DNA from: Flavobacterium sp. LC2016-12
GTDB lineage: Bacteria; Bacteroidota; Bacteroidia; Flavobacteriales; Flavobacteriaceae
Length of the DNA: 64,000 nt
Reading direction: 5' to 3'
Assembly (NCBI RefSeq): GCF_015351595.1
Contig: NZ_JADKPT010000001.1
Location: 124,001-188,000, forward strand
Shown: in pieces, positions 1-64,000 of the stretch
How the letters are laid out: each line of letters starts with the position of its first letter
How positions within the stretch are numbered: the first letter of the stretch is position 1
Notes under the pieces: model-generated
Told to the model about the DNA's origin: nothing
Seen by the model: the letters and a program-made list of their open reading frames with translations, nothing else
The model's database searches: none
Made by a program: the position numbers and the translations under genes

Positions 1-1
1 A

Positions 2-820
2 GTTTCAAAAGCAAATGCTTTAAATTCTCTTGCATTACAATTACAAAGACCTTATCTTTATATGGGATTGATTATTACGGTTTTAGCTTTGTTAGTTAAG
101 CTTTCTCCACTCCCGGAAATTGATTTGGATGAAGAAGGGAATATTTCAAATTTGAGTATTTTCAAACAAATTAAAAATGCATTCAGACGTCCTCAATTGG
201 TTTTGGGAGTGATCACTTTAATGTTGTATTTAGCTGCGGAAGTTTTGGCTGGAGATTCAATTGGAGGCTTCGGAAAACAATTAGGAGTGTATGGAGATGA
301 AGGAAATTTTTATCTAAAGTTAACTTCTTTCACCATGTCAGCTATGGTTGTGGGATATATACTAGGGATAACGTTGATTCCAAAATATCTTTCACAGGTT
401 ACGGCTTTAAAAGGTTCTGGAATTTTAGGAATCATTTTGGTTTTAGCAATTGTTATTATTTCACCTAAATTAATGATTCAATTACCTGGAATTCCAAATT
501 TGCCAATTGTAATTCTTTTAGTAGCATTACTTGGTTTGGCAAATGCACTTTGCTGGCCGGCAATTTGGCCAATGGCTCTTGAAGATTTAGGAGGATATAC
601 TAAGATTGGAAGTGCCATTTTGATTATGGGAATTATTGGAGGAGCTATTTTTCCTTTATTATATGGATTGATTACAGAAACTATAAATACATCAAATATT
701 GCAGCAGGAACTCAGGAGGTTTCAAGAAGCGGAAATCAGCTTGCCTATTTAATGTTGTTGCCATCTTATATAATGATTCTTTTCTATGCAGTAAAAGGTC
801 ATAAATACCGAAAATGGTAG
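2..820 (+). CDS. Sugar MFS transporter (FucP/GluP/NagP type), C-terminal part
   Basis: The frame is open from base 2 through the ATG at 62, so this is the 3' part of a gene cut by the window edge; 272 residues are visible. The residues just before the ATG (VSKANALNSLALQLQRPYLY) look like the inside of an MFS protein, so the ATG is not the start. At least six hydrophobic helices follow, including a helix with NALCWPAIWPMALEDLGGYT and a final GGAIFPLLYGLI stretch, typical of the fucose/glucose/galactose/GlcNAc proton symporters of the inner membrane. It sits 34 bp before a nagB fusion on the same strand, so I infer an amino-sugar operon and possibly N-acetylglucosamine as substrate. The substrate itself cannot be read from the sequence. 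Confidence 0.85.
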   Translation, partial: VSKANALNSLALQLQRPYLYMGLIITVLALLVKLSPLPEIDLDEEGNISNLSIFKQIKNAFRRPQLVLGVITLMLYLAAEVLAGDSIGGFGKQLGVYGDEGNFYLKLTSFTMSAMVVGYILGITLIPKYLSQVTALKGSGILGIILVLAIVIISPKLMIQLPGIPNLPIVILLVALLGLANALCWPAIWPMALEDLGGYTKIGSAILIMGIIGGAIFPLLYGLITETINTSNIAAGTQEVSRSGNQLAYLMLLPSYIMILFYAVKGHKYRKW

Positions 821-854
821 AATAAACACGAGAAATTAAAAAAAAAACTATATC

Positions 855-2783
855 ATGTTAAAAAGTAAAATCGACAAAGCAACAGGATTCGAAAAACGAT
901 TCGAAAACATCAACACGGTTGTTTTTGAAAATTCTTCTGATGCTTCAAAAGCAGTTGCTCAGGAAATTGCGGCTTTAATTCAATCCAAACAAAAAGAGAA
1001 TCAACCATGTATTTTAGGTCTTGCAACTGGTTCTTCTCCAAAAGGATTGTATGCTGAATTAGTTCGTTTGCATAAAGAAGAGGGATTGAGTTTTAAGAAC
1101 GTAATCAGTTTCAATCTGGATGAATATTATCCGATGGAGCCAAACTCAATCAACAGTTATGTTCGTTTTATGAAAGAATTACTGTTTGATCATGTCGATA
1201 TTTTACCTGAAAATGCCCACGTTCCGGACGGACTTTTAACAAAAGAACAAATTGCAGATTATTGCCATGATTATGAAGCTAAAATTGAAGCTTTAGGCGG
1301 AATCGATTTGCAGATTTTAGGAATTGGAGGAAACGGACATATCGGTTTTAACGAATCTGGTTCGCTTCAAAACTCTAAAACGCGTTTAGTCGCTTTGGAT
1401 CATATTACAAGAGTTGCGGCAAGCAAAGATTTCTTCGGATTAAGTAATACACCAAGAACGGCAATAACGCTTGGTGTCAAAAAAATCATGGAGGCAAAAC
1501 AAGTTATTTTGATGGCTTGGGGAGAAGGGAAATCAAACATTGTAAAAAAATCGGTAGAAGATGAAGTGACGAATCGAGTACCAGCTTCATTTTTACAGGA
1601 ACACAATAACGCCGTTTTTATTTTAGATAAGGAAGCTTCTTCAAAGTTAACCAGAATTAACAAACCTTGGTTGGTAGAAAAAGTAATCTGGACAGATAAA
1701 TTAATTAGAAAAGCGGTTTTAGGATTGGCGCTTCAGCTTAAAAAACCAATTTTAATGTTAACTGATGCTGATTATATCGAAAACGGAATGAGCGATTTAT
1801 TGGCAGATTCTGGCCCGGCTTACGATATCAATATTAAAATCTTTAATAAACTTCAAAATACAATCACGGGCTGGCCAGGAGGAAAGCCAAATGCCGATGA
1901 TTCTAATCGTCCGGAAAGAGCTGAACCGGCTAAAAAACGTGTATTGATTTTCAGTCCACACCCTGATGATGATATTATTAGTATGGGAGGAACGTTCATG
2001 CGTTTGCAGGAGCAAGGGCATGAAGTTCATGTTGCGTATCAAACTTCAGGAAATATCGCTGTAGCGGATGATGAAGCATTACGTTTTGCAAGATTCGTGA
2101 TTGATTACAATGAGAAATTCGGAATCAAAAGTGCTCAGGCAGATGATATTTACCAAAAAGCGGCGACTTTCTTAACCAATAAAAAGAACAGCGAAATTGA
2201 TATTCCGGAAGTGCGTTATATCAAAGGATTGATCAGGAAAGGAGAAGCGAGAGCAACAAGTCATTTTGTTGGATTGACAGACGATCAGATTCATTTTATG
2301 GAATTACCATTTTATGAAACAGGAACAATTGAGAAAAAACCACTTGGAAAAGAAGATATTCAATTGACAATGGATTTGATTGAAAAAATCAAACCACATC
2401 AAATCTATGCAGCGGGAGATTTAGCAGATCCACACGGAACACATAAAGTATGTCTGGATGCTATTTTTGAAGCCGTAAAAGCCTTGAAACCAAAATCATT
2501 CATGGATGATTGCTGGTTATGGTTGTACAGAGGAGCATGGCAGGAATGGGGAATTGACGAAGTGGAGATGGCAGTACCAATGAGCCCGGATCAGGTTTTG
2601 GCAAAACGTCACGGAATCTTCAAGCACCAGTCTCAAAAAGATGGTGTAGTTTTTCAAGGAACTGATGCCAGAGAGTTTTGGCAAAGAGCCGAAGACCGCA
2701 ATGCAGAAACAGCAGCGTTATACCAACAATTAGGTTTGGCCACATATGCTGCTATGGAGGCTTTTGTGAGATGGCACTACTAA
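855..2783 (+). CDS. nagB: Glucosamine-6-phosphate deaminase fused to a PIG-L deacetylase-like domain
   Basis: 642 residues, far longer than the roughly 265 of stand-alone NagB. Residues 20-270 form the deaminase/isomerase, which converts glucosamine-6-phosphate to fructose-6-phosphate and ammonia: the phosphate loop is LATGSSPKG (56-64), FNLDEYYPM (86-94) holds the catalytic Asp89, and GNGHIGFNE (159-167) holds His162 and Glu167. A linker leads to a PIG-L/LmbE domain at about 361-640 with the zinc motif HPDDD (369-373) and a second DPHGTH motif (525-530). PIG-L proteins are zinc-dependent N-deacetylases of GlcNAc conjugates, so one polypeptide could deacetylate and then deaminate. This fusion is known in Bacteroidota, but the activity of the C-terminal half is inferred. 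It is probably cotranscribed with the upstream sugar transporter. Cytoplasmic; no signal peptide. Confidence 0.93.
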   Translation: MLKSKIDKATGFEKRFENINTVVFENSSDASKAVAQEIAALIQSKQKENQPCILGLATGSSPKGLYAELVRLHKEEGLSFKNVISFNLDEYYPMEPNSINSYVRFMKELLFDHVDILPENAHVPDGLLTKEQIADYCHDYEAKIEALGGIDLQILGIGGNGHIGFNESGSLQNSKTRLVALDHITRVAASKDFFGLSNTPRTAITLGVKKIMEAKQVILMAWGEGKSNIVKKSVEDEVTNRVPASFLQEHNNAVFILDKEASSKLTRINKPWLVEKVIWTDKLIRKAVLGLALQLKKPILMLTDADYIENGMSDLLADSGPAYDINIKIFNKLQNTITGWPGGKPNADDSNRPERAEPAKKRVLIFSPHPDDDIISMGGTFMRLQEQGHEVHVAYQTSGNIAVADDEALRFARFVIDYNEKFGIKSAQADDIYQKAATFLTNKKNSEIDIPEVRYIKGLIRKGEARATSHFVGLTDDQIHFMELPFYETGTIEKKPLGKEDIQLTMDLIEKIKPHQIYAAGDLADPHGTHKVCLDAIFEAVKALKPKSFMDDCWLWLYRGAWQEWGIDEVEMAVPMSPDQVLAKRHGIFKHQSQKDGVVFQGTDAREFWQRAEDRNAETAALYQQLGLATYAAMEAFVRWHY

Positions 2784-2806
2784 GTTGCTAAGGTTCTGAG
2801 ATGCTA

Positions 2807-2822
2807 TCCCGAGACTTCGGGA
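2807..2822. repeat. Small GC-rich hairpin TCCCGA-GACT-TCGGGA
   Basis: A 6-bp perfect stem with a 4-nt loop lies just after nagB and is followed by CTAAGTTTTT. It directly precedes the larger palindromic repeat at 2836 and may be part of the same composite intergenic element. It could also act as a weak terminator for nagB. Confidence 0.5.
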
Positions 2823-2835
2823 CTAAGTTTTTATA

Positions 2836-2888
2836 TTCGCCACGAATTCACGAATTGATTTAAATATAATTCGTGAATTCGTGGCGAA
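2836..2888. repeat. Palindromic intergenic repeat, GCCACGAATTCACGAATT family, copy 1
   Basis: Two perfectly complementary 21-nt arms (2836-2856 and 2868-2888) flank an 11-nt loop. The arm core GCCACGAATTCACGAATT recurs at 9433-9450, and a single related arm lies at 26864-26886. The spacing, perfect pairing and recurrence in intergenic sites point to a REP/MITE-like dispersed element. It could also end nagB transcription. Confidence 0.8.
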
Positions 2889-3001
2889 ATCTTTTTAATC
2901 TGTAGCAAAAAAATAAAAAATTAGAATAGCTTTGCAATAATTAGAAGCAAGAAAGAGAATAAATCTATATTCTTTTCTCTTGCTTCTTTCTTCTTTAAAA
3001 A

Positions 3002-3235
3002 ATGGAACAAGACAAAAAACTTCTCATAAAATTAGCTCATACCAAAATGCCTTTCGGGAAATACGAAGGTCGTTTTTTAATTGATTTACCTGAATATTAC
3101 GTGGTTTGGTATCATAATAAAGGTTTTCCCAATGGAGAATTAGGACAGCAATTGCAGCTTATTTACGAATTAAAATTAAATGGTTTAGAAGAATTAATTC
3201 GAAATATTAAAAAGCAATATCCAAAAACCAATTAA
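3002..3235 (+). CDS. DUF3820 family small protein
   Basis: 77 residues, full length for the family. The pattern MPFGKYEGRFLIDLPEYYVVW, then GFPNGELGQQLQLIYELK and NGLEELI, matches DUF3820, a short cytoplasmic family sometimes labelled as a quorum-regulated virulence factor but without an established reaction. There is no signal peptide or membrane segment. A TAGCTTTG sequence at 2927-2934 fits the -7 promoter consensus, without a clear -33 TTG, so the gene may have its own promoter. It stands alone between the nagB repeat region and the long pyrG leader. Confidence 0.8.
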   Translation: MEQDKKLLIKLAHTKMPFGKYEGRFLIDLPEYYVVWYHNKGFPNGELGQQLQLIYELKLNGLEELIRNIKKQYPKTN

Positions 3236-3290
3236 ATAGTAGGAAAAATCTTTGGTGGTTTAATTTTTTTTATTTAAGTTTGATGTATAT

Positions 3291-3480
3291 AATATTATAA
3301 TTTTTAAAAACTAATTGATACCACAGAATTCAAGACTGAATTTGTAAATGTGTACAAGTCAATATTTTGAAATTATAATAGACATAAAAAATATTATAAT
3401 TTTTAAAAACAAATTGGCACCACAGAATTCAAGACTGAATTTATAAATGTGTACAGGTCGATGTTTTAAAATTATAATAT
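3291..3480. repeat. Two tandem ~89-bp direct repeats, 99-bp period, with inverted ends
   Basis: Unit 1 (3292-3380) and unit 2 (3391-3479) align without gaps with about 8 mismatches in 89 positions, separated by 10 bp. Each unit begins ATATTATAATTTT. Unit 2 ends AAAATTATAATAT, its exact 13-nt reverse complement (3391-3403 against 3468-3480). A short internal dyad AATTCA-AGAC-TGAATT is conserved in both. The layout resembles two adjacent copies of a small terminal-inverted-repeat element, or a duplicated regulatory block. No ORF lies inside. Confidence 0.85.
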
Positions 3481-3624
3481 TTTTTTTTGCTTAAACTTTC
3501 CTGTGAAAATATAATTTTAGGTAGAAAGTAAAATGACTTTGCAATTATTATTAAATTAGAGAGTGATAATTAGTGTCAATTTAAATACATTCTTCAAAAA
3601 TAATCCTAATAAATCCTTAAAATT

Positions 3625-3650
3625 ATCGATTACAAAACCAAGTAATCGAT
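3625..3650. promoter_or_regulatory. Perfect dyad ATCGATTAC-N8-GTAATCGAT upstream of pyrG promoter
   Basis: The 9-bp arms at 3625-3633 and 3642-3650 are exact reverse complements and end 35 bp before the -33 box of the pyrG promoter, so this is a candidate activator or repressor site. The rest of the 522-bp gap 3236-3757 holds the tandem repeat, this dyad and the promoter; I see no gene in it. Confidence 0.45.
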
Positions 3651-3658
3651 CTAATTAA

Positions 3659-5371
<1,713 letters not shown>

Positions 5372-5454
5372 TAATTAATATTCTAAAAAGGATGTAACGT
5401 TTGAGTCTAACTCATTACTAATAACCTTTAACGGATAACTTTTTTAAATTTATA

Positions 5455-7365
5455 ATGGAAGAAAAAAAATTTGACCTTAATTCAATCATTGGTTTTGTAT
5501 TGATATTTGGAATTTTGATTTGGATTATGTACCAAAATCAGCCTTCTGATAAGGAAATTGCTGCTGAAAAAGCCAAGAAAGAATTAGTTGCTAAGCAAGA
5601 AGCTCAGGCTAAAGCTGATAAAACTAAAACAGCTATTTTACCTGTTGCTGCTGCAACACCTGGTGATACGGTTCAATTAGCAAAATTGCAACAAACTTTA
5701 GGTGGTTTTGCTTATTCAGCTACACTTCCTTCTGCAAAAGAAGGTTTTACAACTATTGAAAACGAAAAGATGATACTGAAAATCGCCAATAAAGGTGGTT
5801 ACATAGTTGAAGCTAAGTTGAAAGAATTCAAAAGATTTGAGAAAAACTCCGGGCAGTTAATAGAATTAATTAGAGACAATAATTCGAATCTAAACATTCA
5901 GTTACAAACTACAGATAACAGAACTTTAAATTCTAAGGATTTATATTTTGAACCAACGTTGACTAAAAACGGAGCAGATCAAATCTTAACAATGCGTTTG
6001 AAAGCGGGTGCAAACGAATTTTTAGAATATAAATACATCTTAAAAGCAAATGACTACTTAGTTGGTTTTGATATTCGTTCCCAAGGATTGAATAAAGTCT
6101 TAAATTCTTCTAAACCATTAGATTTACAATGGGATTTGAAAAGTTACAGAAACGAAAAAAGTGTTTCTATTGAAAAGAGATATGCTCTGTTAGAATATGA
6201 ATATGGTGATGAAAAATATAACTATTTAAATACAGGTGTAGGAAAAGAAGATACTCCGGAAAAAGTAAGCTATATAGCTTTTAAACAGCACTTTTTTACT
6301 GCTATTTTAGCGACAGACAAACCATTCGAAAAATCTAAGCTGCAATCTGATGATTTAGTTAAAGACGAGGTTATCGATACAACATTTGTGAAGCAGTTTA
6401 GAGCAACAGTTCCTTTAGCTTTTTCTAATGGGGAAGTTGATTATAAGATGCACTGGTATTTTGGACCGGCTGATTACAAAACTTTAAAATCATACGATAA
6501 AAACTTCGAAAAAATTATTCCGTTAGGTTGGGGAATTTTTGGATGGATTAATAAATGGATTTTCATTCCGTTATTCGGATTCTTAAGTTCAACAATTGGA
6601 TTGTCATTAGGAATTGCAATTATCATCTTTACGATTATTATCAAATTGGCGATGTCGCCAATTACATATAAATCATTCTTGTCACAGGCTAAAATGAAAG
6701 TTTTACGTCCTGAAATTACAGAGTTGGGAGAAAAGTTTAAAAAAGACCCAATGAAGAAACAACAAGAAACAATGAAATTGTATAACAAAGCAGGAGTAAA
6801 CCCAATGGCAGGATGTATCCCGGCATTGATTCAGCTTCCTTTTATGTATGCATCATTCCAGTTCTTTCCGTCAGCTTTTGAGTTAAGACAAAAAAGTTTC
6901 CTTTGGGCAGACGATTTATCATCTTTTGATGCAGTAGTACAATTACCATTCAATATTCCATTATATGGAAGTCATATTAGTTTGTTCCCAATTTTGGCAG
7001 CAATTGCGATTTTCTTTTACATGAAAATGACATCTGGAGATCAGCAAATGGCAGCTCCTCAGCAAGAAGGTATGCCGGATATGGCAAAAATGATGAAAAT
7101 CATGATTTATGTTTCGCCATTAATGATGTTGATTTTCTTCAATAGTTATGGTGCTGGTTTGAGTTTGTATAACTTTATTTCGAACTTAATTACAATCGGA
7201 ATTATGTTTGTAATCAAAAACTATATTGTTGATACAGATAAAATTCATGCTCAAATTCAGGAGAACAAATTAAAAGAGCCTAAAAAACAAAGCAAGTTTC
7301 AGCAACGTCTTCAGGAAGTTATGGAGCAACAAGAGGCTGCAAAAGGTCAAAATAAAAAGAAATAA
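5455..7365 (+). CDS. yidC: Membrane protein insertase YidC
   Basis: 636 residues. An N-terminal membrane anchor (about 9-26) precedes a long periplasmic beta-sandwich domain (about 85-350) typical of Gram-negative YidC. The conserved Oxa1/YidC core, with five predicted membrane segments (about 360-600), follows, including the region KAGVNPMAGCIPALIQLPFMYASF. The tail is strongly basic and glutamine-rich, as expected for ribosome contact. YidC inserts membrane proteins alone or with SecYEG. The gene follows pyrG on the same strand and ends at a strong bidirectional terminator. No anomalies seen. Confidence 0.97.
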   Translation: MEEKKFDLNSIIGFVLIFGILIWIMYQNQPSDKEIAAEKAKKELVAKQEAQAKADKTKTAILPVAAATPGDTVQLAKLQQTLGGFAYSATLPSAKEGFTTIENEKMILKIANKGGYIVEAKLKEFKRFEKNSGQLIELIRDNNSNLNIQLQTTDNRTLNSKDLYFEPTLTKNGADQILTMRLKAGANEFLEYKYILKANDYLVGFDIRSQGLNKVLNSSKPLDLQWDLKSYRNEKSVSIEKRYALLEYEYGDEKYNYLNTGVGKEDTPEKVSYIAFKQHFFTAILATDKPFEKSKLQSDDLVKDEVIDTTFVKQFRATVPLAFSNGEVDYKMHWYFGPADYKTLKSYDKNFEKIIPLGWGIFGWINKWIFIPLFGFLSSTIGLSLGIAIIIFTIIIKLAMSPITYKSFLSQAKMKVLRPEITELGEKFKKDPMKKQQETMKLYNKAGVNPMAGCIPALIQLPFMYASFQFFPSAFELRQKSFLWADDLSSFDAVVQLPFNIPLYGSHISLFPILAAIAIFFYMKMTSGDQQMAAPQQEGMPDMAKMMKIMIYVSPLMMLIFFNSYGAGLSLYNFISNLITIGIMFVIKNYIVDTDKIHAQIQENKLKEPKKQSKFQQRLQEVMEQQEAAKGQNKKK

Positions 7366-7372
7366 TAATATT

Positions 7373-7403
7373 AAAAAGCCGTCTAATTAGACGGCTTTTT
7401 TTT
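7373..7403. terminator. Terminator after yidC, shared with convergent gene
   Basis: AAAAAGCCGTCT, AATT loop, AGACGGCTTTTTTT: a perfect stem with T tract on the plus strand and a matching A tract on the other side. It lies between the convergent yidC and FAS1 genes, so it can serve both. Confidence 0.9.
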
Positions 7404-7405
7404 AA

Positions 7406-8383
7406 TTAAAAATCAGGTAAAAGAACTTTGTCTATTACATGAATAATTCCATTTGAACATTGCACATCTGTAGCTACTATATTGCTTACTCTACTACTTG
7501 CATCAGTGATTGTCGCACCGCCAGTTAAGCCAATTGTAAAATTCTGACCAGCAAAGGTGCTTACAACTTGTCCATTTGTTAATGAAGTTGACTGCACATT
7601 AGCTCCTGCAACAACATGATATTTTAAAGTGGTCTCTAAAACATTAGCTGGAATAGCAGCAAGTCCGGAAAATCCAGTTTCAGTTAAGAAACTTGTAAAA
7701 GCCGCATTTGTGGGAGCAAAAACGGTAAACGGTGAATTAGCTGTTCCGGATAGTATTCCTGCAAAACCAGATGAAGGATTGAAAGTTAAAGCAGCAACAA
7801 GGGTAGTGAAGTTTTTATTGGCTACCGCATGATTAACAATAGTAGGTAATCCGATAACACCGTCAACTATATGAATAATTCCGTTTGATGCTTCAACATC
7901 TGCAGTAGTGACTGTTGCTCCACCATTTGTTTTTCCACCATTGATATCGACACCAGAGCCTTTTTCAAGATACATACTTATGGTATTTGAAGATGAAGCA
8001 CTTCCTTTTGCTAAAGTCTTTACATATCCCGTGGCAATTTCTGTCGATTTTACTTTCGTAATTAAAACATGATTTAATAATATTTCTTTTAGAGCGGGAA
8101 CAGGAACTGCATTTAAATTAGCATAACCATTGGCAGTTAAAAATGCACTAAAAGCGGTATTAGTAGGTGCGAAAACGGTATAAGAACCGGAAGAATTTAG
8201 TGTGGTTGCCAAATCAGCTTTTTCAAGAGCTGCAACCAAAGAGGTTAGATTAGGATTTGCTTTCGCAATAGAGACGATCGTTTGGGGTTGTTGAGATGAA
8301 TCATCATCATCATTGTTACATGAAATACTGACGAAAGCAATTAATGCCAATAAAGCAATTAATTTAATTTTGATTGTTTTCAT
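7406..8383 (-). CDS. Fasciclin (FAS1) domain lipoprotein, two FAS1 repeats
   Basis: 325 residues. The N-terminus is a lipoprotein signal ending SIS-Cys22, and the following NNDDDD resembles the acidic export signal that sends Bacteroidota lipoproteins to the cell surface. Two FAS1 domains follow (about 38-178 and 183-325). Each has the H1-type motif YTVFAPTNTAF or FTVFAPTNAAF and a C-terminal NGIIHIVD or NGIIHVID motif. FAS1 domains mediate adhesion, so a surface adhesin or matrix role is likely but not proven. It is a single gene, convergent with yidC and divergent from the next gene. The start is the first Met before a clean signal. Confidence 0.92.
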   Translation of the reverse strand: MKTIKIKLIALLALIAFVSISCNNDDDDSSQQPQTIVSIAKANPNLTSLVAALEKADLATTLNSSGSYTVFAPTNTAFSAFLTANGYANLNAVPVPALKEILLNHVLITKVKSTEIATGYVKTLAKGSASSSNTISMYLEKGSGVDINGGKTNGGATVTTADVEASNGIIHIVDGVIGLPTIVNHAVANKNFTTLVAALTFNPSSGFAGILSGTANSPFTVFAPTNAAFTSFLTETGFSGLAAIPANVLETTLKYHVVAGANVQSTSLTNGQVVSTFAGQNFTIGLTGGATITDASSRVSNIVATDVQCSNGIIHVIDKVLLPDF

Positions 8384-8691
8384 AATATTGATTTTTTGTT
8401 TGTTACTGCTAAGTTATTTATTTTGTTTAACAATTTTACAAAAACATTAAACAATTATTTATTTTAATATTAATTTAACTTTTTTGTTTAATGGTTTTAA
8501 TGTGTTGGTTTTCAGTGTTTTTTTTATTGTTTTGTGGGTTTTTTTTGTACTTCCTTGTTTTTTTATGAGTCAGAAAAGTTAAACAGAATTTAAACTTGAT
8601 TTTAATTAAAAAAAGCGAAATTAATGTTGAAATGATCCTACTTTTGTAAATACTAAAAAATAATTTTTGCTGTTATATAGAAAAACGAATT
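8384..8691. other. Divergent intergenic region, AT-rich
   Basis: About 308 bp between two divergent genes. It is very T-rich on the plus strand (8465-8565) and holds no ORF. Only one promoter-like element is visible, at 8639-8646; I found no clear -7 box for the minus-strand FAS1 gene. Confidence 0.6.
8639..8646 (+). promoter_or_regulatory. Candidate -7 box TACTTTTG
   Basis: An exact TAnnTTTG match 45 bp before the MORN-type gene. There is no TTG at the ideal -33 distance, so it is only partly supported. Confidence 0.45.
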
Positions 8692-9396
8692 ATGAGAAAA
8701 TTTTGGATTTTATTGTTAATAAGCGCTTCCGCCTTTTCACAAGATTTCAACAAACTTGATACTAATGGAAAAAAAGACGGAGTCTGGAAAGGGACTTACG
8801 AACTTTCAAAACGTCCCCGTTATGAAGGAACTTTTAGTCATGGAAAAGAAACGGGAGTATTTAAATTTTTTGATGATACTAAAAAAGGAGATATTGTTGC
8901 AACACGTGATTTTACTTCTAATGACGGAAGCTCGTACACTATTTTTTACGATCAGAATAAAAATAAAGTAAGTGAGGGAAAAGAAGTGGGTAAATCGCGT
9001 GAAGGCGAATGGAAGTATTACCATAAAGCTTCGAAAGTAGTTATGACACTAGAAAATTATAAAAACGGAAAGCTGGACGGCGTAAGATCAGTTTTTTATC
9101 CGGATTCTAAAATTGCCGAAGAATTGACATACAAGAATGGTTTAAAAGAAGGAACATATAAAAAATACGGTCAAAACGCATTACTTTTAGAGCAAAGTAC
9201 CTATAAAAATAATGAATATAACGGAGAAGCTGTTTTTTACGATTCTGATGGAGTGATGGCTTCTAAAGGAAAATTTTTGAATGGAAAGAAAGTTGGAATG
9301 TGGCAGTTTTACTTAAAAGGGAAGTTAACCAAAGAAGTAAATATGAGCGATCCAAAAAGCAATTATAAAGCCGATTCAAAACCAAAGATGGAATAA
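8692..9396 (+). CDS. Exported MORN-variant repeat protein
   Basis: 234 residues with a short signal peptide (MRKFWILLLISASAFSQ). The body is a series of beta-hairpin repeats of about 22 residues with the pattern G-x-W-x-x-Y and Y-x-N-G-x-x-x-G, for example GVWKGTYE, REGEWKYYHK, KNGLKEGTYKKY and GMWQFYLKG. This is the MORN-like pattern that automated annotation often calls the YwqK antitoxin family, but in Bacteroidota these are usually exported proteins of unknown role. There is no toxin partner next to it, so I do not call an antitoxin. The product is probably periplasmic or surface-associated. Confidence 0.8.
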   Translation: MRKFWILLLISASAFSQDFNKLDTNGKKDGVWKGTYELSKRPRYEGTFSHGKETGVFKFFDDTKKGDIVATRDFTSNDGSSYTIFYDQNKNKVSEGKEVGKSREGEWKYYHKASKVVMTLENYKNGKLDGVRSVFYPDSKIAEELTYKNGLKEGTYKKYGQNALLLEQSTYKNNEYNGEAVFYDSDGVMASKGKFLNGKKVGMWQFYLKGKLTKEVNMSDPKSNYKADSKPKME

Positions 9397-9429
9397 TAGT
9401 TATTGAAACTGCTCGAGTAAAATTATTTT

Positions 9430-9487
9430 TTTGCCACGAATTCACGAATTTTTAAATCAATAATAAAATTCGTGAATTTGTGGCAAA
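9430..9487. repeat. Palindromic intergenic repeat, GCCACGAATTCACGAATT family, copy 2
   Basis: Arms 9430-9452 and 9465-9487 (23 nt) pair with one mismatch (an A opposite C or G-T wobble, depending on strand) around a 12-nt loop. The left arm is the same sequence as at 2838-2856. It sits between the MORN-type gene and the DUF4956 gene. Confidence 0.8.
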
Positions 9488-9524
9488 CTTTTTTCTAAAT
9501 TTGATTTGCTAATACTTTGATTAA

Positions 9525-10082
9525 ATGGATTTAAACGAGCTTATCGGAAGATTTTTATTATTGTTTTTTTCAATTTTGATTTTATATTTTTTCTCTAACA
9601 GAAAGGATAACGAAACCATAAATCCGCTGATGGTAATTGTTGGTCTTTGTACTTTTTCGCTTTGCTATTTATTTACCAAAATAGAAATTGGAGTAGGGAT
9701 TGGTTTCGGGTTATTTGCTATATTTTCAATTTTAAGATTCAGAACACAGTCTTTTACTGTAAATGCTATTATTTTCCTCTTTGCAACCATCACGCTTTCC
9801 ATTTTAGATATTATGTATCCGTATGAAAAGATTGAAGTATTATTGTTCTTTCAAATAATTATTATCGGATTTTACATTTTAGCTTCCATTTTAGTAAATA
9901 AAAAAGCTTCTAAATATTTGAATATTGTTGATGTGAAAATTCCATTGGAAGGTGATTTTTCACTAGACAATAAAAGAATTCGTCAATCGATTCAACAAAA
10001 AATTAATGTTGACGATTTCGAGTTCAAAATTATCCTGATCAATACAGTTTCGAATGAAATAGATTTACAGGTTTTTTATTGA
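9525..10082 (+). CDS. DUF4956 family membrane protein
   Basis: 185 residues. Four hydrophobic segments (about 8-24, 33-52, 55-72 and 77-125 in two parts) are followed by a soluble C-terminal domain of about 60 residues. The strongly conserved GFGLFAIFSILRFRTQ stretch (about 65-80) identifies DUF4956. Elsewhere this family often neighbours VTC-type polyphosphate polymerase or CotH genes; neither is visible here. Function unknown, inner membrane. Its stop codon (10080-10082) directly abuts the stop of the convergent gene at 10083, leaving no intergenic base. Confidence 0.85.
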   Translation: MDLNELIGRFLLLFFSILILYFFSNRKDNETINPLMVIVGLCTFSLCYLFTKIEIGVGIGFGLFAIFSILRFRTQSFTVNAIIFLFATITLSILDIMYPYEKIEVLLFFQIIIIGFYILASILVNKKASKYLNIVDVKIPLEGDFSLDNKRIRQSIQQKINVDDFEFKIILINTVSNEIDLQVFY

Positions 10083-11972
10083 TTATTCATTGAAAGGGCG
10101 AACCTGCTTAATATATAAATCCCGATTTTCTCCAACAATTTTAAATTCTATATCAACTGGATTTAATCTGTTTTTTTTCCAATATCGATTCATTAGAGTT
10201 TCTATTTTTTGGCAGATAAGATTCAATCGAATTGTTTCTTTTTTACTTAGCAAAGGCTCATTATTGTTCAGATTAGAATTTGATGTATAATCAACATTGA
10301 ACTCTTCGTCTTTAGTTTGAGATGGCAAATAATAAGCAGTAAATTGTTCGCAGATTTCTCCTTTTTCAGGTTTAACAACTGAGTTTTCTCCTTTTTGAAT
10401 ATTAACAGTAATACCAGGGAAATTTTTTCTGAAGATGTTTTGGGTTATAATTACACCATTGGCTATTTCATCAGGAAAAGAGCGATGGACCAATACTCCC
10501 ATAGCGATACTTTGTTGATCGATCTCAAAAAGTTCTCTTTCATTATAAGAGCCTTCATCCCAGACACTCGCCCAAACTTGTTTTATTGCCTTTTCGAAAG
10601 TTTTTGTACTATCACCTAAAATCCCTGTTTTAGAATCGTAAAGTCCAGCTCCATTAAAATCATCTAAATCTTCAGCATTGGTAGAGGATCTGAATCTGAA
10701 ATTTTTAAAAGCAGCATTTTTAAAGGTCTGATTTAGTTTAGTGATTAATTCAGGATCAATTGGTTCTTTTTTAATAACATCACGAATTTTCTTTAATTGA
10801 TGATTAATCCACACTGTAGAATCTTTGTGCTGATTAGCCAGAAGTTCATTTATTAAAGTTGAAATTGATTTTTTTTGAATGTGCTGCGTATAGTAATAAA
10901 ACGGTATAGCATGTGCGTTTTCAGGAGTCTTAAAAGAGAGATCTTTGGTGATATCTTTCGAAATCGCAATCAGATAAGACATGTTTTGCGCTTTGGAACC
11001 GATAAAATTGACACCTTTTTTTGGAATCGTATTCAAATCGATCAAATCTGTAACGCTATTGTCAACAACCAATTGCTTCTTTTTTGAAACACTTTTTTGC
11101 GCTATTTTTTTACTGGTTTCCTTGATGTAAAAAGTATCAATTTCTATTTTTAATTCTACCTTTTTTGAAATCAATCTTTTGATGTTGTTGTCAGTAAAAA
11201 CAGTCGTATAAGCCATAATAGGAATCTTTCTGTTTTTTCCTAAAAGTACCAAATGGCTTAATGGAGTTTGAAGTTCATTGACAATAATTCCTCTTACATC
11301 GGGTAAAATGTCGGGTGTTCCATTCAAAATTATGATTTCATCAGGGCTTGGTCGCATATTCTCTAAATCCTTTATTTTGTATTGTTTGAGGATACCAATA
11401 GTACTTCCTGGAACAACTTCCTGATAGGTGACGTCATTAAATATGTAATTTGATTTGACACATGGAATTTTGAATTTATTTTCCACAAACCACTCCATTT
11501 TTTCAGGACTATTCAGGTAGAACTTTAAATTTGAACCAATGAAACTGGATTTTAAAACTAAATTGTAAAAGTTCTCAATCAGCGGAATTGGCATACGATC
11601 TGAAGCTGCCAGTTCAAAAATCCATTTTTCCGTTCCTTTGATATGATTGAGATTTCCCAATAGATAATTTCTGCTTTTTTCGGTATCGCTATAATTATCT
11701 TTATTAAAAGTTTCTACTTCTTGGTCATAGCTTAAATAGTTGGTTACAAAATCATAATGATGGGAAATTAAAGTACTATTGAAATAATACATTTTTTTAG
11801 TTTTCAGATCATAAACAATTTTTACCGATTCGATATTGGAGAATTTATCCGATAAGGGTTTGCCTTTAAATGCTTTATACACTTCATAATTGGCCAAAGT
11901 AGCGCTGTAGTTTTGTGCGCTTAAAGTGGTTATAGTGAAGAGAAGGATAAAAGTGTAAACAAATTTTCGCAT
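10083..11972 (-). CDS. Exported PEP/pyruvate-binding protein with PPDK-like domains in reversed order
   Basis: 629 residues with a signal peptide (MRKFVYTFILLFTITTLSAQ). A lineage-specific region runs from about 21 to 180. A PEP-utiliser mobile (phosphohistidine) domain follows at about 185-285, with TPLSHLVLLGKNRKIP placing the candidate His at 240. A pyruvate phosphate dikinase ATP-grasp domain then occupies about 318-627, with FRFRSSTNAEDLDDFNGAG (425-443) and the closing IKQVRPF. In PPDK and PEP synthase the order is ATP-grasp first and phosphohistidine domain second; here it is reversed. An export signal is surprising for an ATP-using enzyme. It could be a periplasmic ATP-grasp enzyme or a catalytically repurposed protein. 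The family resemblance is clear, but the substrate is unknown. Confidence 0.85.
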   Translation of the reverse strand: MRKFVYTFILLFTITTLSAQNYSATLANYEVYKAFKGKPLSDKFSNIESVKIVYDLKTKKMYYFNSTLISHHYDFVTNYLSYDQEVETFNKDNYSDTEKSRNYLLGNLNHIKGTEKWIFELAASDRMPIPLIENFYNLVLKSSFIGSNLKFYLNSPEKMEWFVENKFKIPCVKSNYIFNDVTYQEVVPGSTIGILKQYKIKDLENMRPSPDEIIILNGTPDILPDVRGIIVNELQTPLSHLVLLGKNRKIPIMAYTTVFTDNNIKRLISKKVELKIEIDTFYIKETSKKIAQKSVSKKKQLVVDNSVTDLIDLNTIPKKGVNFIGSKAQNMSYLIAISKDITKDLSFKTPENAHAIPFYYYTQHIQKKSISTLINELLANQHKDSTVWINHQLKKIRDVIKKEPIDPELITKLNQTFKNAAFKNFRFRSSTNAEDLDDFNGAGLYDSKTGILGDSTKTFEKAIKQVWASVWDEGSYNERELFEIDQQSIAMGVLVHRSFPDEIANGVIITQNIFRKNFPGITVNIQKGENSVVKPEKGEICEQFTAYYLPSQTKDEEFNVDYTSNSNLNNNEPLLSKKETIRLNLICQKIETLMNRYWKKNRLNPVDIEFKIVGENRDLYIKQVRPFNE

Positions 11973-12078
11973 GACATTTTTATTGATGAATAAAAGTAAT
12001 TAAAAAAAACGATAGGTTTTATCTACTGTGGGATTACATAAACTAATCAAAACTACCAAAATAATCTAGAATTTGACT

Positions 12079-12086
12079 TACCTTTG
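12079..12086 (+). promoter_or_regulatory. Candidate mnmA -7 box TACCTTTG
   Basis: An exact TAnnTTTG match 29 bp before the mnmA ATG. No TTG is found at the -33 position. Confidence 0.5.
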
Positions 12087-12115
12087 CACCCTTGTAAAAA
12101 TATAAACGATTTAGA

Positions 12116-13303
12116 ATGAAACGTGTAGTAGTAGGACTTTCTGGAGGAGTAGATTCGAGTGTTGCAGCTTATTTATTGCAACAACAAGGATACAAAGTTA
12201 TTGGCCTTTTTATGAAGAATTGGCATGATGACTCGGTTACTATTTCTAATGAATGCCCGTGGTTAGAGGATAGTAATGACGCTTTACTAGTTGCTGAAAA
12301 ACTCGGAATACCGTTTCAAACTGTCGATTTAAGCGAAGAATATAAAGAAAAAATCGTTGATTATATGTTCAACGAATATGAAAAAGGGAGAACTCCAAAT
12401 CCTGATGTGCTTTGTAACCGTGAAATCAAATTTGATGTTTTCATGAAAATTGCCTTAAGTCTTGGTGCTGATTATGTAGCAACGGGACATTATTGCCAAA
12501 AAAGTGAAATTGAAGTGGATGGAAAGCCCGTTTATCAATTGATTGCCGGTGCGGACAATAACAAAGATCAATCGTATTTTTTATGTCAGTTATCGCAAGA
12601 GCAATTGGCAAAAGCATTGTTTCCAATTGGTGCTTTGACTAAACCTGAGGTTCGCGAGATTGCGGCTGAAATGGATTTGGTAACGGCTGAAAAGAAAGAT
12701 TCTCAAGGGTTATGTTTTATTGGAAAAGTGCGTTTACCGGAATTTTTGCAACAAAAATTGCAGCCTAAAGAAGGTAAAATTGTTCAGATTGATAAAAACG
12801 ATCCAATTTATGATATTGAAAAACCTGCTGGTTTATCATTAGAGGAGGAATTGAAATTAGAAGCTCAGAAACGTGCTTATCTTTCAACCATGGGAAAAGT
12901 AGTGGGTAAACATCAAGGTGCTCATTATTTTACCATTGGACAAAGAAAAGGTTTGAACGTAGGTGGAACAACTGATCCATTATTTATTATTGCGACTGAT
13001 GTTGAGACTAATACAATCTATACGGGTTTAACCAGTAATCATCCTGGTCTATTCAAAAAAGCTTTATTCATAGAAAAATCTGAAGTACATTGGATTCGTA
13101 CTGATTTGGCTTTAAAAGCTGGTGAAACAATGAAAGTGATGGCGAGAATTCGTTACCGTCAGCCTTTGCAAAAAGCCACCTTACATCAATTTGAAGATGG
13201 AATGTATGTTCGCTTCGATGAACCGCAATCTGCGATTACGGAAGGTCAGTTTGCTGCCTGGTATTTCGATGATGAATTAGTTGGTTCGGGAGTAATTTCT
13301 TAG
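12116..13303 (+). CDS. mnmA: tRNA-specific 2-thiouridylase MnmA
   Basis: 395 residues, slightly longer than the proteobacterial enzyme but usual for Bacteroidota. It adds sulfur to U34 of tRNA-Lys, -Glu and -Gln. The PP-loop SGGVDSS (9-15) binds ATP. Cys100 in [12 protein letters not shown] and Cys200 in SQGLCFIGK are the expected nucleophile and persulfide residues. The middle holds TGHYC and the DQSYFL segment, and the C-terminal beta-barrel includes FTIGQRKGL. All key residues are intact. Cytoplasmic, with its own promoter-like -7 box. Confidence 0.97.
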
Positions 13304-13309
13304 CTTTAT

Positions 13310-13344
13310 ACTTTTTTACGGAGGCTATCCCTCTAAAAAAAAGT
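13310..13344 (+). terminator. Imperfect hairpin after mnmA
   Basis: ACTTTTTT...GGAGG, CTAT, CCCTC...AAAAAAAAGT forms an imperfect stem in the 46-bp gap between mnmA and the protease gene. It may be a weak terminator. Confidence 0.35.
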
Positions 13345-13349
13345 AAACT

Positions 13350-14957
13350 ATGAAATACTGTTTCACGTTTGTTTTATTCTTGTCTTCTATTGTGATGTTT
13401 TCGCAGGAAGAAGATGCATGGGTTTATTTTAAGGATAAGCCTAGTTCACAGCTATTTTTGGATAATCCTTTATCTATGCTTACTCAACGTTCTTTAGACC
13501 GAAGAACGAATCAAAATATCTCATTAGATGTAACTGATGTTCCTATCGAAAAAAGCTATATAAATCAAATAAAAGCAAGTTCCGGAATTACCATTATGGC
13601 AATGTCAAGATGGTTGAACGCACTTCATATTCGCGGGACTCAGACCAATATTTCAACACTTAAATCATTTGTATTTGTTGATGAAGTTGTCTTCGCGGAT
13701 AGGACTTTAAATACTACTTCTAAAAGAGTTTCAGAAAATAAGGAAACCAAAACTAATGACAAGCTAAAAACGACTATTGATTATGCTTACGGAAATTCTG
13801 GAAGCCAAATTCAGATGCTCAATGGAGATGTCTTGCATAAACAAAATTATACTGGCGCCGGAAAAATAATTGCTGTTTTAGATGGAGGGTTTCCAAATGT
13901 AAATACGGCAGAACCTTTTAAAAGACTGATAGATAATCAGCAAATTTTGGGAGGTTATGATTTTGTATCAAAAAGCGAAAATTTTTATGCAGGTGATGAC
14001 CATGGCACAATGGTGCTTTCCACGATGGGGGGATATAAAGAAAATGCTTTGATTGGAACAGCTCCAGATGCTTCTTATTATTTATTTATTACAGAATATA
14101 ATCCGACTGAAAACCCGGTAGAAGAATCTAATTGGGTTGAAGCTGCAGAAAGAGCAGATAGTTTAGGTGTTGATATTATAACCACTTCATTAGGTTATTT
14201 TGAGTATGATAATGCTAATTACAGCCATACCTACAGTGATATGAATGGGGCCACCAATTTCATTTCTCGTGGAGCAGAAGCCGCTTTCAGTAAGGGAATA
14301 ATCGTGGTCGCTTCAGCGGGAAATGAAGGCAGAACGCCTGAACCTCACATTGGAGCACCCGCCGATGCAGTTTCAGTTATCACCGTTGGTTCTGTTGATG
14401 CATCAAAAATAAAATCTAATTTCAGTTCAATTGGCCCGAGTTTCGATAATCGAATAAAACCTGATGTTATGGCTCAGGGAACTGCTACAGTTGTTTCCGA
14501 TGCTTCTGGTACTATTGGAACGGCTAACGGAACTTCATTTTCATGTCCGGTAATGGCTGGAATGATTGCCTGTTTATGGCAAGCTTTTCCAACTAAAACA
14601 AATAAGGAAATTCGACAAATGCTTTTGGAGATTTCGGATCGATTTGCAAATCCAAACAATGATTATGGATACGGAATTCCGAATTTTGGATCTACTTTAG
14701 GAGTTCAAAATTTTCTCGCTTTTTCTGATTTTTCAATATTTCCTAATCCAGCTAAAACATTTGTTTCTTTTTCTTTTTCAAGTGAAAATTATGAAGCATC
14801 AGTCTCAATTTACTCCGTTTTGGGGCAAAAACTAATCGAAAAACAAATTACGAATCAAAACCCAATTCTTTCTATCGAAGCATTAAATAGTGGACTTTAT
14901 TTCTATACTTTTGATGCCGAAGGTTTGCATAAAACCGGAAAGATAATCAAACAATAA
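13350..14957 (+). CDS. Secreted subtilisin-like S8 serine protease with T9SS sorting domain
   Basis: 535 residues. After the signal peptide (MKYCFTFVLFLSSIVMFSQ) comes a propeptide-like region, then an S8 domain with the catalytic triad Asp178 (AVLDGG), His218 (DDHGT) and Ser396 (NGTSFSCP), plus the oxyanion Asn325 (ASAGNEG). The last 75 or so residues, from FSIFPNPAK to the basic end GKIIKQ, form a type A T9SS C-terminal signal. The protein is therefore expected to be exported across the outer membrane and attached or released. It lies 12 bp before a nitronate monooxygenase-like gene on the same strand. All catalytic residues are present, so an active extracellular peptidase is likely. Confidence 0.95.
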   Translation: MKYCFTFVLFLSSIVMFSQEEDAWVYFKDKPSSQLFLDNPLSMLTQRSLDRRTNQNISLDVTDVPIEKSYINQIKASSGITIMAMSRWLNALHIRGTQTNISTLKSFVFVDEVVFADRTLNTTSKRVSENKETKTNDKLKTTIDYAYGNSGSQIQMLNGDVLHKQNYTGAGKIIAVLDGGFPNVNTAEPFKRLIDNQQILGGYDFVSKSENFYAGDDHGTMVLSTMGGYKENALIGTAPDASYYLFITEYNPTENPVEESNWVEAAERADSLGVDIITTSLGYFEYDNANYSHTYSDMNGATNFISRGAEAAFSKGIIVVASAGNEGRTPEPHIGAPADAVSVITVGSVDASKIKSNFSSIGPSFDNRIKPDVMAQGTATVVSDASGTIGTANGTSFSCPVMAGMIACLWQAFPTKTNKEIRQMLLEISDRFANPNNDYGYGIPNFGSTLGVQNFLAFSDFSIFPNPAKTFVSFSFSSENYEASVSIYSVLGQKLIEKQITNQNPILSIEALNSGLYFYTFDAEGLHKTGKIIKQ

Positions 14958-14969
14958 GAACCTGCTTGC

Positions 14970-15914
14970 ATGAATAAAATCACACAACTTTTCAATATAA
15001 AATACCCAATTATTCAAGGCGGAATGATCTGGAACAGTGGCTACAAATTAGCTTCTGCAGTAAGTAATTCAGGAGGCTTAGGTTTAATTGGAGCTGGTTC
15101 AATGTATCCTGAAGTTTTGAGAGAGCACATTCAGAAATGTAAAAAAGCGACTGATAAACCTTTTGGTGTTAATATACCAATGTTATATCCCAATCTTGAA
15201 GAAATCATAAATATTGTGGTGGAAGAGGGGGTGAAAATCGTTTTTACTTCAGCAGGAAACCCTAAAACCTGGACTTCTTTTTTAAAGGAAAAAGGAATTA
15301 CAGTTGTTCATGTTGTAAGTAGTAGTGTTTTTGCTTTGAAAGCACAAGAAGCAGGGGTAGATGCTATTGTTGCAGAAGGTTTTGAAGCCGGGGGACACAA
15401 CGGCCGCGATGAAACTACAACATTAACGCTGATTCCGATGGTGAAAGAAAAAATTAAGATCCCGATTATTGCCGCTGGAGGAATTGCAACCGGAAGGGGA
15501 ATGTTGGCTACAATGATTTTAGGTGCCGATGGCGTTCAGGTTGGAAGCCGTTTTGCAGCTTCAATAGAATCCTCTTCGCACAATAATTTTAAGGAAACAA
15601 TAGTTAATGTAAAAGAGGGCGATACCCAATTAACTTTAAAGGAATTGGCTCCAGTTCGATTGGTAAAAAATAAGTTTTATCAGGATGTTCAGGATTTGTA
15701 TGAAAAATGTCCTTCAAAAGAAGAATTAATTCAGCTTTTAGGAAGAGCAAGAGCTAAAAAAGGAATGTTTGAAGGTGATCTTGATGAAGGAGAACTTGAA
15801 ATAGGGCAAATTGCCGGACTCATTCACGAAATTTTGCCAGTTGAACAAATTATTCAACAAATGATGACTGAATTTGAAGCTGCAGCCCAAGAAAAGGCTA
15901 AATTTGAGTTTTAA
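14970..15914 (+). CDS. Nitronate monooxygenase / FabK-like flavoprotein
   Basis: 314 residues, a single TIM-barrel FMN protein. QGGM (16-19) lies near the N-terminus, with GGLGLIGAGS after it. AEGFEAGGHNGRD (135-147) contains the candidate catalytic His143, and AAGGIATGRG (168-177) and GADGVQVGSRF (185-195) bind the flavin phosphate. This pattern fits the NMO/2-nitropropane dioxygenase family and also FabK-type enoyl-ACP reductases; sequence reading cannot separate them, although the His-Asn pair favours NMO. Cytoplasmic. The start follows the protease stop by 12 bp, suggesting cotranscription. Confidence 0.85.
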   Translation: MNKITQLFNIKYPIIQGGMIWNSGYKLASAVSNSGGLGLIGAGSMYPEVLREHIQKCKKATDKPFGVNIPMLYPNLEEIINIVVEEGVKIVFTSAGNPKTWTSFLKEKGITVVHVVSSSVFALKAQEAGVDAIVAEGFEAGGHNGRDETTTLTLIPMVKEKIKIPIIAAGGIATGRGMLATMILGADGVQVGSRFAASIESSSHNNFKETIVNVKEGDTQLTLKELAPVRLVKNKFYQDVQDLYEKCPSKEELIQLLGRARAKKGMFEGDLDEGELEIGQIAGLIHEILPVEQIIQQMMTEFEAAAQEKAKFEF

Positions 15915-15934
15915 TTTCCCCCAAGAAATACAAT

Positions 15935-16345
15935 ATGAATTCTATAAGAACCTACATAATATTACTTTTTTTGGTATTTGGCCTGCAACAGGTTCAAAGC
16001 CAGTCATATCAGTTTAAAACTTCAGGATTTAGTGTTTTAGAAAAAAACGAAAGAGGAAAATGGGGTGAGTGGTCCAATCTTGATTTAGTGAATCTCTCGG
16101 TAATTTTAGACACTAATAAACACCGAATTGTAGTTTATTCTCAGGAAATTCAACTTTTTAATATTTTGAATTATATCGAAAGAGAAGAAAATGACACCGA
16201 TGTTGTTTATTCATTCATGTGTAAAGATAATGACGGACGTGAGTGTAAGTTGTCTATTATTACACGTAAAAAGCAAGAGTATCGCAAACAGCTTTATATT
16301 AACTATGATGATCATATTATTGTTTATAATATGACTAGTGTTTAA
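15935..16345 (+). CDS. Small exported protein of unknown function
   Basis: 136 residues. The N-terminal 25 residues (MNSIRTYIILLFLVFGLQQVQS) form a signal peptide. The rest looks like one compact beta-rich domain with FSVLEKNERGKWGEWS near its start. I recognise no family. It is 20 bp after the flavoprotein gene and 20 bp before the thioredoxin-like gene, so it may be part of the same transcript. Likely periplasmic. Confidence 0.7.
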   Translation: MNSIRTYIILLFLVFGLQQVQSQSYQFKTSGFSVLEKNERGKWGEWSNLDLVNLSVILDTNKHRIVVYSQEIQLFNILNYIEREENDTDVVYSFMCKDNDGRECKLSIITRKKQEYRKQLYINYDDHIIVYNMTSV

Positions 16346-16365
16346 TTAATAATAGTTAATTCTAG

Positions 16366-17475
16366 ATGGCAAGTAAATTTATCTTAAGCATTTTATTCCT
16401 TGTAAGTTGTATTATTTATTCTCAAAATAAAACAATCTCAGGAAAGATCTCTGGTTTTAAAAATGGAGATAAAGTATTATTAAGTGACCCTGAGCTCAAT
16501 CAGTTTATTGATAGTACCATTATTTTAAATGATAGATTTGTAATGAAAAGCAGATTGTCTGATGAACCTAAAAGTTTATATTTAGTTTTAAAATCTGAAG
16601 GTAAATTTTACTCAACTCAACTTTTTATTGCAAATGAAAACGTTGCAATTAATGGTAATAAAAAAGATTTCCCTTATGATTTAGTAATTTCTGGTTCTGA
16701 ACATCAAAATAAATTGACTATTTTGAAAAATCAAACTAAGGTATATCAAAAAGAAAGAGATACAATTGTGACATTTCTAAGAAAAGAAACAACAGATACA
16801 AGTTCAACTCATAAAACTTTATATAAGAAAAATGTCGATCGTATGCATACGATTGATAAAATAACTGATAGTATAACGAAGATTTATATTAAATCAAATT
16901 TGAATTCATTTGCAGGAATTAAAGAGCTGTTTAATTTAAGAAGTACTTATCAGAAAATTGAGTTGGAAAATAGCTATAATAGTTTGCCATCTAACTATAA
17001 AGAAAGCGTTTATGGTAAAAGATTATTTAATTATTTAAAAATAGGAGATCAATTAAAAACAGGGGATTTTTTCTTTGATTTTGAAGCAAAAGATCAATTT
17101 GGCAAAAAGCATAAATTATCTGAGTTTACAGGTAATTATATTTTATTAGATTTTACTGAAACCTATTGTGAATTTTGTATAAGATCAAAAAAAGAGTTAA
17201 AAGAAATTTCTGAAAGTAATTATAAAAATCTTAAGATAGTAAGTTTTAATGCCGATAAATCTGAATTAACCTGGAAAAAAGGTTTGGAACGAGATAAAAT
17301 TAGTTGGCTATCGCTTTCTGATGGAGAAGGAACAACAGGGAATACATTGCTTAAATATGGAGTTACAGGGTATCCAACCTTTTTCTTAATAGACCCAAAT
17401 GGAAAAATTGTTTATTCGACTTTTGGTTATGATGATCAAAAAATAAAAAATATGATCAAAGATAAAATGAAATAA
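16366..17475 (+). CDS. TlpA/ResA-like thiol-disulfide protein with N-terminal DUF4369-like domain
   Basis: 369 residues. The signal sequence MASKFILSILFLVSCIIYSQ also contains an LVSC lipobox, so it is either exported or a lipoprotein. Residues 22-115 resemble the DUF4369 domain (ISGKISGFKNGDKVLL). A helical linker leads to a thioredoxin-fold domain (about 232-369) with the CxxC active site Cys268-Glu-Phe-Cys271 and a cis-proline motif GYPTFFLIDPNG. Such Bacteroidota proteins are periplasmic thiol oxidoreductases; the partner is unknown. It is the last gene before a clear terminator. Confidence 0.88.
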   Translation: MASKFILSILFLVSCIIYSQNKTISGKISGFKNGDKVLLSDPELNQFIDSTIILNDRFVMKSRLSDEPKSLYLVLKSEGKFYSTQLFIANENVAINGNKKDFPYDLVISGSEHQNKLTILKNQTKVYQKERDTIVTFLRKETTDTSSTHKTLYKKNVDRMHTIDKITDSITKIYIKSNLNSFAGIKELFNLRSTYQKIELENSYNSLPSNYKESVYGKRLFNYLKIGDQLKTGDFFFDFEAKDQFGKKHKLSEFTGNYILLDFTETYCEFCIRSKKELKEISESNYKNLKIVSFNADKSELTWKKGLERDKISWLSLSDGEGTTGNTLLKYGVTGYPTFFLIDPNGKIVYSTFGYDDQKIKNMIKDKMK

Positions 17476-17559
17476 AATTTTCAAAACACTTTCATTAATT
17501 TGAAAATTTATTAAGAATAATTACTTTAAAAAAGTTTTCAGGTTTAATTAAAAAAAAAT

Positions 17560-17605
17560 AACAAACCCGACTAATTTTAAAAATTTGTCGGGTTTGTTGT
17601 TTTAA
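17560..17605 (+). terminator. Terminator after the thioredoxin-like gene
   Basis: AACAAACCCGAC (17560-17571) pairs perfectly with GTCGGGTTTGTT (17587-17598) and a T-rich tail follows. It lies in the 331-bp gap 17476-17806, which has no gene. That gap also contains TATATTTG at 17690-17697, a possible -7 box for the next gene about 110 bp downstream. Confidence 0.85.
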
Positions 17606-17806
17606 AATTTTAATGATCTGAGCGATTTAAAGCATGTTTTTGAACTATTTTAAATTACTTAATTTTAAGAGTTATGTAGTGAAAATTGTTATATTTGACT
17701 TGTTAAAATTATTCGTTTTTCATTGTTTTTTTAGTAAAAATGATGCGATCGTGAATTTTTTTTCTCAAAAAAAACTTAAACCAAAAACAATTAACCTACA
17801 CCGCGT

Positions 17807-20266
17807 ATGAAGAAATTCTACTCTTTATTTTTGCTTACTCTTTTCGGAATTTTATCGTCTTATGCCCAAACTATTGATGAATCTTTTATAAAGCCCATCC
17901 CTTATAAAGCGGCAAAAATTACTGTGATTAAAGAGCTTGCTGATGGCAAGATTTTAATTGGCGGTAAGATTGATTTCTATCAAGGTAAAAAAGTCGGTAA
18001 CCTTATTCGAATAAACTCTGATTATTCACTTGATGAAAATTTTACTTTTAATGTAGATCCGAAATTAGAAATTAGAGATGCAAAAATTCAAAGTGATGGA
18101 AACATTATAGTTTTAATGGATAATTCGACCGCACTTGCTGCTGATCATTATGCATTGTATCAACTTGATTTGAATGGAGAAATTATAGGTTCGGTAACTG
18201 ATCTTATTATGGCAAAATCTATAGCAATTCAGGATGATGATAAAATATTAGTCACTGGAGGCGAAATAGGCGCTTATGGTAGCACGAGCTGCTATTTGCA
18301 CAGATACAATAGTGATTTTTCTATAGATCAAACATTTAATAATGATTTGGAATTTAACAATTTCACAAATACTGTTGCGGTATCTAGTGAGGGCATTTAT
18401 GTTGGAGGTATGTTTACATCTGTCAATGGAATCGCTAAAAATGGTCTTGTAAGATTAAATTCTGATGGTGCACTTGATACTACGTTTGATATTGGAGAAG
18501 GAGGAAAAGGGTATCTATTTTCATTTACACTACAAGATGACGGCAAGTTATTAATTGGAGGGAATTTTTTTAGTTCGGAAGAAAATTCTATAGTACCTTA
18601 TATGATAAGATTAAACCCAAATGGAACACTTGATTCGAGTTTCAAATGTCAGTATGGTACACCTTTCAGCTCAAAAATTTTCGTTAAAGATTCTTATATA
18701 TATTTGAATGTAGGAATTAACAACATTGTCGATTATGGTTTTTATTTTGTTAGGTTAAATTCAGATGGATCAGTAGATGAAAATTTTTCACGTGCTAAAC
18801 TAAACGAAATAGCGTATGATTTTAATATGGGCTTTGTTGCGGACAAAATTATATATAATAGTACAGAGCAAATTGGTAATAGATATGGTTTATCAGTATG
18901 CGATTTAAACGGAAATACTTTAGAATCTTCAGATTTACAGACTAGTAGATTTGGAAGTTTTGAAACAGGAGAATCTATTGATGGAAAATTAGTAGTGAAA
19001 GGAGATTTTGTTAAAATTAATGATGTAAACACTTTTGGTATTGCATTGATGAATTCAGATGGATCTTTTAATGAATCATTCGTTTTTCCGAAGTATATTG
19101 GAGAAATAAGACAATTCCAAGTGGTAAACAGTACGACCATTTTTGTAAGTACTAAAACTAAATTTCTAAAACTGAATAATAAAGGAGAGGTTTTAAAAGA
19201 TTTTGACTTTAAAAAAGATTCGCAAATTATTGAAATGAGTCGTTTTAAAGTATTAGAAAACGGTAAGATTTTAGTTACAGATCAATGGAATTTATTCAGA
19301 TTAGATGAAGACGGAAAACAAGAAGCTGTATACACTGCATTAAATTCAGATCCAAATATTTGGATTACAGGTCTTTATTTTGATTTACAAGATAATAAAA
19401 TTCTTTGTAGTGGTGTGTATAATGTTTTTAATAACGGAGGATATTCATATAAGATAGTAAGACTTAATTTAGATGGCTCAATTGATGATACTTTTAAAAT
19501 AGACGGTTCAGGTCCGGACTCACCAGTTGGTATAATTAAAATACTTGATTCTGGAGACATTATATTTGCTGAAATATTTTCAACTTTTAATGGAGTTTCA
19601 GTTCCAAATCAAATTGTAAAAGTCTCTAAAGATGGTAAAATGGATTTGGAATTTAATGAAAACCAAAAAAGCGGAAAAATTGGAAGTAATGATTATCACG
19701 ATTACAGAAAAATTGAGCAGTTAGGTTCTGTTATTTATATTACAGAAGGTGACTCCAATGTCACGGCAATCAATCTTAACGGAACATTTGTAAAAGATTT
19801 TGAGATGCCGTTTAAAATTGACCATCTAAGCGATATCATTGCTTTACAAGAAGAAACTCCTCCAACCGCAAAATCAAAAGTTAAATCAACATCTAATAAT
19901 GATAATTATATTTTTGCAATAGGCGCTTCGGATAATCCTGGAGAAAATGCCCCATCATTTATTGTTAAAATAAATGTAGGTAAATCTTCAGGAGAATTAG
20001 GAGTTAATCCAACTCCTCAAAAAGAGATTTCAAATGTCCAGGTTTATCCAATTCCTGTTGCAGAGAAAATGAGTTTATCATTTTCAAATTCGATTATACC
20101 AACAAAAATTGCCATTTACTCAGTTAATGGAGCAGAGGTGTATGCCGCAGATTTAAAAGATAAACAAACTCCTGAAATAGATATGAGTCAGTTTAATTCA
20201 GGGATTTATTTTGTGAAAGTTTTTTCTGATAAAGGAACGGAAACGAAAAAGATAATTAAAAAGTAA
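17807..20266 (+). CDS. Delta-60 repeat protein with T9SS C-terminal signal
   Basis: 819 residues. A signal peptide (MKKFYSLFLLTLFGILSSYAQ) is followed by many beta-propeller-like repeats of about 55-60 residues with the signature LNSDGSxDxxF...DGKILIGG (for example near 215, 265, 320 and 565). This is the delta-60 repeat found in large secreted Bacteroidota proteins. The final 80 residues, from VQVYPIPVAEKM to KKIIKK, match a type A T9SS sorting domain. It is therefore a surface or secreted protein; binding partner unknown. Transcribed alone between two terminators. Confidence 0.9.
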   Translation: MKKFYSLFLLTLFGILSSYAQTIDESFIKPIPYKAAKITVIKELADGKILIGGKIDFYQGKKVGNLIRINSDYSLDENFTFNVDPKLEIRDAKIQSDGNIIVLMDNSTALAADHYALYQLDLNGEIIGSVTDLIMAKSIAIQDDDKILVTGGEIGAYGSTSCYLHRYNSDFSIDQTFNNDLEFNNFTNTVAVSSEGIYVGGMFTSVNGIAKNGLVRLNSDGALDTTFDIGEGGKGYLFSFTLQDDGKLLIGGNFFSSEENSIVPYMIRLNPNGTLDSSFKCQYGTPFSSKIFVKDSYIYLNVGINNIVDYGFYFVRLNSDGSVDENFSRAKLNEIAYDFNMGFVADKIIYNSTEQIGNRYGLSVCDLNGNTLESSDLQTSRFGSFETGESIDGKLVVKGDFVKINDVNTFGIALMNSDGSFNESFVFPKYIGEIRQFQVVNSTTIFVSTKTKFLKLNNKGEVLKDFDFKKDSQIIEMSRFKVLENGKILVTDQWNLFRLDEDGKQEAVYTALNSDPNIWITGLYFDLQDNKILCSGVYNVFNNGGYSYKIVRLNLDGSIDDTFKIDGSGPDSPVGIIKILDSGDIIFAEIFSTFNGVSVPNQIVKVSKDGKMDLEFNENQKSGKIGSNDYHDYRKIEQLGSVIYITEGDSNVTAINLNGTFVKDFEMPFKIDHLSDIIALQEETPPTAKSKVKSTSNNDNYIFAIGASDNPGENAPSFIVKINVGKSSGELGVNPTPQKEISNVQVYPIPVAEKMSLSFSNSIIPTKIAIYSVNGAEVYAADLKDKQTPEIDMSQFNSGIYFVKVFSDKGTETKKIIKK

Positions 20267-20289
20267 TTGTCCTAAAGCAGGATTGAATA

Positions 20290-20320
20290 AAAGGCTCTGA
20301 ATTTTCAGAGCCTTTCATTT
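20290..20320. terminator. Terminator after the delta-60 protein
   Basis: AAAGGCTCTGA (20290-20300), ATTT loop, TCAGAGCCTTT (20305-20315), then T-rich sequence. It sits between convergent genes and is probably bidirectional. Confidence 0.88.
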
Positions 20321-20339
20321 TTGTAATCTTAGAACCTTT

Positions 20340-20774
20340 TTAATCAATGTCCTTGATGAACTCATCATACTCTAAATAAAACATTTCAAGAGCATGCATT
20401 TTCTCATTGAAGAAATCAAAAATAGCATCCCAATTATTACGGTTGCTAAAGCCTAAGCCTGTTTTTTCAACCCAGATTCGGCTGATAGTTTTTCCGCTTT
20501 CCAAGGTGTAATTTTTCTCGTAAACTAAATCCTGAACAAATTCTTCTTCGAGAATATTTTTTAAAGCTTCTATTTTTTCAAAATAAGCTGTTCTTTTTTC
20601 ATCACTTCTGTGTTCGATATCAATTAAAACCTGAGCTTTTTTATTGTCAACGAAAAATTTAAAAGAAAAGTCTTTTATTTTAGTGTCATAAAGAACCCAT
20701 TTGCGCGGATATTTCTCGGCAAAAGCCACCCAAAATTCTCTTTTTATTTTTTGTGATTCTTCTTTACTGTACAT
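20340..20774 (-). CDS. DUF4268 domain protein
   Basis: 144 residues, cytoplasmic. It starts with the pattern SKEESQKIKREFWVAFAEKYP and has the central FFVDNKKAQVLIDIEHRS, both characteristic of DUF4268, a small domain also found in restriction-like or nuclease-associated proteins. No catalytic residues can be assigned by eye. The function in this stand-alone form is unknown. It lies 28 bp after the stop of the PCMD lipoprotein gene on the same strand and could be cotranscribed with it. Confidence 0.75.
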   Translation of the reverse strand: MYSKEESQKIKREFWVAFAEKYPRKWVLYDTKIKDFSFKFFVDNKKAQVLIDIEHRSDEKRTAYFEKIEALKNILEEEFVQDLVYEKNYTLESGKTISRIWVEKTGLGFSNRNNWDAIFDFFNEKMHALEMFYLEYDEFIKDID

Positions 20775-20802
20775 TTTTTTAATTTAGTATAGCCGTAACT
20801 AT

Positions 20803-21876
20803 TTAATATTGGAGTTTAAAATTATTTACATATAACGTACTGTTTACACCACCTTCATACAAAATTCCGTCAGCACTTGAGGCAAAAACTACTATAATAT
20901 GTGTTGGTTTGTCTGTTGCGCTTCCATAAAGTCCGTTGCCAGGTTTTTGATAATCAGGATAAGATGAGTCTAACGTTCCGTAGGTCAAATTTACACTAAT
21001 ATTTTGAAGATTTACACCTGTTGTGGTACTAGTTCTATGCCATCCTGTTGCAATTCTTTTAATAGCACTTGGGTTATCTCTATTTTCGAGGATTACATAA
21101 ATATCAGCCTGATCTGTTTTGTCCATAACCTTCCCTTTTCCGTCTTGATAAGGTGTTCCGGCTGTATATTTAATTTCTGCCGAAAAACTTTTTGGTTTGG
21201 CTGTAAACGGAATCCCAAATTGTGCTGAAGCAGGAGGATTAGAAATATTCAAAACAAATTTTCCTGTAAACAAAGTTCCTGAGCCCATGCGTTGTCCAAC
21301 AATACCTGAAACGCTGCCAAGATCTTTAGTGATAATTTGCGCGACATAATCTGTACCTGTATTTAGATACGGATAAGTAGTTACGTTAGCTGCGCTTGTA
21401 GTTGTTGTACCATCATTTGCGGTAGCCCAAATAGTGTTGTCATTTAATCCAGGTTGTTTGTAAGCTTTTCCAGAAGGCATATACCAGTCATCAAAAGCAC
21501 TATTTTCTAATTGCGGATTAGCTCCTTCCTGCGTAACAATAATTGTATAAATGGCTTTGTTTCCATTTTCTGCCGTTACAGTGTAAGTTTGCGGAGAGGT
21601 AAAATCCCGAATCGTTTCTTTGACAGGAGAAATGGTTGCAAATGTTGACAAGGCTAATGAATCAATAGCTAGTTTAGTGACATCAGCATCGGCATCAACG
21701 GTAATATTAATTTCTTTAGTTTCTTCGTTAATAATAGAAAAACCAGATTGATTTTCTATGGTGATATATCGAATATCATTTTTGTCAGAAGTACCAAAAT
21801 ATTGATCGTCAACACAAGCGGCAGTCGTTATTAAAAGACCACATATCAAAATTGAATAGAAGAGGAGTTTTTTCAT
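20803..21876 (-). CDS. PCMD-domain (putative carbohydrate metabolism domain) lipoprotein
   Basis: 357 residues. A lipoprotein signal ends TAA-Cys21, followed by VDD, like an outer-surface export signal. Residues 35-115 form an immunoglobulin-like domain of the surface-lipoprotein type. From about 125 a PCMD domain runs to the end, recognised by LENSAFDDWY, the WATAND segment, GTLFTGKFVLN, FGIPFTAKPKSFS and DIYVILENRD. PCMD proteins are surface lipoproteins linked by context to glycan binding or use. Only 2 bp separate it from the upstream outer-membrane barrel gene, so the pair forms an operon. Confidence 0.87.
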   Translation of the reverse strand: MKKLLFYSILICGLLITTAACVDDQYFGTSDKNDIRYITIENQSGFSIINEETKEINITVDADADVTKLAIDSLALSTFATISPVKETIRDFTSPQTYTVTAENGNKAIYTIIVTQEGANPQLENSAFDDWYMPSGKAYKQPGLNDNTIWATANDGTTTTSAANVTTYPYLNTGTDYVAQIITKDLGSVSGIVGQRMGSGTLFTGKFVLNISNPPASAQFGIPFTAKPKSFSAEIKYTAGTPYQDGKGKVMDKTDQADIYVILENRDNPSAIKRIATGWHRTSTTTGVNLQNISVNLTYGTLDSSYPDYQKPGNGLYGSATDKPTHIIVVFASSADGILYEGGVNSTLYVNNFKLQY

Positions 21877-21878
21877 GA

Positions 21879-22625
21879 TTATTGAGCTCTTTTTTTAATT
21901 GGAAAATAATAATAAAACCCAATATTTAATCGAAGTAAATTGATGCTGAAATCAGAATCTGTTCCATGTGATTTCTCTGTAATTGCATCATTTACTTTAG
22001 TTTCAGACCATGTTGCTTTAAATCCTGCAATTTGCGCTCCAACTTCTACAGAAAAACCTTTAACTACATTAACCATGATTCCTGGGTTTATTTGTAATTC
22101 TATTGAACGATCTTTAGAATAGGTCCTGGTCAATAAATCATCAGTTGTCCTTTCTTCAAGAGAACTGCTAAAAGAAGTTCCCAATAGAATTTGATTGTAT
22201 AAAAAGAATCGTTCTTTCTGGTCAAGGGGAATAAAATTCTTCATCACACCATAAATACCATATGCGTCTTTGGCATATTGAACTGTAGTTGGAATATTTT
22301 GCGAGTCGGTTTCGGTTTGTTCTCTTCGTGTATTTTCATAACTGATTAATGCTCCCAGAGCAAAGTTGTTTTTAATAAAATAACCAGCATCAACGCTTGT
22401 TTTAAATTGATTGCGGGACTCATCATTTACATTAACTAATAAGCCTTCTTTTTTATCAGTGTCTTTGGTTGAAAATGAAAAAGTGATACCACTATACATA
22501 TTCCCTTTTCCAGTAAGTTTATATTTTGAATTAAGACTGTCCTTTGGTATTGTTTGAGCAAAACTTGATTTTGATACAAATATGAAAAGTACTAAAAGTC
22601 TATAACTGATTATCTTTTGATGCAT
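21879..22625 (-). CDS. Outer-membrane beta-barrel protein
   Basis: 248 residues from the Met at 22625. A longer reading from 22682 adds 19 residues before what is a clean signal peptide (MHQKIISYRLLVLFIFVSKSSFAQ), so I use the inner start. The mature part alternates hydrophobic residues in strands such as SGITFSFSTKD, FALGALISYE and LNIGFYYYF, typical of an 8-10 strand porin-like barrel. It ends in a lysine/arginine tail. It shares an operon with the PCMD lipoprotein downstream, suggesting a barrel with a surface partner. Confidence 0.82.
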   Translation of the reverse strand: MHQKIISYRLLVLFIFVSKSSFAQTIPKDSLNSKYKLTGKGNMYSGITFSFSTKDTDKKEGLLVNVNDESRNQFKTSVDAGYFIKNNFALGALISYENTRREQTETDSQNIPTTVQYAKDAYGIYGVMKNFIPLDQKERFFLYNQILLGTSFSSSLEERTTDDLLTRTYSKDRSIELQINPGIMVNVVKGFSVEVGAQIAGFKATWSETKVNDAITEKSHGTDSDFSINLLRLNIGFYYYFPIKKRAQ

Positions 22626-22815
22626 AAATTGATTTTTATATGATTTTGGAGTCTTAAAGCATAAAGAGCTAGTTGTTTGCATTATAAAAATACAATTTTT
22701 ATCGAATTCCTTTATCAGTAATCATAAATTAAGGGATTGATAACTTTAAAACTTGTGAGATGATGATTTCTAGACTATCTTTAGGTTTAATTTTTTACAA
22801 AAACTTCCTTTAATC

Positions 22816-23466
22816 ATGGATTTTCAAGATTTTTTACAATATGTTCCTAATTTAATTCCAGTTGAATTGCCGGCCACTCTGGCCCACATAAAGATGGCTC
22901 CAAAAGGACGCATTGAAGAACTTAAAAATTTTGATATAGCAACCAAAACTCCAAGAATTGCTGCCGTTATGATGTTGTTTTATCCTAAAAATGATGAAAC
23001 ACATTTAGTTTTAATTGTTAGAAATGCTTATAATGGTGTTCATTCTTCACAAATTGCCTTTCCTGGAGGAAAGTATGAAATTTCAGATGTCAATTTTGAA
23101 GAAACAGCACTAAGAGAAACGGAAGAGGAAGTTGGAGTTTCATCTGAAAAAATTGAAATAGTTAAGCATTTTACCCCGATGTATATTCCGCCAAGTAATT
23201 TTTTAGTACATCCCTTCTTGGGAATTGCCAAAGAAGAACTTTCATTCTTTCCCGATATCAGAGAAGTAGCTGACATTATTGAATTACCACTGTCAGATTT
23301 TTTGAATGATGAAATTATTATCGAAACCACATTGTCAACTTCTTATGTTGCAAATGTTTTAGTTCCGGCATTTAATATTCAAAATCATGTTGTTTGGGGC
23401 GCAACCGCGATGATATTGAGTGAACTAAGAGAAGTTTTGAAAATTACTTTTGAGGAAAATTCGTAA
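22816..23466 (+). CDS. NUDIX hydrolase, CoA pyrophosphatase type
   Basis: 216 residues. The Nudix box GGKYEISDVNFEETALREtEEEVGV has the expected Gly, Glu, Arg-Glu and Glu-Glu positions (about residues 83-105). Just before it, LIVRNAYNGVHSSQIAFPGG matches the CoA-hydrolase subfamily signature (UPF0035). It probably cleaves CoA or oxidised CoA to 4'-phosphopantetheine and 3',5'-ADP, or acts as a general NUDIX housecleaner. Cytoplasmic, stand-alone, between two genes with separate promoters. Confidence 0.9.
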   Translation: MDFQDFLQYVPNLIPVELPATLAHIKMAPKGRIEELKNFDIATKTPRIAAVMMLFYPKNDETHLVLIVRNAYNGVHSSQIAFPGGKYEISDVNFEETALRETEEEVGVSSEKIEIVKHFTPMYIPPSNFLVHPFLGIAKEELSFFPDIREVADIIELPLSDFLNDEIIIETTLSTSYVANVLVPAFNIQNHVVWGATAMILSELREVLKITFEENS

Positions 23467-23532
23467 AAATGAAAAATTAATGATTTGATATTCATTATAA
23501 TAACAATTTATTTCCGAAATTGCTTAATAGTA

Positions 23533-23561
23533 TTGCTAAAAGAATAATTTTTGTATGTTTG
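23533..23561 (+). promoter_or_regulatory. Acyltransferase promoter, TTG-N18-TATGTTTG
   Basis: TTG at 23533-23535 and TATGTTTG at 23554-23561 with an 18-bp spacer fit the flavobacterial consensus exactly. The start codon lies 31 bp after the -7 box. Confidence 0.8.
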
Positions 23562-23591
23562 CGACCTAACAAAAAAACACAATAAGCACGT

Positions 23592-24422
23592 ATGGGATTG
23601 TTTAAACGAAATCCTTTTGGACATATATTATTCATCAAGAAATGGTTAATCCGAATCTTGGGTGCCATGACGCACCGCAGATACAGGGGGTTTAATGAAT
23701 TGCAGATTGAAGGATCTGAAATTATTAAAACGCTGCCAGATAATAATGTATTGTTTATTTCGAATCACCAGACTTATTTTGCTGATGTTGTGGCAATGTT
23801 TCATGTCTTTAACGCAAGTTTAAGCGGACGTCAAGATACTATTAAGAACATTGGTTATTTGTGGCAACCCAAAATGAATATCTATTATGTTGCTGCCAAA
23901 GAGACGATGCAGGCGGGTTTATTGCCAAGAATTTTAGCCTATGTAGGTGCAATTACCGTAGAAAGAACATGGCGTGCTAAAGGTGTTGATGTTACTGAAA
24001 AACGTGAGGTGAATCCTAATGATACTGAAAACATTAGAATTGCCCTTGAAGACGGTTGGGTAATTACTTTTCCGCAAGGAACAACAAAGTCTTTTAAGCC
24101 AGTTCGTAAAGGAACAGCACATATTATAAAACAGCATAAACCAATTGTAATTCCGATTGTTATTGACGGTTTCCGTCGCTCATTTGACAAAAAAGGATTG
24201 CGAATGAAGAAGAAAGGAATACTACAATCTTTTATAATCAAAGAACCTCTTGACATTGATTATGAAAACGACACCATTGAAGAAATTGTAGAAAAAGTTG
24301 AATATGCGATTGAACAACATCCATCATTTTTAAAAGTTATTCCAGCCGAAGTAATTAAGGCAGAGGAAGAACTTAACGAAATGAGAAGATGGAGTTATAA
24401 GGAGCCGGAGAATGAAAATTAG
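23592..24422 (+). CDS. 1-acyl-sn-glycerol-3-phosphate acyltransferase family (PlsC-like)
   Basis: 276 residues. The acyltransferase motif I is HQTYFAD (NHQTYFADVV, about 57-66), giving the catalytic His-x4-Asp. Motif III reads FPQGTT (about 160) instead of the usual FPEGTR/S, so the Glu that helps bind the glycerol phosphate is replaced by Gln. A following VRKGTAHIIK and PIVIPIVIDGF complete the fold. It likely acylates lysophosphatidate or a related lysolipid at the inner membrane, but the variant suggests another acceptor. It has its own strong promoter. Confidence 0.85.
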   Translation: MGLFKRNPFGHILFIKKWLIRILGAMTHRRYRGFNELQIEGSEIIKTLPDNNVLFISNHQTYFADVVAMFHVFNASLSGRQDTIKNIGYLWQPKMNIYYVAAKETMQAGLLPRILAYVGAITVERTWRAKGVDVTEKREVNPNDTENIRIALEDGWVITFPQGTTKSFKPVRKGTAHIIKQHKPIVIPIVIDGFRRSFDKKGLRMKKKGILQSFIIKEPLDIDYENDTIEEIVEKVEYAIEQHPSFLKVIPAEVIKAEEELNEMRRWSYKEPENEN

Positions 24423-24530
24423 ATTTGTAAATATTTTTTAGGTTTGACAAAAAGATAAGAGGTTATTATTTTTTTATAGACTCAAAAGAAAACCTTTAGA
24501 CCATTGCCTCCCTGAACCTTTGTACCTTTT

Positions 24531-25163
24531 TTAGAAATCAATTTTCTTCAACTCTTTATAATTAGCATATAATCTTCGTAAAAGTGTTCCGTAAAGTAAG
24601 CGGTAAAAGCACCAGAAAAGTCCAAAGAAGGCACAGGAAACTAAAAGTGCTATCCCGAAAGTTATAAACATAGCCTTGCCATTTGCAGCTAATTTTTCTC
24701 GTATAAAAGCCATGTCCGGATTGTATACAAAAGCGACAAAGAAACTTAATATTGCTATTATAACAATCATTCCCAGATTATACCAAACATAGTACTGCAC
24801 GGTTTTGCGAGTTCTTAAAATAGCACTCATTAGTGATTTGGTGGCAACAGTTGTTGAAATTGTGGTGTAGTTTTTATAGAAAATAAATACGAAAACCAAT
24901 CCAACAAAATAATTTAGGTAAGTCAGATATTCAAGTGCGTTGACAATTTCCGGATGATTGATTTTTTGCAAAGCATCATCAGTATTGAGGAATAAGTTTG
25001 AAAAAGTCCAAAAAGAAATTTCCAAAATACTGATTATCAAAATCCACTTCACAATAGAAGATGATTTTTTGTGAATCATTTTGTAGATTTCCTGTTCAGA
25101 AATTTGTTGAAAAGAAGCCGAGTTCTTTTTCCAGTCTTTTTTTAATAAATCCAGTTCTTTCAT
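24531..25163 (-). CDS. Membrane protein paired with an ECF sigma factor (possible anti-sigma)
   Basis: 210 residues. A soluble N-terminus of about 38 residues (LLKKDWKKNSASFQQISEQEIYKMIH) is followed by four predicted membrane segments. It begins 8 bp after the sigma factor stop on the same strand. This arrangement, sigma factor followed by a membrane protein with a short cytoplasmic N-terminus, suggests an anti-sigma role, but no classical zinc-binding or RskA/FecR domain is visible. Treat the role as inferred from position. Confidence 0.65.
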   Translation of the reverse strand: MKELDLLKKDWKKNSASFQQISEQEIYKMIHKKSSSIVKWILIISILEISFWTFSNLFLNTDDALQKINHPEIVNALEYLTYLNYFVGLVFVFIFYKNYTTISTTVATKSLMSAILRTRKTVQYYVWYNLGMIVIIAILSFFVAFVYNPDMAFIREKLAANGKAMFITFGIALLVSCAFFGLFWCFYRLLYGTLLRRLYANYKELKKIDF

Positions 25164-25171
25164 AATAATTT

Positions 25172-25666
25172 TTAAGGATTTAGTATTTTTTTAAGTTTCC
25201 CCTTAATTCTGTTCATTTTCACGCGCGCATTCACTTCGCTGATCCCTAGGGTCTCTGCTATTTCTTGATAATCTTTGTCTTCTAAATACATAAAAACTAA
25301 TGCTTTTTCGATGTCATTAAGCTGATAAACGGCTTTGTACATCAATTTAATCTGTTCTTCCTCTTCATAGTTGTAATCAACATCTTTTACAAAATGCTGA
25401 TGACTTTCATATTCTACGGTCGATATGGTTCTTTTGGTTTTTCGGTATAAGGTAATGGCGGTATTTAAAGCCACCCGATACGTCCAGGTCGAAAATTTAC
25501 TGTCGCCTCTAAATTTCGGATAAGCTTTCCAAAGCTGAATGGTAATTTCCTGAAACAAGTCTTTGTGTGCATCTTCGCCAGCAGTATACAATCTACAAAT
25601 TTTGTGGATTATATTCTGATTAGCCTTCAATTGCGCAACAAATGACTGTTCTAGGTTTTCGCTCAT
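25172..25666 (-). CDS. RNA polymerase ECF sigma factor
   Basis: 164 residues. Region 2 (about 15-80) has DLFQEITIQLWKAYPKFRG and FSTWTYRVALNTA. Region 4 (about 105-162) has LVFMYLEDKDYQEIAETLGISEVNARVKMNRIK, the DNA-binding helix-turn-helix. It recruits RNA polymerase to alternative promoters; the regulon is unknown. It is encoded between the DUF3810 gene (41 bp upstream) and the putative membrane partner (8 bp downstream), all on the minus strand. Confidence 0.93.
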   Translation of the reverse strand: MSENLEQSFVAQLKANQNIIHKICRLYTAGEDAHKDLFQEITIQLWKAYPKFRGDSKFSTWTYRVALNTAITLYRKTKRTISTVEYESHQHFVKDVDYNYEEEEQIKLMYKAVYQLNDIEKALVFMYLEDKDYQEIAETLGISEVNARVKMNRIKGKLKKILNP

Positions 25667-25707
25667 AATGTATTAGTAGTATTGCAATCTATTTTGTTAC
25701 AGCTTAA

Positions 25708-26769
25708 TTATAATTTTCTGGTTTTATAGTAATTAATTGCCAAATCGATGAATTTGCTGTAGCTATCCATGCCGTCTTTTTGGTTATTTGATTTCAGGAA
25801 ATTATCATAGAGAAAGTAAAAACCTTCATCAAGAAAAGTATCATACTTTTTGTGAAAATCCTGACTTTCCTTATAGTTTTTTAAGATTCCACTATGAACG
25901 TATTTCTTTAATTGATTGAAAATTTTCTCGTTCTTATATTTCCAGATTCCGAGACAATAATTTAAAGTAAAACTATATCCGGCATATTGATAATAAAGAT
26001 TATCGTTTTTAACAGAAGCTAAAAAACCAATAAAATTGCATTCATTTTCACTCGCGAAACCAATTTGATGAGCCATTTCATGAGCTGTAGTTTGAGGAAA
26101 AGTGTACATCGGTAATAAATCATTAATTTGAGCTTCGTTGGTAAACGGATTTAAATAACCGCCAAACCCCATGTAAGTCAGAGGTGTGCTGAATAGCGAT
26201 TTTTTAACACTTAAGATTTTGTATTCGAAATAGGGATGTTCTTTAGCCAGATTGCCATAACCATTTAAAATCATCTTAAAAGATTCTTTTTGAGAGTAAG
26301 GGAAAACAATTTTTGCCCCTGCATCTTTGGTAATCGCAAACTGAATTTCATTCGTCTTGACAATTAGTCTTTTTGTAAAAGCTAAAAGATCGGCATCGCT
26401 ATATTCTCTTTTGATTTCCATTTTTTGAAAAAGTGGTTCACGATAATAATTAAATGCCCACAATACGTGGAAGAGAAAATAAAAAACGGAGATTTTACCT
26501 AAGATTGTTAAAAGATGATCTTTCCAGTCTGTCCTCCATGTTTTTCGTATTTTCCAAAACCAGATTATTATTGATATAATAAGAATTGTATATATACAAT
26601 CACCAATCGAAAAAGGAATTTTGCCTAAAAGAGTTCTTGAGAAATGCGAAATTCTAACAAATAAATTGTTGCTATAGAATCCTTCAACATAATCAGGAAA
26701 ATAGGGTAGAATTTTTAAAAAGATAATTTGAATTAAAAGAAATATTGGTAAAATGTATTTTGATTTCAC
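25708..26769 (-). CDS. DUF3810 membrane protein with zincin-like HExxH motif
   Basis: 353 residues. Three N-terminal membrane segments (about 5-22, 55-74 and 90-108) precede a soluble domain. TTAHEMAHQIGFASENECNF gives an HExxH motif at His230-Glu231-His234 with Glu241 or Glu243 as a possible third zinc ligand. This fits DUF3810, a Bacteroidota family of unknown function that looks like a membrane-anchored metalloprotease. It lies just upstream of an ECF sigma factor gene, so a link between proteolysis and sigma control is possible but is inferred only from position. Confidence 0.85.
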   Translation of the reverse strand: MKSKYILPIFLLIQIIFLKILPYFPDYVEGFYSNNLFVRISHFSRTLLGKIPFSIGDCIYTILIISIIIWFWKIRKTWRTDWKDHLLTILGKISVFYFLFHVLWAFNYYREPLFQKMEIKREYSDADLLAFTKRLIVKTNEIQFAITKDAGAKIVFPYSQKESFKMILNGYGNLAKEHPYFEYKILSVKKSLFSTPLTYMGFGGYLNPFTNEAQINDLLPMYTFPQTTAHEMAHQIGFASENECNFIGFLASVKNDNLYYQYAGYSFTLNYCLGIWKYKNEKIFNQLKKYVHSGILKNYKESQDFHKKYDTFLDEGFYFLYDNFLKSNNQKDGMDSYSKFIDLAINYYKTRKL

Positions 26770-26863
26770 ATCGTAAATTTTTGGATACGTAAATATAAAT
26801 ACAATATTAGAACTAAAAAAAGATTGTATTTATGGAATTTGATTTTAAAGTAGATAATTAGTG

Positions 26864-26886
26864 CTAATTCGTGAAATTTGTGGCGA
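26864..26886. repeat. Single arm of the GCCACGAATTCACGAATT repeat family
   Basis: TAATTCGTGAAATTTGTGGCG is one arm of the palindrome found at 2836-2888 and 9430-9487, with one extra A. No partner arm is present. It overlaps the -33 region of the pepD promoter. Confidence 0.6.
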
Positions 26887-26912
26887 AAAAAAATATAAAC
26901 TTTGTAACTTTG
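26878..26912 (+). promoter_or_regulatory. pepD promoter, TTG-N24-TAACTTTG
   Basis: TAACTTTG at 26905-26912 is an exact -7 box. TTG at 26878-26880 lies inside the repeat arm with a 24-bp spacer, one longer than the usual 17-23. The ATG is 34 bp after the -7 box. Confidence 0.6.
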
Positions 26913-26946
26913 ACATTCTTAATTGTTAAACTTCAAACAAAATATA

Positions 26947-28407
26947 ATGAGTCAGGAAATAAGAAATCTGGAACCTAAGGCATTATGGAATAAGTTCGCC
27001 GATTTGAACGCTGTTCCTCGTCCGTCAAAGAAAGAAGAACGTGTGATCGAGTTTATGAAAAACTTTGGAAATAGCTTAGGTTTAGAAACTTTTGAAGACG
27101 AAATTCGAAATGTAATTATCCGTAAACCTGCAACTCCAGGAATGGAAAATCGCAAGGCAATTGTAATGCAGGGACATCTTGATATGGTACACCAAAAAAA
27201 TGCAGATACTGTTTTTGATTTCGATAAGCAGGGAATTGACATGTATGTTGATGGTGACTGGGTTCGTGCGCGTGGCACAACGCTTGGTGCTGATAACGGA
27301 TTAGGAGTTGCTACAATTATGGCTATTCTTGAAAGTAAAGATATTCCGCATCCGGCAATCGAGGCTTTGTTTACGATTGATGAAGAAACTGGAATGACAG
27401 GAGCTTTAAATCTTAAAGGAGGAATTCTTCAAGGTCAGATTTTATTGAATCTGGATACTGAAGAAGATGACGAAATTGATATTGGATGTGCTGGTGGAAT
27501 CGATGTAACGGCTACAAGGACTTATCATGAAGAGCAAGTTCCGGAAGGATCAGTTGGACATATTATTACCGTAAAAGGCTTAAATGGTGGTCATTCAGGA
27601 ATGGATATTCATAAAGGTTTGGGTAATGCAAATAAAATAATGAACCGTTTGTTGTTTGACGCTTTTGAAAACTTCGGTTTACAGGTTGCTGAAATTAACG
27701 GAGGAAGCTTGCGTAATGCTATTCCAAGAGAAAGTGTTGCAAAAGTTATTATTTCTGAAATGTTTGATGAAGCTTATATCTTTGATATGCAGGAAATCAT
27801 CAACGATATTAAAGCAGAATATAAAACGACTGAACCAAACTTATCTATCGAAATCGTAAAATGCGATTTACCAGAAAAAGTAATGGATTTAGGAGTTCAG
27901 GAAGGAATCATCAGAGCGATTTATGCGGCTCAAAATGGTGTTTACAGAATGAGCGCTGATATGGAGGATTTAGTTGAAACTTCAAACAATATTGCTCGTG
28001 TTATTGTAAAAGATGGTGAAATTTTAGTTGGATGTTTAACGCGTTCTTCTGTTGAAACTTCAAAATTTGATTTGGCGAATTCACTTCGTTCTGCTTTTGA
28101 ATTAGTAGGTTGTGAAGTTGAACTTTCTGGTTCTTATCCAGGTTGGACACCAAATGTAAATTCTGAAATTTTAGATACTTTAGTAGGAATCTACGAAAAG
28201 CAAAATAATGAGAAACCAAAAGTGGTTGCTTGTCACGCTGGTTTAGAATGTGGAATTTTAGGAACAAACTATCCAGATATGGATATGATTTCTTTTGGGC
28301 CAACAATTCACGGTGCACATTCACCTGACGAAAGAGCAAGTATTTCATCTGCTCAAAAATATTGGAAATTTGTATTGGAAATTCTTTCTAATATTCCAGT
28401 TAAGTAA
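26947..28407 (+). CDS. pepD: Aminoacyl-histidine dipeptidase (PepD, M20 family)
   Basis: 486 residues from ATG 26947. A TTG at 26923 would add 8 residues (MLNFKQNI) but lies only about 10 bp after the -7 box and gives no better match, so I reject it. Metal-binding residues of the M20 fold are visible: His77 and Asp79 in GHLDMVH, Asp116 in GADNG, Glu146/147 in DEETG, Asp170 and the late His in FGPTIHGAHSPDE. The inserted dimerisation domain contains GGHSGMDIHKG. It hydrolyses Xaa-His and other dipeptides in the cytoplasm. It is followed by a strong hairpin terminator. Confidence 0.95.
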   Translation: MSQEIRNLEPKALWNKFADLNAVPRPSKKEERVIEFMKNFGNSLGLETFEDEIRNVIIRKPATPGMENRKAIVMQGHLDMVHQKNADTVFDFDKQGIDMYVDGDWVRARGTTLGADNGLGVATIMAILESKDIPHPAIEALFTIDEETGMTGALNLKGGILQGQILLNLDTEEDDEIDIGCAGGIDVTATRTYHEEQVPEGSVGHIITVKGLNGGHSGMDIHKGLGNANKIMNRLLFDAFENFGLQVAEINGGSLRNAIPRESVAKVIISEMFDEAYIFDMQEIINDIKAEYKTTEPNLSIEIVKCDLPEKVMDLGVQEGIIRAIYAAQNGVYRMSADMEDLVETSNNIARVIVKDGEILVGCLTRSSVETSKFDLANSLRSAFELVGCEVELSGSYPGWTPNVNSEILDTLVGIYEKQNNEKPKVVACHAGLECGILGTNYPDMDMISFGPTIHGAHSPDERASISSAQKYWKFVLEILSNIPVK

Positions 28408-28415
28408 TAGTTTTT

Positions 28416-28475
28416 AGTGTTCAGTTCTTTAGTATTCAGTGAATCTGTGTACTAAAGAACTGAACACTGTTTACT
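28416..28475. terminator. Strong hairpin after pepD
   Basis: Two exactly complementary 19-nt arms (28416-28434 and 28450-28468) with a 15-nt loop are followed by GTTTACTTTTTAA. It lies between convergent pepD and the small minus-strand gene. Confidence 0.8.
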
Positions 28476-28477
28476 TT

Positions 28478-28588
28478 TTAATCTCTTTTCGGAGAATTTT
28501 TCTTTTCTCTTTTCTCTTCTTTCTTTTCTTTAGCCGTTTTTAACGGTTCTTTTTTTGCTGTTTTTTTAGCATCTTGACTCTTTGACAT
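28478..28588 (-). CDS. Small Lys/Glu-rich protein, 36 residues
   Basis: An ATG at 28588 (CAT on plus) opens a 36-codon frame ending at TAA 28478-28480. The product is about 45 percent lysine and 20 percent glutamate (MSKSQDAKKTAKKEPLKTAK, then EKKEEKREKKNSPKRD), predicted to be a disordered or single-helix, highly basic protein. The codons are read cleanly with no stop, and the composition resembles short basic proteins recurrent in flavobacterial genomes. It lies 67 bp after the DUF389 gene on the same strand and could be cotranscribed. Function unknown; nucleic-acid or ribosome contact is only a guess. Confidence 0.65.
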   Translation of the reverse strand: MSKSQDAKKTAKKEPLKTAKEKKEEKREKKNSPKRD

Positions 28589-28655
28589 ATTTTTTTTGAT
28601 TAAGTTATTTTATTTATTTTCAAGTAAATATACTTTCTATTTTTGGTTTATGATG

Positions 28656-29963
28656 TTAGTTTTGCTGATATACTTCAATTGAATCTTTGGCAAGTCTTTG
28701 TTTTAACCACAATTTCATTTTTATTTGTGTTGGTTCGTCAAGCCCTTTTTTGCTCTGGAAAAGAATTACCGGAATAACTTTTGATTTAGTTGATTCATTC
28801 TCAATTGTGTAATTTCCTATCTTAAGTGAAGTTACTGCGGGAAATAAAATTTTAGCTTCATTGTTAATCTGGTTCGTGTTGAAATTATATTGCGATAATT
28901 GATTTCTAAGATTATTGATCAAAATATCTTTTTGATCAACAACAGTTTGATTGTTATTAATTTGATTCATAATGTCTTTTCTCAAATTCACGGTATCTTG
29001 TCTAATAACTAGTTTTGTATTAGGCAGGTCGTAACTAACCAGTTTCTTGTTGAGATTTGCAATTTCAGTGTCATTGAATTTTTTAGTTAAAAAAGCCAAT
29101 TCAATTTTTTTGGGATCTGCATTGTATCTTATTTTTTTATAAATAATAGGATAATCTTTATTGTGGAATTCATCCTGAAGAAAAACTTCTACTCTGGAAT
29201 TATAACTTTTTTGATTGTATAACTGATATGCAAAATAAACACTAGGTGTAATTAAGAATAAAATTAAAATAGATATTCCGTATTGTACTCGTTTTTGATG
29301 TTTCTGATCAAGCTGTTTTGCAATAGGATATTTTAAATATTTAACAATTAAAAAGGTAGCGATGCAAATAAAAACGCAATTAATAGTATACAGATACATG
29401 GCACCCAAAAAGTACATATAATTACCTAATGCTAATCCGTAACCAGCAGTACAAAGAGGAGGCATTAAAGCGGTTGCAATAGCTACTCCCGGAATCGGAT
29501 TTCCTTTTTCTACCCGTGTTACGGCTATCACACCCACTAATCCTCCAAAGAAAGCAATTAAAATGTCATAAATATTAGGAGAAGTTCTGGCTAATAATTC
29601 GGATTGGGCTTCTTTAAATGGACTAACGTAAAAGTAAATGGTGGAAGTTGCCAAACTTACCAAAGTGGCAATAATCAGGTTTTTAATTGATTTTTTTAAA
29701 AGTTCAAAATCATACATCCCTAAACCAAATCCGGCGCCTACAATGGGTCCCATTAGTGGCGAAATTAACATTGCTCCGATAATTACTGCTGTCGAATTCA
29801 CATTTAATCCAACAGAAGCGATAATTATGGCGCAAGCTAAAATCCAAATATTAGAACCTCTAAACGATACAGAACCTGTAATATTCTCTATTACTGATTT
29901 CTTATTTTCTTCACCTTTGTGAAGATCAATAAAGTTTAAAATTTTTTGAGTTAAATCTGTCAT
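28656..29963 (-). CDS. DUF389 (TIGR00341) family membrane protein
   Basis: 435 residues. The N-terminal half has about six membrane segments with the conserved GSVSFRGSNIWILACAIIIAS, NSTAVIIGAMLISPLMGPI and NPIPGVAIATALMPPLCTAG stretches that define DUF389. The C-terminal half from about 240 is a soluble domain with a coiled-coil-like stretch (about 335-360). The family is widespread and has no proven function. It is a single-gene unit, or with the small Lys-rich gene downstream. Confidence 0.9.
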   Translation of the reverse strand: MTDLTQKILNFIDLHKGEENKKSVIENITGSVSFRGSNIWILACAIIIASVGLNVNSTAVIIGAMLISPLMGPIVGAGFGLGMYDFELLKKSIKNLIIATLVSLATSTIYFYVSPFKEAQSELLARTSPNIYDILIAFFGGLVGVIAVTRVEKGNPIPGVAIATALMPPLCTAGYGLALGNYMYFLGAMYLYTINCVFICIATFLIVKYLKYPIAKQLDQKHQKRVQYGISILILFLITPSVYFAYQLYNQKSYNSRVEVFLQDEFHNKDYPIIYKKIRYNADPKKIELAFLTKKFNDTEIANLNKKLVSYDLPNTKLVIRQDTVNLRKDIMNQINNNQTVVDQKDILINNLRNQLSQYNFNTNQINNEAKILFPAVTSLKIGNYTIENESTKSKVIPVILFQSKKGLDEPTQIKMKLWLKQRLAKDSIEVYQQN

Positions 29964-30085
29964 GATATTTTCTGGAAAGAAGTAAGGATGTCTAATTTAA
30001 TCAAAAAAAGGGATTTAATGGGGTATTTGCAAGAGAAAGTGCTCTACATGATTCAATAACGAAGGTAAAAGTTTCTTTTTCAGGC

Positions 30086-30117
30086 ATAAAAAAATCCTTA
30101 ATTAAAAATTAAGGATT
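30086..30117 (-). terminator. Terminator of the CarboxypepD-reg-like gene
   Basis: AATCCTTAATT (30093-30103), AAA, AATTAAGGATT (30107-30117); read on the minus strand it is followed by a T tract (the A run at 30088-30094). It is 27 bp downstream of the stop at 30144. Confidence 0.8.
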
Positions 30118-30143
30118 CGAATATTTTGATTTTAAAACAAAAT

Positions 30144-30917
30144 CTAATTTCGTTTTAAAACTTTGTATTGTTCGTAACAGCCGCTAATAGCATCCAGAAT
30201 TTGCAAATCGTTTGCAGATTGAATAAAGGCGTCAGAATAGTTGCAACGCTGTAAAATATCGGGAATTTCGTCTTTGCTTATTCCTAAAAGAACAGCAAGT
30301 GTTTCACGATCGTATTTGGATTCTAAAAGATTTCGAATTGTGTCGTCTTTTTTCATATCCTTCAACTTTTTAAGCTCTTTTCCATTTTTTCCAAAGAAAT
30401 TGTAGAGCATATCAGCTGGGTTAAAAATAGATCCCAATACTTTTCCAAAGGCATTTGGAGCATATTCACCAGCTTCATAGCCTTGTGTTAGACCAGAAAT
30501 ACTATATCGATAGTTTTCTTTTGTTGGAATTAATTTAGAATCAATTTCAAGATAACCAGTTAAGTTAAAAGGAGCAATAACAACTTCTTCAAGTGCAATT
30601 GCTTTTTCTGTAAGTTGAATCCTTGTTACTTTATTTTTTATCCAGTCATTTGTTACTCTGATTCGCAGAGACTGAAATCCTAAAAGTGAGAAATGCAGTG
30701 TATCATTTGGCTGCACATCAATTTCAAAATATCCTTTAGCATCAGACTGGGCACCACGTACTTTGTTTGTGTTAATGATATTTACATTAGGAATAGGCTG
30801 TTTACTATTATCGTTGTAGATGTAACCAGAAACTCTCTGAGGAATGGTGGTTTCAGTTTCTTGTGCGAAACTGATGGTCGATACTAGTATAAAAAAGAAA
30901 ACTGCGAAATATTTCAT
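30144..30917 (-). CDS. Exported protein with CarboxypepD_reg-like domain
   Basis: 257 residues. A signal peptide (MKYFAVFFFILVSTISFAQ) precedes a beta-sandwich domain (about 28-110) with VSGYIYNDNSKQPIPNVNI and GAQSDAKGYFEIDV, the carboxypeptidase-regulatory-like fold found at the start of TonB-dependent receptors. Here it is not followed by a plug or barrel. The C-terminal 140 residues are a helical domain that I do not recognise. Likely periplasmic. Notably, the start codon sits within a long near-perfect hairpin (30901-30969) formed by the leader and the first codons, which may control translation. Confidence 0.85.
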   Translation of the reverse strand: MKYFAVFFFILVSTISFAQETETTIPQRVSGYIYNDNSKQPIPNVNIINTNKVRGAQSDAKGYFEIDVQPNDTLHFSLLGFQSLRIRVTNDWIKNKVTRIQLTEKAIALEEVVIAPFNLTGYLEIDSKLIPTKENYRYSISGLTQGYEAGEYAPNAFGKVLGSIFNPADMLYNFFGKNGKELKKLKDMKKDDTIRNLLESKYDRETLAVLLGISKDEIPDILQRCNYSDAFIQSANDLQILDAISGCYEQYKVLKRN

Positions 30918-30969
30918 ATCCTGATTTAAAGCACTAAAAGTAGTAAATCGGGATTAAATATTTCGCAGT
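30901..30969 (-). promoter_or_regulatory. Start-codon-sequestering hairpin in the leader of the CarboxypepD-reg-like gene
   Basis: In mRNA sense (minus strand) the leader ACTGCGAAATATTT (30969-30956) is perfectly complementary to codons 2-6 (30914-30901, 14 bp). Immediately inside, 30954-30944 and 30928-30918 (11 nt) pair with a single C-A mismatch, leaving a 15-nt loop. The ATG (30917-30915) falls in the 3x1 internal loop between the two stems. Together 24 of 25 positions pair. This would hide the start codon unless melted, unfolded by a ligand or protein, or disrupted by a translating ribosome. Confidence 0.7.
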
Positions 30970-31100
30970 CTTCGAATATAATTATAAGAAAATTAACAAA
31001 GCAAGTAGTGTTGCTTTTGGTATTTACATAAAAAGGTAAAATATAATTAAATTAATTTGTTATTGAATTACTAAACTCATACACGGAGGGTTCTTGGTGT

Positions 31101-31144
31101 AAAAAAAAATCCCAAATTCCAATATGTTTGGAATTTGGGATTTT
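31101..31144. terminator. Terminator of the DEAD-box helicase gene
   Basis: AAAATCCCAAATTCCA (31106-31121), 7-nt loop, TGGAATTTGGGATTTT (31129-31144): a 16-bp perfect stem, with an A run at 31101-31109 that forms the T tract for minus-strand transcription. Confidence 0.9.
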
Positions 31145-31163
31145 GTATTTAAGATGATTAAAA

Positions 31164-33089
31164 TTAATCTCTTCTTGGTCTTCTTGGTCTTGGCGAATCA
31201 CCAAAGCTTTCAGAACGTCTTGGAGCTCTGTCTGAACTTCCTTCGTTTCTTGGAGCCGAGCTTCTAAAGCCACCTTCTCTTTTAGGAGCAGATGAGTTTC
31301 TGTCGCTTCTGAAACCACCTTCTCTAGGAGCAGAGTTTCTATCGCTTCTAAAACCTCCGCCACCAGAACCTTCGCGTCTTGGTCCGAAACTTCCACCACC
31401 AGAACCTTCACGTCTTGGGCCTCCAGAGCTTCTTCCGCCGCCAGAACGTCCGTTATGGTCACGTCTTCCGCCACCATCATTTTTAGAAATTTCAACATTA
31501 ATACGACGTCCTTCTAATTGTACGTTGTTTAATACTTCCATTACTTTTTCAGTGTGCTCAGGATCAGTGTTAAAGAAAGAGAAACCTTCTTTTACATCTA
31601 CTTTGAAAACGTCATCACGACCTAAGTCTAATGTTTCTTTCAAGTAATCTTTTAGCGTCATCCAATCGAAATTGTCTCTTGAACCGATGTTTACAAAATA
31701 ACGAACTGCTCCATTATTATTGAATTCTCTTGGCTCAGAATCGCTTCTTTCACGTCTTTCTCCTGCTTGAGATGAAATGTCTCTGTTCTTTTTATAGTAA
31801 GCAATAAAACGGTTAAATTCTACTGAAACCATTTTCTTAATCAATTCTTCTTTAGATAAACCTTCAAGAACATTATTGATTGCTGGTAAATAGTTGTCAA
31901 TTTCGTGATCAACTTCAGTATCTTTAATTTTGTTTGCTAAGTGCAACAATTGAATTTCGCAGATTTCGATTCCAGATGGAATAGATTTTTCTTCGAATTT
32001 TTGTTTGATAATTCTTTCGATAGAAGAAATTTTACGTAACTCACTTTTTGTAACAATTACAATAGAAGTTCCTAATTTTCCAGCTCTACCAGTACGTCCA
32101 GAACGGTGATTATATGTTTCAATTTCGTCAGGAAGTTGGTAATTTACTACGTGAGTAATATTATCAACGTCAATACCACGTGCAGCAACGTCAGTAGCAA
32201 CAAGCATCTGAATTTGTCTTCCACGGAAAGATTTCATTACCCCATCACGTTGCGCCTGAGATAAATCTCCGTGCAATGCAGCAGCGCTGTATCCATCTTC
32301 GATTAATTTTTCAGCTACGGCCTGTGTATCTCTTTTAGTACGACAGAAAACCACAGAGAAAATATCTGGATTTGCATCGGCTAAACGTTTTAAAGCTTCG
32401 TAACGGTCACGTGCATTTACTAAGTAAAACTCGTGAGAAACTGTTGCAGAACCTGAGTTTTTAGCTCCAACAGTAATTTCAACCGGTTCGCTCATGAATT
32501 GTTTTGCAATTCTGGCAACCTCTTGTGGCATAGTTGCAGAGAACAACCATGTACTTTTTTGATCTGGAGTATCTGATAAAATAGATACGATGTCTTCATA
32601 GAATCCCATGTTCAACATCTCATCAGCTTCATCCAAAATACAGTAATCTATATTTTTAATGTTAACCAAACCTCTGTTAATCATGTCTTGCATTCTTCCC
32701 GGAGTAGCTACAATAATTTGTGCTCCTCTTTTAATGTCTCTAGCTTGCTCTGTAATACTAGCCCCGCCGTAAACTGCTACCACATTAATACCTTTCTCGT
32801 ATTTTGAGTAGTTTTTAAGTTCGTTGGTAATCTGTAAACAAAGTTCTCGTGTTGGCGATAAAACTAATGCTTGTGTATTCCTGTTGTCAGCATCAATTTT
32901 TTGAATTAGCGGAAAACCGAAAGCTGCCGTTTTCCCTGTCCCTGTCTGAGCCAACGCAACCATATCTGTGTCTTTTTCCAATAATAGGGGAATCGCTTTC
33001 TCCTGTACTTCTGACGGATTCTCAAATCCTAGATCTAAAATCGCCTTCAGTAACGATTCATTCAATCCTAATTGTTCAAATTTATTCAT
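31164..33089 (-). CDS. DEAD-box RNA helicase with DbpA-type RNA-binding domain and RG-rich tail
   Basis: 641 residues from Met at 33089; the longer start at 33113 lies in the -7 box of the promoter and is rejected. Motifs present: AQTGTGKT (47-54), PTREL, DEAD (153-156), SAT (184-186), and ARGID and HRSGRTGR in the second RecA domain. A DbpA RNA-binding domain (about 465-540, RYFVNIGSRDNFDW) follows, then a tail of about 95 residues rich in Gly, Arg and Ser with repeats such as GPRREGSGGG and GGFRSDRNS. It likely remodels RNA or ribosome intermediates, for example during cold. The tail probably binds RNA and may phase-separate. Confidence 0.95.
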   Translation of the reverse strand: MNKFEQLGLNESLLKAILDLGFENPSEVQEKAIPLLLEKDTDMVALAQTGTGKTAAFGFPLIQKIDADNRNTQALVLSPTRELCLQITNELKNYSKYEKGINVVAVYGGASITEQARDIKRGAQIIVATPGRMQDMINRGLVNIKNIDYCILDEADEMLNMGFYEDIVSILSDTPDQKSTWLFSATMPQEVARIAKQFMSEPVEITVGAKNSGSATVSHEFYLVNARDRYEALKRLADANPDIFSVVFCRTKRDTQAVAEKLIEDGYSAAALHGDLSQAQRDGVMKSFRGRQIQMLVATDVAARGIDVDNITHVVNYQLPDEIETYNHRSGRTGRAGKLGTSIVIVTKSELRKISSIERIIKQKFEEKSIPSGIEICEIQLLHLANKIKDTEVDHEIDNYLPAINNVLEGLSKEELIKKMVSVEFNRFIAYYKKNRDISSQAGERRERSDSEPREFNNNGAVRYFVNIGSRDNFDWMTLKDYLKETLDLGRDDVFKVDVKEGFSFFNTDPEHTEKVMEVLNNVQLEGRRINVEISKNDGGGRRDHNGRSGGGRSSGGPRREGSGGGSFGPRREGSGGGGFRSDRNSAPREGGFRSDRNSSAPKREGGFRSSAPRNEGSSDRAPRRSESFGDSPRPRRPRRD

Positions 33090-33110
33090 ATGTGTATTTA
33101 AAATAGGGTG

Positions 33111-33118
33111 CAAAATTA
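33111..33118 (-). promoter_or_regulatory. Helicase gene -7 box (minus-strand TAATTTTG)
   Basis: CAAAATTA on the plus strand is an exact minus-strand TAnnTTTG, 22 bp before the chosen start at 33089. It overlaps the alternative start at 33113, arguing against it. No clear -33 TTG is seen. Confidence 0.6.
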
Positions 33119-33283
33119 CTGTTAATATTCCATATAAACTAATGCATTTTTAAGAATTATGTATTTGTTATGATTTGATTATCAAAAAGTTATGTTTATC
33201 GCAAAATCGATTTGACAGGAAAATGAATAATTTTACGTCGAGTAATATAAATTTTACCCTTTAAAATGTTGGATTTTAAACAA

Positions 33284-33862
33284 TTATTTTGTGGAGTTCA
33301 GAAAATCAATTAGTTGCTGAGTTGCTTTTGCTCGATGACTAATTTTATTTTTGATTTTTGAAGATAATTCGGCAAATGTTTCTGAATAATTCTCAGGTTG
33401 AAAAACAGGATCGTATCCAAAACCGTGATTTCCTGTTTTCTCAAAAGTAATTTTCCCTTTTGCAAGTCCGGTAAATAAATATTGCTCTCCGTTTAAGTTT
33501 AAAGCAATAACGGTCTTAAACTGTGCACTGCGATCTAATTTGTCTTTTAGTGCCTTTAAAAGTTTATTCATATTATCGTCAGCATTTTTTTGCTCGCCTG
33601 CATATCTTGCCGAATAAACGCCTGGTTCGCCATTTAATGCGGTAACTTCTAAACCAGTATCATCAGCAAAACAATCGTATCCATATTTTTCTGTAACATA
33701 ATTGGCTTTCAAAATGGCATTTCCTTCTATAGTGTCAGCCGTTTCCGGAATTTCTTCAAAACAGCCAATTTCTTCAAGACTTAATAATTGTATAGATCCG
33801 TTTAAGATGCTTTGAATTTCTTTGATTTTATTAAGATTATTTGATGCAAAAACGAGTTTCAT
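33284..33862 (-). CDS. rdgB: Non-canonical purine NTP pyrophosphatase, RdgB/HAM1 family
   Basis: 192 residues from ATG 33862. A GTG at 33895 would add 11 residues but falls in a promoter-like box and precedes no conserved sequence. The start MKLVFASNNLNKIKEI carries the SxNxxK substrate-binding motif. CFADDTGLEV provides the catalytic Asp, and GEPGVYSARYAG and GNHGFGYDPVF are conserved family segments. It removes ITP, dITP and XTP from the nucleotide pool. Cytoplasmic; divergent from the ABC exporter gene. Confidence 0.95.
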   Translation of the reverse strand: MKLVFASNNLNKIKEIQSILNGSIQLLSLEEIGCFEEIPETADTIEGNAILKANYVTEKYGYDCFADDTGLEVTALNGEPGVYSARYAGEQKNADDNMNKLLKALKDKLDRSAQFKTVIALNLNGEQYLFTGLAKGKITFEKTGNHGFGYDPVFQPENYSETFAELSSKIKNKISHRAKATQQLIDFLNSTK

Positions 33863-33886
33863 AATAAAGAGTTTTGTATGAGTAAT

Positions 33887-33917
33887 TTGAAACACAAATT
33901 TAGAATTCTTATATTTG
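33887..33917 (+). promoter_or_regulatory. ABC exporter promoter, TTG-N20-TATATTTG
   Basis: TTG at 33887-33889 and TATATTTG at 33910-33917 with a 20-bp spacer are a full match to the flavobacterial consensus, 24 bp before the start codon. It overlaps the candidate minus-strand box for rdgB. Confidence 0.8.
33895..33902 (-). promoter_or_regulatory. Candidate rdgB -7 box (minus-strand TAAATTTG)
   Basis: CAAATTTA on the plus strand is a minus-strand TAnnTTTG match about 32 bp before the rdgB ATG. It lies inside the spacer of the divergent ABC promoter, so the two promoters may interfere. No -33 TTG is visible. Confidence 0.5.
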
Positions 33918-33941
33918 ATATGTTGCCTAAAAAGAAAATAA

Positions 33942-35720
33942 ATGGAGATATCCGCCTTATATAAAAAGATAACGCCTTTTGTCAGGCCTTATCGAAAAAT
34001 GGTTATCGCAACCTTACTGCTTACATTTTTAGGCTCCTTTGCGGCACAGGTAAATGCTTTAATCTTAAAATATACTGTCGATACAATCAGTAACTTGATG
34101 GTGGCACACGAACCATTATCAAAAGGATTTCATTTATTAGGTATTATTAGTATTGTATTGCTTTCTAAGGAATTGATTTATTCAGTAGTTCAATTCGGAC
34201 AGAAATTTTATGGAGAAAAACTGCGAATCTTCATAACCCGTGACATTTCTCAAACGATAGTCGAAAAAATTCTGAGTTACAGAATGGAGTTTTATACTTC
34301 TAATGAAAATGAAAGCGGTAAGCTTCAAACCAGAATAGATTTAGGAATTAGCAGTTTGACAAGATTGGTTCAGAATTTCTTTATTGATATTCTGCCTTTG
34401 TTTGCTAATGCTTTTGTTGCCCTAATTCTTATGTTTTATGCGAATGTTTATGTGGGTTTGGTGAGTTTATGTATTATTCCGATTTATTTTTATGTAAGTC
34501 AATTGCAAGCGACTAAACTAAGCGGATTTAGAAGAAGAATGCGGAATTATCGCGAAACGAAAAATAACGGAATCATAAGTTTAATTGAATCGATAACCGT
34601 AATTAAATCTTTTGTCCGCGAACCGATGGAGGCGGAACGTCATCAGAAGATTCAATTTGAAATGACCGAAAATCAATTGGCAACCAGAAAAACCAGTTTC
34701 ATTTTTGAAAGTATAAAAGGTTTTATTGAGCAAATTGGCGTTGTAATCATCATCATTCTTACGGCTTATTTTGTTTTGAATAATACTATGACGATTGGCG
34801 CGATCATGTTTCATATTATGTTGTTTAACAATGTTTCATCACCCATCAGACAATTGCATCGTATTTATGATGAAGTAAATGATGCTTTGATTTATTCCGA
34901 AGGTTTTTTCGATATTTTAGAATCTGATCAGGAAAAAGAAACAAGTGGAAGTTATATTCCGGAGAAAATTGTGGGACTAATAGAAGTTAAAAATGTCGAT
35001 TTTAGTTATCCAAACGGAACTAAAGCTCTTTCGGATATTAATTTTACAATTAAGCCAAATGAAACCAGTGCTTTAGTCGGATTAAGCGGCGCGGGAAAAA
35101 GTACTATTATCAATTTATTGGATAAATTTTATCTGCCTTCATCAGGAAAAATTTATTTGGATGGAGTAGATTTAAATGATTATGACACTGATTTTCTTCG
35201 TAAGAACATTGGATTAGTATTACAAAAGAACCACATTTTTAAAGGAACTATTGCTGAGAATATTCTTTACGGAAATCCTGATGCTACACAATCTGAAATT
35301 ATTGACGCAGCGAAACAGGCTTATATTCACGAACAAGTGATGCAATTGCCAAAAGGATACGATTCTGATGCGCATCTACTTTCAGGTGGACAACAACAGC
35401 GCATTGCCATTGCCAGATTGTTTTTAAAGAATCCGCCAATTATTTTCTTAGACGAACCAACGGCCAGTTTGGATGCTATTGCAACGGAGCAAATAAAAAA
35501 ATCGCTTGATGCCATTAAAAAAGATAGAACCGTAATTATTATTTCACATAGTATTTCTCAAATTATCGATGCGTCACATATTATAGTTTTAGAAAAAGGA
35601 AAATGCATCGAACAAGGAACACACGATGAATTGTATGATAATAAATCAGTTTATTATGGAATATTTACTGCTATGGCAAATAGTCTGAATATTGAGAAAA
35701 TTACGCAGACGCTTGATTAG
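33942..35720 (+). CDS. ABC transporter, fused permease and ATPase (exporter half-transporter)
   Basis: 592 residues. Residues about 15-310 hold six membrane segments of an ABC exporter. The nucleotide-binding domain (about 345-580) has Walker A GLSGAGKST (380-388), Q-loop LVLQKN, signature LSGGQQQR (about 480-487), Walker B IIFLDEPT (about 500) and the switch His in ISHS. It should work as a homodimer exporting a lipid, drug or peptide; the substrate cannot be read. It has a clear own promoter. Its last 20 bp overlap the 3' end of the convergent DUF2809 gene. Confidence 0.94.
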   Translation: MEISALYKKITPFVRPYRKMVIATLLLTFLGSFAAQVNALILKYTVDTISNLMVAHEPLSKGFHLLGIISIVLLSKELIYSVVQFGQKFYGEKLRIFITRDISQTIVEKILSYRMEFYTSNENESGKLQTRIDLGISSLTRLVQNFFIDILPLFANAFVALILMFYANVYVGLVSLCIIPIYFYVSQLQATKLSGFRRRMRNYRETKNNGIISLIESITVIKSFVREPMEAERHQKIQFEMTENQLATRKTSFIFESIKGFIEQIGVVIIIILTAYFVLNNTMTIGAIMFHIMLFNNVSSPIRQLHRIYDEVNDALIYSEGFFDILESDQEKETSGSYIPEKIVGLIEVKNVDFSYPNGTKALSDINFTIKPNETSALVGLSGAGKSTIINLLDKFYLPSSGKIYLDGVDLNDYDTDFLRKNIGLVLQKNHIFKGTIAENILYGNPDATQSEIIDAAKQAYIHEQVMQLPKGYDSDAHLLSGGQQQRIAIARLFLKNPPIIFLDEPTASLDAIATEQIKKSLDAIKKDRTVIIISHSISQIIDASHIIVLEKGKCIEQGTHDELYDNKSVYYGIFTAMANSLNIEKITQTLD

Positions 35721-36087
35721 ATAAACGTTTTAAAGTCAGGTCTTCGATAAAAAAAACAATTGTAATTCCAAAAGTATAAGCAATCATATCGCTCCAAAGA
35801 AAGCCTTGTCCGAGAACATATCTTCCAAAAAGCGTTTTTCTGAGTTCTATGATCCATTCGCCCTGATAAAGTTGTAGAAATTCAATTCCGTAACAAATCA
35901 ATAAAGAAATAACTGCTACCTGAATTCCTTTGTTGTTGATGAAAACTATTCTGGTAAGAACGTAAATCATAACGGCATACAGTAAGTCACCTGTAAATAA
36001 AGGGATGAAGCTTATTTTTCTGGAAAGGATTCCGAGACAAATAATTCCAAGGCAAATAATGAAATAATGAAATCTGTATTTTTTCAA
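35701..36087 (-). CDS. DUF2809 family membrane protein
   Basis: 128 residues with four predicted membrane segments. The order LGILSRKISFIPLFTGDLLYA, then EFLQLYQGEWI and TLFGRYVLGQGFLWSDMIAY matches DUF2809, a small integral membrane family of unknown function. Its 3' end overlaps the ABC exporter gene by 20 bp on the opposite strand (35701-35720), a convergent coding overlap. Confidence 0.87.
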   Translation of the reverse strand: MKKYRFHYFIICLGIICLGILSRKISFIPLFTGDLLYAVMIYVLTRIVFINNKGIQVAVISLLICYGIEFLQLYQGEWIIELRKTLFGRYVLGQGFLWSDMIAYTFGITIVFFIEDLTLKRLSNQASA

Positions 36088-36209
36088 AATTAAATTTTAT
36101 TGGGCGACATTAGTACATTTTGAGGTAAACAAAAATACAAAGATTCGGAATAGGTATACTTTATTTTATAAATTTATCGATTCTAAAAAAACTTTACAAA
36201 AATAACCAC

Positions 36210-37388
36210 ATGAATACAAGATTTACTAAACTCGTTTTTACCTTGTTTCTCTTAACAGGTTCTGTCTATTCTCAAAAAACCGATTCATTTAATGTTAAAA
36301 AACAACTTGAATATTGCGCAGAACAAGCTTCAAAAACATTAAAAGTAATCCCAGATGACGGAACTTCTCCAAGAACGGTTCCAAATGGAAGCAAAGAATG
36401 GAAATTTGTGGATTACAAAGATTGGACAAGTGGATTTTGGCCAGGAGAATTATGGTATTTGTATCAGGCAACCGGCGATAAAAAATGGGAAAAAGAAGCC
36501 GATAAATTTAGTCGATTTTTAACTCCATTATCTGTTAGCAAGGCTGGCGACCACGATTTAGGTTTTCAGGTTTTCAATAGTTTTGGAAATGGTTATCGCT
36601 TGACAAAAAATAAGGAATATAAAGATGTTATTTTGAAAACGGCTGATACTCTGGCAACACTTTTTAATCCAAAAGTAGGAACGATTCAATCCTGGCCACA
36701 TAATAAAATGGGCGGTCATAATACGATTATCGATAATATGATGAATTTAGAACTACTTTTTTGGGCTTCTAAAAACGGTGGAAATAAAAAGTTATATGAT
36801 ATTGCTGTAAAACATGCCGAAACAACAATGGACAATCATTTTAGACCAGATTATTCAGCTTATCATGTTTTAATTTATGATTATGAAACCGGTAAAAAAA
36901 TAAAAGGAAGAACTGCTCAGGGTTACAGCGATGACAGTATGTGGGCGCGTGGTCAGGCTTGGGCTATTTATGGATTTACAATGGTTTACAGAGAAACAAA
37001 AGATCCTAAATTCTTAGAATTTGCGCATAAAATAACCCGAGTTTATTTAGATAGATTAACAACAGAAGATTTGGTTCCCTATTGGGATTTTAATGCACCC
37101 GGTATTCCGAACGAACCAAGAGATGCTTCTGCAGCAGCCATTGTATCTTCGGCGTTAATTGAATTAAGTTCTTATACAAAAGATGCAACTCTCAAAAATG
37201 AATATTTAACCAAATCTAAAAAGATGATTGTATCGCTTTCAGATCATTATCAGAGTCACGATGTCAATTCGGCATTCCTGCTTCATTCAACAGGTCATAA
37301 ACCAGCCGGAAGTGAAATCGACTGTTCTATAAATTATGCTGATTATTATTATTTGGAAGCTCTTTTAAGACTTCAAAAATTAAAATAA
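36210..37388 (+). CDS. Glycoside hydrolase family 88 (unsaturated glucuronyl hydrolase-like)
   Basis: 392 residues with a signal peptide (MNTRFTKLVFTLFLLTGSVYSQ), so exported to the periplasm or beyond. The (alpha/alpha)6 barrel has WTSGFWPGELW (about 72-82), Asp116 in DHDLGF and Asp175 in IIDNMMNLE, the two aspartates expected for hydration of the unsaturated uronic acid, and DDSMWARGQAW later. GH88 enzymes remove 4,5-unsaturated glucuronyl residues left by polysaccharide lyases acting on glycosaminoglycan, ulvan or xanthan-like chains. No lyase or SusCD pair is adjacent; a lipoprotein gene follows 11 bp downstream and may be cotranscribed. Confidence 0.92.
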   Translation: MNTRFTKLVFTLFLLTGSVYSQKTDSFNVKKQLEYCAEQASKTLKVIPDDGTSPRTVPNGSKEWKFVDYKDWTSGFWPGELWYLYQATGDKKWEKEADKFSRFLTPLSVSKAGDHDLGFQVFNSFGNGYRLTKNKEYKDVILKTADTLATLFNPKVGTIQSWPHNKMGGHNTIIDNMMNLELLFWASKNGGNKKLYDIAVKHAETTMDNHFRPDYSAYHVLIYDYETGKKIKGRTAQGYSDDSMWARGQAWAIYGFTMVYRETKDPKFLEFAHKITRVYLDRLTTEDLVPYWDFNAPGIPNEPRDASAAAIVSSALIELSSYTKDATLKNEYLTKSKKMIVSLSDHYQSHDVNSAFLLHSTGHKPAGSEIDCSINYADYYYLEALLRLQKLK

Positions 37389-37399
37389 ATTAAAAGATT

Positions 37400-37804
37400 A
37401 TGATCAAGAAAATTAGCCAAATTTTATTTGTAATTGCGATTGCATTGATGGTGTTAAGCTGTAAAAATACCAAACAGAAACTTCAGGAATATGTGGTTTC
37501 ATACAATAAAACAGCTGTCAATTTTAAAAGTGAAAATGTTACACTGACAACTGCCAGAGGTTATATAAATGACAATAAAATTGAATTACGATTTGAAACG
37601 GATTTAGAGCAAAATGAACCTAATAAAGCAAAGGCGGGAACAGAATTCCCAAAGCTGTTGAAAGAGATGATAAACAAGGATGAAAAATTTAAGGAATTAG
37701 TGGAAGAAGGAGTTCAGTTTGATTCTTACTTTCTAGCAAATGATAATACAGTTCTGGAGAAAAAAATAATTAACAGAGAAGAAATGTCTTCATTGTTGAA
37801 GTAG
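37400..37804 (+). CDS. Small lipoprotein, paralogue A
   Basis: 134 residues. A lipoprotein signal ends VLS-Cys21, followed by KNTKQKLQEYV. I recognise no family. The gene at 38033 encodes a clear paralogue sharing SCKNTKQK, NDNKIE, LLKEM and EEGV.FD. The mature part seems to be a single alpha/beta domain of about 110 residues. It starts 11 bp after the GH88 gene and ends at a terminator, so it belongs to the GH88 transcript. Function unknown. Confidence 0.8.
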   Translation: MIKKISQILFVIAIALMVLSCKNTKQKLQEYVVSYNKTAVNFKSENVTLTTARGYINDNKIELRFETDLEQNEPNKAKAGTEFPKLLKEMINKDEKFKELVEEGVQFDSYFLANDNTVLEKKIINREEMSSLLK

Positions 37805-37834
37805 TAGTTCTAATTATAACTTTTTTAATATTTT

Positions 37835-37868
37835 AAACCTCTTTAATCATTTTTAAAGAGGTTTTTTT
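37835..37868 (+). terminator. Terminator after paralogue A
   Basis: AAACCTCTTTAA (37835-37846), 6-nt loop, TTAAAGAGGTTT (37853-37864), then TTTT. Confidence 0.88.
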
Positions 37869-37970
37869 CTGGAGAAAAATCACTTCTTTTTTGTTTATAA
37901 TACAATAATTTTGTCATGGCAATTAATTTGTAGTCAAATGATTATATTTTAATATTTTTTTTAACTCATG

Positions 37971-38001
37971 TTGGTTTTGTGTTAAAAGTTTGTTATGTTT
38001 G
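37971..38001 (+). promoter_or_regulatory. Promoter of paralogue B, TTG-N20-TATGTTTG
   Basis: TTG at 37971-37973 and TATGTTTG at 37994-38001 with a 20-bp spacer match the consensus. The start codon is 31 bp downstream. Confidence 0.78.
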
Positions 38002-38032
38002 AGTTAAAAAATAACTATAAAACCAAAAAATT

Positions 38033-38464
38033 ATGAAAAAAATTACCCAAATCGCATTTGCTTTTTCCTTTCTTTTATTGCTGATAAGCTGTAAAAACAC
38101 CAAACAGAAAATACAGGAACATGTTAGTAATTATAATACTTCCTCTTCTATAAAAGGCGGGAATGTTGTTAGTACAAGTGCAAAAGCATTTTTAAATGAC
38201 AATAAAATTGAAATAAGAATTGAAACCAATTTAGAAGGAACTGATGCAAACAAATTAGCGTATAAAGACATTTTTCCAAGCTTGCTTAAAGAAATGGTTA
38301 AAAATGATCAAATTTCTCCCGAGTTAATTGAAGAAGGAGTAAAGTTTGATGTGTACTTTATATCTTACAATAATATAATTCTTGCTCAACAATTAGTTGA
38401 TAAGCAAGAATTGGCGGTTATAGAAAATGGTGCTGCAGCAGGCAAAGAAACTGCAAAGCTTTAA
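38033..38464 (+). CDS. Small lipoprotein, paralogue B
   Basis: 143 residues. A lipoprotein signal ends LIS-Cys20, then KNTKQKIQEHV. It is homologous over its whole length to the product of 37400-37804 (by eye close to 45 percent identical), with a longer Ala/Lys tail. It has its own promoter and terminator, so after the duplication the two copies are separately controlled. Function unknown. Confidence 0.82.
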   Translation: MKKITQIAFAFSFLLLLISCKNTKQKIQEHVSNYNTSSSIKGGNVVSTSAKAFLNDNKIEIRIETNLEGTDANKLAYKDIFPSLLKEMVKNDQISPELIEEGVKFDVYFISYNNIILAQQLVDKQELAVIENGAAAGKETAKL

Positions 38465-38503
38465 TTTGAATAAATCCAAAAAACATAAATCCCAAAAAAA
38501 TAA

Positions 38504-38542
38504 AAAAAAAGCCTCTTTGAAATTAACAAAGAGGCTTTTTTT
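38504..38542. terminator. Bidirectional terminator after paralogue B
   Basis: A run of A then GCCTCTTTG (to 38519), 7-nt loop, CAAAGAGGC followed by a T run (38527-38542); 16 paired positions. It also ends the convergent gene at 38547. Confidence 0.9.
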
Positions 38543-38546
38543 ATTT

Positions 38547-40058
38547 TTAATGTTTGGTAACGTTCGTTAATTGATCAGGGAAATAGGAATCTGATAAATT
38601 AGCAAATTCATCACCTCGCATAAAGATATTGATATCAACGTCGGCAAAACTTTTCTTTCCTGCTGCTGCTAAAAGTTCATTAGCGGCATGTAAAGTGTTT
38701 TTATGAAAATGATACACACGTTCTGATTTATCGGTAACCACCAAACCTTTCATAAGCATTTTGTTTTGAGTTGCTACTCCGGTTGGGCATTCATTATTAT
38801 GACAACGTAAGGCTTGTATACAACCTAATGAAAACATAAATCCACGGGCACTATTGCACATATCTGCACCTAAGGCAATCGCATGTAGAATTGAGTACCC
38901 GGAAATGATTTTTCCACTTCCAATAATACGTATTTTATCACGAATATTTAGGCCAACCAATGTTTTGTTTACAAATATCAGGGCAGGTTCAAATGGCATT
39001 CCAACTCCATCTGCAAATTCCAGGGGAGCTGCTCCGGTACCGCCTTCAGCGCCATCAACGGTTATGAAATCTGGATAAATATCTTCTGCAATCATTTCGT
39101 GGCAAATGGCTTCAAATTCAGCTGTATTTCCAATACATAATTTAAATCCGATAGGTTTTCCATTTGATAATTCGCGTAATTGTGCTATGAAATGAACAAG
39201 CCCTTTACTGTCTGAAAAAGCATGATGACCGGGAGGAGAAAGAATAGTTGTATGTGGTTCAACGCCCCTGATTTTAGCAATCTGAACTGTGTTTTTTGCC
39301 GCAGGAAGTACTCCGCCATGACCAGGCTTTGCTCCCTGAGAAAGTTTAATTTCAATCATTTTTACATTTGGAAGATTCGCCTTTTCAGAGAATTTTTCCG
39401 GACTGAAATTTCCATCAGCAGCCCGACAACCAAAATACCCTGTTCCTATTTGCCAGGTAATATCGCCACCACCAGCAAGATGATATTCTGTTAAACCACC
39501 CTCTCCGGTATTTTGGTAGAAATTTCCTTTTTTAGCACCAATATTTATAGCGCGAACTGCATTTTCACTTAGCGAACCAAAACTCATAGCAGAAACATTG
39601 AATAAAGAAGCTAAATAAGGTTGTTTACAATCTTTTCCGCCTACCAAAACACGTGGTAATTCTTCGTTTACTTTGGCAGGAAAAATGGAATGCTTTATTC
39701 CTTCGTAATTATCCTGATTTAAATTTAGTTGTGTTCCGAAAGGAGAATTCGAATCAATATTTTTAGCTCTTTGATAAACTAAGGAGCGTTGATTTCTGGA
39801 AAAAGGTTTTCCGTCAGTAGATCTTTCAATAAAATACTGCTGAATTTCAGGTGCGATCATTTCGAATAAATACCTGAAGTAACCTAAAACTGGAAAGTTT
39901 CTTAAAATAGCGTGTTTTTTCTGAATTGCGTTATAGACACCAACAATGAGTAATATAGGTAAGATGATGACAAGCAGAAAACCACGTTCTGTATAATAAT
40001 AAATTGCAGCAACAATTAGAAACAATAAGAATCCGTAGATAAAGAATTTTTTTCTCAT
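38547..40058 (-). CDS. Membrane-anchored glutamate synthase-like FMN protein
   Basis: 503 residues. Two membrane segments (about 5-22 and 26-42) anchor a domain equivalent to the FMN-binding central part of glutamate synthase large subunit. GAKPGHGGVLPAAK, TVDGAEGGTGAAPLEF and the cluster CIQALRCHNNECPTGVATQ (with the three cysteines expected for an Fe-S centre) are visible. Amidotransferase and NADPH parts are absent, as in the archaeal-type stand-alone proteins. Its physiological reaction in Bacteroidota is not established; it may transfer electrons at the membrane. The gene is separated from the NYN gene by 27 bp. Confidence 0.88.
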   Translation of the reverse strand: MRKKFFIYGFLLFLIVAAIYYYTERGFLLVIILPILLIVGVYNAIQKKHAILRNFPVLGYFRYLFEMIAPEIQQYFIERSTDGKPFSRNQRSLVYQRAKNIDSNSPFGTQLNLNQDNYEGIKHSIFPAKVNEELPRVLVGGKDCKQPYLASLFNVSAMSFGSLSENAVRAINIGAKKGNFYQNTGEGGLTEYHLAGGGDITWQIGTGYFGCRAADGNFSPEKFSEKANLPNVKMIEIKLSQGAKPGHGGVLPAAKNTVQIAKIRGVEPHTTILSPPGHHAFSDSKGLVHFIAQLRELSNGKPIGFKLCIGNTAEFEAICHEMIAEDIYPDFITVDGAEGGTGAAPLEFADGVGMPFEPALIFVNKTLVGLNIRDKIRIIGSGKIISGYSILHAIALGADMCNSARGFMFSLGCIQALRCHNNECPTGVATQNKMLMKGLVVTDKSERVYHFHKNTLHAANELLAAAGKKSFADVDINIFMRGDEFANLSDSYFPDQLTNVTKH

Positions 40059-40085
40059 GTTTTTAAAAAATTTAAAAAGTAATAA

Positions 40086-40868
40086 TTAATTGAACCTCAA
40101 TCGAACGTAAACATGCTTAATACCTTTTTTGTCTGATTCTCTTTCGTCAATTTCAAGAATATCAGTTAGTGATTTCAGCATGGGGGTAAGCTTGGAAAAT
40201 CCATAATTTCTTGGATCGAATTCGGGTTTTTTCTTAACGATCAGATTGCCGACATCTCCTAAAAATGCCCAGCCATCGTCGTCCTCAATATCTTCAATTG
40301 TGTCTTCAATTAGTTCAATGGTTTGTTTGTCAATTTTATGCAATGCTTTTTCTGAAGGTTTTTCTACTGGTTTTTTAGCATCAGCAGTGACCGTCGTTTT
40401 AGGTTTTTTCTTCTGAATAGCGCCGTCCAAAACTTCAATATAAATAAATCTGTCGCACGCAACTATAAAGGAATTAGGAGTTTTCTTTTCTCCAATTCCA
40501 ATCACTTTCATGCCAGATTCACGTAAACGAATCGCTAAACGGGTAAAATCACTATCGCTGGATACGATGCAAAATCCGTCTAGTTTTCCGGAATAAAGCA
40601 AATCCATTGCGTCAATAATTAAGGCAGAATCAGAAGAGTTTTTTCCAACTGTGTAACTGTATTGTTGAATAGGAGTAATGGCATGCTCCAGCAAAACACC
40701 TTTCCAGCCATTTGAGTTAGGTTTGGTCCAATCTGCATAAATACGTTTGGTGGTTGGTGTTCCAAATTTTGCTATTTCTTCCATCATACCTTTTACATTG
40801 CTGTAAGGTACATTATCAGCATCTATCAGGACTGCTAATTTTAAATCTTTGGAGTTGCTTAAGGGCAT
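40086..40868 (-). CDS. NYN-domain (LabA-like) protein with C-terminal OST-HTH/LOTUS domain
   Basis: 260 residues. The N-terminal PIN-like NYN domain (about 8-150) has acidic residues Asp16 and Asp18 in VLIDADNV, Asp80 and Asp86 in NSSDSALIIDAMD, and Asp105 and Asp107 in SSDSDFTRLA, consistent with a metal-dependent RNase. After a Lys/Pro linker, a LOTUS domain (about 190-255, WAFLGDVGNLIVKKKPEFDPRNYGFSKL) provides RNA or protein binding. The pair suggests RNA turnover or processing. Cytoplasmic. It may be cotranscribed with the glutamate synthase-like gene downstream. Confidence 0.9.
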   Translation of the reverse strand: MPLSNSKDLKLAVLIDADNVPYSNVKGMMEEIAKFGTPTTKRIYADWTKPNSNGWKGVLLEHAITPIQQYSYTVGKNSSDSALIIDAMDLLYSGKLDGFCIVSSDSDFTRLAIRLRESGMKVIGIGEKKTPNSFIVACDRFIYIEVLDGAIQKKKPKTTVTADAKKPVEKPSEKALHKIDKQTIELIEDTIEDIEDDDGWAFLGDVGNLIVKKKPEFDPRNYGFSKLTPMLKSLTDILEIDERESDKKGIKHVYVRLRFN

Positions 40869-41116
40869 TATTGAATTATTTAGAATTTGTGTTTCATTTT
40901 TTTAAAATGCATTTAAAATTAGTGAAAAATAAAACAATGGCAGTCTTTTTTCAACGAATTTATAACAGGTATAAATTGTGAGAATTCAATGAACTTATCT
41001 TTATTTATTAAGAATTAATATCATAAAATTTTTTATTTTATTTGTAAATCTTTAAAAAACATCAATTTTCATTTCGAATCATTTTCAAATTATTATGATA
41101 CCATAGAATAAATATT

Positions 41117-41124
41117 TATTTTTG
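41117..41124 (+). promoter_or_regulatory. Candidate -7 box TATTTTTG
   Basis: An exact TAnnTTTG match 38 bp before the oxoamine synthase ATG. No TTG at -33. The rest of the 293-bp gap 40869-41161 is AT-rich with no ORF that I support. Confidence 0.45.
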
Positions 41125-41161
41125 CTCGCTGATAAATTAAAATTATTACTTCAAATATATT

Positions 41162-42424
41162 ATGGTAAAAGATTTATTCGAAAGAATCCAGAACAATAAA
41201 GGCCCTTTAGGAAAATGGGCGTCACAAGCAGAAGGTTATTTTGTATTTCCTAAATTAGAAGGAGAATTAGGTCCAAGAATGCAGTTTGGTGGAAAAGAAA
41301 TTTTAAACTGGAGTATAAATGACTATTTAGGTCTTGCTAATCATCCGGAAGTTCGTCAGGCTGATATTGATGCTGCAACACAATTTGGAGCTGCTTACCC
41401 AATGGGTGCGCGTATGATGTCTGGACATACGAAATACCATGAACAATTAGAAAATGAGTTAGCTGAATTCGTAATGAAACCAGCAGCGTATTTATTGAAC
41501 TTTGGTTATCAGGGAATGGTATCTATCATTGATGCGTTAGTTACTAAAAATGATATTATTGTATACGATGTAGATTCTCACGCTTGTATTATTGATGGTG
41601 TTCGTTTGCACATGGGTAAACGTTTTACATACAAACACAATGACTTAGAAAGTATGGAGAAAAACCTGCAACGTGCTACTAAAATGGCTACTGAAACAGG
41701 TGGAGGGATTCTTTTTATTACTGAAGGTGTTTTTGGTATGAGAGGACAACAAGGGAAATTAAAAGAAATTGTTGCTTTAAAAGAAAAATATAATTTCAGA
41801 TTATTAGTAGACGACGCACACGGTTTTGGTACTCTTGGTAAAACAGGAGCAGGAGCAGGTGAGGAGCAGGGAGTTCAGGATGGTATTGATGTTTACTTCT
41901 CTACTTTTGCAAAATCTATGGCAAATATTGGAGCTTTCGTAGCTGCAGATCAAGATATTATTGATTATTTAAAATATAATTTACGTTCTCAAATGTTTGC
42001 AAAAGCATTGCCAATGATCCAGACTATTGGTTCATTGAAACGTTTAGAGTTATTGCGTAATAATCCTGAATTGAAAGACAAACTTTGGGAAAATGTAAAT
42101 GCATTACAAAATGGTTTACGTGAAAGAAACTTCAATATTGGAGATACTAATACTTGCGTAACGCCTGTTTATTTAGAAGGAAGCGTTCCGGAAGCAATGG
42201 TAATGGTAAATGATTTAAGAGAAAACTATGGTATTTTCTTATCTATCGTAATTTATCCGGTAATCCCGAAAGGAATTATTTTATTGAGAATGATTCCAAC
42301 AACTTCTCATACAATAGCTGATATTGATGAAACTTTAGTTGCTTTTGAGGCAATTCGTGAGAAATTAGTTAACGGAACTTACAAAGAAATTGCTAGTAGA
42401 ACTACAGTTGATTTAGACGCTTAA
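41162..42424 (+). CDS. Alpha-oxoamine synthase (serine palmitoyltransferase or cysteate acyltransferase type)
   Basis: 420 residues, a PLP enzyme of the family of serine palmitoyltransferase (SPT), glycine C-acetyltransferase and AONS. It has the aromatic-stacking His140, the PLP ring-binding VDDAH (Asp217/His220) and the Schiff-base Lys251 in STFAKSMANIGAF. The N-terminal extension and GYFVFPKLEGELGP segment fit the Bacteroidota branch that makes long-chain bases. This branch includes SPT (sphingolipids) and, in Flavobacterium, the cysteate acyltransferase that starts sulfonolipid (capnine) synthesis, needed for gliding. I cannot decide between these by eye. A 2-amino-3-ketobutyrate ligase role is less likely. 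Confidence 0.85.
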   Translation: MVKDLFERIQNNKGPLGKWASQAEGYFVFPKLEGELGPRMQFGGKEILNWSINDYLGLANHPEVRQADIDAATQFGAAYPMGARMMSGHTKYHEQLENELAEFVMKPAAYLLNFGYQGMVSIIDALVTKNDIIVYDVDSHACIIDGVRLHMGKRFTYKHNDLESMEKNLQRATKMATETGGGILFITEGVFGMRGQQGKLKEIVALKEKYNFRLLVDDAHGFGTLGKTGAGAGEEQGVQDGIDVYFSTFAKSMANIGAFVAADQDIIDYLKYNLRSQMFAKALPMIQTIGSLKRLELLRNNPELKDKLWENVNALQNGLRERNFNIGDTNTCVTPVYLEGSVPEAMVMVNDLRENYGIFLSIVIYPVIPKGIILLRMIPTTSHTIADIDETLVAFEAIREKLVNGTYKEIASRTTVDLDA

Positions 42425-42469
42425 TTAGTAGTTTCAAAAAAAATAGATTTCCTTAAGTGGAAATTATGT

Positions 42470-42507
42470 AAAAAAAATCCATTCGTTATACGAATGGATT
42501 TTTTTTA
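42470..42507 (+). terminator. Terminator after the oxoamine synthase gene
   Basis: A run of A then ATCCATTCG (to 42485), TTATA loop, CGAATGGAT followed by a T run (42491-42505). Confidence 0.9.
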
Positions 42508-42551
42508 TTTGCGGTAACTTTATAATTCAAAATCAGTAAAAAATAAGAATT

Positions 42552-43031
42552 ATGAAAAAATTACTAGCAGCAACGATCATTATTTTGGGAGTTTTTATTT
42601 CTTGTAAAAAAGAAACAACACTTCCACCTCCCCAAATAGAGCCCAACCCTCCTAAAGAAGCAGAAATTGTAGAGCCTGCCGGAGATCAATGTTATACATC
42701 CAGACTTAATGGTAATATTGTAGCGCTAAGTTTTAATGTGAACTCGCATCAGGAAGTAAACGGAAAATTAAGTTATAATATAACAGGAAAAGATAAAAAT
42801 GAAGGAACTATTATTGGTAATATGAAAGGTGATACGCTTATTGCCGATTATACTTTCATGTCTGAGGGAGTTTCTTCGGTTAGAGAAGTTGTTTTTTTAC
42901 AAAAAGACGGAACTCTTATTGAAGGATACGGAGATGTAGTTGATGCTAATAATAAGGTTACTTTTAAAGATAAAAAGAAATTAAAATTTGATGCAAAAAA
43001 TACATTGACAAAATCAGATTGCCCACAGTAA
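42552..43031 (+). CDS. Small lipoprotein
   Basis: 159 residues. A lipoprotein signal ends FIS-Cys18, followed by KKETTLPPPQIEPNPPKE, a proline-rich linker. The mature domain (about 45-158) is beta-rich (DQCYTSRLNGNIVALSF, GTIIGNMKGDTLIADYTF, SVREVVFLQKDG). This pattern recurs in flavobacterial lipoproteins of unknown function. It lies between two terminators and so is expressed alone. Probably periplasmic or outer-membrane bound. Confidence 0.8.
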   Translation: MKKLLAATIIILGVFISCKKETTLPPPQIEPNPPKEAEIVEPAGDQCYTSRLNGNIVALSFNVNSHQEVNGKLSYNITGKDKNEGTIIGNMKGDTLIADYTFMSEGVSSVREVVFLQKDGTLIEGYGDVVDANNKVTFKDKKKLKFDAKNTLTKSDCPQ

Positions 43032-43054
43032 AAAAATAAAAAAATTGTAAAAAG

Positions 43055-43090
43055 AAAAATCCATTCAGACATGTCAGAATGGATTTTTTT
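43055..43090. terminator. Terminator after the small lipoprotein gene
   Basis: AAAAATCCATTC (43055-43066), 10-nt loop, GAATGGATTTTT (43077-43088), then TT. It can also end the convergent GNAT gene. Confidence 0.88.
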
Positions 43091-43121
43091 ACTGAAGAAG
43101 GTCGTTGAGACTAAAAAAATC

Positions 43122-44240
43122 TTAAAGATCTTTTTTATATGTCTTTCTCTGACAATGGATTTTGGGGTCAAAATTTTTCCAAAGTAAATGAATTGCTGTA
43201 TTCTCAGCTAATTCAGGAGTTCTGATGCAATTTTGAATTCCTTTTTCTGAAAAAGTCTTAAAATATTCATCAAAAATAATAGCTGTAACACCTTTGTTTT
43301 GATAATCAGGGTGAACTCCGATTAGATAGAAAACAACATCCTTACTTTTTTTTCTGGCTTGCAATAAATGCCAAAAACCAAATGGGAATAATTTTCCTTT
43401 TGCTTTTTGTAAAGCTTCGGTAAAGCTTGGCATTACGATGCTGAAAGCAACTAAATTATCTTCTTTATCAACAACGAATTTGATATATTCAGGATTGATA
43501 AAACTAATATATTTCTTTTTAAAATACTCTTTCTGTACATCTGAAATCGCTACAAACGAAGCTAATTTGGCATACGATTCATTAAACAAATCAAACATTT
43601 TGTCGACGTGCGGCATAATGTCTTTTGTTTTTGTAAAAGTTAAAGCTCTTAAACCATATCTTTTTTTGATTAATTCCTGGGCTTTGAGGAAAAACTCCGG
43701 TTTTACATTTGAGAAAGGAAAAATACTTTCGATATATTCTTTTTCTATCTGAAAGCCTAATTGTTCAAAATGTGTTACATAATAAGGGTTGTTATACCAT
43801 GTAATCATAGTTCCCATCTGATCATAACCTTCAGTAAGAACACCAACTTTATCTAAGTTTGAAAATCCCATTGGGCCTTCAGCGTGCTCCAGATTATGTC
43901 TTCTGCCAAGTTCATATACTTTCTCTAATAAAGCTTTTGTAACTTCGATATCATCAATAACGTCAAACCATCCAAAACGGACTTTCCTTTTATGTTGATT
44001 GTTAACTTCAGACCAATTTATGATTGCTGTAATACGGCCAACAATTTCATTGTTTTTATATGCCATATAAAAGTAAGCCTCTGCATGGTCAAAAGCAGGA
44101 TTTTTTGTTTTGTCAAAAGACTCTAATTCATCAGCAATAATTGGCGGAACCCAATATGGATTGTCTTTATATAATGAAAATGGAAATTTAATATATTCTG
44201 TTAATTCCTTTTTGGTTTTGGCTTCTTTAATTGTAATCAT
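43122..44240 (-). CDS. GNAT-fold N-acyltransferase-like protein
   Basis: 372 residues. The N-terminal half has FPFSLYKDNPYWVPP and AYKNNEIVGRITAIIN, and AEGPMGFSNLDKVGVLTEGYD in the middle. The C-terminal half has YLIGVHPDYQNKGVTAIIFDE, the acyl-CoA binding pyrophosphate loop of GNAT enzymes. It belongs to the long GNAT proteins of Bacteroidota, distinct from small acetyltransferases. Its closeness to the oxoamine synthase gene raises the idea of an amide-forming acyltransferase acting on a long-chain base (as in bacterial ceramide synthases, also GNAT-like), but that is inference. It lies 48 bp downstream of the outer-membrane protein gene. Confidence 0.75.
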   Translation of the reverse strand: MITIKEAKTKKELTEYIKFPFSLYKDNPYWVPPIIADELESFDKTKNPAFDHAEAYFYMAYKNNEIVGRITAIINWSEVNNQHKRKVRFGWFDVIDDIEVTKALLEKVYELGRRHNLEHAEGPMGFSNLDKVGVLTEGYDQMGTMITWYNNPYYVTHFEQLGFQIEKEYIESIFPFSNVKPEFFLKAQELIKKRYGLRALTFTKTKDIMPHVDKMFDLFNESYAKLASFVAISDVQKEYFKKKYISFINPEYIKFVVDKEDNLVAFSIVMPSFTEALQKAKGKLFPFGFWHLLQARKKSKDVVFYLIGVHPDYQNKGVTAIIFDEYFKTFSEKGIQNCIRTPELAENTAIHLLWKNFDPKIHCQRKTYKKDL

Positions 44241-44288
44241 TAAAAGTCTTAATTGTTTTCTCTTTTTGAGAGAAGTTCAGTTAGTAAT

Positions 44289-45257
44289 TTATTCGTATTT
44301 AGCTTTACGCTTTCTTTCTTGCTCCTGATAGTCTATGTTTTCTTCTGTTTCTTTCTTCTTAGACTTTTTGTCTTTCTTGAATGTCATTTCTTGTTTTTCT
44401 TTATACCAGCCATCATAACGCCATGAAAAGCCAACTCCACCATATAATACAGAAGGTGTGCTTTTAAAATTGGTACTTATAGAAGCATCAATCTGCATGT
44501 TTGAATTAAGCAAATAGGCAGCACCACCACGAAGAATAGCATCGCTGTAAAAATCGCTTTTATAACCTTGATTTTCAATAAAACCGGACCATTTGTCGTT
44601 AAATCCGTGTGTCAAAGTTAATACATATCCGTAACTTGGATAATCGGTTGTAATATAATCAGCAATAAAATTAGTGACAAACACCCATTTTCCGCCTCCA
44701 AAAAGATTTTGGGTAATCAATATTACTTTTGGAGAAATACTTGATTCTGGTGAAAAAGAATACGGGTTATCTGCACCAACAAAATTGGCTCCTGCAAATA
44801 CTGAAACGGCAGGTATTAATTGATGCCAGTTAAAAGAATGATTTGCTTTATAGCTGTAGATATTAGCTGTTTTTTCGTAGTTTTTAAAAGGATCGTAGAT
44901 CAAATATTTAGCTCCTAAAACGGTCTGTCTGAAGTTGTTTTTTTTGTAACTGGTGTATGGAGTGTCAAAGTTTTCCATTTGATATTGCAGGTCCAGGATA
45001 AATTCAAGTTTTTCCATAAATGCGCCATAGCGAACGGTTAAATCAGTTCCAAAACCAGTTGCATCATAATCTAATAAATCGTGTTTTTCTTTAATGCCAT
45101 AAACACCAATTTCTCCCTGAATAACTGATTTTCCTACTGCATAGGCAGACATGGTTTCGCCGGGACGATTCGAATTAATAATATCGGTGTATTGTGCAAA
45201 GAAAATTTGTGGTGATAAGAAAAGAGTTGTAATAAATAAGTTTTTAATTTTTAACAT
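44289..45257 (-). CDS. Outer-membrane transporter-like beta-barrel
   Basis: 322 residues with a signal peptide (MLKIKNLFITTLFLSPQIFFAQ). The mature start IINSNRPGETMSAYAVGKSVIQ is shared by the PF13557-like outer-membrane transporter family. The central region alternates as a barrel (GTDLTVRYGAFMEKLEFILDLQY, KWVFVTNFIADYIT, YGYVLTLTHGFN). After the last strand (GGVGFSWRYDGW) a strongly charged tail of about 38 residues follows, unusual for a barrel, whose final strand normally ends in an aromatic residue at the C-terminus. Substrate unknown. The same transcript may continue into the GNAT gene. Confidence 0.8.
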   Translation of the reverse strand: MLKIKNLFITTLFLSPQIFFAQYTDIINSNRPGETMSAYAVGKSVIQGEIGVYGIKEKHDLLDYDATGFGTDLTVRYGAFMEKLEFILDLQYQMENFDTPYTSYKKNNFRQTVLGAKYLIYDPFKNYEKTANIYSYKANHSFNWHQLIPAVSVFAGANFVGADNPYSFSPESSISPKVILITQNLFGGGKWVFVTNFIADYITTDYPSYGYVLTLTHGFNDKWSGFIENQGYKSDFYSDAILRGGAAYLLNSNMQIDASISTNFKSTPSVLYGGVGFSWRYDGWYKEKQEMTFKKDKKSKKKETEENIDYQEQERKRKAKYE

Positions 45258-45293
45258 AAATGTATTTTTTGATTAAAAAACTATAACGCATTT

Positions 45294-45301
45294 CAAATGT
45301 A
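45294..45301 (-). promoter_or_regulatory. Candidate -7 box (minus-strand TACATTTG)
   Basis: CAAATGTA on the plus strand is a minus-strand TAnnTTTG match 37 bp before the outer-membrane protein start. No -33 TTG seen. Confidence 0.45.
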
Positions 45302-45381
45302 CTATATTTTATTATTTATTTAAGATTGATATTTTAATTTTAAACAACGGATTTATTAATTTTGGCAAAAATTATACGATT

Positions 45382-45666
45382 ATGCAAGAAGCATCTTTTA
45401 CAAATTTGTTTAAAACGATAATGTGGATCATTGCGTTTTATTATATTTTCAAATTTTTAGCCAGAATCTTTTTGCCAGTATTGGTAAAAAAAGCGGTTGA
45501 AAAAGCAGGTGAAAATTTTCAGAGACAGCAACAATATAGCCAGGATAACTCATGGCAAAAAACACGTACTAATAATGATGAGATAATCATCAACACCGCT
45601 AATGCAAAAAATCCTCGCGAAACCAAAAAGGTTGGCGATTATGTTGATTACGAAGAAATAGATTAA
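45382..45666 (+). CDS. DUF4834 family small membrane protein
   Basis: 94 residues. One membrane segment (about 10-34, LFKTIMWIIAFYYIFKFLARIFLPVLV) is followed by an amphipathic charged region and an acidic end (KKVGDYVDYEEID), the signature of DUF4834, common in Bacteroidetes and of unknown function. TAATTTTG at 45357-45364 fits a -7 box. It lies 50 bp before the YfhO gene and may be cotranscribed. Confidence 0.85.
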   Translation: MQEASFTNLFKTIMWIIAFYYIFKFLARIFLPVLVKKAVEKAGENFQRQQQYSQDNSWQKTRTNNDEIIINTANAKNPRETKKVGDYVDYEEID

Positions 45667-45716
45667 GTTTGTGTCCTAGTTAATAGGATTCATCATTTAA
45701 CCCAAACCAACCTAAA

Positions 45717-48152
45717 TTGAAAATAGTAAATAAGTTCTATCCGCACGCCCTTGTTATATTGGGCTTTATTCTCGTTTCGTTAATTTATTTTTATCCAGTA
45801 TTACAAGGAAAACAAATTTTCCAATCGGATATTGCACAATATACCGGAATGGCAAAAGAGCAAAATGACTTTAGAGCCGCTGAACATGAAGAACCTTATT
45901 GGACAAACTCTGCTTTTGGTGGAATGCCAACTTATCAGTTAGGAGCTAATTATCCTAACGATTTTGTGGGTAAACTAGATGATGTTTTGCGTTTTTTACC
46001 TCGCCCTTCTGATTACTTATTTCTATACTTCTTAGGTTTTTATGGTTTGTTATTAGTTTTAAAAACAGATCCGCTTAAAGCATTTATCGGCGCAATTGCG
46101 TTCGGTTTTTCTACGTATTTAATTATTATTCTGGGAGTTGGTCACAATGCAAAAGCGCATGCAATTGCTTATATGCCGCTGGTTATTGCTGGTTTCATAT
46201 TGGTCTTTCAGAAAAAATATACTTGGGGAGGCTTGCTCACCATGTTTGCGGTTGCGTTAGAAGTCAATGCAAACCACTTTCAAATGACGTATTATCTTTT
46301 GATTTTCTTGCTGATTCTTTCGGGATATTTTGCTTTTCAGTTTATTAAGGAAAAAGATTACAAAGGACTTTTAAAAGCTATTGGAGTTTTAACTGTGGCT
46401 GGAATTTTTGCAATTGGTGCCAATGCCGGAAATTTATTAGCAACGAGTGAATATGCAAAGTACAGTATTCGTGATAAAAGTGAATTGACTTTTAATCCTG
46501 ACGGATCTAAAAATGAAACAACTGCTTCAATGACAACGGACTATATTACAGAATATAGTTATGGAATTGCAGAAAGTTTAAATTTAATTGCACCAAGAAT
46601 TTTCGGTGGTTCAAGCCATGAAAATGTTGGGACAGATAGTCGAATGTATTCGTTTATGATCGAGCAGGGAGTTCCTTCAGATCAGGCACAGGATTTTGTT
46701 TCGGGAATGCCAACATATTGGGGAGATCAGCCTATTGTATCAGCACCGGCATATATTGGTGTAGTAGTTTTCTTTTTGGCGGTTCTGGCGCTTTTCATTG
46801 ACGAAAGAAAAATAAAATATGTATTTCTTGGTGGAGCTTTATTTACGTTGATGCTTTCGTGGGGGAAAAATTTCTCATTGCTGACTAACTTTTTTATCGA
46901 ATACGTTCCGATGTACGATAAGTTTAGAGCAGTATCTTCCATTCAGGTTATATTAGAATTATGTATTCCTGTACTTGCAGTGATGGGATTACAATCGTTT
47001 TTCAAAGCTAAAGACGAACCAAAATTACAGCAAAAAGCTTTAATTCAAACAGGAGTTTTTGGACTTGGGGTTTTATTGATTTTAGTGATTGCTAAAGGAA
47101 TGTTCCACTTTACAGGAATGAGTGATAATGCTTACTTGCAAAGTTATGGACCTGCTTTTGTTGATGCATTAAAAGAAGACAGAATGAGTTTGTATTCTGC
47201 AGACATATTGCGTTCAGGATTCTTTATTGTGATTACATTTGGAATTTTATGGTTGTTCATTAAGAATAAATTAGCTCAGAATACGACATTAATTCTTGTG
47301 GGTATCTTAATGATTTTCGATTTGTTTTTTGTTGATAAAAGATACGTTTCTGCCAAAGATTTTGTGAGTCCGGTGCAAATTGCAGCTCCATTTCAGGAAA
47401 CTCCAATTGACGCTAAAATTTTAGAAGATAAATCAATCTATCGTGTTTTTGATGTACAAGGGCAGTTACAGGGAAGATCTTCTTATTTTCATAAAACCAT
47501 TGGTGGATATAGTGCTGTACGCCCAAGAAGAATGCAGCAATTAATGGATTATCAAATTCAAAAAGGAAATATTGAAGTGCTTAATATGTTAAATGTTAAG
47601 TATGTAATTCAAACTGATAAAGAAGGAAATGAAGTTCCAGTTGCAAATCCTGAAGCAAATGGAAATGCATGGTTTGTTGGTGCGGTAAGATTGGTGAATA
47701 AACCTGACGATGTTATGAAAGCTTTAAACGACCTTGATACTAAAAAGGTTGCTGTTTTTAATGTTCATGATTATGAAAGTAAATTTGAAAATGCTCGAGC
47801 CAAAAAACAATGGGATACAACCGGAACAATAAAAGTCGTAGAATATAAACCAAACTACATTAAATATCAATCGGATAATGGAAAAGATGGTTTAGCTGTT
47901 TTCTCTGAAATGTACTATAAAAATGGATGGAATGCTTACGTTGATGGTAAATTGACAGATCATTTCCCTGTAGATTATGTTTTAAGAGCCATGGAAGTTC
48001 CAGGCGGAAAACACACGATTGAATTCAAATTTGAACCACAAGTTGTAAAAACCGGAGGTACAATTACACTAATAAGTTCTATAGGAATGGTATTCCTTTT
48101 GATTGGTGGGATTTATTTTGAAAAAAGAAAAACTAAAAACTCACCAATTTAA
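45717..48152 (+). CDS. YfhO family membrane protein
   Basis: 811 residues starting at TTG 45717. The frame upstream meets a TAG at 45684 and offers no ATG, so a TTG start is required. The first membrane segment follows at once (about 9-27), then the conserved FQSDIAQYTG and WTNSAFGGMPTYQ. Around a dozen membrane segments run to about 520, followed by a soluble domain and a last membrane helix near 790. YfhO proteins are large GT-C-like membrane proteins linked to glycosylation of lipoteichoic acid or cell-surface polymers in Firmicutes; the Bacteroidota role is unclear. A glycosyltransferase and flippase gene follow downstream. Confidence 0.88.
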   Translation: MKIVNKFYPHALVILGFILVSLIYFYPVLQGKQIFQSDIAQYTGMAKEQNDFRAAEHEEPYWTNSAFGGMPTYQLGANYPNDFVGKLDDVLRFLPRPSDYLFLYFLGFYGLLLVLKTDPLKAFIGAIAFGFSTYLIIILGVGHNAKAHAIAYMPLVIAGFILVFQKKYTWGGLLTMFAVALEVNANHFQMTYYLLIFLLILSGYFAFQFIKEKDYKGLLKAIGVLTVAGIFAIGANAGNLLATSEYAKYSIRDKSELTFNPDGSKNETTASMTTDYITEYSYGIAESLNLIAPRIFGGSSHENVGTDSRMYSFMIEQGVPSDQAQDFVSGMPTYWGDQPIVSAPAYIGVVVFFLAVLALFIDERKIKYVFLGGALFTLMLSWGKNFSLLTNFFIEYVPMYDKFRAVSSIQVILELCIPVLAVMGLQSFFKAKDEPKLQQKALIQTGVFGLGVLLILVIAKGMFHFTGMSDNAYLQSYGPAFVDALKEDRMSLYSADILRSGFFIVITFGILWLFIKNKLAQNTTLILVGILMIFDLFFVDKRYVSAKDFVSPVQIAAPFQETPIDAKILEDKSIYRVFDVQGQLQGRSSYFHKTIGGYSAVRPRRMQQLMDYQIQKGNIEVLNMLNVKYVIQTDKEGNEVPVANPEANGNAWFVGAVRLVNKPDDVMKALNDLDTKKVAVFNVHDYESKFENARAKKQWDTTGTIKVVEYKPNYIKYQSDNGKDGLAVFSEMYYKNGWNAYVDGKLTDHFPVDYVLRAMEVPGGKHTIEFKFEPQVVKTGGTITLISSIGMVFLLIGGIYFEKRKTKNSPI

Positions 48153-48220
48153 TTTTACTTCTTGGCTTATTTATTGCTTAGATCATTTAGTATCTTTGCG
48201 AAGTATTTAAAGACTGAAAA

Positions 48221-48388
48221 ATGAAAAAAAATGTTTTAAGTTTTGGTACCCCAAAAGAGTTAGAAGATAAAAGAATTGCTGAAATAAAATCGCTTTCTTA
48301 TTTAGAAAGATTAGAGCGGTTGATGGCAATTATTGAAGTTTCCAATATGCTCAAAAATGGTATGATAATTCAATCTAAAAAAAGATGA
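48221..48388 (+). CDS. 55-residue protein coupled to a nucleotidyltransferase (possible antitoxin)
   Basis: An ATG at 48221 opens 55 codons ending TGA 48386-48388, which overlaps the ATG of the next gene at 48385 (ATGA). A -7-like TATCTTTG lies at 48191-48198. The product (MKKNVLSFGTPKELEDKRIA, then EIKSLSYLERLERLMAIIEV) is helical and charged and has no membrane segment or signal. I do not recognise a named family. The translational coupling to a nucleotidyltransferase resembles toxin-antitoxin pairs of the MNT/AbiE type, with the small upstream gene as partner, but the assignment is tentative. Confidence 0.75.
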   Translation: MKKNVLSFGTPKELEDKRIAEIKSLSYLERLERLMAIIEVSNMLKNGMIIQSKKR

Positions 48389-48858
48389 ATGAGCAGATAA
48401 TTTCTATTTGGAATAGTTTTTTTGAAAATAAAGTTAAGTATATAACTATCGGAGGATTTGCAGTTAATATATATGGCTACAATAGAAATACCGGTGACAT
48501 TGATATTTATTTAGAAGATACCATTGAAAATAGAATTAATTTAAGAAAAGCATTAAAATCAATTAATCTGGGCGATTTTGAAACCATTGAAACAATGCAA
48601 TTTATTCCAGGTTGGACTGATTTTAGTCTAAGTTATGGTTTAAGATTAGATATCATGACTACAGTTAAAGGTTTAGAAGATAAATCTTTTGCGTCATTGC
48701 TAGATGATGCTACAATTGTTATGATAGATGAGACTCCTGTGTATTTTATTGATTATGATAATTTAATCATCGCTAAAAAAGCTGCTAACAGGCCTAAAGA
48801 TATTTTAGATATTGAGGAGCTTGATAAGATCAATAACAATACAAAAGAGAATAATTAA
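48385..48858 (+). CDS. Nucleotidyltransferase-fold protein (possible toxin-antitoxin component)
   Basis: 157 residues. The fold is shown by GGFAVNIYGYNRNTGDIDIYLED: the Gly-Gly turn (23-24) and the two metal-binding aspartates Asp38 and Asp40, with a third acidic residue at Asp89 in LRLDIM. This matches the small nucleotidyltransferase proteins related to DUF6036 and AbiEii. The start overlaps the stop of the 55-aa gene by 4 bp, so expression of both is coupled. It may transfer a nucleotide onto tRNA or protein, as AbiEii-like MNT toxins do. It ends 21 bp before the glycosyltransferase gene but probably has no link with it. Confidence 0.82.
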   Translation: MNEQIISIWNSFFENKVKYITIGGFAVNIYGYNRNTGDIDIYLEDTIENRINLRKALKSINLGDFETIETMQFIPGWTDFSLSYGLRLDIMTTVKGLEDKSFASLLDDATIVMIDETPVYFIDYDNLIIAKKAANRPKDILDIEELDKINNNTKENN

Positions 48859-48879
48859 TATTTTCAGAAATTAAATAAA

Positions 48880-50166
48880 TTGGAACCAAAAAAGCTTTTA
48901 ATTATTACATATTATTTTCCACCTGCTGGAGGCCCTGGTGTGCAGCGTTGGTTAAAATTTGTAAAGTATCTGCCTGAATTTAATGTTCAGCCCATTGTTT
49001 ATGTTCCTGAAAATCCGACCTATCCAATTATTGATGAAGGTTTGGTAAGTGAAATATCAGATAAAGTAATTGTTCTTAAAAATAAAATTTGGGAGCCTTA
49101 TCAACTGGCTTCCATTTTTTCAAAAAAGAGAACCAAGAAAATCAGTTCCGGAATTTTTCCACATCAAAAAAAGCAAACTTTTTTAGATAAGACTTTTCTT
49201 TGGGTTCGTGGTAATCTTTTTATTCCGGATGCCCGTGTATTTTGGGTGAAGCCTTCTGTATCTTACCTTGAGAAATATATTAAAGAAAACAATATAGATA
49301 CAATTGTTACATCTGGACCGCCTCACAGTTTGCATTTAATTGGTCTGGAATTACAAGAAAAATTAAACGTAAAATGGTTTGCTGATTTTCGTGATCCCTG
49401 GACTACAATTGGATATCACAAAGCATTGCGTTTGTCTAGTTACGCGGCTAAAAAACATAAAAGATTAGAGCATAAAGTTCTAAATAGTGCTGATACTATT
49501 ATTGTAACCAGTAAAACGACCAAAACTGAGTTTCAGGCTATTACCAATAGACCAATTTCAGTAATTACTAATGGTTACGATATTGAAAATGTTGAGAAAC
49601 AAACTTTAGATGCTAAATTTACTTTAGCACATATCGGTTCTTTTTTATCAGACAGAAATCCAAAGTTTTTATGGGAGTGTCTGGTAGAATTACTTCAGGA
49701 AATACCGGATTTTAAATCACATTTAGAAATCAAATTAATTGGAGCAGTAAGCCAGGAAGTTCTTGATTCTATTAAGGAATTTGATTTGAATCCTTATTTA
49801 AATCTTCTAGGTTATGTTTCGCATCACGAAGCAATTGCACATCAAAAGAAATCGCAGGTTTTACTTTTAATCGAAATTAATTCGGAAGACACTAAAAGTA
49901 TTATTCCGGGTAAATTATTCGAATATATGGTGTCAAATCGTCCAATAATTGCTATTGGTCCACAAGGTTCTGATTTTGCAGATATTATAAAAGAAACCAA
50001 TACAGGAGTATTTTTTGATTATTCTGAAAAAGCGAAGTTAAAAAGTGTAATTTTGGACTTTTATAATCAATTTTTGGAAGGGAAATTACAAGCTAATGGC
50101 ATTGGATTACAACAATATTCCAGAAAAAACCTTACCAAACAATTAGCACAATTGATTAATAATTAA
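48880..50166 (+). CDS. Glycosyltransferase, GT4-like (GT-B fold)
   Basis: 428 residues starting at TTG 48880 (no ATG in frame before the first conserved residue). The N-terminus MEPKKLLIITYYFPPAGGPG is the classic GT4 start with the Gly-rich acceptor loop. The C-terminal half has the nucleotide-sugar loop KSIIPGKLFEYMVSNRPIIAIGPQGSD, including the Glu of the Ex7E motif region. It probably adds a sugar to a cell-surface glycan. The next gene encodes a flippase, 44 bp downstream, so the pair is likely a polysaccharide module. The donor sugar is unknown. Confidence 0.9.
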   Translation: MEPKKLLIITYYFPPAGGPGVQRWLKFVKYLPEFNVQPIVYVPENPTYPIIDEGLVSEISDKVIVLKNKIWEPYQLASIFSKKRTKKISSGIFPHQKKQTFLDKTFLWVRGNLFIPDARVFWVKPSVSYLEKYIKENNIDTIVTSGPPHSLHLIGLELQEKLNVKWFADFRDPWTTIGYHKALRLSSYAAKKHKRLEHKVLNSADTIIVTSKTTKTEFQAITNRPISVITNGYDIENVEKQTLDAKFTLAHIGSFLSDRNPKFLWECLVELLQEIPDFKSHLEIKLIGAVSQEVLDSIKEFDLNPYLNLLGYVSHHEAIAHQKKSQVLLLIEINSEDTKSIIPGKLFEYMVSNRPIIAIGPQGSDFADIIKETNTGVFFDYSEKAKLKSVILDFYNQFLEGKLQANGIGLQQYSRKNLTKQLAQLINN

Positions 50167-50210
50167 TCATATTTTGCAAAAATCTAAAATCTAAATTCAG
50201 AAATCCAAAA

Positions 50211-51680
50211 ATGGGTATTGTTTTAAATCAGTCTTTCAAAAATACAATTATTACTTATATAGGCTTTGGAATTGGAGCTATCAATACACTTTATTTATAC
50301 CCTATTTATTTAGGAGCAACCTATTATGCTCTTACTAATTACATATTGTCTGCGGCAAATGTGATCATGCCGTTGTTTGCTATTGGAATGCAAAACACTC
50401 TGGTCAAATTTTATTCGCAATATAAAACCGAAGAAGAACGAGAACAGTTTTTGTCATTTACTGCATTATTTCCTATCTTGATGTGTATTCCTCTAGGTAT
50501 AATTGGTATTTTTTTCTTTGATGATATTACTGCTTTTGTTTCTAAGGAAAATCCAGTGGTTAAAGAGTTTATGCTTTTAATTCCATTTGTTGGAATATGT
50601 ATGGCTTACTTTGAAATCTTTTATGCCTGGGCGAGAGTTCACATGCATTCTGTTTTTGGAAATTTTGTAAAGGAGGTTGGTTTACGCTTAGTATCTACCT
50701 TTGCGTTGATAGGTTTATATTTTAATTGGATGACTTTAATTCAATTTGTTTATTTTACGGCCGGAATTTATTTTATTGCATTTTTGATTACAATGTTTTA
50801 CGCTTTTTATATCAAAAAGCCTAATTTTCAGATTACGATACCAAGTAATGTAAAAAGTGTTATGGAGTATACTTTCTATATTATTTTATCAGGAAGTGTG
50901 GCGAATTTGCTTTTAGACGGTGATAAATTGATATTGAATCAGTATATGCAAATCGAAAATATTGCATATTATTCGGTAGCGACCTATATTGCTTTGGTTA
51001 TTTCAGTTCCAAGTCGTGCAATGCACCAAATTGTATACCCAATCACGGCTAAATTAATGCATGAAAATAAACATGATGAACTTAATAGTTTGTATAAAAA
51101 AACATCTATAAATCTTCAAATCGTAGGCGGATTTGTAATGTTATGCATATTCGTTAACATCAATCAATTGTATGAAATTGTTCCTGAAGATTATAGAGGA
51201 GGTATTCCTGTAGTTTTTATGATTGGTTTGTCAAAATATTTTGATCTGATTTTAGGGAATAATAATGCGATTATTTTCAATACAAAATATTACCGAACGG
51301 TGTTGTTTTTAGGATTAGGACTGGTTGTTTTGACTTTTGTTTTAAATGTCATTTTTATACCAATTTTTGGTATTATGGGTTCTGCATTTGCTACGCTATT
51401 ATCTATAACTTGCTATAGTTTGGCTAAATTGCTTTTCGTCGTAAAAAAGCTTGATTTGTATCCTTTTACAAAACAAAACTTATATTCTCTGGTAATAACG
51501 ACGTTTCTTTTTTTGATTTTTTACTTTTGGGAATTTCCACTTTATCCTTTAGTTGGAATTGCATTAAAATCTATTTTGGTAACAATTGTTTATGTTTATC
51601 TAAATTATAAGTTTAATATCTCTCCAGACATTAATCAGGTGCTTAATAATTTACTGAAAAAGGCAAAAATTAGAATTTAA
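50211..51680 (+). CDS. Polysaccharide (lipid-linked oligosaccharide) flippase, Wzx/MOP-like
   Basis: 489 residues with about 12-14 membrane segments. The first runs at about 10-27 (TIITYIGFGIGAINTLYLYPIYLG), the form of the MOP superfamily exporters (Wzx/MATE-related). Such proteins flip undecaprenyl-linked glycans across the inner membrane. Context with a GT4 glycosyltransferase upstream supports a surface-glycan role. No signal peptide. It is 44 bp after the glycosyltransferase stop, so probably one operon. Confidence 0.87.
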   Translation: MGIVLNQSFKNTIITYIGFGIGAINTLYLYPIYLGATYYALTNYILSAANVIMPLFAIGMQNTLVKFYSQYKTEEEREQFLSFTALFPILMCIPLGIIGIFFFDDITAFVSKENPVVKEFMLLIPFVGICMAYFEIFYAWARVHMHSVFGNFVKEVGLRLVSTFALIGLYFNWMTLIQFVYFTAGIYFIAFLITMFYAFYIKKPNFQITIPSNVKSVMEYTFYIILSGSVANLLLDGDKLILNQYMQIENIAYYSVATYIALVISVPSRAMHQIVYPITAKLMHENKHDELNSLYKKTSINLQIVGGFVMLCIFVNINQLYEIVPEDYRGGIPVVFMIGLSKYFDLILGNNNAIIFNTKYYRTVLFLGLGLVVLTFVLNVIFIPIFGIMGSAFATLLSITCYSLAKLLFVVKKLDLYPFTKQNLYSLVITTFLFLIFYFWEFPLYPLVGIALKSILVTIVYVYLNYKFNISPDINQVLNNLLKKAKIRI

Positions 51681-51776
51681 CACGATTTTATTGAGAAAGT
51701 AAGGAGTAATTAAATTTCGAAGCTATTTTGTTTTTATATTTGTTAGAAAGGATAATCAATTTATTTCTAGCATTAT

Positions 51777-53429
51777 ATGAAAAAGAAATTACTTTGTTTT
51801 TTACTATTGTTTTTTATTTTATTTTCTCCAGTAGTCTCTGCTCAAAAAGACACTTTAAAAACTGGGCAAACCACCATTCCTGATTTGAAATTAAAAGGAT
51901 ACCCAATAGTTCCTTTTAAAGACACACTTTTTTATGTTTATAATAAAGTGGGTTCTTTTTCTGCAGAAAACAGAGCAAATGCTATTACCGAAAAAATCAG
52001 GAAACTCTATCATGATTCTTTTTTTGAAAGTGATTCCATTGTTGTTGTTCCTTCAGATATTTCTCAGGATATCACGTATAAGGGAGACTTCATCATCATG
52101 TCTGTTTTAGATATTGATGCCAAAGTCGAAAATGAAACTGCTGCTTTTATTGCAAAACGAAATTTAACTTTAATAAAAAATGCAGTTGTTTATCAAAATG
52201 CAAATTATTCCCAACTTCCGAAGCGCCTTGGTTACACGGCTTTATTGATTTTAATAATTGGTTTGGTTTTATACTTTGTTGGTAAAATTTTTAATTGGAT
52301 AAAATACCGAATTTTAAAAAAGAGCGATAAATATTTTAAAGGTTTCAATTATAATAATATCAATATCTTGTCTCCTCATAAACAGCAGTTTGTATTGATG
52401 CGATTATTTGGGGTTATTAAAATTATTACCCTTATTTTTATTGTTTATCTCTCATTACCAGTTTTATTTAGCATATTTCCGGCGACAGAGGCTTATACAA
52501 CGACTTTATTACGTTGGATATTGACTCCTGCAAAATTGGCTATAATGGGCTTTGTAGACTTTTTGCCTAGTCTGATCACGATTATTGTTATTATTGTCAT
52601 TTTTAGATATAGTATAAAAATTATCAAATTCTTCTTTGATGAGATAAAGAAAGAAAACATAAAAATTGATGGGTTTTATAACGATTGGGCAATGCCAACA
52701 TTTAACATCATTAGATTATTAATGTACGCTTTTATGCTGGTAATTATTTTTCCCTATTTACCAGGTTCTGATTCTCCTATTTTTAAAGGGGTTTCCGTAT
52801 TTGTAGGGGTTTTATTTTCACTAGGTTCCTCAAATGCCATTGCTAATATGGTAGCGGGTTTGGTAATTACGTATATGCGTCCGTTTAAAATTGGTGATTT
52901 TATTAAGATTGGCGATGTAAGTGGAGAAGTAATCGAAAAAACAGCATTGGTTACACGTATCAGGACACCTAAGTTTGAAGATATTACTATTCCGAATGCG
53001 ACAGTTTTATCAAGTACTTCTACTAACTTTTCGGCCAATACAAAACATGCAACAAACGGATTATTAATTCATACTACCGTTACTATTGGTTATGATGTGC
53101 CATGGAAAGATATACATAAAGCACTAATTGATGCCGCTTTAAAGACAGACATGACAGAGAAAACACCTGAGCCTTTTGTCTTGCAAACAAGCCTGGATGA
53201 TTTTTACGTGTCTTATCAAATAAATGTTTATACGAAAGAACCTACGAAACAACCAAGGATTTATTCGTCATTACATCAAAATATTCAGGACTCGTTTAAT
53301 GCTGCCGGAATTGAAATCATGTCGCCGCATTATAATGCGCTACGTGACGGAAATACTACAACTATACCCGAAAACTATTTAAAACCTGACTATGAAGCCC
53401 CTTCGTTTGGTTTTAAAAAAAATGATTAA
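51777..53429 (+). CDS. Mechanosensitive ion channel, MscS family
   Basis: 550 residues. A signal peptide or first membrane helix (MKKKLLCFLLLFFILFSPVVSAQ) precedes a periplasmic region (about 25-150). Membrane segments follow at about 155-172, 210-232, 245-280 and 305-330. The pore helix, GVLFSLGSSNAIANMVAGLVI (about 344-364), and the beta domain, YMRPFKIGDFIKIGDVSGEVIE, are the conserved MscS core. The channel relieves osmotic stress in the inner membrane. TATATTTG at 51735-51742 may be its -7 box. Confidence 0.93.
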   Translation: MKKKLLCFLLLFFILFSPVVSAQKDTLKTGQTTIPDLKLKGYPIVPFKDTLFYVYNKVGSFSAENRANAITEKIRKLYHDSFFESDSIVVVPSDISQDITYKGDFIIMSVLDIDAKVENETAAFIAKRNLTLIKNAVVYQNANYSQLPKRLGYTALLILIIGLVLYFVGKIFNWIKYRILKKSDKYFKGFNYNNINILSPHKQQFVLMRLFGVIKIITLIFIVYLSLPVLFSIFPATEAYTTTLLRWILTPAKLAIMGFVDFLPSLITIIVIIVIFRYSIKIIKFFFDEIKKENIKIDGFYNDWAMPTFNIIRLLMYAFMLVIIFPYLPGSDSPIFKGVSVFVGVLFSLGSSNAIANMVAGLVITYMRPFKIGDFIKIGDVSGEVIEKTALVTRIRTPKFEDITIPNATVLSSTSTNFSANTKHATNGLLIHTTVTIGYDVPWKDIHKALIDAALKTDMTEKTPEPFVLQTSLDDFYVSYQINVYTKEPTKQPRIYSSLHQNIQDSFNAAGIEIMSPHYNALRDGNTTTIPENYLKPDYEAPSFGFKKND

Positions 53430-53661
53430 TAAAATGATAAAATATTGATTTTGTGTTGTTAATGTGTTAAAATTTAACAGTTGTTCGTTTTGTAGTTTAA
53501 TTTATTAAAATTAACTTTATGTTGAATTTTTGACAGCGGTTTATTTGATTACATATAAAATATCTTATAAAATGCAATAAAAATAGAATTATAAAGTTTT
53601 TATCTGAATTGTTTACCTACTAGAATTGTTAAAGTTAAAGAAGTGTTTATTAATTTTAAAA

Positions 53662-53667
53662 AGGAGG
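53662..53667 (+). promoter_or_regulatory. Shine-Dalgarno AGGAGG, unusual for this window
   Basis: AAGGAGGGCT directly precedes the ATG at 53671, leaving 3 nt between AGGAGG and the start. Most other genes here have only A-rich leaders, so this site is a notable exception and decides the start of the next gene. Confidence 0.7.
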
Positions 53668-53670
53668 GCT

Positions 53671-53970
53671 ATGAAAAAGAATCAACTGAGTCAGGAACAA
53701 AGTTTGCAAGTATTTTCTAATATGATATCCAGTAAGGTTCACAAGGGATTTACGCTAGAAGAAAGAAATGACAAATTACTTTTTGCAGTTCTTTCTAAAG
53801 GAGGAAAGGTTGTTAATCATGGTTTAAATTTTACCATTTTTTGCTTAACCTTAGGATTATGGTCATTTGCCTGGTTATATCTCACCGTACACGCATCTAA
53901 AAAGAAAAAAATATTGGTAGCTATCGATGAAGATGGTTATCCTTTTGAAGAGAAATGTTTAGTTGCTTAA
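53671..53970 (+). CDS. Small membrane protein of unknown function
   Basis: 99 residues from ATG 53671, chosen because of the strong Shine-Dalgarno; the longer frame from TTG 53626 has no leader motif. The N-terminal 40 residues are soluble (LSQEQSLQVFSNMISSKVHKGF). A hydrophobic stretch at about 55-74 (LNFTIFCLTLGLWSFAWLYLTV) spans the membrane, followed by a basic SKKKKI and a short acidic end. I recognise no family. The 241-bp gap upstream (53430-53670) contains no other gene. The gene ends at a terminator shared with uvrA. Confidence 0.75.
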   Translation: MKKNQLSQEQSLQVFSNMISSKVHKGFTLEERNDKLLFAVLSKGGKVVNHGLNFTIFCLTLGLWSFAWLYLTVHASKKKKILVAIDEDGYPFEEKCLVA

Positions 53971-53990
53971 TAATTTAAATCACAAAATAT

Positions 53991-54036
53991 AAATTCCAAA
54001 TTCCAATAGCGATTATCCTATTGGAATTTGGAATTT
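53991..54036. terminator. Terminator between the small membrane protein and uvrA
   Basis: AAATTCCAAATTCCAATAG (53991-54009), 8-nt loop, CTATTGGAATTTGGAATTT (54018-54036): 19-bp perfect stem with a T-rich flank on each strand. It has the same AATTCCAA core as the terminator at 31106. Confidence 0.9.
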
Positions 54037-54055
54037 TTAATTTGGATTTTTTTAC

Positions 54056-56851
54056 TTAAAGTTTATCCTTTAAATAAATTCCGGTAACAGATTTTTTTAC
54101 TTTTACAATATCTTCAGGTGTTCCAACTGCTAATAAGTGTCCTCCGTTTTCTCCGCCTTCAGGGCCAAGATCAATAATCCAGTCAGCACACTTTATTAAA
54201 TCGAGATTGTGTTCTATTACAATTATTGAATGCCCTTTTTCTATTAAAGCATCAAATGAAGCTAGTAATTTTTTAATATCATGAAAATGCAATCCCGTTG
54301 TTGGTTCATCAAAAACGAATAATGCTTTATCTTTTGTAGCGCCTTTTACTAAAAAAGAAGCTAATTTAATACGTTGCGCTTCACCACCTGATAATGTTGA
54401 AGAAGATTGTCCTAATTGTACATATCCTAAACCAACATCTTGCAATGGTTGTAATTTCTGAGTGATTTTGGTTTGCTTATTTTTTTCAAAGAAAGCAATG
54501 GCATCATCAATAGTCATAGTTAGAATATCATTGATGTTTTTTTCGTCAAAATTGATCTCTAAAATCTCTTTTTTGAAACGTTTTCCTCCACAAGTTTCAC
54601 AGGGTAAAGAAACATCGGCCATAAATACCATTTCGACGTTTATCGAACCTTCTCCTTTACAGGTTTCGCATCGGCCTCCATCAACATTAAAAGAAAAATG
54701 TTTGGCCTGATAACCTCTTATTTTTGATAGTTTTTCTTTTGCATACAAATCACGAATATCATCATATGCTTTGATATATGTTACCGGATTCGACCTTGAA
54801 CTTCTTCCAATTGGGTTTTGATCCACATATTCAATATGTTTAATCTGTGAGAAAGAACCTTTTATTTCGGTAAACTGACCCGCTTTTTCAGCAGCATTTT
54901 CCAATTTTTTCTGCATAGCAGGAAATAAAATTTTCTTTATTAAGGTGCTTTTCCCGCTTCCTGAAACTCCGGTAACAACCGTTAAAACATCTAAAGGAAA
55001 CGTGACATCTATATTTTTTAAGTTATTTTCCCTTGCACCAACAATATCAATATGGTTTTTGAATTTTCGTCTTTTCTTCGGTACAGAAATTTCTAAATCT
55101 CCATTTAAATATTTGGCAGTAAGTGATTCTGATTTCAGGATTTCGTCATAAGTTCCCTGAGCTACTAAATTCCCTCCAAAAGTTCCTGCTTCGGGACCAA
55201 TGTCGATAATCATATCGGCAGCTTTCATAATATCTTCATCGTGTTCAACCACAATAACAGTATTTCCTAAGTCACGAAGAGAAAGCAATACTTTGATCAA
55301 TCGTTCAGAATCTTTTGGATGCAGACCAATACTTGGTTCGTCTAAAATATACATCGAACCAACTAGACTGCTTCCAAGTGAAGTAGCTAGATTAATACGC
55401 TGTGATTCTCCTCCTGAAAGTGTTGAAGAGTTTCGGTTTAGTGTAAGATAATCCAAACCAACTTCGGTCAAAAACGATAAGCGATTGTTGATTTCAACCA
55501 TCAAACGTTTTGCGATTTGCTGTTCGTATTTGTTTAATTCAAGATCTTTGAAAAACGTAACCAAATGTTTAATTGGAAGATCTACCAAATCTGAAACTGT
55601 TTTTCCGCCAATTTTTACGTAGGAAGCTTCTTCGCGTAAACGTTTTCCGCGACAAGCATGGCATTTTGTTTTTCCGCGATAGCGAGATAACATTACGCGA
55701 TTTTGAATTTTGTAATTTTTCTCCTCTAATTCTCTAAAGAAATCATTTAGCCCTTGAAAATATTGATTTCCTTTCCAAATCAAATCTTTTTGATCTTCTG
55801 TTAATTGGAAATAAGGTTTATGAATAGGGAAATCGAATTTATATGCATGTTTCACCAATTCGTCTTTATACCAGCTCATGCTATCACCTCTCCAGGGATA
55901 AATAGCACTTTCAAAAACAGATAAAGAGGTATTCGGGACAACTAAATCAGCATCAATACCAATTATATTTCCATAGCCTTCACAAACCGGGCATGCACCA
56001 TAGGGATTATTGAAACTGAATAAGTGAACATTTGGTTCTAAGAAAGTAATTCCGTCCAATTCAAAATTATTTGAATACGTAAATCTTTTATCTGAATTTA
56101 ATTCTTGTAAGTAACAAATTCCTTTTCCTTCAAAAAAAGCAGTTTGTACGGCATCGGCTAAACGATTATAGAATTCTTCTTCCTCCTTAACAACAATTCT
56201 GTCAATAATCAAGAGAATGTCTTTATTATCTAATTTATGGATTTCTGTTGGTGTAAATTCATCTAGACGAACCATTTCGTTGTCAACTAAAATACGTGCA
56301 AAACCTTGCTGTAAAAGTACTTTTAATTTGTCTTCAAGCTGTCTTCCTTCTTCTAAATGAATAGGAGAAAGTAAAAGCCATTTGCTGTCTAATTCTAATG
56401 TTTTTACATCAGAAACAACATCGGTGACCGTATTCTTTTTAACTTCCTGTCCTGAAATTGGTGAATAAGTACGACCAATTCTGGCGAATAAAAGTTTGAC
56501 ATAATCGTAGATTTCAGTTGAAGTTCCAACAGTCGAACGCGCATTGGTGGTATTGACTTTTTGTTCAATAGCAATGGCAGGTGCAATACCTTTTATGTAT
56601 TCTACTTTTGGTTTGTCTAAACGACCTAAAAACTGACGTGCATAGGATGATAAACTTTCAACATAACGACGCTGTCCTTCGGCATACAAAGTATCAAATG
56701 CTAAACTTGATTTCCCTGATCCTGAAAGACCTGTGATAACAACAAGTTTATTTCGGGGAATAGCGACATCTACATTTTTTAAATTATGTACCTGCGCTCC
56801 TTTAATGATAATATTATGTTTTGGGTCGAGTTTTGAAAGATCAATTTGCAT
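54056..56851 (-). CDS. uvrA: Excinuclease ABC subunit A
   Basis: 931 residues from ATG 56851; the ATG at 56863 lies at the expected transcription start and would add only MTFF, so I prefer the inner start. It has two ABC ATPase halves: Walker A GLSGSGKSS at the start and GVSGSGKST in the second half, signature LSGGESQRI and LSGGEAQRI, and the zinc fingers CPVCEGYG, CHACRGKR and CETCKGEG...CETCGGKR. It recognises bulky DNA lesions and loads UvrB in nucleotide excision repair. A full set of motifs is present. It has a minus-strand -7 box just upstream. Confidence 0.98.
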   Translation of the reverse strand: MQIDLSKLDPKHNIIIKGAQVHNLKNVDVAIPRNKLVVITGLSGSGKSSLAFDTLYAEGQRRYVESLSSYARQFLGRLDKPKVEYIKGIAPAIAIEQKVNTTNARSTVGTSTEIYDYVKLLFARIGRTYSPISGQEVKKNTVTDVVSDVKTLELDSKWLLLSPIHLEEGRQLEDKLKVLLQQGFARILVDNEMVRLDEFTPTEIHKLDNKDILLIIDRIVVKEEEEFYNRLADAVQTAFFEGKGICYLQELNSDKRFTYSNNFELDGITFLEPNVHLFSFNNPYGACPVCEGYGNIIGIDADLVVPNTSLSVFESAIYPWRGDSMSWYKDELVKHAYKFDFPIHKPYFQLTEDQKDLIWKGNQYFQGLNDFFRELEEKNYKIQNRVMLSRYRGKTKCHACRGKRLREEASYVKIGGKTVSDLVDLPIKHLVTFFKDLELNKYEQQIAKRLMVEINNRLSFLTEVGLDYLTLNRNSSTLSGGESQRINLATSLGSSLVGSMYILDEPSIGLHPKDSERLIKVLLSLRDLGNTVIVVEHDEDIMKAADMIIDIGPEAGTFGGNLVAQGTYDEILKSESLTAKYLNGDLEISVPKKRRKFKNHIDIVGARENNLKNIDVTFPLDVLTVVTGVSGSGKSTLIKKILFPAMQKKLENAAEKAGQFTEIKGSFSQIKHIEYVDQNPIGRSSRSNPVTYIKAYDDIRDLYAKEKLSKIRGYQAKHFSFNVDGGRCETCKGEGSINVEMVFMADVSLPCETCGGKRFKKEILEINFDEKNINDILTMTIDDAIAFFEKNKQTKITQKLQPLQDVGLGYVQLGQSSSTLSGGEAQRIKLASFLVKGATKDKALFVFDEPTTGLHFHDIKKLLASFDALIEKGHSIIVIEHNLDLIKCADWIIDLGPEGGENGGHLLAVGTPEDIVKVKKSVTGIYLKDKL

Positions 56852-56869
56852 AAAAAAAGTCAATTTTTA

Positions 56870-56877
56870 CAAAAGTA
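56870..56877 (-). promoter_or_regulatory. uvrA -7 box (minus-strand TACTTTTG)
   Basis: CAAAAGTA on the plus strand is an exact minus-strand TAnnTTTG, 18 bp before the chosen ATG. No -33 TTG seen. The short leader that results supports the inner start. Confidence 0.6.
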
Positions 56878-57047
56878 ATCAATTTTGAATTGAGTTTTGT
56901 TAATGAGATTGTTCCAAATTTTAACTAAATCTCTCAAGGATAGTGAGATTTTAATATTGATGCTTTTTTTGCCAAAAACTTGCTGGTTCAATATAAAATA
57001 AACTATTTTAGAACTGTTTTTATACTAAATTAATACCAATCGTAATT

Positions 57048-59849
57048 TTGAAAACAAAACTATCTACACTATTATTTCTGATGAGTCTTTTCCTGTTTTC
57101 GCAGGAGTTTCCGCCAATAGTAAAATATTCTTCTTCTGTTTACGGTGCAGGAAATCAAAGTTGGATGATTTCACAGGATGATCAAAACTATTTGTATTTC
57201 GCCAATAATGACGGTCTTCTGGAATATAATGGAACTACCTGGCAATTATATCCGGCTCCAAATGAGACTATCATTCGCTCCGTTAAAGTCATCGGAACAA
57301 AAATCTATACGGGTTGTTATATGAATTTTGGTTACTGGACCAGACACACTAATGGGAAATTGAAATATACGTCGCTTAGTGATACTATTAAGAATAAAAT
57401 ATTAGACGACGAACAGTTTTGGAATATCCTAAAGTATGATCAATGGATTTTGTTTCAGTCCTTGAATAGAATCTATATTTATGATACTAAAACGGGAAAG
57501 TTCAAAATCATTGCGCCAAAAAATGGCGTTATAAAATCGTTTGCACCAAAAAATGCAATCTATTTTCAGACAATAAAAGAAGGGTTGTTTGAAATTGAAA
57601 GTGGAAAAGCGAAATTAGTTTCAGATCATCCAATTCTTAAGAAATTTACGATTGTCAATATTTTTACTACAGATGATGGATTGCTGATTCAAACACAATT
57701 GGATGGTATTTACAAATTAGTTGGAAATACGTTAACGCGTTTTGTTACAGATGTTGATACCGAATTAAAGTCAAGTTTTGTATATAGTAGTCAATTTCTA
57801 CAGGACGGAAGTTTTGCGTTAGGAACAGTTTCAAATGGAATTTTTGTTTTATCGAATAATGGGAAATTAAAATATCATATTTCACAGAGAAAAGGGTTAA
57901 GTAATAATACAGCTCTCTCACTTTTTGAAGATAAGGATCAGAATTTATGGGCCGGATTAGATAATGGAATCAATTGTATAAATATTAATTCTCCAGTACA
58001 CAGTTTTACAGATGATTCTGGTGTTTTAGGGACCGTTTATGCATCAGCAACTTTTAATGGTATGTTGTATGTAGGAACGAATCAGGGATTATTTTGTAAA
58101 CCAAATCAGAGCAATACTGAATTTAAATTTATAAATGGTACAAAAGGACAAGTCTGGTCGCTTTTTGTGTATGATAATACACTTTTTTGCGGACATGATT
58201 CCGGAACTTTTATCATTACAAATGAATCTGCCAGAAGTATATTTGCGGCTTCGGGAACCTGGAAGTTTGAAACTGTCCCAAAGAATAAGAATCAATTGCT
58301 TCAGGGAAATTATTATGGAATTTCTGTTTTGGAAAAAATAAACAATCAATGGGTTTTTAAAAATAAAATTGAAGGTTTTGATTATTCGTCAAGATATTTT
58401 GAACTTACAAACAATTTTGATGTTTATGTAAGTCATGAATACAAAGGAATCTTTAGATTGAAACTAGATAAGTCATTATTAAAAACACGTGGTTTTTATA
58501 CTTATAAATCTCCTCAGAAAGGTAAAAATGCAAGTTTGACTAAATTCAATAATCAAATTTATTATGCATACAAGGGTGGGATTTTTAAACTAAATCCGAA
58601 TACAAAACTATTTGAGAAAGACAATCTCTTAAGTTCTATCTTCGAAAAAGATGAATATACTTCAGGTAAATTAATTGTCGATAATTCGAATAAAATCTGG
58701 TTGTTTTCTAAAAATTATATCCATTATTTCTCTGCCAGCAAGTTGAGCAATCAGTTAAAGCAAAATGTCATTCCGATTCCGTCTTCTTTGACTAATTCAA
58801 TGTTGGGATTTGAAAACATTACGCAAATTTCAAAATCAATTTATTTAATTGGTACGACAGATGGTTATTATACTTTAAACATAGAAGATCTGAGTTTTAA
58901 AAATTATACTGTTTATATAACTGATATCACGATTAACAAACAAAATGAAACTCTGAAAAATGTGGCAATTCAAAATCAGGGTAGTTTTCATTCTAATGCA
59001 AATAATGTCACTTTAAATTACACGGTTCCGGAGTACAATAAATATATTAATTCAGAATATCAATATTTGCTAGAAGGTTTTCAAAATGAATGGAGTGAGT
59101 GGAGTACCAAAGCTACAGTAAATTTCAAGAATTTATCTCCGGGGAAATATACCTTTAAAGTAAGAGCGCGATATGCAAATACTATTTTGCAAAATACGGC
59201 TACATATACCTTTATCGTTTTAAAACCATGGTATTTGACTAATCTGGCCTGGTTTATTTATTTTCTATTGTTTTTGGTATTAGCCTATTTTATTAATAAG
59301 GCTTATATAAATTATTACCATAAACAAAAAGAGAAATTAATTGAAGAAAATAATCTTTTGCTTGAGATTAAAGAATTAGAAAATGAACGACAATTAATGA
59401 AAGTAAGAAATGAGCAACTTTCTCAGGATGTCGATAGTAAAAATCGGGAATTGGCTGTTTCTACCATGAGTTTAAATAGTAAAAATGAATTATTGGCTTT
59501 TATTAAAGAAGATTTAAAGAAAACGAGTCAGGATGATAATAAAAACATTAAATCTGTAATTAGTACAATTAATAAAAATATAACGGAAGAAGATTCCTGG
59601 AATGTTTTTAAAGAAGCATTTGATAATGCAGATAAAGATTTTCTGAAAAGAATCAAACAGCTTCACCCTTTGTTAACTCCTAATGATCTTAGACTTTGTG
59701 CTTATCTGCGACTGAATCTTTCGTCTAAAGAAATCGCGCCATTATTTAATATATCCGTTCGAAGCGTTGAGATAAAAAGATATCGTTTGCGTAAAAAAAT
59801 GGAATTGCAGCATGAAATTGGGTTGGTCGAATATATTCTCGCTGTATAG
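57048..59849 (+). CDS. Membrane-spanning propeller / Y_Y_Y regulator with LuxR-like DNA-binding domain
   Basis: 933 residues starting at TTG 57048; the frame upstream reaches TAG 57009 without an ATG. A signal peptide (KTKLSTLLFLMSLFLFSQ) is followed by a large beta-propeller sensor of the two-component-regulator propeller type (about 22-620). A triple-tyrosine (Y_Y_Y) domain (about 645-720), a membrane helix (WYLTNLAWFIYFLLFLVLAYF, about 727-750), a coiled coil (about 754-808) and a LuxR-like helix-turn-helix (LSSKEIAPLFNISVRSVEIKRYRLR, about 890-915) complete it. There is no histidine kinase or receiver: it senses outside and binds DNA inside in one chain. It lies 241 bp upstream of susC, its likely target. 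Confidence 0.9.
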   Translation: MKTKLSTLLFLMSLFLFSQEFPPIVKYSSSVYGAGNQSWMISQDDQNYLYFANNDGLLEYNGTTWQLYPAPNETIIRSVKVIGTKIYTGCYMNFGYWTRHTNGKLKYTSLSDTIKNKILDDEQFWNILKYDQWILFQSLNRIYIYDTKTGKFKIIAPKNGVIKSFAPKNAIYFQTIKEGLFEIESGKAKLVSDHPILKKFTIVNIFTTDDGLLIQTQLDGIYKLVGNTLTRFVTDVDTELKSSFVYSSQFLQDGSFALGTVSNGIFVLSNNGKLKYHISQRKGLSNNTALSLFEDKDQNLWAGLDNGINCININSPVHSFTDDSGVLGTVYASATFNGMLYVGTNQGLFCKPNQSNTEFKFINGTKGQVWSLFVYDNTLFCGHDSGTFIITNESARSIFAASGTWKFETVPKNKNQLLQGNYYGISVLEKINNQWVFKNKIEGFDYSSRYFELTNNFDVYVSHEYKGIFRLKLDKSLLKTRGFYTYKSPQKGKNASLTKFNNQIYYAYKGGIFKLNPNTKLFEKDNLLSSIFEKDEYTSGKLIVDNSNKIWLFSKNYIHYFSASKLSNQLKQNVIPIPSSLTNSMLGFENITQISKSIYLIGTTDGYYTLNIEDLSFKNYTVYITDITINKQNETLKNVAIQNQGSFHSNANNVTLNYTVPEYNKYINSEYQYLLEGFQNEWSEWSTKATVNFKNLSPGKYTFKVRARYANTILQNTATYTFIVLKPWYLTNLAWFIYFLLFLVLAYFINKAYINYYHKQKEKLIEENNLLLEIKELENERQLMKVRNEQLSQDVDSKNRELAVSTMSLNSKNELLAFIKEDLKKTSQDDNKNIKSVISTINKNITEEDSWNVFKEAFDNADKDFLKRIKQLHPLLTPNDLRLCAYLRLNLSSKEIAPLFNISVRSVEIKRYRLRKKMELQHEIGLVEYILAV

Positions 59850-59922
59850 GAAGTAAAAAATCATTTCAAAAAAACTATACATTACCTCAACATTAACCTT
59901 TTGTTAGGGTTTTGATGTGTTT

Positions 59923-59941
59923 ATGTTAAAAAAATTAACAT
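59923..59941. promoter_or_regulatory. Dyad ATGTTAA-AAAAA-TTAACAT in the susC upstream region
   Basis: Perfect 7-bp inverted repeat with a 5-nt centre, 150 bp before susC. It may be a binding site for the upstream LuxR-like regulator. No exact TTG/TAnnTTTG promoter for susC was found in the region 59850-60090. Confidence 0.4.
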
Positions 59942-60055
59942 TCTGAAATTGTAGTTAAATAGCGGTATTTTTTATGATATATTAAATTTAGTAACATTTT
60001 TTTTATGATGTATGTTTTTTGTTGAGGTTAATTTTATCGTTTTCCTAATCGGATC

Positions 60056-60069
60056 AGATAAATTTATCT
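60056..60069. promoter_or_regulatory. Palindrome AGATAAATTTATCT before susC
   Basis: A perfect 14-bp palindrome ends 21 bp before the susC ATG, probably within the leader. It may be an operator or a small leader structure. AT-rich palindromes of this size can arise by chance. Confidence 0.3.
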
Positions 60070-60090
60070 TTCAATAAAAACTAACTAATT

Positions 60091-63000
60091 ATGAAATCAA
60101 AATTATTACTAACCGTACTATTACTGTTTACATCTTTTGCGTTTTCGCAATCTTTTGATGTTAACGGAACTGTACAAGATGGCGCTGGTTTATCATTACC
60201 AGGCGTAAATGTAAAAGTTAAAAATTCGTCAAAAAGTACAACCACAGACTTTGACGGATCTTTTAAACTTTCTGGTGTTTCAACCGGCACCACAATTGTT
60301 TTAAGTTACATTGGTTATCGAACGCAGGAAATTGTAGTTTCAGGTCCTAAAATTACAGTCAAAATGAGTGATGATGCCAAATCATTAGAAGAAGTTGTTG
60401 TAATTGGTTATGGTAGCCAAAAAAAGAGAGAAGTTACAGGAGCTGTTTCTGTACTTGACAGTAAAACACTTGATCTTATAAAGCCTGTTAAGGTAGAGCA
60501 AGCTCTACAGGGAACTATTTCTGGTGTAGTTGTAACGGCGCAATCTGGAGCTCCTGGTGCCGGATTGGATATCCGTATCCGTGGCGTTGGTACTAATGGG
60601 CAAAATAATCCTACTGCTATTATCGATGGATATGTTGGAGATTTATCATTATTAAATCCAAACGACATTGAGACAATTACTGTTTTAAAAGATGCACAAG
60701 CAGCTATTTACGGAACAATTGGAGCAAATGGAATTATTTTGGTAACTACCAAAATGGGTAAAAAGAATTCTAAAACAAAAGTAACCTTTAATAGTTATAC
60801 AGGATTTCAGGAAGCATCCAGAAAAATTCCAATGTTAGATGCTACAGAATATGCTTTACTATTAAATGAAAGTTATGCAAATGGAGGAAAAACATTGCCA
60901 TACCCAAATGCTGGTGGTTTAGGTAAAGGAACAAACTGGCAAAAGGAAGTTCTTAAAACAGGAGTTCCAATTATTAGCAATGATTTGTCAATTTCAGGAG
61001 GTTCAGATAAAATTACTTATGCAGTCAGTGGTTCACATTTAGATCAGGAAGGTATTGTTGGCGAGGATAAATCTGGTTTTTTAAGAAATACTGCCAGACT
61101 TGCATTATCTGCTGATTTAAGCGATAAATTTAAGTTGAAAACAAATGTTATTTACACTTTTACAAATCGAAGAACGATTAATGAAAATGGTTTAGGCTCT
61201 GTGTTGTTTAATGCATTAAATGTACCCGCGACTCTTACCCCTTACGATGCCAATGGAGAATTTACATTAGTGCCAAGTACTACAGGCTTAGGTACAGAAA
61301 TTATCAATCCTTTAGCACAGCTTGCTAATACATATAACGATGGTAATTACAAAAAACTAAATGGAAATTTTGGCTTGGATTATAAGATTTTTAAAGGTTT
61401 TGTTTTGTCAAGTTCTATTGGTTTTAATACTGGTAATGGAGAAAGCAGGTCATTTGCCAAACAAATAAGTTATGGTGGAAAAGTTTTTGACGTACAGAGA
61501 AGTTCAGTAACAGAAGGTTCATCTAATGATAATAATTATTCATTTGATATTTACGCGACATATAATACAAAAATAGGAGAAAGTCATAATATAACAGGAA
61601 CTCTTGGAAATACCATTTATAGAGAATGGGGAAATAATATTTCTGCAACTGGTTTCGATGTTCTTAATAATTCGTGGGAAAACGCAAGCTTAAAACTAGC
61701 GAGAGGCTTACCGACAGCGGTAAATGTTTTTTCAGGTAATTATGATGAAAGAAGGCTTTCTTATTTTGCAAGAGTACAATATGATTATCAGGGAAAATAC
61801 CTTGTTTCTGCTATGTACAGACGTGATTCTTCTACAAAATTTGGCCCGGGAAACAAGACTGCATCCTTTCTTTCTTTTACAGGTGGGTGGGTTGTATCTG
61901 ATGAAGATTTCTTCGGAAAATCAGAAGCATTTAATTTCTTGAAATTTAGAGCCAGTTATGGAAGCTTAGGAAATGATCAGATCAAAAATAATGGATACAG
62001 AAGTATTTTAGATGGTGAAGCTACCTATGTATTTGATGGCAACTTATCTAACGGAACTGCAACAGGGCAAATTCCTAACCCAGATTTAAAATGGGAAGAA
62101 TCCAAAAAATTTGACGTTGGTTTTGATGCAAAATTATTCAATGACAGATTTTATATCGTTGCAGATTACTTTAGTGATACCAGAAAAGATTTGTTGGTAC
62201 CAGGTATACCTGTTTCCGGAATTAATGGAACGGGTGCTCCAGGTGCGAGTTCTCCAACTATGAATGCCGGTTCTGTCAAAAATTCTGGTTTTGAATTTTC
62301 AATAGATTATAAAGAGAAATTTTCTGACTCGTTTACAATGTCTGTAGGTTACAATGTAACTTTTATTAAAAATGAAGTTACCGAGGTAAATAATGGAACA
62401 GGTATAATTGATCAGGGATCTTTTGGAGTTGGTCAGCCTACAGCAGCACGCATGGAGGCCGGTCATGCATTAGGATATTTCTATGGTTATAAAACTGATG
62501 GAATTTTTCAGAATCAGGCTGAAGTTGATGCACATCCCTCACAATTAGCTTTGGGAGCAAATGCAGCTCCTGGTGATATCCGATTTGTAGATGTAAACGG
62601 AGATAACGTAATTGATTCTAAAGATAAAACAGATATTGGAGATCCTATTCCAGATGTTACAATGGGATTCAATTTGCAGTTAAATTATAAAAATCTTGAT
62701 TTTGCAGCATATACTTACGCTTCAATTGGAAACGATATGGTACGTAATTATGAAAGAGTGCTTTCTGATGCCAATCGTTTAGATTATGTTTTAGACAGAT
62801 GGACAGGTGAAGGAACAAGCACTACCGTTCCGAGAGTTACTACAAGTGCTACCTCAAATAATGTTTTTTCAGAGTATTTCGTTGAAGATGCCTCTTATTT
62901 TAGAATTCAAAATGTTCAATTAGGTTATACTCTTAATCCTAAAGTATCTCTAAAAGCAGGAATTACAAGACTTCGTCTTTATATGGGTGTAAATAACTTA

Positions 63001-63156
63001 TACACTTTCACAAAATACAAAGGATTTGACCCAAGCGCTTCATTTGGTCCTGGAAATCAGGACGGAGTTTCTCAATCTCCTATTGGTGCCGGAATCGATT
63101 ACGGGTTTTATCCTGTTCCAAGAACCTATTTATTGGGCTTAAACATTAATTTTTAA
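60091..63156 (+). CDS. SusC/RagA-type TonB-dependent outer-membrane receptor
   Basis: 1021 residues. Signal peptide (MKSKLLLTVLLLFTSFAFSQ), a carboxypeptidase-regulatory-like domain (about 22-95), the SusC signature VVVIGYGSQKKREVTGAV (about 103-120), a plug domain (about 115-230, with IRGVGTNGQNNPTAIIDGY and GTIGANGIILVTTK) and a C-terminal 22-strand barrel ending AGIDYGFYPVPRTYLLGLNINF. It imports oligosaccharides or peptides with a SusD partner, driven by TonB. It is followed 11 bp later by susD. The upstream regulator gene suggests local control. Substrate unknown. Confidence 0.95.
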   Translation: MKSKLLLTVLLLFTSFAFSQSFDVNGTVQDGAGLSLPGVNVKVKNSSKSTTTDFDGSFKLSGVSTGTTIVLSYIGYRTQEIVVSGPKITVKMSDDAKSLEEVVVIGYGSQKKREVTGAVSVLDSKTLDLIKPVKVEQALQGTISGVVVTAQSGAPGAGLDIRIRGVGTNGQNNPTAIIDGYVGDLSLLNPNDIETITVLKDAQAAIYGTIGANGIILVTTKMGKKNSKTKVTFNSYTGFQEASRKIPMLDATEYALLLNESYANGGKTLPYPNAGGLGKGTNWQKEVLKTGVPIISNDLSISGGSDKITYAVSGSHLDQEGIVGEDKSGFLRNTARLALSADLSDKFKLKTNVIYTFTNRRTINENGLGSVLFNALNVPATLTPYDANGEFTLVPSTTGLGTEIINPLAQLANTYNDGNYKKLNGNFGLDYKIFKGFVLSSSIGFNTGNGESRSFAKQISYGGKVFDVQRSSVTEGSSNDNNYSFDIYATYNTKIGESHNITGTLGNTIYREWGNNISATGFDVLNNSWENASLKLARGLPTAVNVFSGNYDERRLSYFARVQYDYQGKYLVSAMYRRDSSTKFGPGNKTASFLSFTGGWVVSDEDFFGKSEAFNFLKFRASYGSLGNDQIKNNGYRSILDGEATYVFDGNLSNGTATGQIPNPDLKWEESKKFDVGFDAKLFNDRFYIVADYFSDTRKDLLVPGIPVSGINGTGAPGASSPTMNAGSVKNSGFEFSIDYKEKFSDSFTMSVGYNVTFIKNEVTEVNNGTGIIDQGSFGVGQPTAARMEAGHALGYFYGYKTDGIFQNQAEVDAHPSQLALGANAAPGDIRFVDVNGDNVIDSKDKTDIGDPIPDVTMGFNLQLNYKNLDFAAYTYASIGNDMVRNYERVLSDANRLDYVLDRWTGEGTSTTVPRVTTSATSNNVFSEYFVEDASYFRIQNVQLGYTLNPKVSLKAGITRLRLYMGVNNLYTFTKYKGFDPSASFGPGNQDGVSQSPIGAGIDYGFYPVPRTYLLGLNINF

Positions 63157-63167
63157 TTTCAATTAAA

Positions 63168-64000
63168 ATGAAAAAATATTTATTTACAACCATTATAACA
63201 CTAACTCTGTTCTCGACGATAAGTATTTCTTGTTCAGATGAGTTTGTTGATCCTACACCAAAATATTCTATTGATTCTGAAAATTATTTCAATTCTAAAG
63301 AAGATTATGATAATGCATTAATTGCAGCCTATGATTTGCTTCAGTCTTCGTACGTAAATGTTCTTTTGGGCGAAATTGCCTCAGATAATACTTTATGTGG
63401 AGGAGAAAGTCCAACAGACGTAATTGGTTTTCAGCAAATCGACGATATGATTCATACTCCGGTAAACAGTAATTTAAGAGATATTTGGAACTGGATGTTT
63501 GCAGGAGTTCAGAGAGCTAATTATATACTTGAATTCCAGAATAAAACAGATTTTGAAGGAAAAACCCAACTTATTGCGGAAACACGTTTTTTAAGAGCGT
63601 ATTACCAATTTGAATTAGTAAAATGGTTTGGCGGAATCCCGATGAAAGGAGATGCTCGATTTAAAGTTGGAGATGAAAAAACAGTTCCACGTTCATCAGT
63701 TGAGGATGTTTATGCCTCAATTGAGGCCGATTTAACTTTTGCGGTGGCAAATTTATCTCCAACAGCATCTCAAAAAGGAAGAGCAACTAAGGGTGCAGCA
63801 CAGGCATTATTAGGAAAAGCTTATTTGTATCAAGATAAATTTGCACTGGCAGCAACAGCTCTTGATGCTGTTATTACTTCTGGAAAATATTCATTACAAA
63901 CAGATTATAATGCAATGTTTGAATTGGATGGAGAAAATGGAACAGAATCTGTTTTTGAAGTACAATATACAGACGTAGAAGGTGCCGGATTTGGATGTTT
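63168..64000 (+). CDS. SusD/RagB-type nutrient-binding lipoprotein, 5' part
   Basis: The frame opens at ATG 63168 and runs off the window end; 277 codons are visible. The lipoprotein signal ends SIS-Cys22 followed by SDEF, an outer-surface export signal. Typical SusD features follow: an N-terminal helix with YFNSKEDYDNALIAAYDLLQ, RDIWNWMFAGVQRANYIL, then AETRFLRAYYQFELVKWFGGIP and RATKGAAQALLGKAYLYQ. It pairs with the SusC receptor 11 bp upstream to capture ligand at the surface. The remainder, and any further genes of this utilisation locus, lie beyond the window. Confidence 0.95.
   Translation, partial: MKKYLFTTIITLTLFSTISISCSDEFVDPTPKYSIDSENYFNSKEDYDNALIAAYDLLQSSYVNVLLGEIASDNTLCGGESPTDVIGFQQIDDMIHTPVNSNLRDIWNWMFAGVQRANYILEFQNKTDFEGKTQLIAETRFLRAYYQFELVKWFGGIPMKGDARFKVGDEKTVPRSSVEDVYASIEADLTFAVANLSPTASQKGRATKGAAQALLGKAYLYQDKFALAATALDAVITSGKYSLQTDYNAMFELDGENGTESVFEVQYTDVEGAGFGC

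Follow-up and report, generated by a model that had tools for sequence, protein, structure and literature searches.

A candidate terminator of an RNA helicase gene overlaps the coding start of the next gene in Flavobacterium

The window analysed here, a 64,000-nucleotide stretch of the genome of Flavobacterium sp. LC2016-12, carries a gene for a DEAD-box RNA helicase, followed on the same strand by a gene for a protein with a signal-peptide-like N-terminus. Between the two, and extending into the second, lies a long hairpin that spans the start codon of the downstream gene. The features of the locus, in the direction of reading, are these:

31164–33113, minus strand: DEAD-box RNA helicase gene with a DbpA RNA-binding domain (upstream gene)
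31106–31144, minus strand: conventional, separate intrinsic terminator behind the helicase gene, from the terminator scan
30977–30998, minus strand: conserved block TGTTAATTTTCTTATAATTATA, possibly a promoter or regulator site
30956–30973, minus strand: left arm of the outer stem, P1
30944–30954, minus strand: left arm of the inner stem, P2
30935–30942, minus strand: TACTTTTA, a TAnnTTTR box in the loop, putative −7 promoter element of the downstream gene
30918–30928, minus strand: right arm of P2
30915–30917, minus strand: start codon ATG, in the internal loop between P1 and P2
30897–30914, minus strand: right arm of P1, which is also signal-peptide codons 2–7 (KYFAVF)
30891–30896, minus strand: U-tract TTTTTT, abutting the stem, which is also codons 8–9 (TTT TTT)
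30144–30917, minus strand: downstream gene, 257 aa, with a CarbopepD_reg_2 domain and a signal-peptide-like N-terminus

The outer stem comprises 18 base pairs (30973–30956 with 30914–30897), of which one is G-U and five are G-C; its core is a perfect 14-bp stem (30969–30956 with 30914–30901) that four outer pairs extend to the full length. The P1 arms are 41 nt apart, and the gap between them holds P2 (30954–30944 with 30928–30918), in which 10 of 11 positions are paired around a single C-A mismatch and a 15-nt loop. A previous, sequence-only reading of this DNA had reported the 14-bp stem, the mismatched 11-nt stem and the 15-nt loop, with the ATG inside the internal loop between the stems. 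The sequence and coordinates agree with this description, and the ATG is confirmed at 30917–30915. The same reading judged the pairing to be far above chance, as folding bears out: the RNA from 30975 to 30890 (minus strand) folds at −33.2 kcal/mol compared with −10.3 kcal/mol (s.d. 2.4) for shuffled sequences (z = −9.4), and none of 200 shuffles is as low. The hairpin is therefore real as described but was understated, in that its arm leads directly into a TTTTTT tract that had gone unmentioned.

Neither a DNA search nor a covariance model finds a second place for the hairpin in the 5.0-Mb genome, and a repeat or mobile element was rejected for this reason. A scan for start-spanning stems, covering 464 kb of the same genome and 379 ORFs (90 aa or longer, with up to three candidate ATGs per ORF), gives two stems of comparable score and none in the shuffled control; the window hairpin is the only one of the two with a U-tract (seven T in eight positions vs three in eight). 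The other, at L317 (15322–15414), is an imperfect 26-nt inverted repeat that crosses a putative start codon and has no U-tract. An Rfam covariance-model search at the gathering score returns no match in the window, which disposes of a known RNA family, and a simple terminator scan with allowed loops of 3–8 nt did not flag the hairpin. A supposed tRNA-Lys anticodon-loop mimic in the loop was dropped, having no stem. Elsewhere in the window, near-identical palindromes of the form TTYGCCACGAATTCACGAATT at 2836–2888 and 9430–9487 look like a dispersed repeat.

A transcript reading through from the helicase gene would include the entire hairpin. In most loci of the genus, an Arg-rich helicase C-terminus (RPRRPRRD-stop or similar, identified by pattern) lies ahead of the leader. 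The separate terminator at 31106–31144 and a site at 53983–54044 are related inverted repeats containing CCAAATTCC/GGAATTTGG; the first of these is seen again downstream of the helicase gene in relatives of clade 1, as might follow from the spread of a terminator cassette at that site. The GTTAAT of the TGTTAATTTTCTTATAATTATA block is present in all 110 leaders of the first genus set, whether the hairpin is intact or not. Reuse of this block elsewhere in the genome was rejected, since the single match found, with three mismatches, is equalled by one in the reversed control.

The downstream protein shows a sub-threshold match to BamP (61.5 bits, where the cut-off is 230) and, judged from sequence, may be one of its homologues. 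BamP is presented, in passages of PMC12611786, as one subunit of the machinery for outer-membrane assembly in Flavobacterium. Matches to the downstream protein are found at E ≤ 1e-20 in 243 of 249 sampled genomes of the genus and at E ≤ 1e-8 in 296 of 299 genomes of the family, some of which may be paralogs. Among the matches listed, the closest named relatives are F. saccharophilum, F. aquidurense DSM 18293 and Flavobacterium sp. Root420, with 97% protein identity; inspection by eye shows the hairpin in each of them, along with the terminator or the tail end of it within the 200 nt inspected.

Conservation was assessed on 196 leaders from the genus, made up of a first set of 110 (30 loci and 80 stretches) and 86 usable leaders from 90 further loci; the four test loci dropped either had no start that could be found (L151, L192) or ran into a contig end (L193, L214). 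Covariation was examined on the 97 distinct leaders among the first 110, an alignment in which intact and decayed stems are mixed. RNAalifold gave zero consensus pairs on these 97 rows, and changes were for that reason counted on the named structure: both sides vary at 20 of its 29 pairs, compared with 10–14 when the structure is slid along the alignment, and at 13 of the 18 P1 pairs, compared with 5–9 when slid. There are loci, such as L107, L110, L212, L219 and L220, in which the arms have changed wholesale yet still pair. Compensatory changes in the arms at orthologous loci, which the sequence-only reading had proposed to look for, are thus found, and the conserved pairing on which it had staked its case is present across Flavobacterium. 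The same evidence rules out its suggestion of a trace of local inverted duplication.

The strand on which the pairing matters is not settled by the kinds of mispair. Within columns 17–30, 96.7% of stem cells are paired in loci without a separate terminator compared with 89.2% in those with one, and A-C outnumbers G-U by 34 to 10 with the terminator and by 13 to 9 without it. Columns 15–16 alone favour G-U. At 64 of 110 loci the sense strand gives the lower folding energy, and the test of G-U against A-C is not decisive. A covariance-model search of the family yields, at E ≤ 0.1, matches in five of the 239 genomes. Two belong to the genus; of the remaining three, L119 is an ortholog in another genus, and L118 and L120 are not leaders of the downstream gene.

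Distinct differences are seen between loci that have a separate terminator behind the helicase gene and those that do not. Among the first 110 loci, stems tended to be weak when a separate terminator lies between the helicase stop codon and the leader, and strong when only ∼8 nt, too few to accommodate a terminator, separate that stop codon from the conserved block; the median stem energy is −14.8 kcal/mol with a terminator (n = 50) compared with −19.9 kcal/mol without (n = 60; p = 2e-5). The resulting prediction was fixed before the 86 new loci were added, with the terminator detector and stem measure unchanged. In these the medians are −4.8 kcal/mol with a terminator (n = 16) and −18.4 kcal/mol without (n = 70; p = 2e-8). 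Of the 70 new loci scored as terminator-free, 17 did not reach the predicted −15: 14 have a left arm situated 3′ of the fixed window, with a full minimum free energy of −20 to −28, and the other three (L164, L194 and L223) show a terminator by eye. After these results had been seen, the stem window was widened to −72..−30 and then to −72..−24, the latter alongside a detector that accepts terminator loops of up to 17 nt.

Over the whole genus set, a separate terminator is detected at 69 of 196 loci, leaving 127 without. A strong stem (P1 ΔG ≤ −14) is present in 126 of these 127, as against 33 of the 69 with a terminator (Fisher, 5e-19); the weak stems are correspondingly 36 of 69 and one of 127, and the one exception, L194, is among those with a terminator by eye. 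Correction for the tree leaves the association in place: the stem is weaker by 7.4 kcal/mol where a separate terminator is present (p = 3e-8, fitted lambda 0.65, n = 114), or by 4.9 kcal/mol when lambda is set to 1 (p = 1.5e-4). The terminator label switches 11 times across the 114-protein tree, and starred branches require at least six of these switches. When a conservative sign test is restricted to supported branches, it has six pairs to work with, typically four for, none against and two tied (p = 0.125).

Thirty of the 33 strong stems that stand beside a terminator belong to the window's own clade (L003–L051, grouped by protein identity). Within it, strong and weak stems number 10 and 0 without a terminator and 30 and 9 with one (p = 0.17; p = 0.003 for the energies). 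These strong stems are consistent with recent acquisition of the terminator and slow decay of the hairpin. The hairpin in the window's species is itself probably redundant, since a conventional terminator is also present. Beyond the genus, we collected 21 loci, 20 from the top of the family matches, mostly by score, together with L119. Four have a separate terminator, none has a hairpin at ΔG ≤ −14, and 17 have neither; stopping read-through is therefore not needed everywhere, so that these bacteria either tolerate it or stop transcription in another way.

T-rich sequence follows the stem: the first 8 nt behind it contain a mean of 6.3 T over the 126 loci that have a strong stem and no terminator, with the stem end sought only as far as +23, a limit that 29 of the 126 reach. 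Over the fixed positions +18..+27, the number of T out of 10 is 8.27 for strong stems without a terminator, 7.94 for strong stems with one, 7.47 for weak stems with one, and 5.57 in the 21 loci from other genera. A run of six T is found at 98 of 126 strong-stem loci compared with 22 of 36 weak-stem loci (p = 0.053), so that the contrast in the U-tract is modest. The signal peptide shows a parallel difference: its majority sequence in the genus is M[K/R]YFVVFFF, whereas the 21 orthologs from other genera are leucine-rich (MKKLLLLLL-like), and signal peptides of weak-stem loci contain more leucine. Pairing, covariation, the inverse relation to a separate terminator and the U-tract are all established by the computation.

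The loop of the hairpin contains a second conserved signal. A TAnnTTTR box is present in the loop region at 191 of 196 genus loci, compared with 21.6 expected from letter shuffling. All 36 loci with a terminator and a weak stem keep it, and the box is for this reason independent of the hairpin. Its last base is A, rather than the consensus G, in 176 of the 191. In other genera the raw count of loci with the box between −45 and −4 is 18 of 21, in forms that include TACATTTG, TATATTTA, TAACTTTA and TATTTTTA. The sequence in the loop fits the TAnnTTTG −7 box that has been mapped in F. psychrophilum (PMC9723704). A TTG −33 element at the usual distance is not seen by eye in the window. We infer that the downstream mRNA begins ∼10–15 nt before the ATG, in which case its own mRNA would lack the left arm. 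The −7-like box thus favours a transcription start inside the hairpin as likely, and it was on such a start that the sequence-only reading had been prepared to give way. In eight loci from other genera (L123, L124, L128, L130, L132, L134, L136 and L137), GAAACTTT ... GTCTA can be seen by eye upstream of the ortholog, a pattern that we take to resemble an ECF-sigma promoter.

Predicted openness of the RNA also depends on where it begins. At 25 °C, the unpaired probability of −12..+14 over the 126 loci is 0.25 in read-through RNA compared with 0.58 in RNA starting at −13. For the window hairpin the same region stays closed from 4 °C (0.17) to 45 °C (0.20), which speaks against the RNA thermometer offered by the earlier reading. 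The ATG itself is predicted to be largely unpaired, at 0.67 at 4 °C and 0.90 at 45 °C, and in window RNA starting at −13 it is less open (0.30–0.40) than in the full hairpin, while −12..+14 as a whole is more open. In only 14 of the 126 strong-stem loci are all three bases of the ATG paired, which does not support the idea that the hairpin is placed to block initiation by hiding the start codon.

We conclude, with a probability of about 0.6, that the hairpin and U-tract constitute the intrinsic terminator of the helicase gene, with the promoter of the downstream gene in its loop and with a 3′ arm and U-tract that are also coding. RNA arriving from the helicase gene would fold and terminate there, its ribosome site being closed as well, whereas the downstream gene's own mRNA, transcribed from a promoter (−7 box TACTTTTA) nested in the loop, would be free of the left arm and translated. 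The 3′ arm and U-tract would meanwhile double as codons 2–9 of the signal peptide. Termination itself we infer, and it is the U-tract that suggests termination rather than a block on translation alone. That the hairpin acts on read-through RNA is the most likely explanation of its becoming dispensable once a terminator sits upstream of the downstream gene's promoter: a structure that controlled its own mRNA should not become dispensable in this way, whereas one acting on the helicase RNA should. Its most likely role is accordingly to keep the helicase and downstream genes apart, rather than to serve as a switch.

The alternatives differ chiefly in which RNA, if any, the hairpin is supposed to act on. 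It might work in read-through RNA solely by preventing translation of the downstream gene, with transcription carrying on. Such an insulator would be made equally dispensable by a separate terminator, and the lower openness of −12..+14 in read-through RNA would suit it; however, the start codon is rarely paired, and the presence of a U-tract behind the stem, with most T at strong-stem loci lacking a terminator, leaves this account unlikely. A further proposal, that read-through is regulated, being relieved for example by cold or by the helicase, and so couples the downstream gene to the helicase, draws on the identity of the upstream gene as a DEAD-box RNA helicase and on the fact that loci lacking a separate terminator are the majority. 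It is quite improbable, because the weakening of the stem in lineages with a plain terminator implies that any such coupling can be dispensed with.

An account that makes the hairpin a switch within the downstream gene's own transcript, in which a thermometer or a ligand- or protein-binding leader would hide the start and the promoter would lie at the upstream GTTAATTTTCTTATAATTATA block, is in keeping with the high conservation of that block and of the loop, and with the position of the ATG within the hairpin. We nevertheless hold it to be very improbable: the weakening of the stem where an independent terminator precedes it is unexpected for such a switch, weak-stem loci retain the loop box, and neither thermal opening nor an Rfam match is found. 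As for an operator or cruciform acting at the level of DNA, or a neutral inverted duplication, the stem core does not favour G-U over A-C, either with or without a terminator, as would suit both. The arm sequences, however, vary freely while the pairing holds, whereas covariation would be absent from a neutral repeat and an operator's sequence would be preserved, and there is accordingly scarcely any likelihood that either is correct. The preferred interpretation remains a terminator for the helicase gene.

At its fullest, this interpretation places three superposed signals, all kept by the genus, in one stretch of DNA: a helicase terminator, a promoter nested in its loop, and a signal peptide shaped by the pairing and the U-tract. 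We put it forward tentatively, at just short of even odds. If true, it would mean that a terminator can be embedded in the first codons of the following gene and put that gene's protein under constraint across the genus; such hairpins would otherwise be read as start-codon switches by annotators and riboswitch hunters. The several independent gains of an ordinary terminator would also amount to a natural experiment in the Bacteroidota, bearing on how strong termination is and what read-through costs.

No description of this arrangement was found in the titles and abstract openings of the literature searched, although Table S7 of PMC9723704 may list the region; the phrase ‘start codon’ does not occur in the consulted portion of PMC12207403, which has passages on terminators. 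PMC9723704 reports 64 structured 5′ regions in F. psychrophilum, with the pheA, hisG, ftsY, acsA, alaS and rimP leaders among the named examples. The window hairpin is similar to these in being a structure at a gene start that is conserved in the genus and lacks an Rfam family, but differs in being tied to the upstream gene, and the downstream gene is not among the examples named in the sections consulted. RNA thermometers and riboswitches likewise have structure covering the start region, but here there is no predicted thermal opening and no Rfam match, and the stem is weaker where a terminator lies upstream.

Compared with intrinsic terminators, the hairpin has the same order of stem and immediate U-tract behind a gene, and it is weaker in relatives that carry a conventional terminator at the same place. 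It stands where the helicase gene would otherwise have no terminator, as expected of one, within the genus (126 of 127 loci) but not beyond it, with neither element present at 17 of the 21 loci sampled from other genera. In contrast to the textbook form, its 3′ arm and U-tract serve as the opening codons of the gene that follows, and 41 nt separate the outer arms, with an inner stem and a probable promoter between them. It also departs from the usual G-C-rich stem with a short loop of 3–8 nt, the stem being A-T-rich with five G-C pairs in 18; we therefore regard it as a variant, and its termination as predicted, rather than as a textbook terminator. Leaders of IS10/IS200-type transposases are subject to fold-back inhibition, in which an inverted repeat surrounds the translation start and the native promoter lies inside it. 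The resemblance here is to a start-spanning inverted repeat that would form solely in RNA whose transcription began outside it, with a putative promoter inside the repeat; the differences are that the present gene is a widely conserved chromosomal one, that a U-tract follows, and that the stem is shared and coevolves with signal-peptide coding. On these comparisons it seems probable that the hairpin works like an intrinsic terminator and, as far as translation is concerned, like the fold-back control of transposases.
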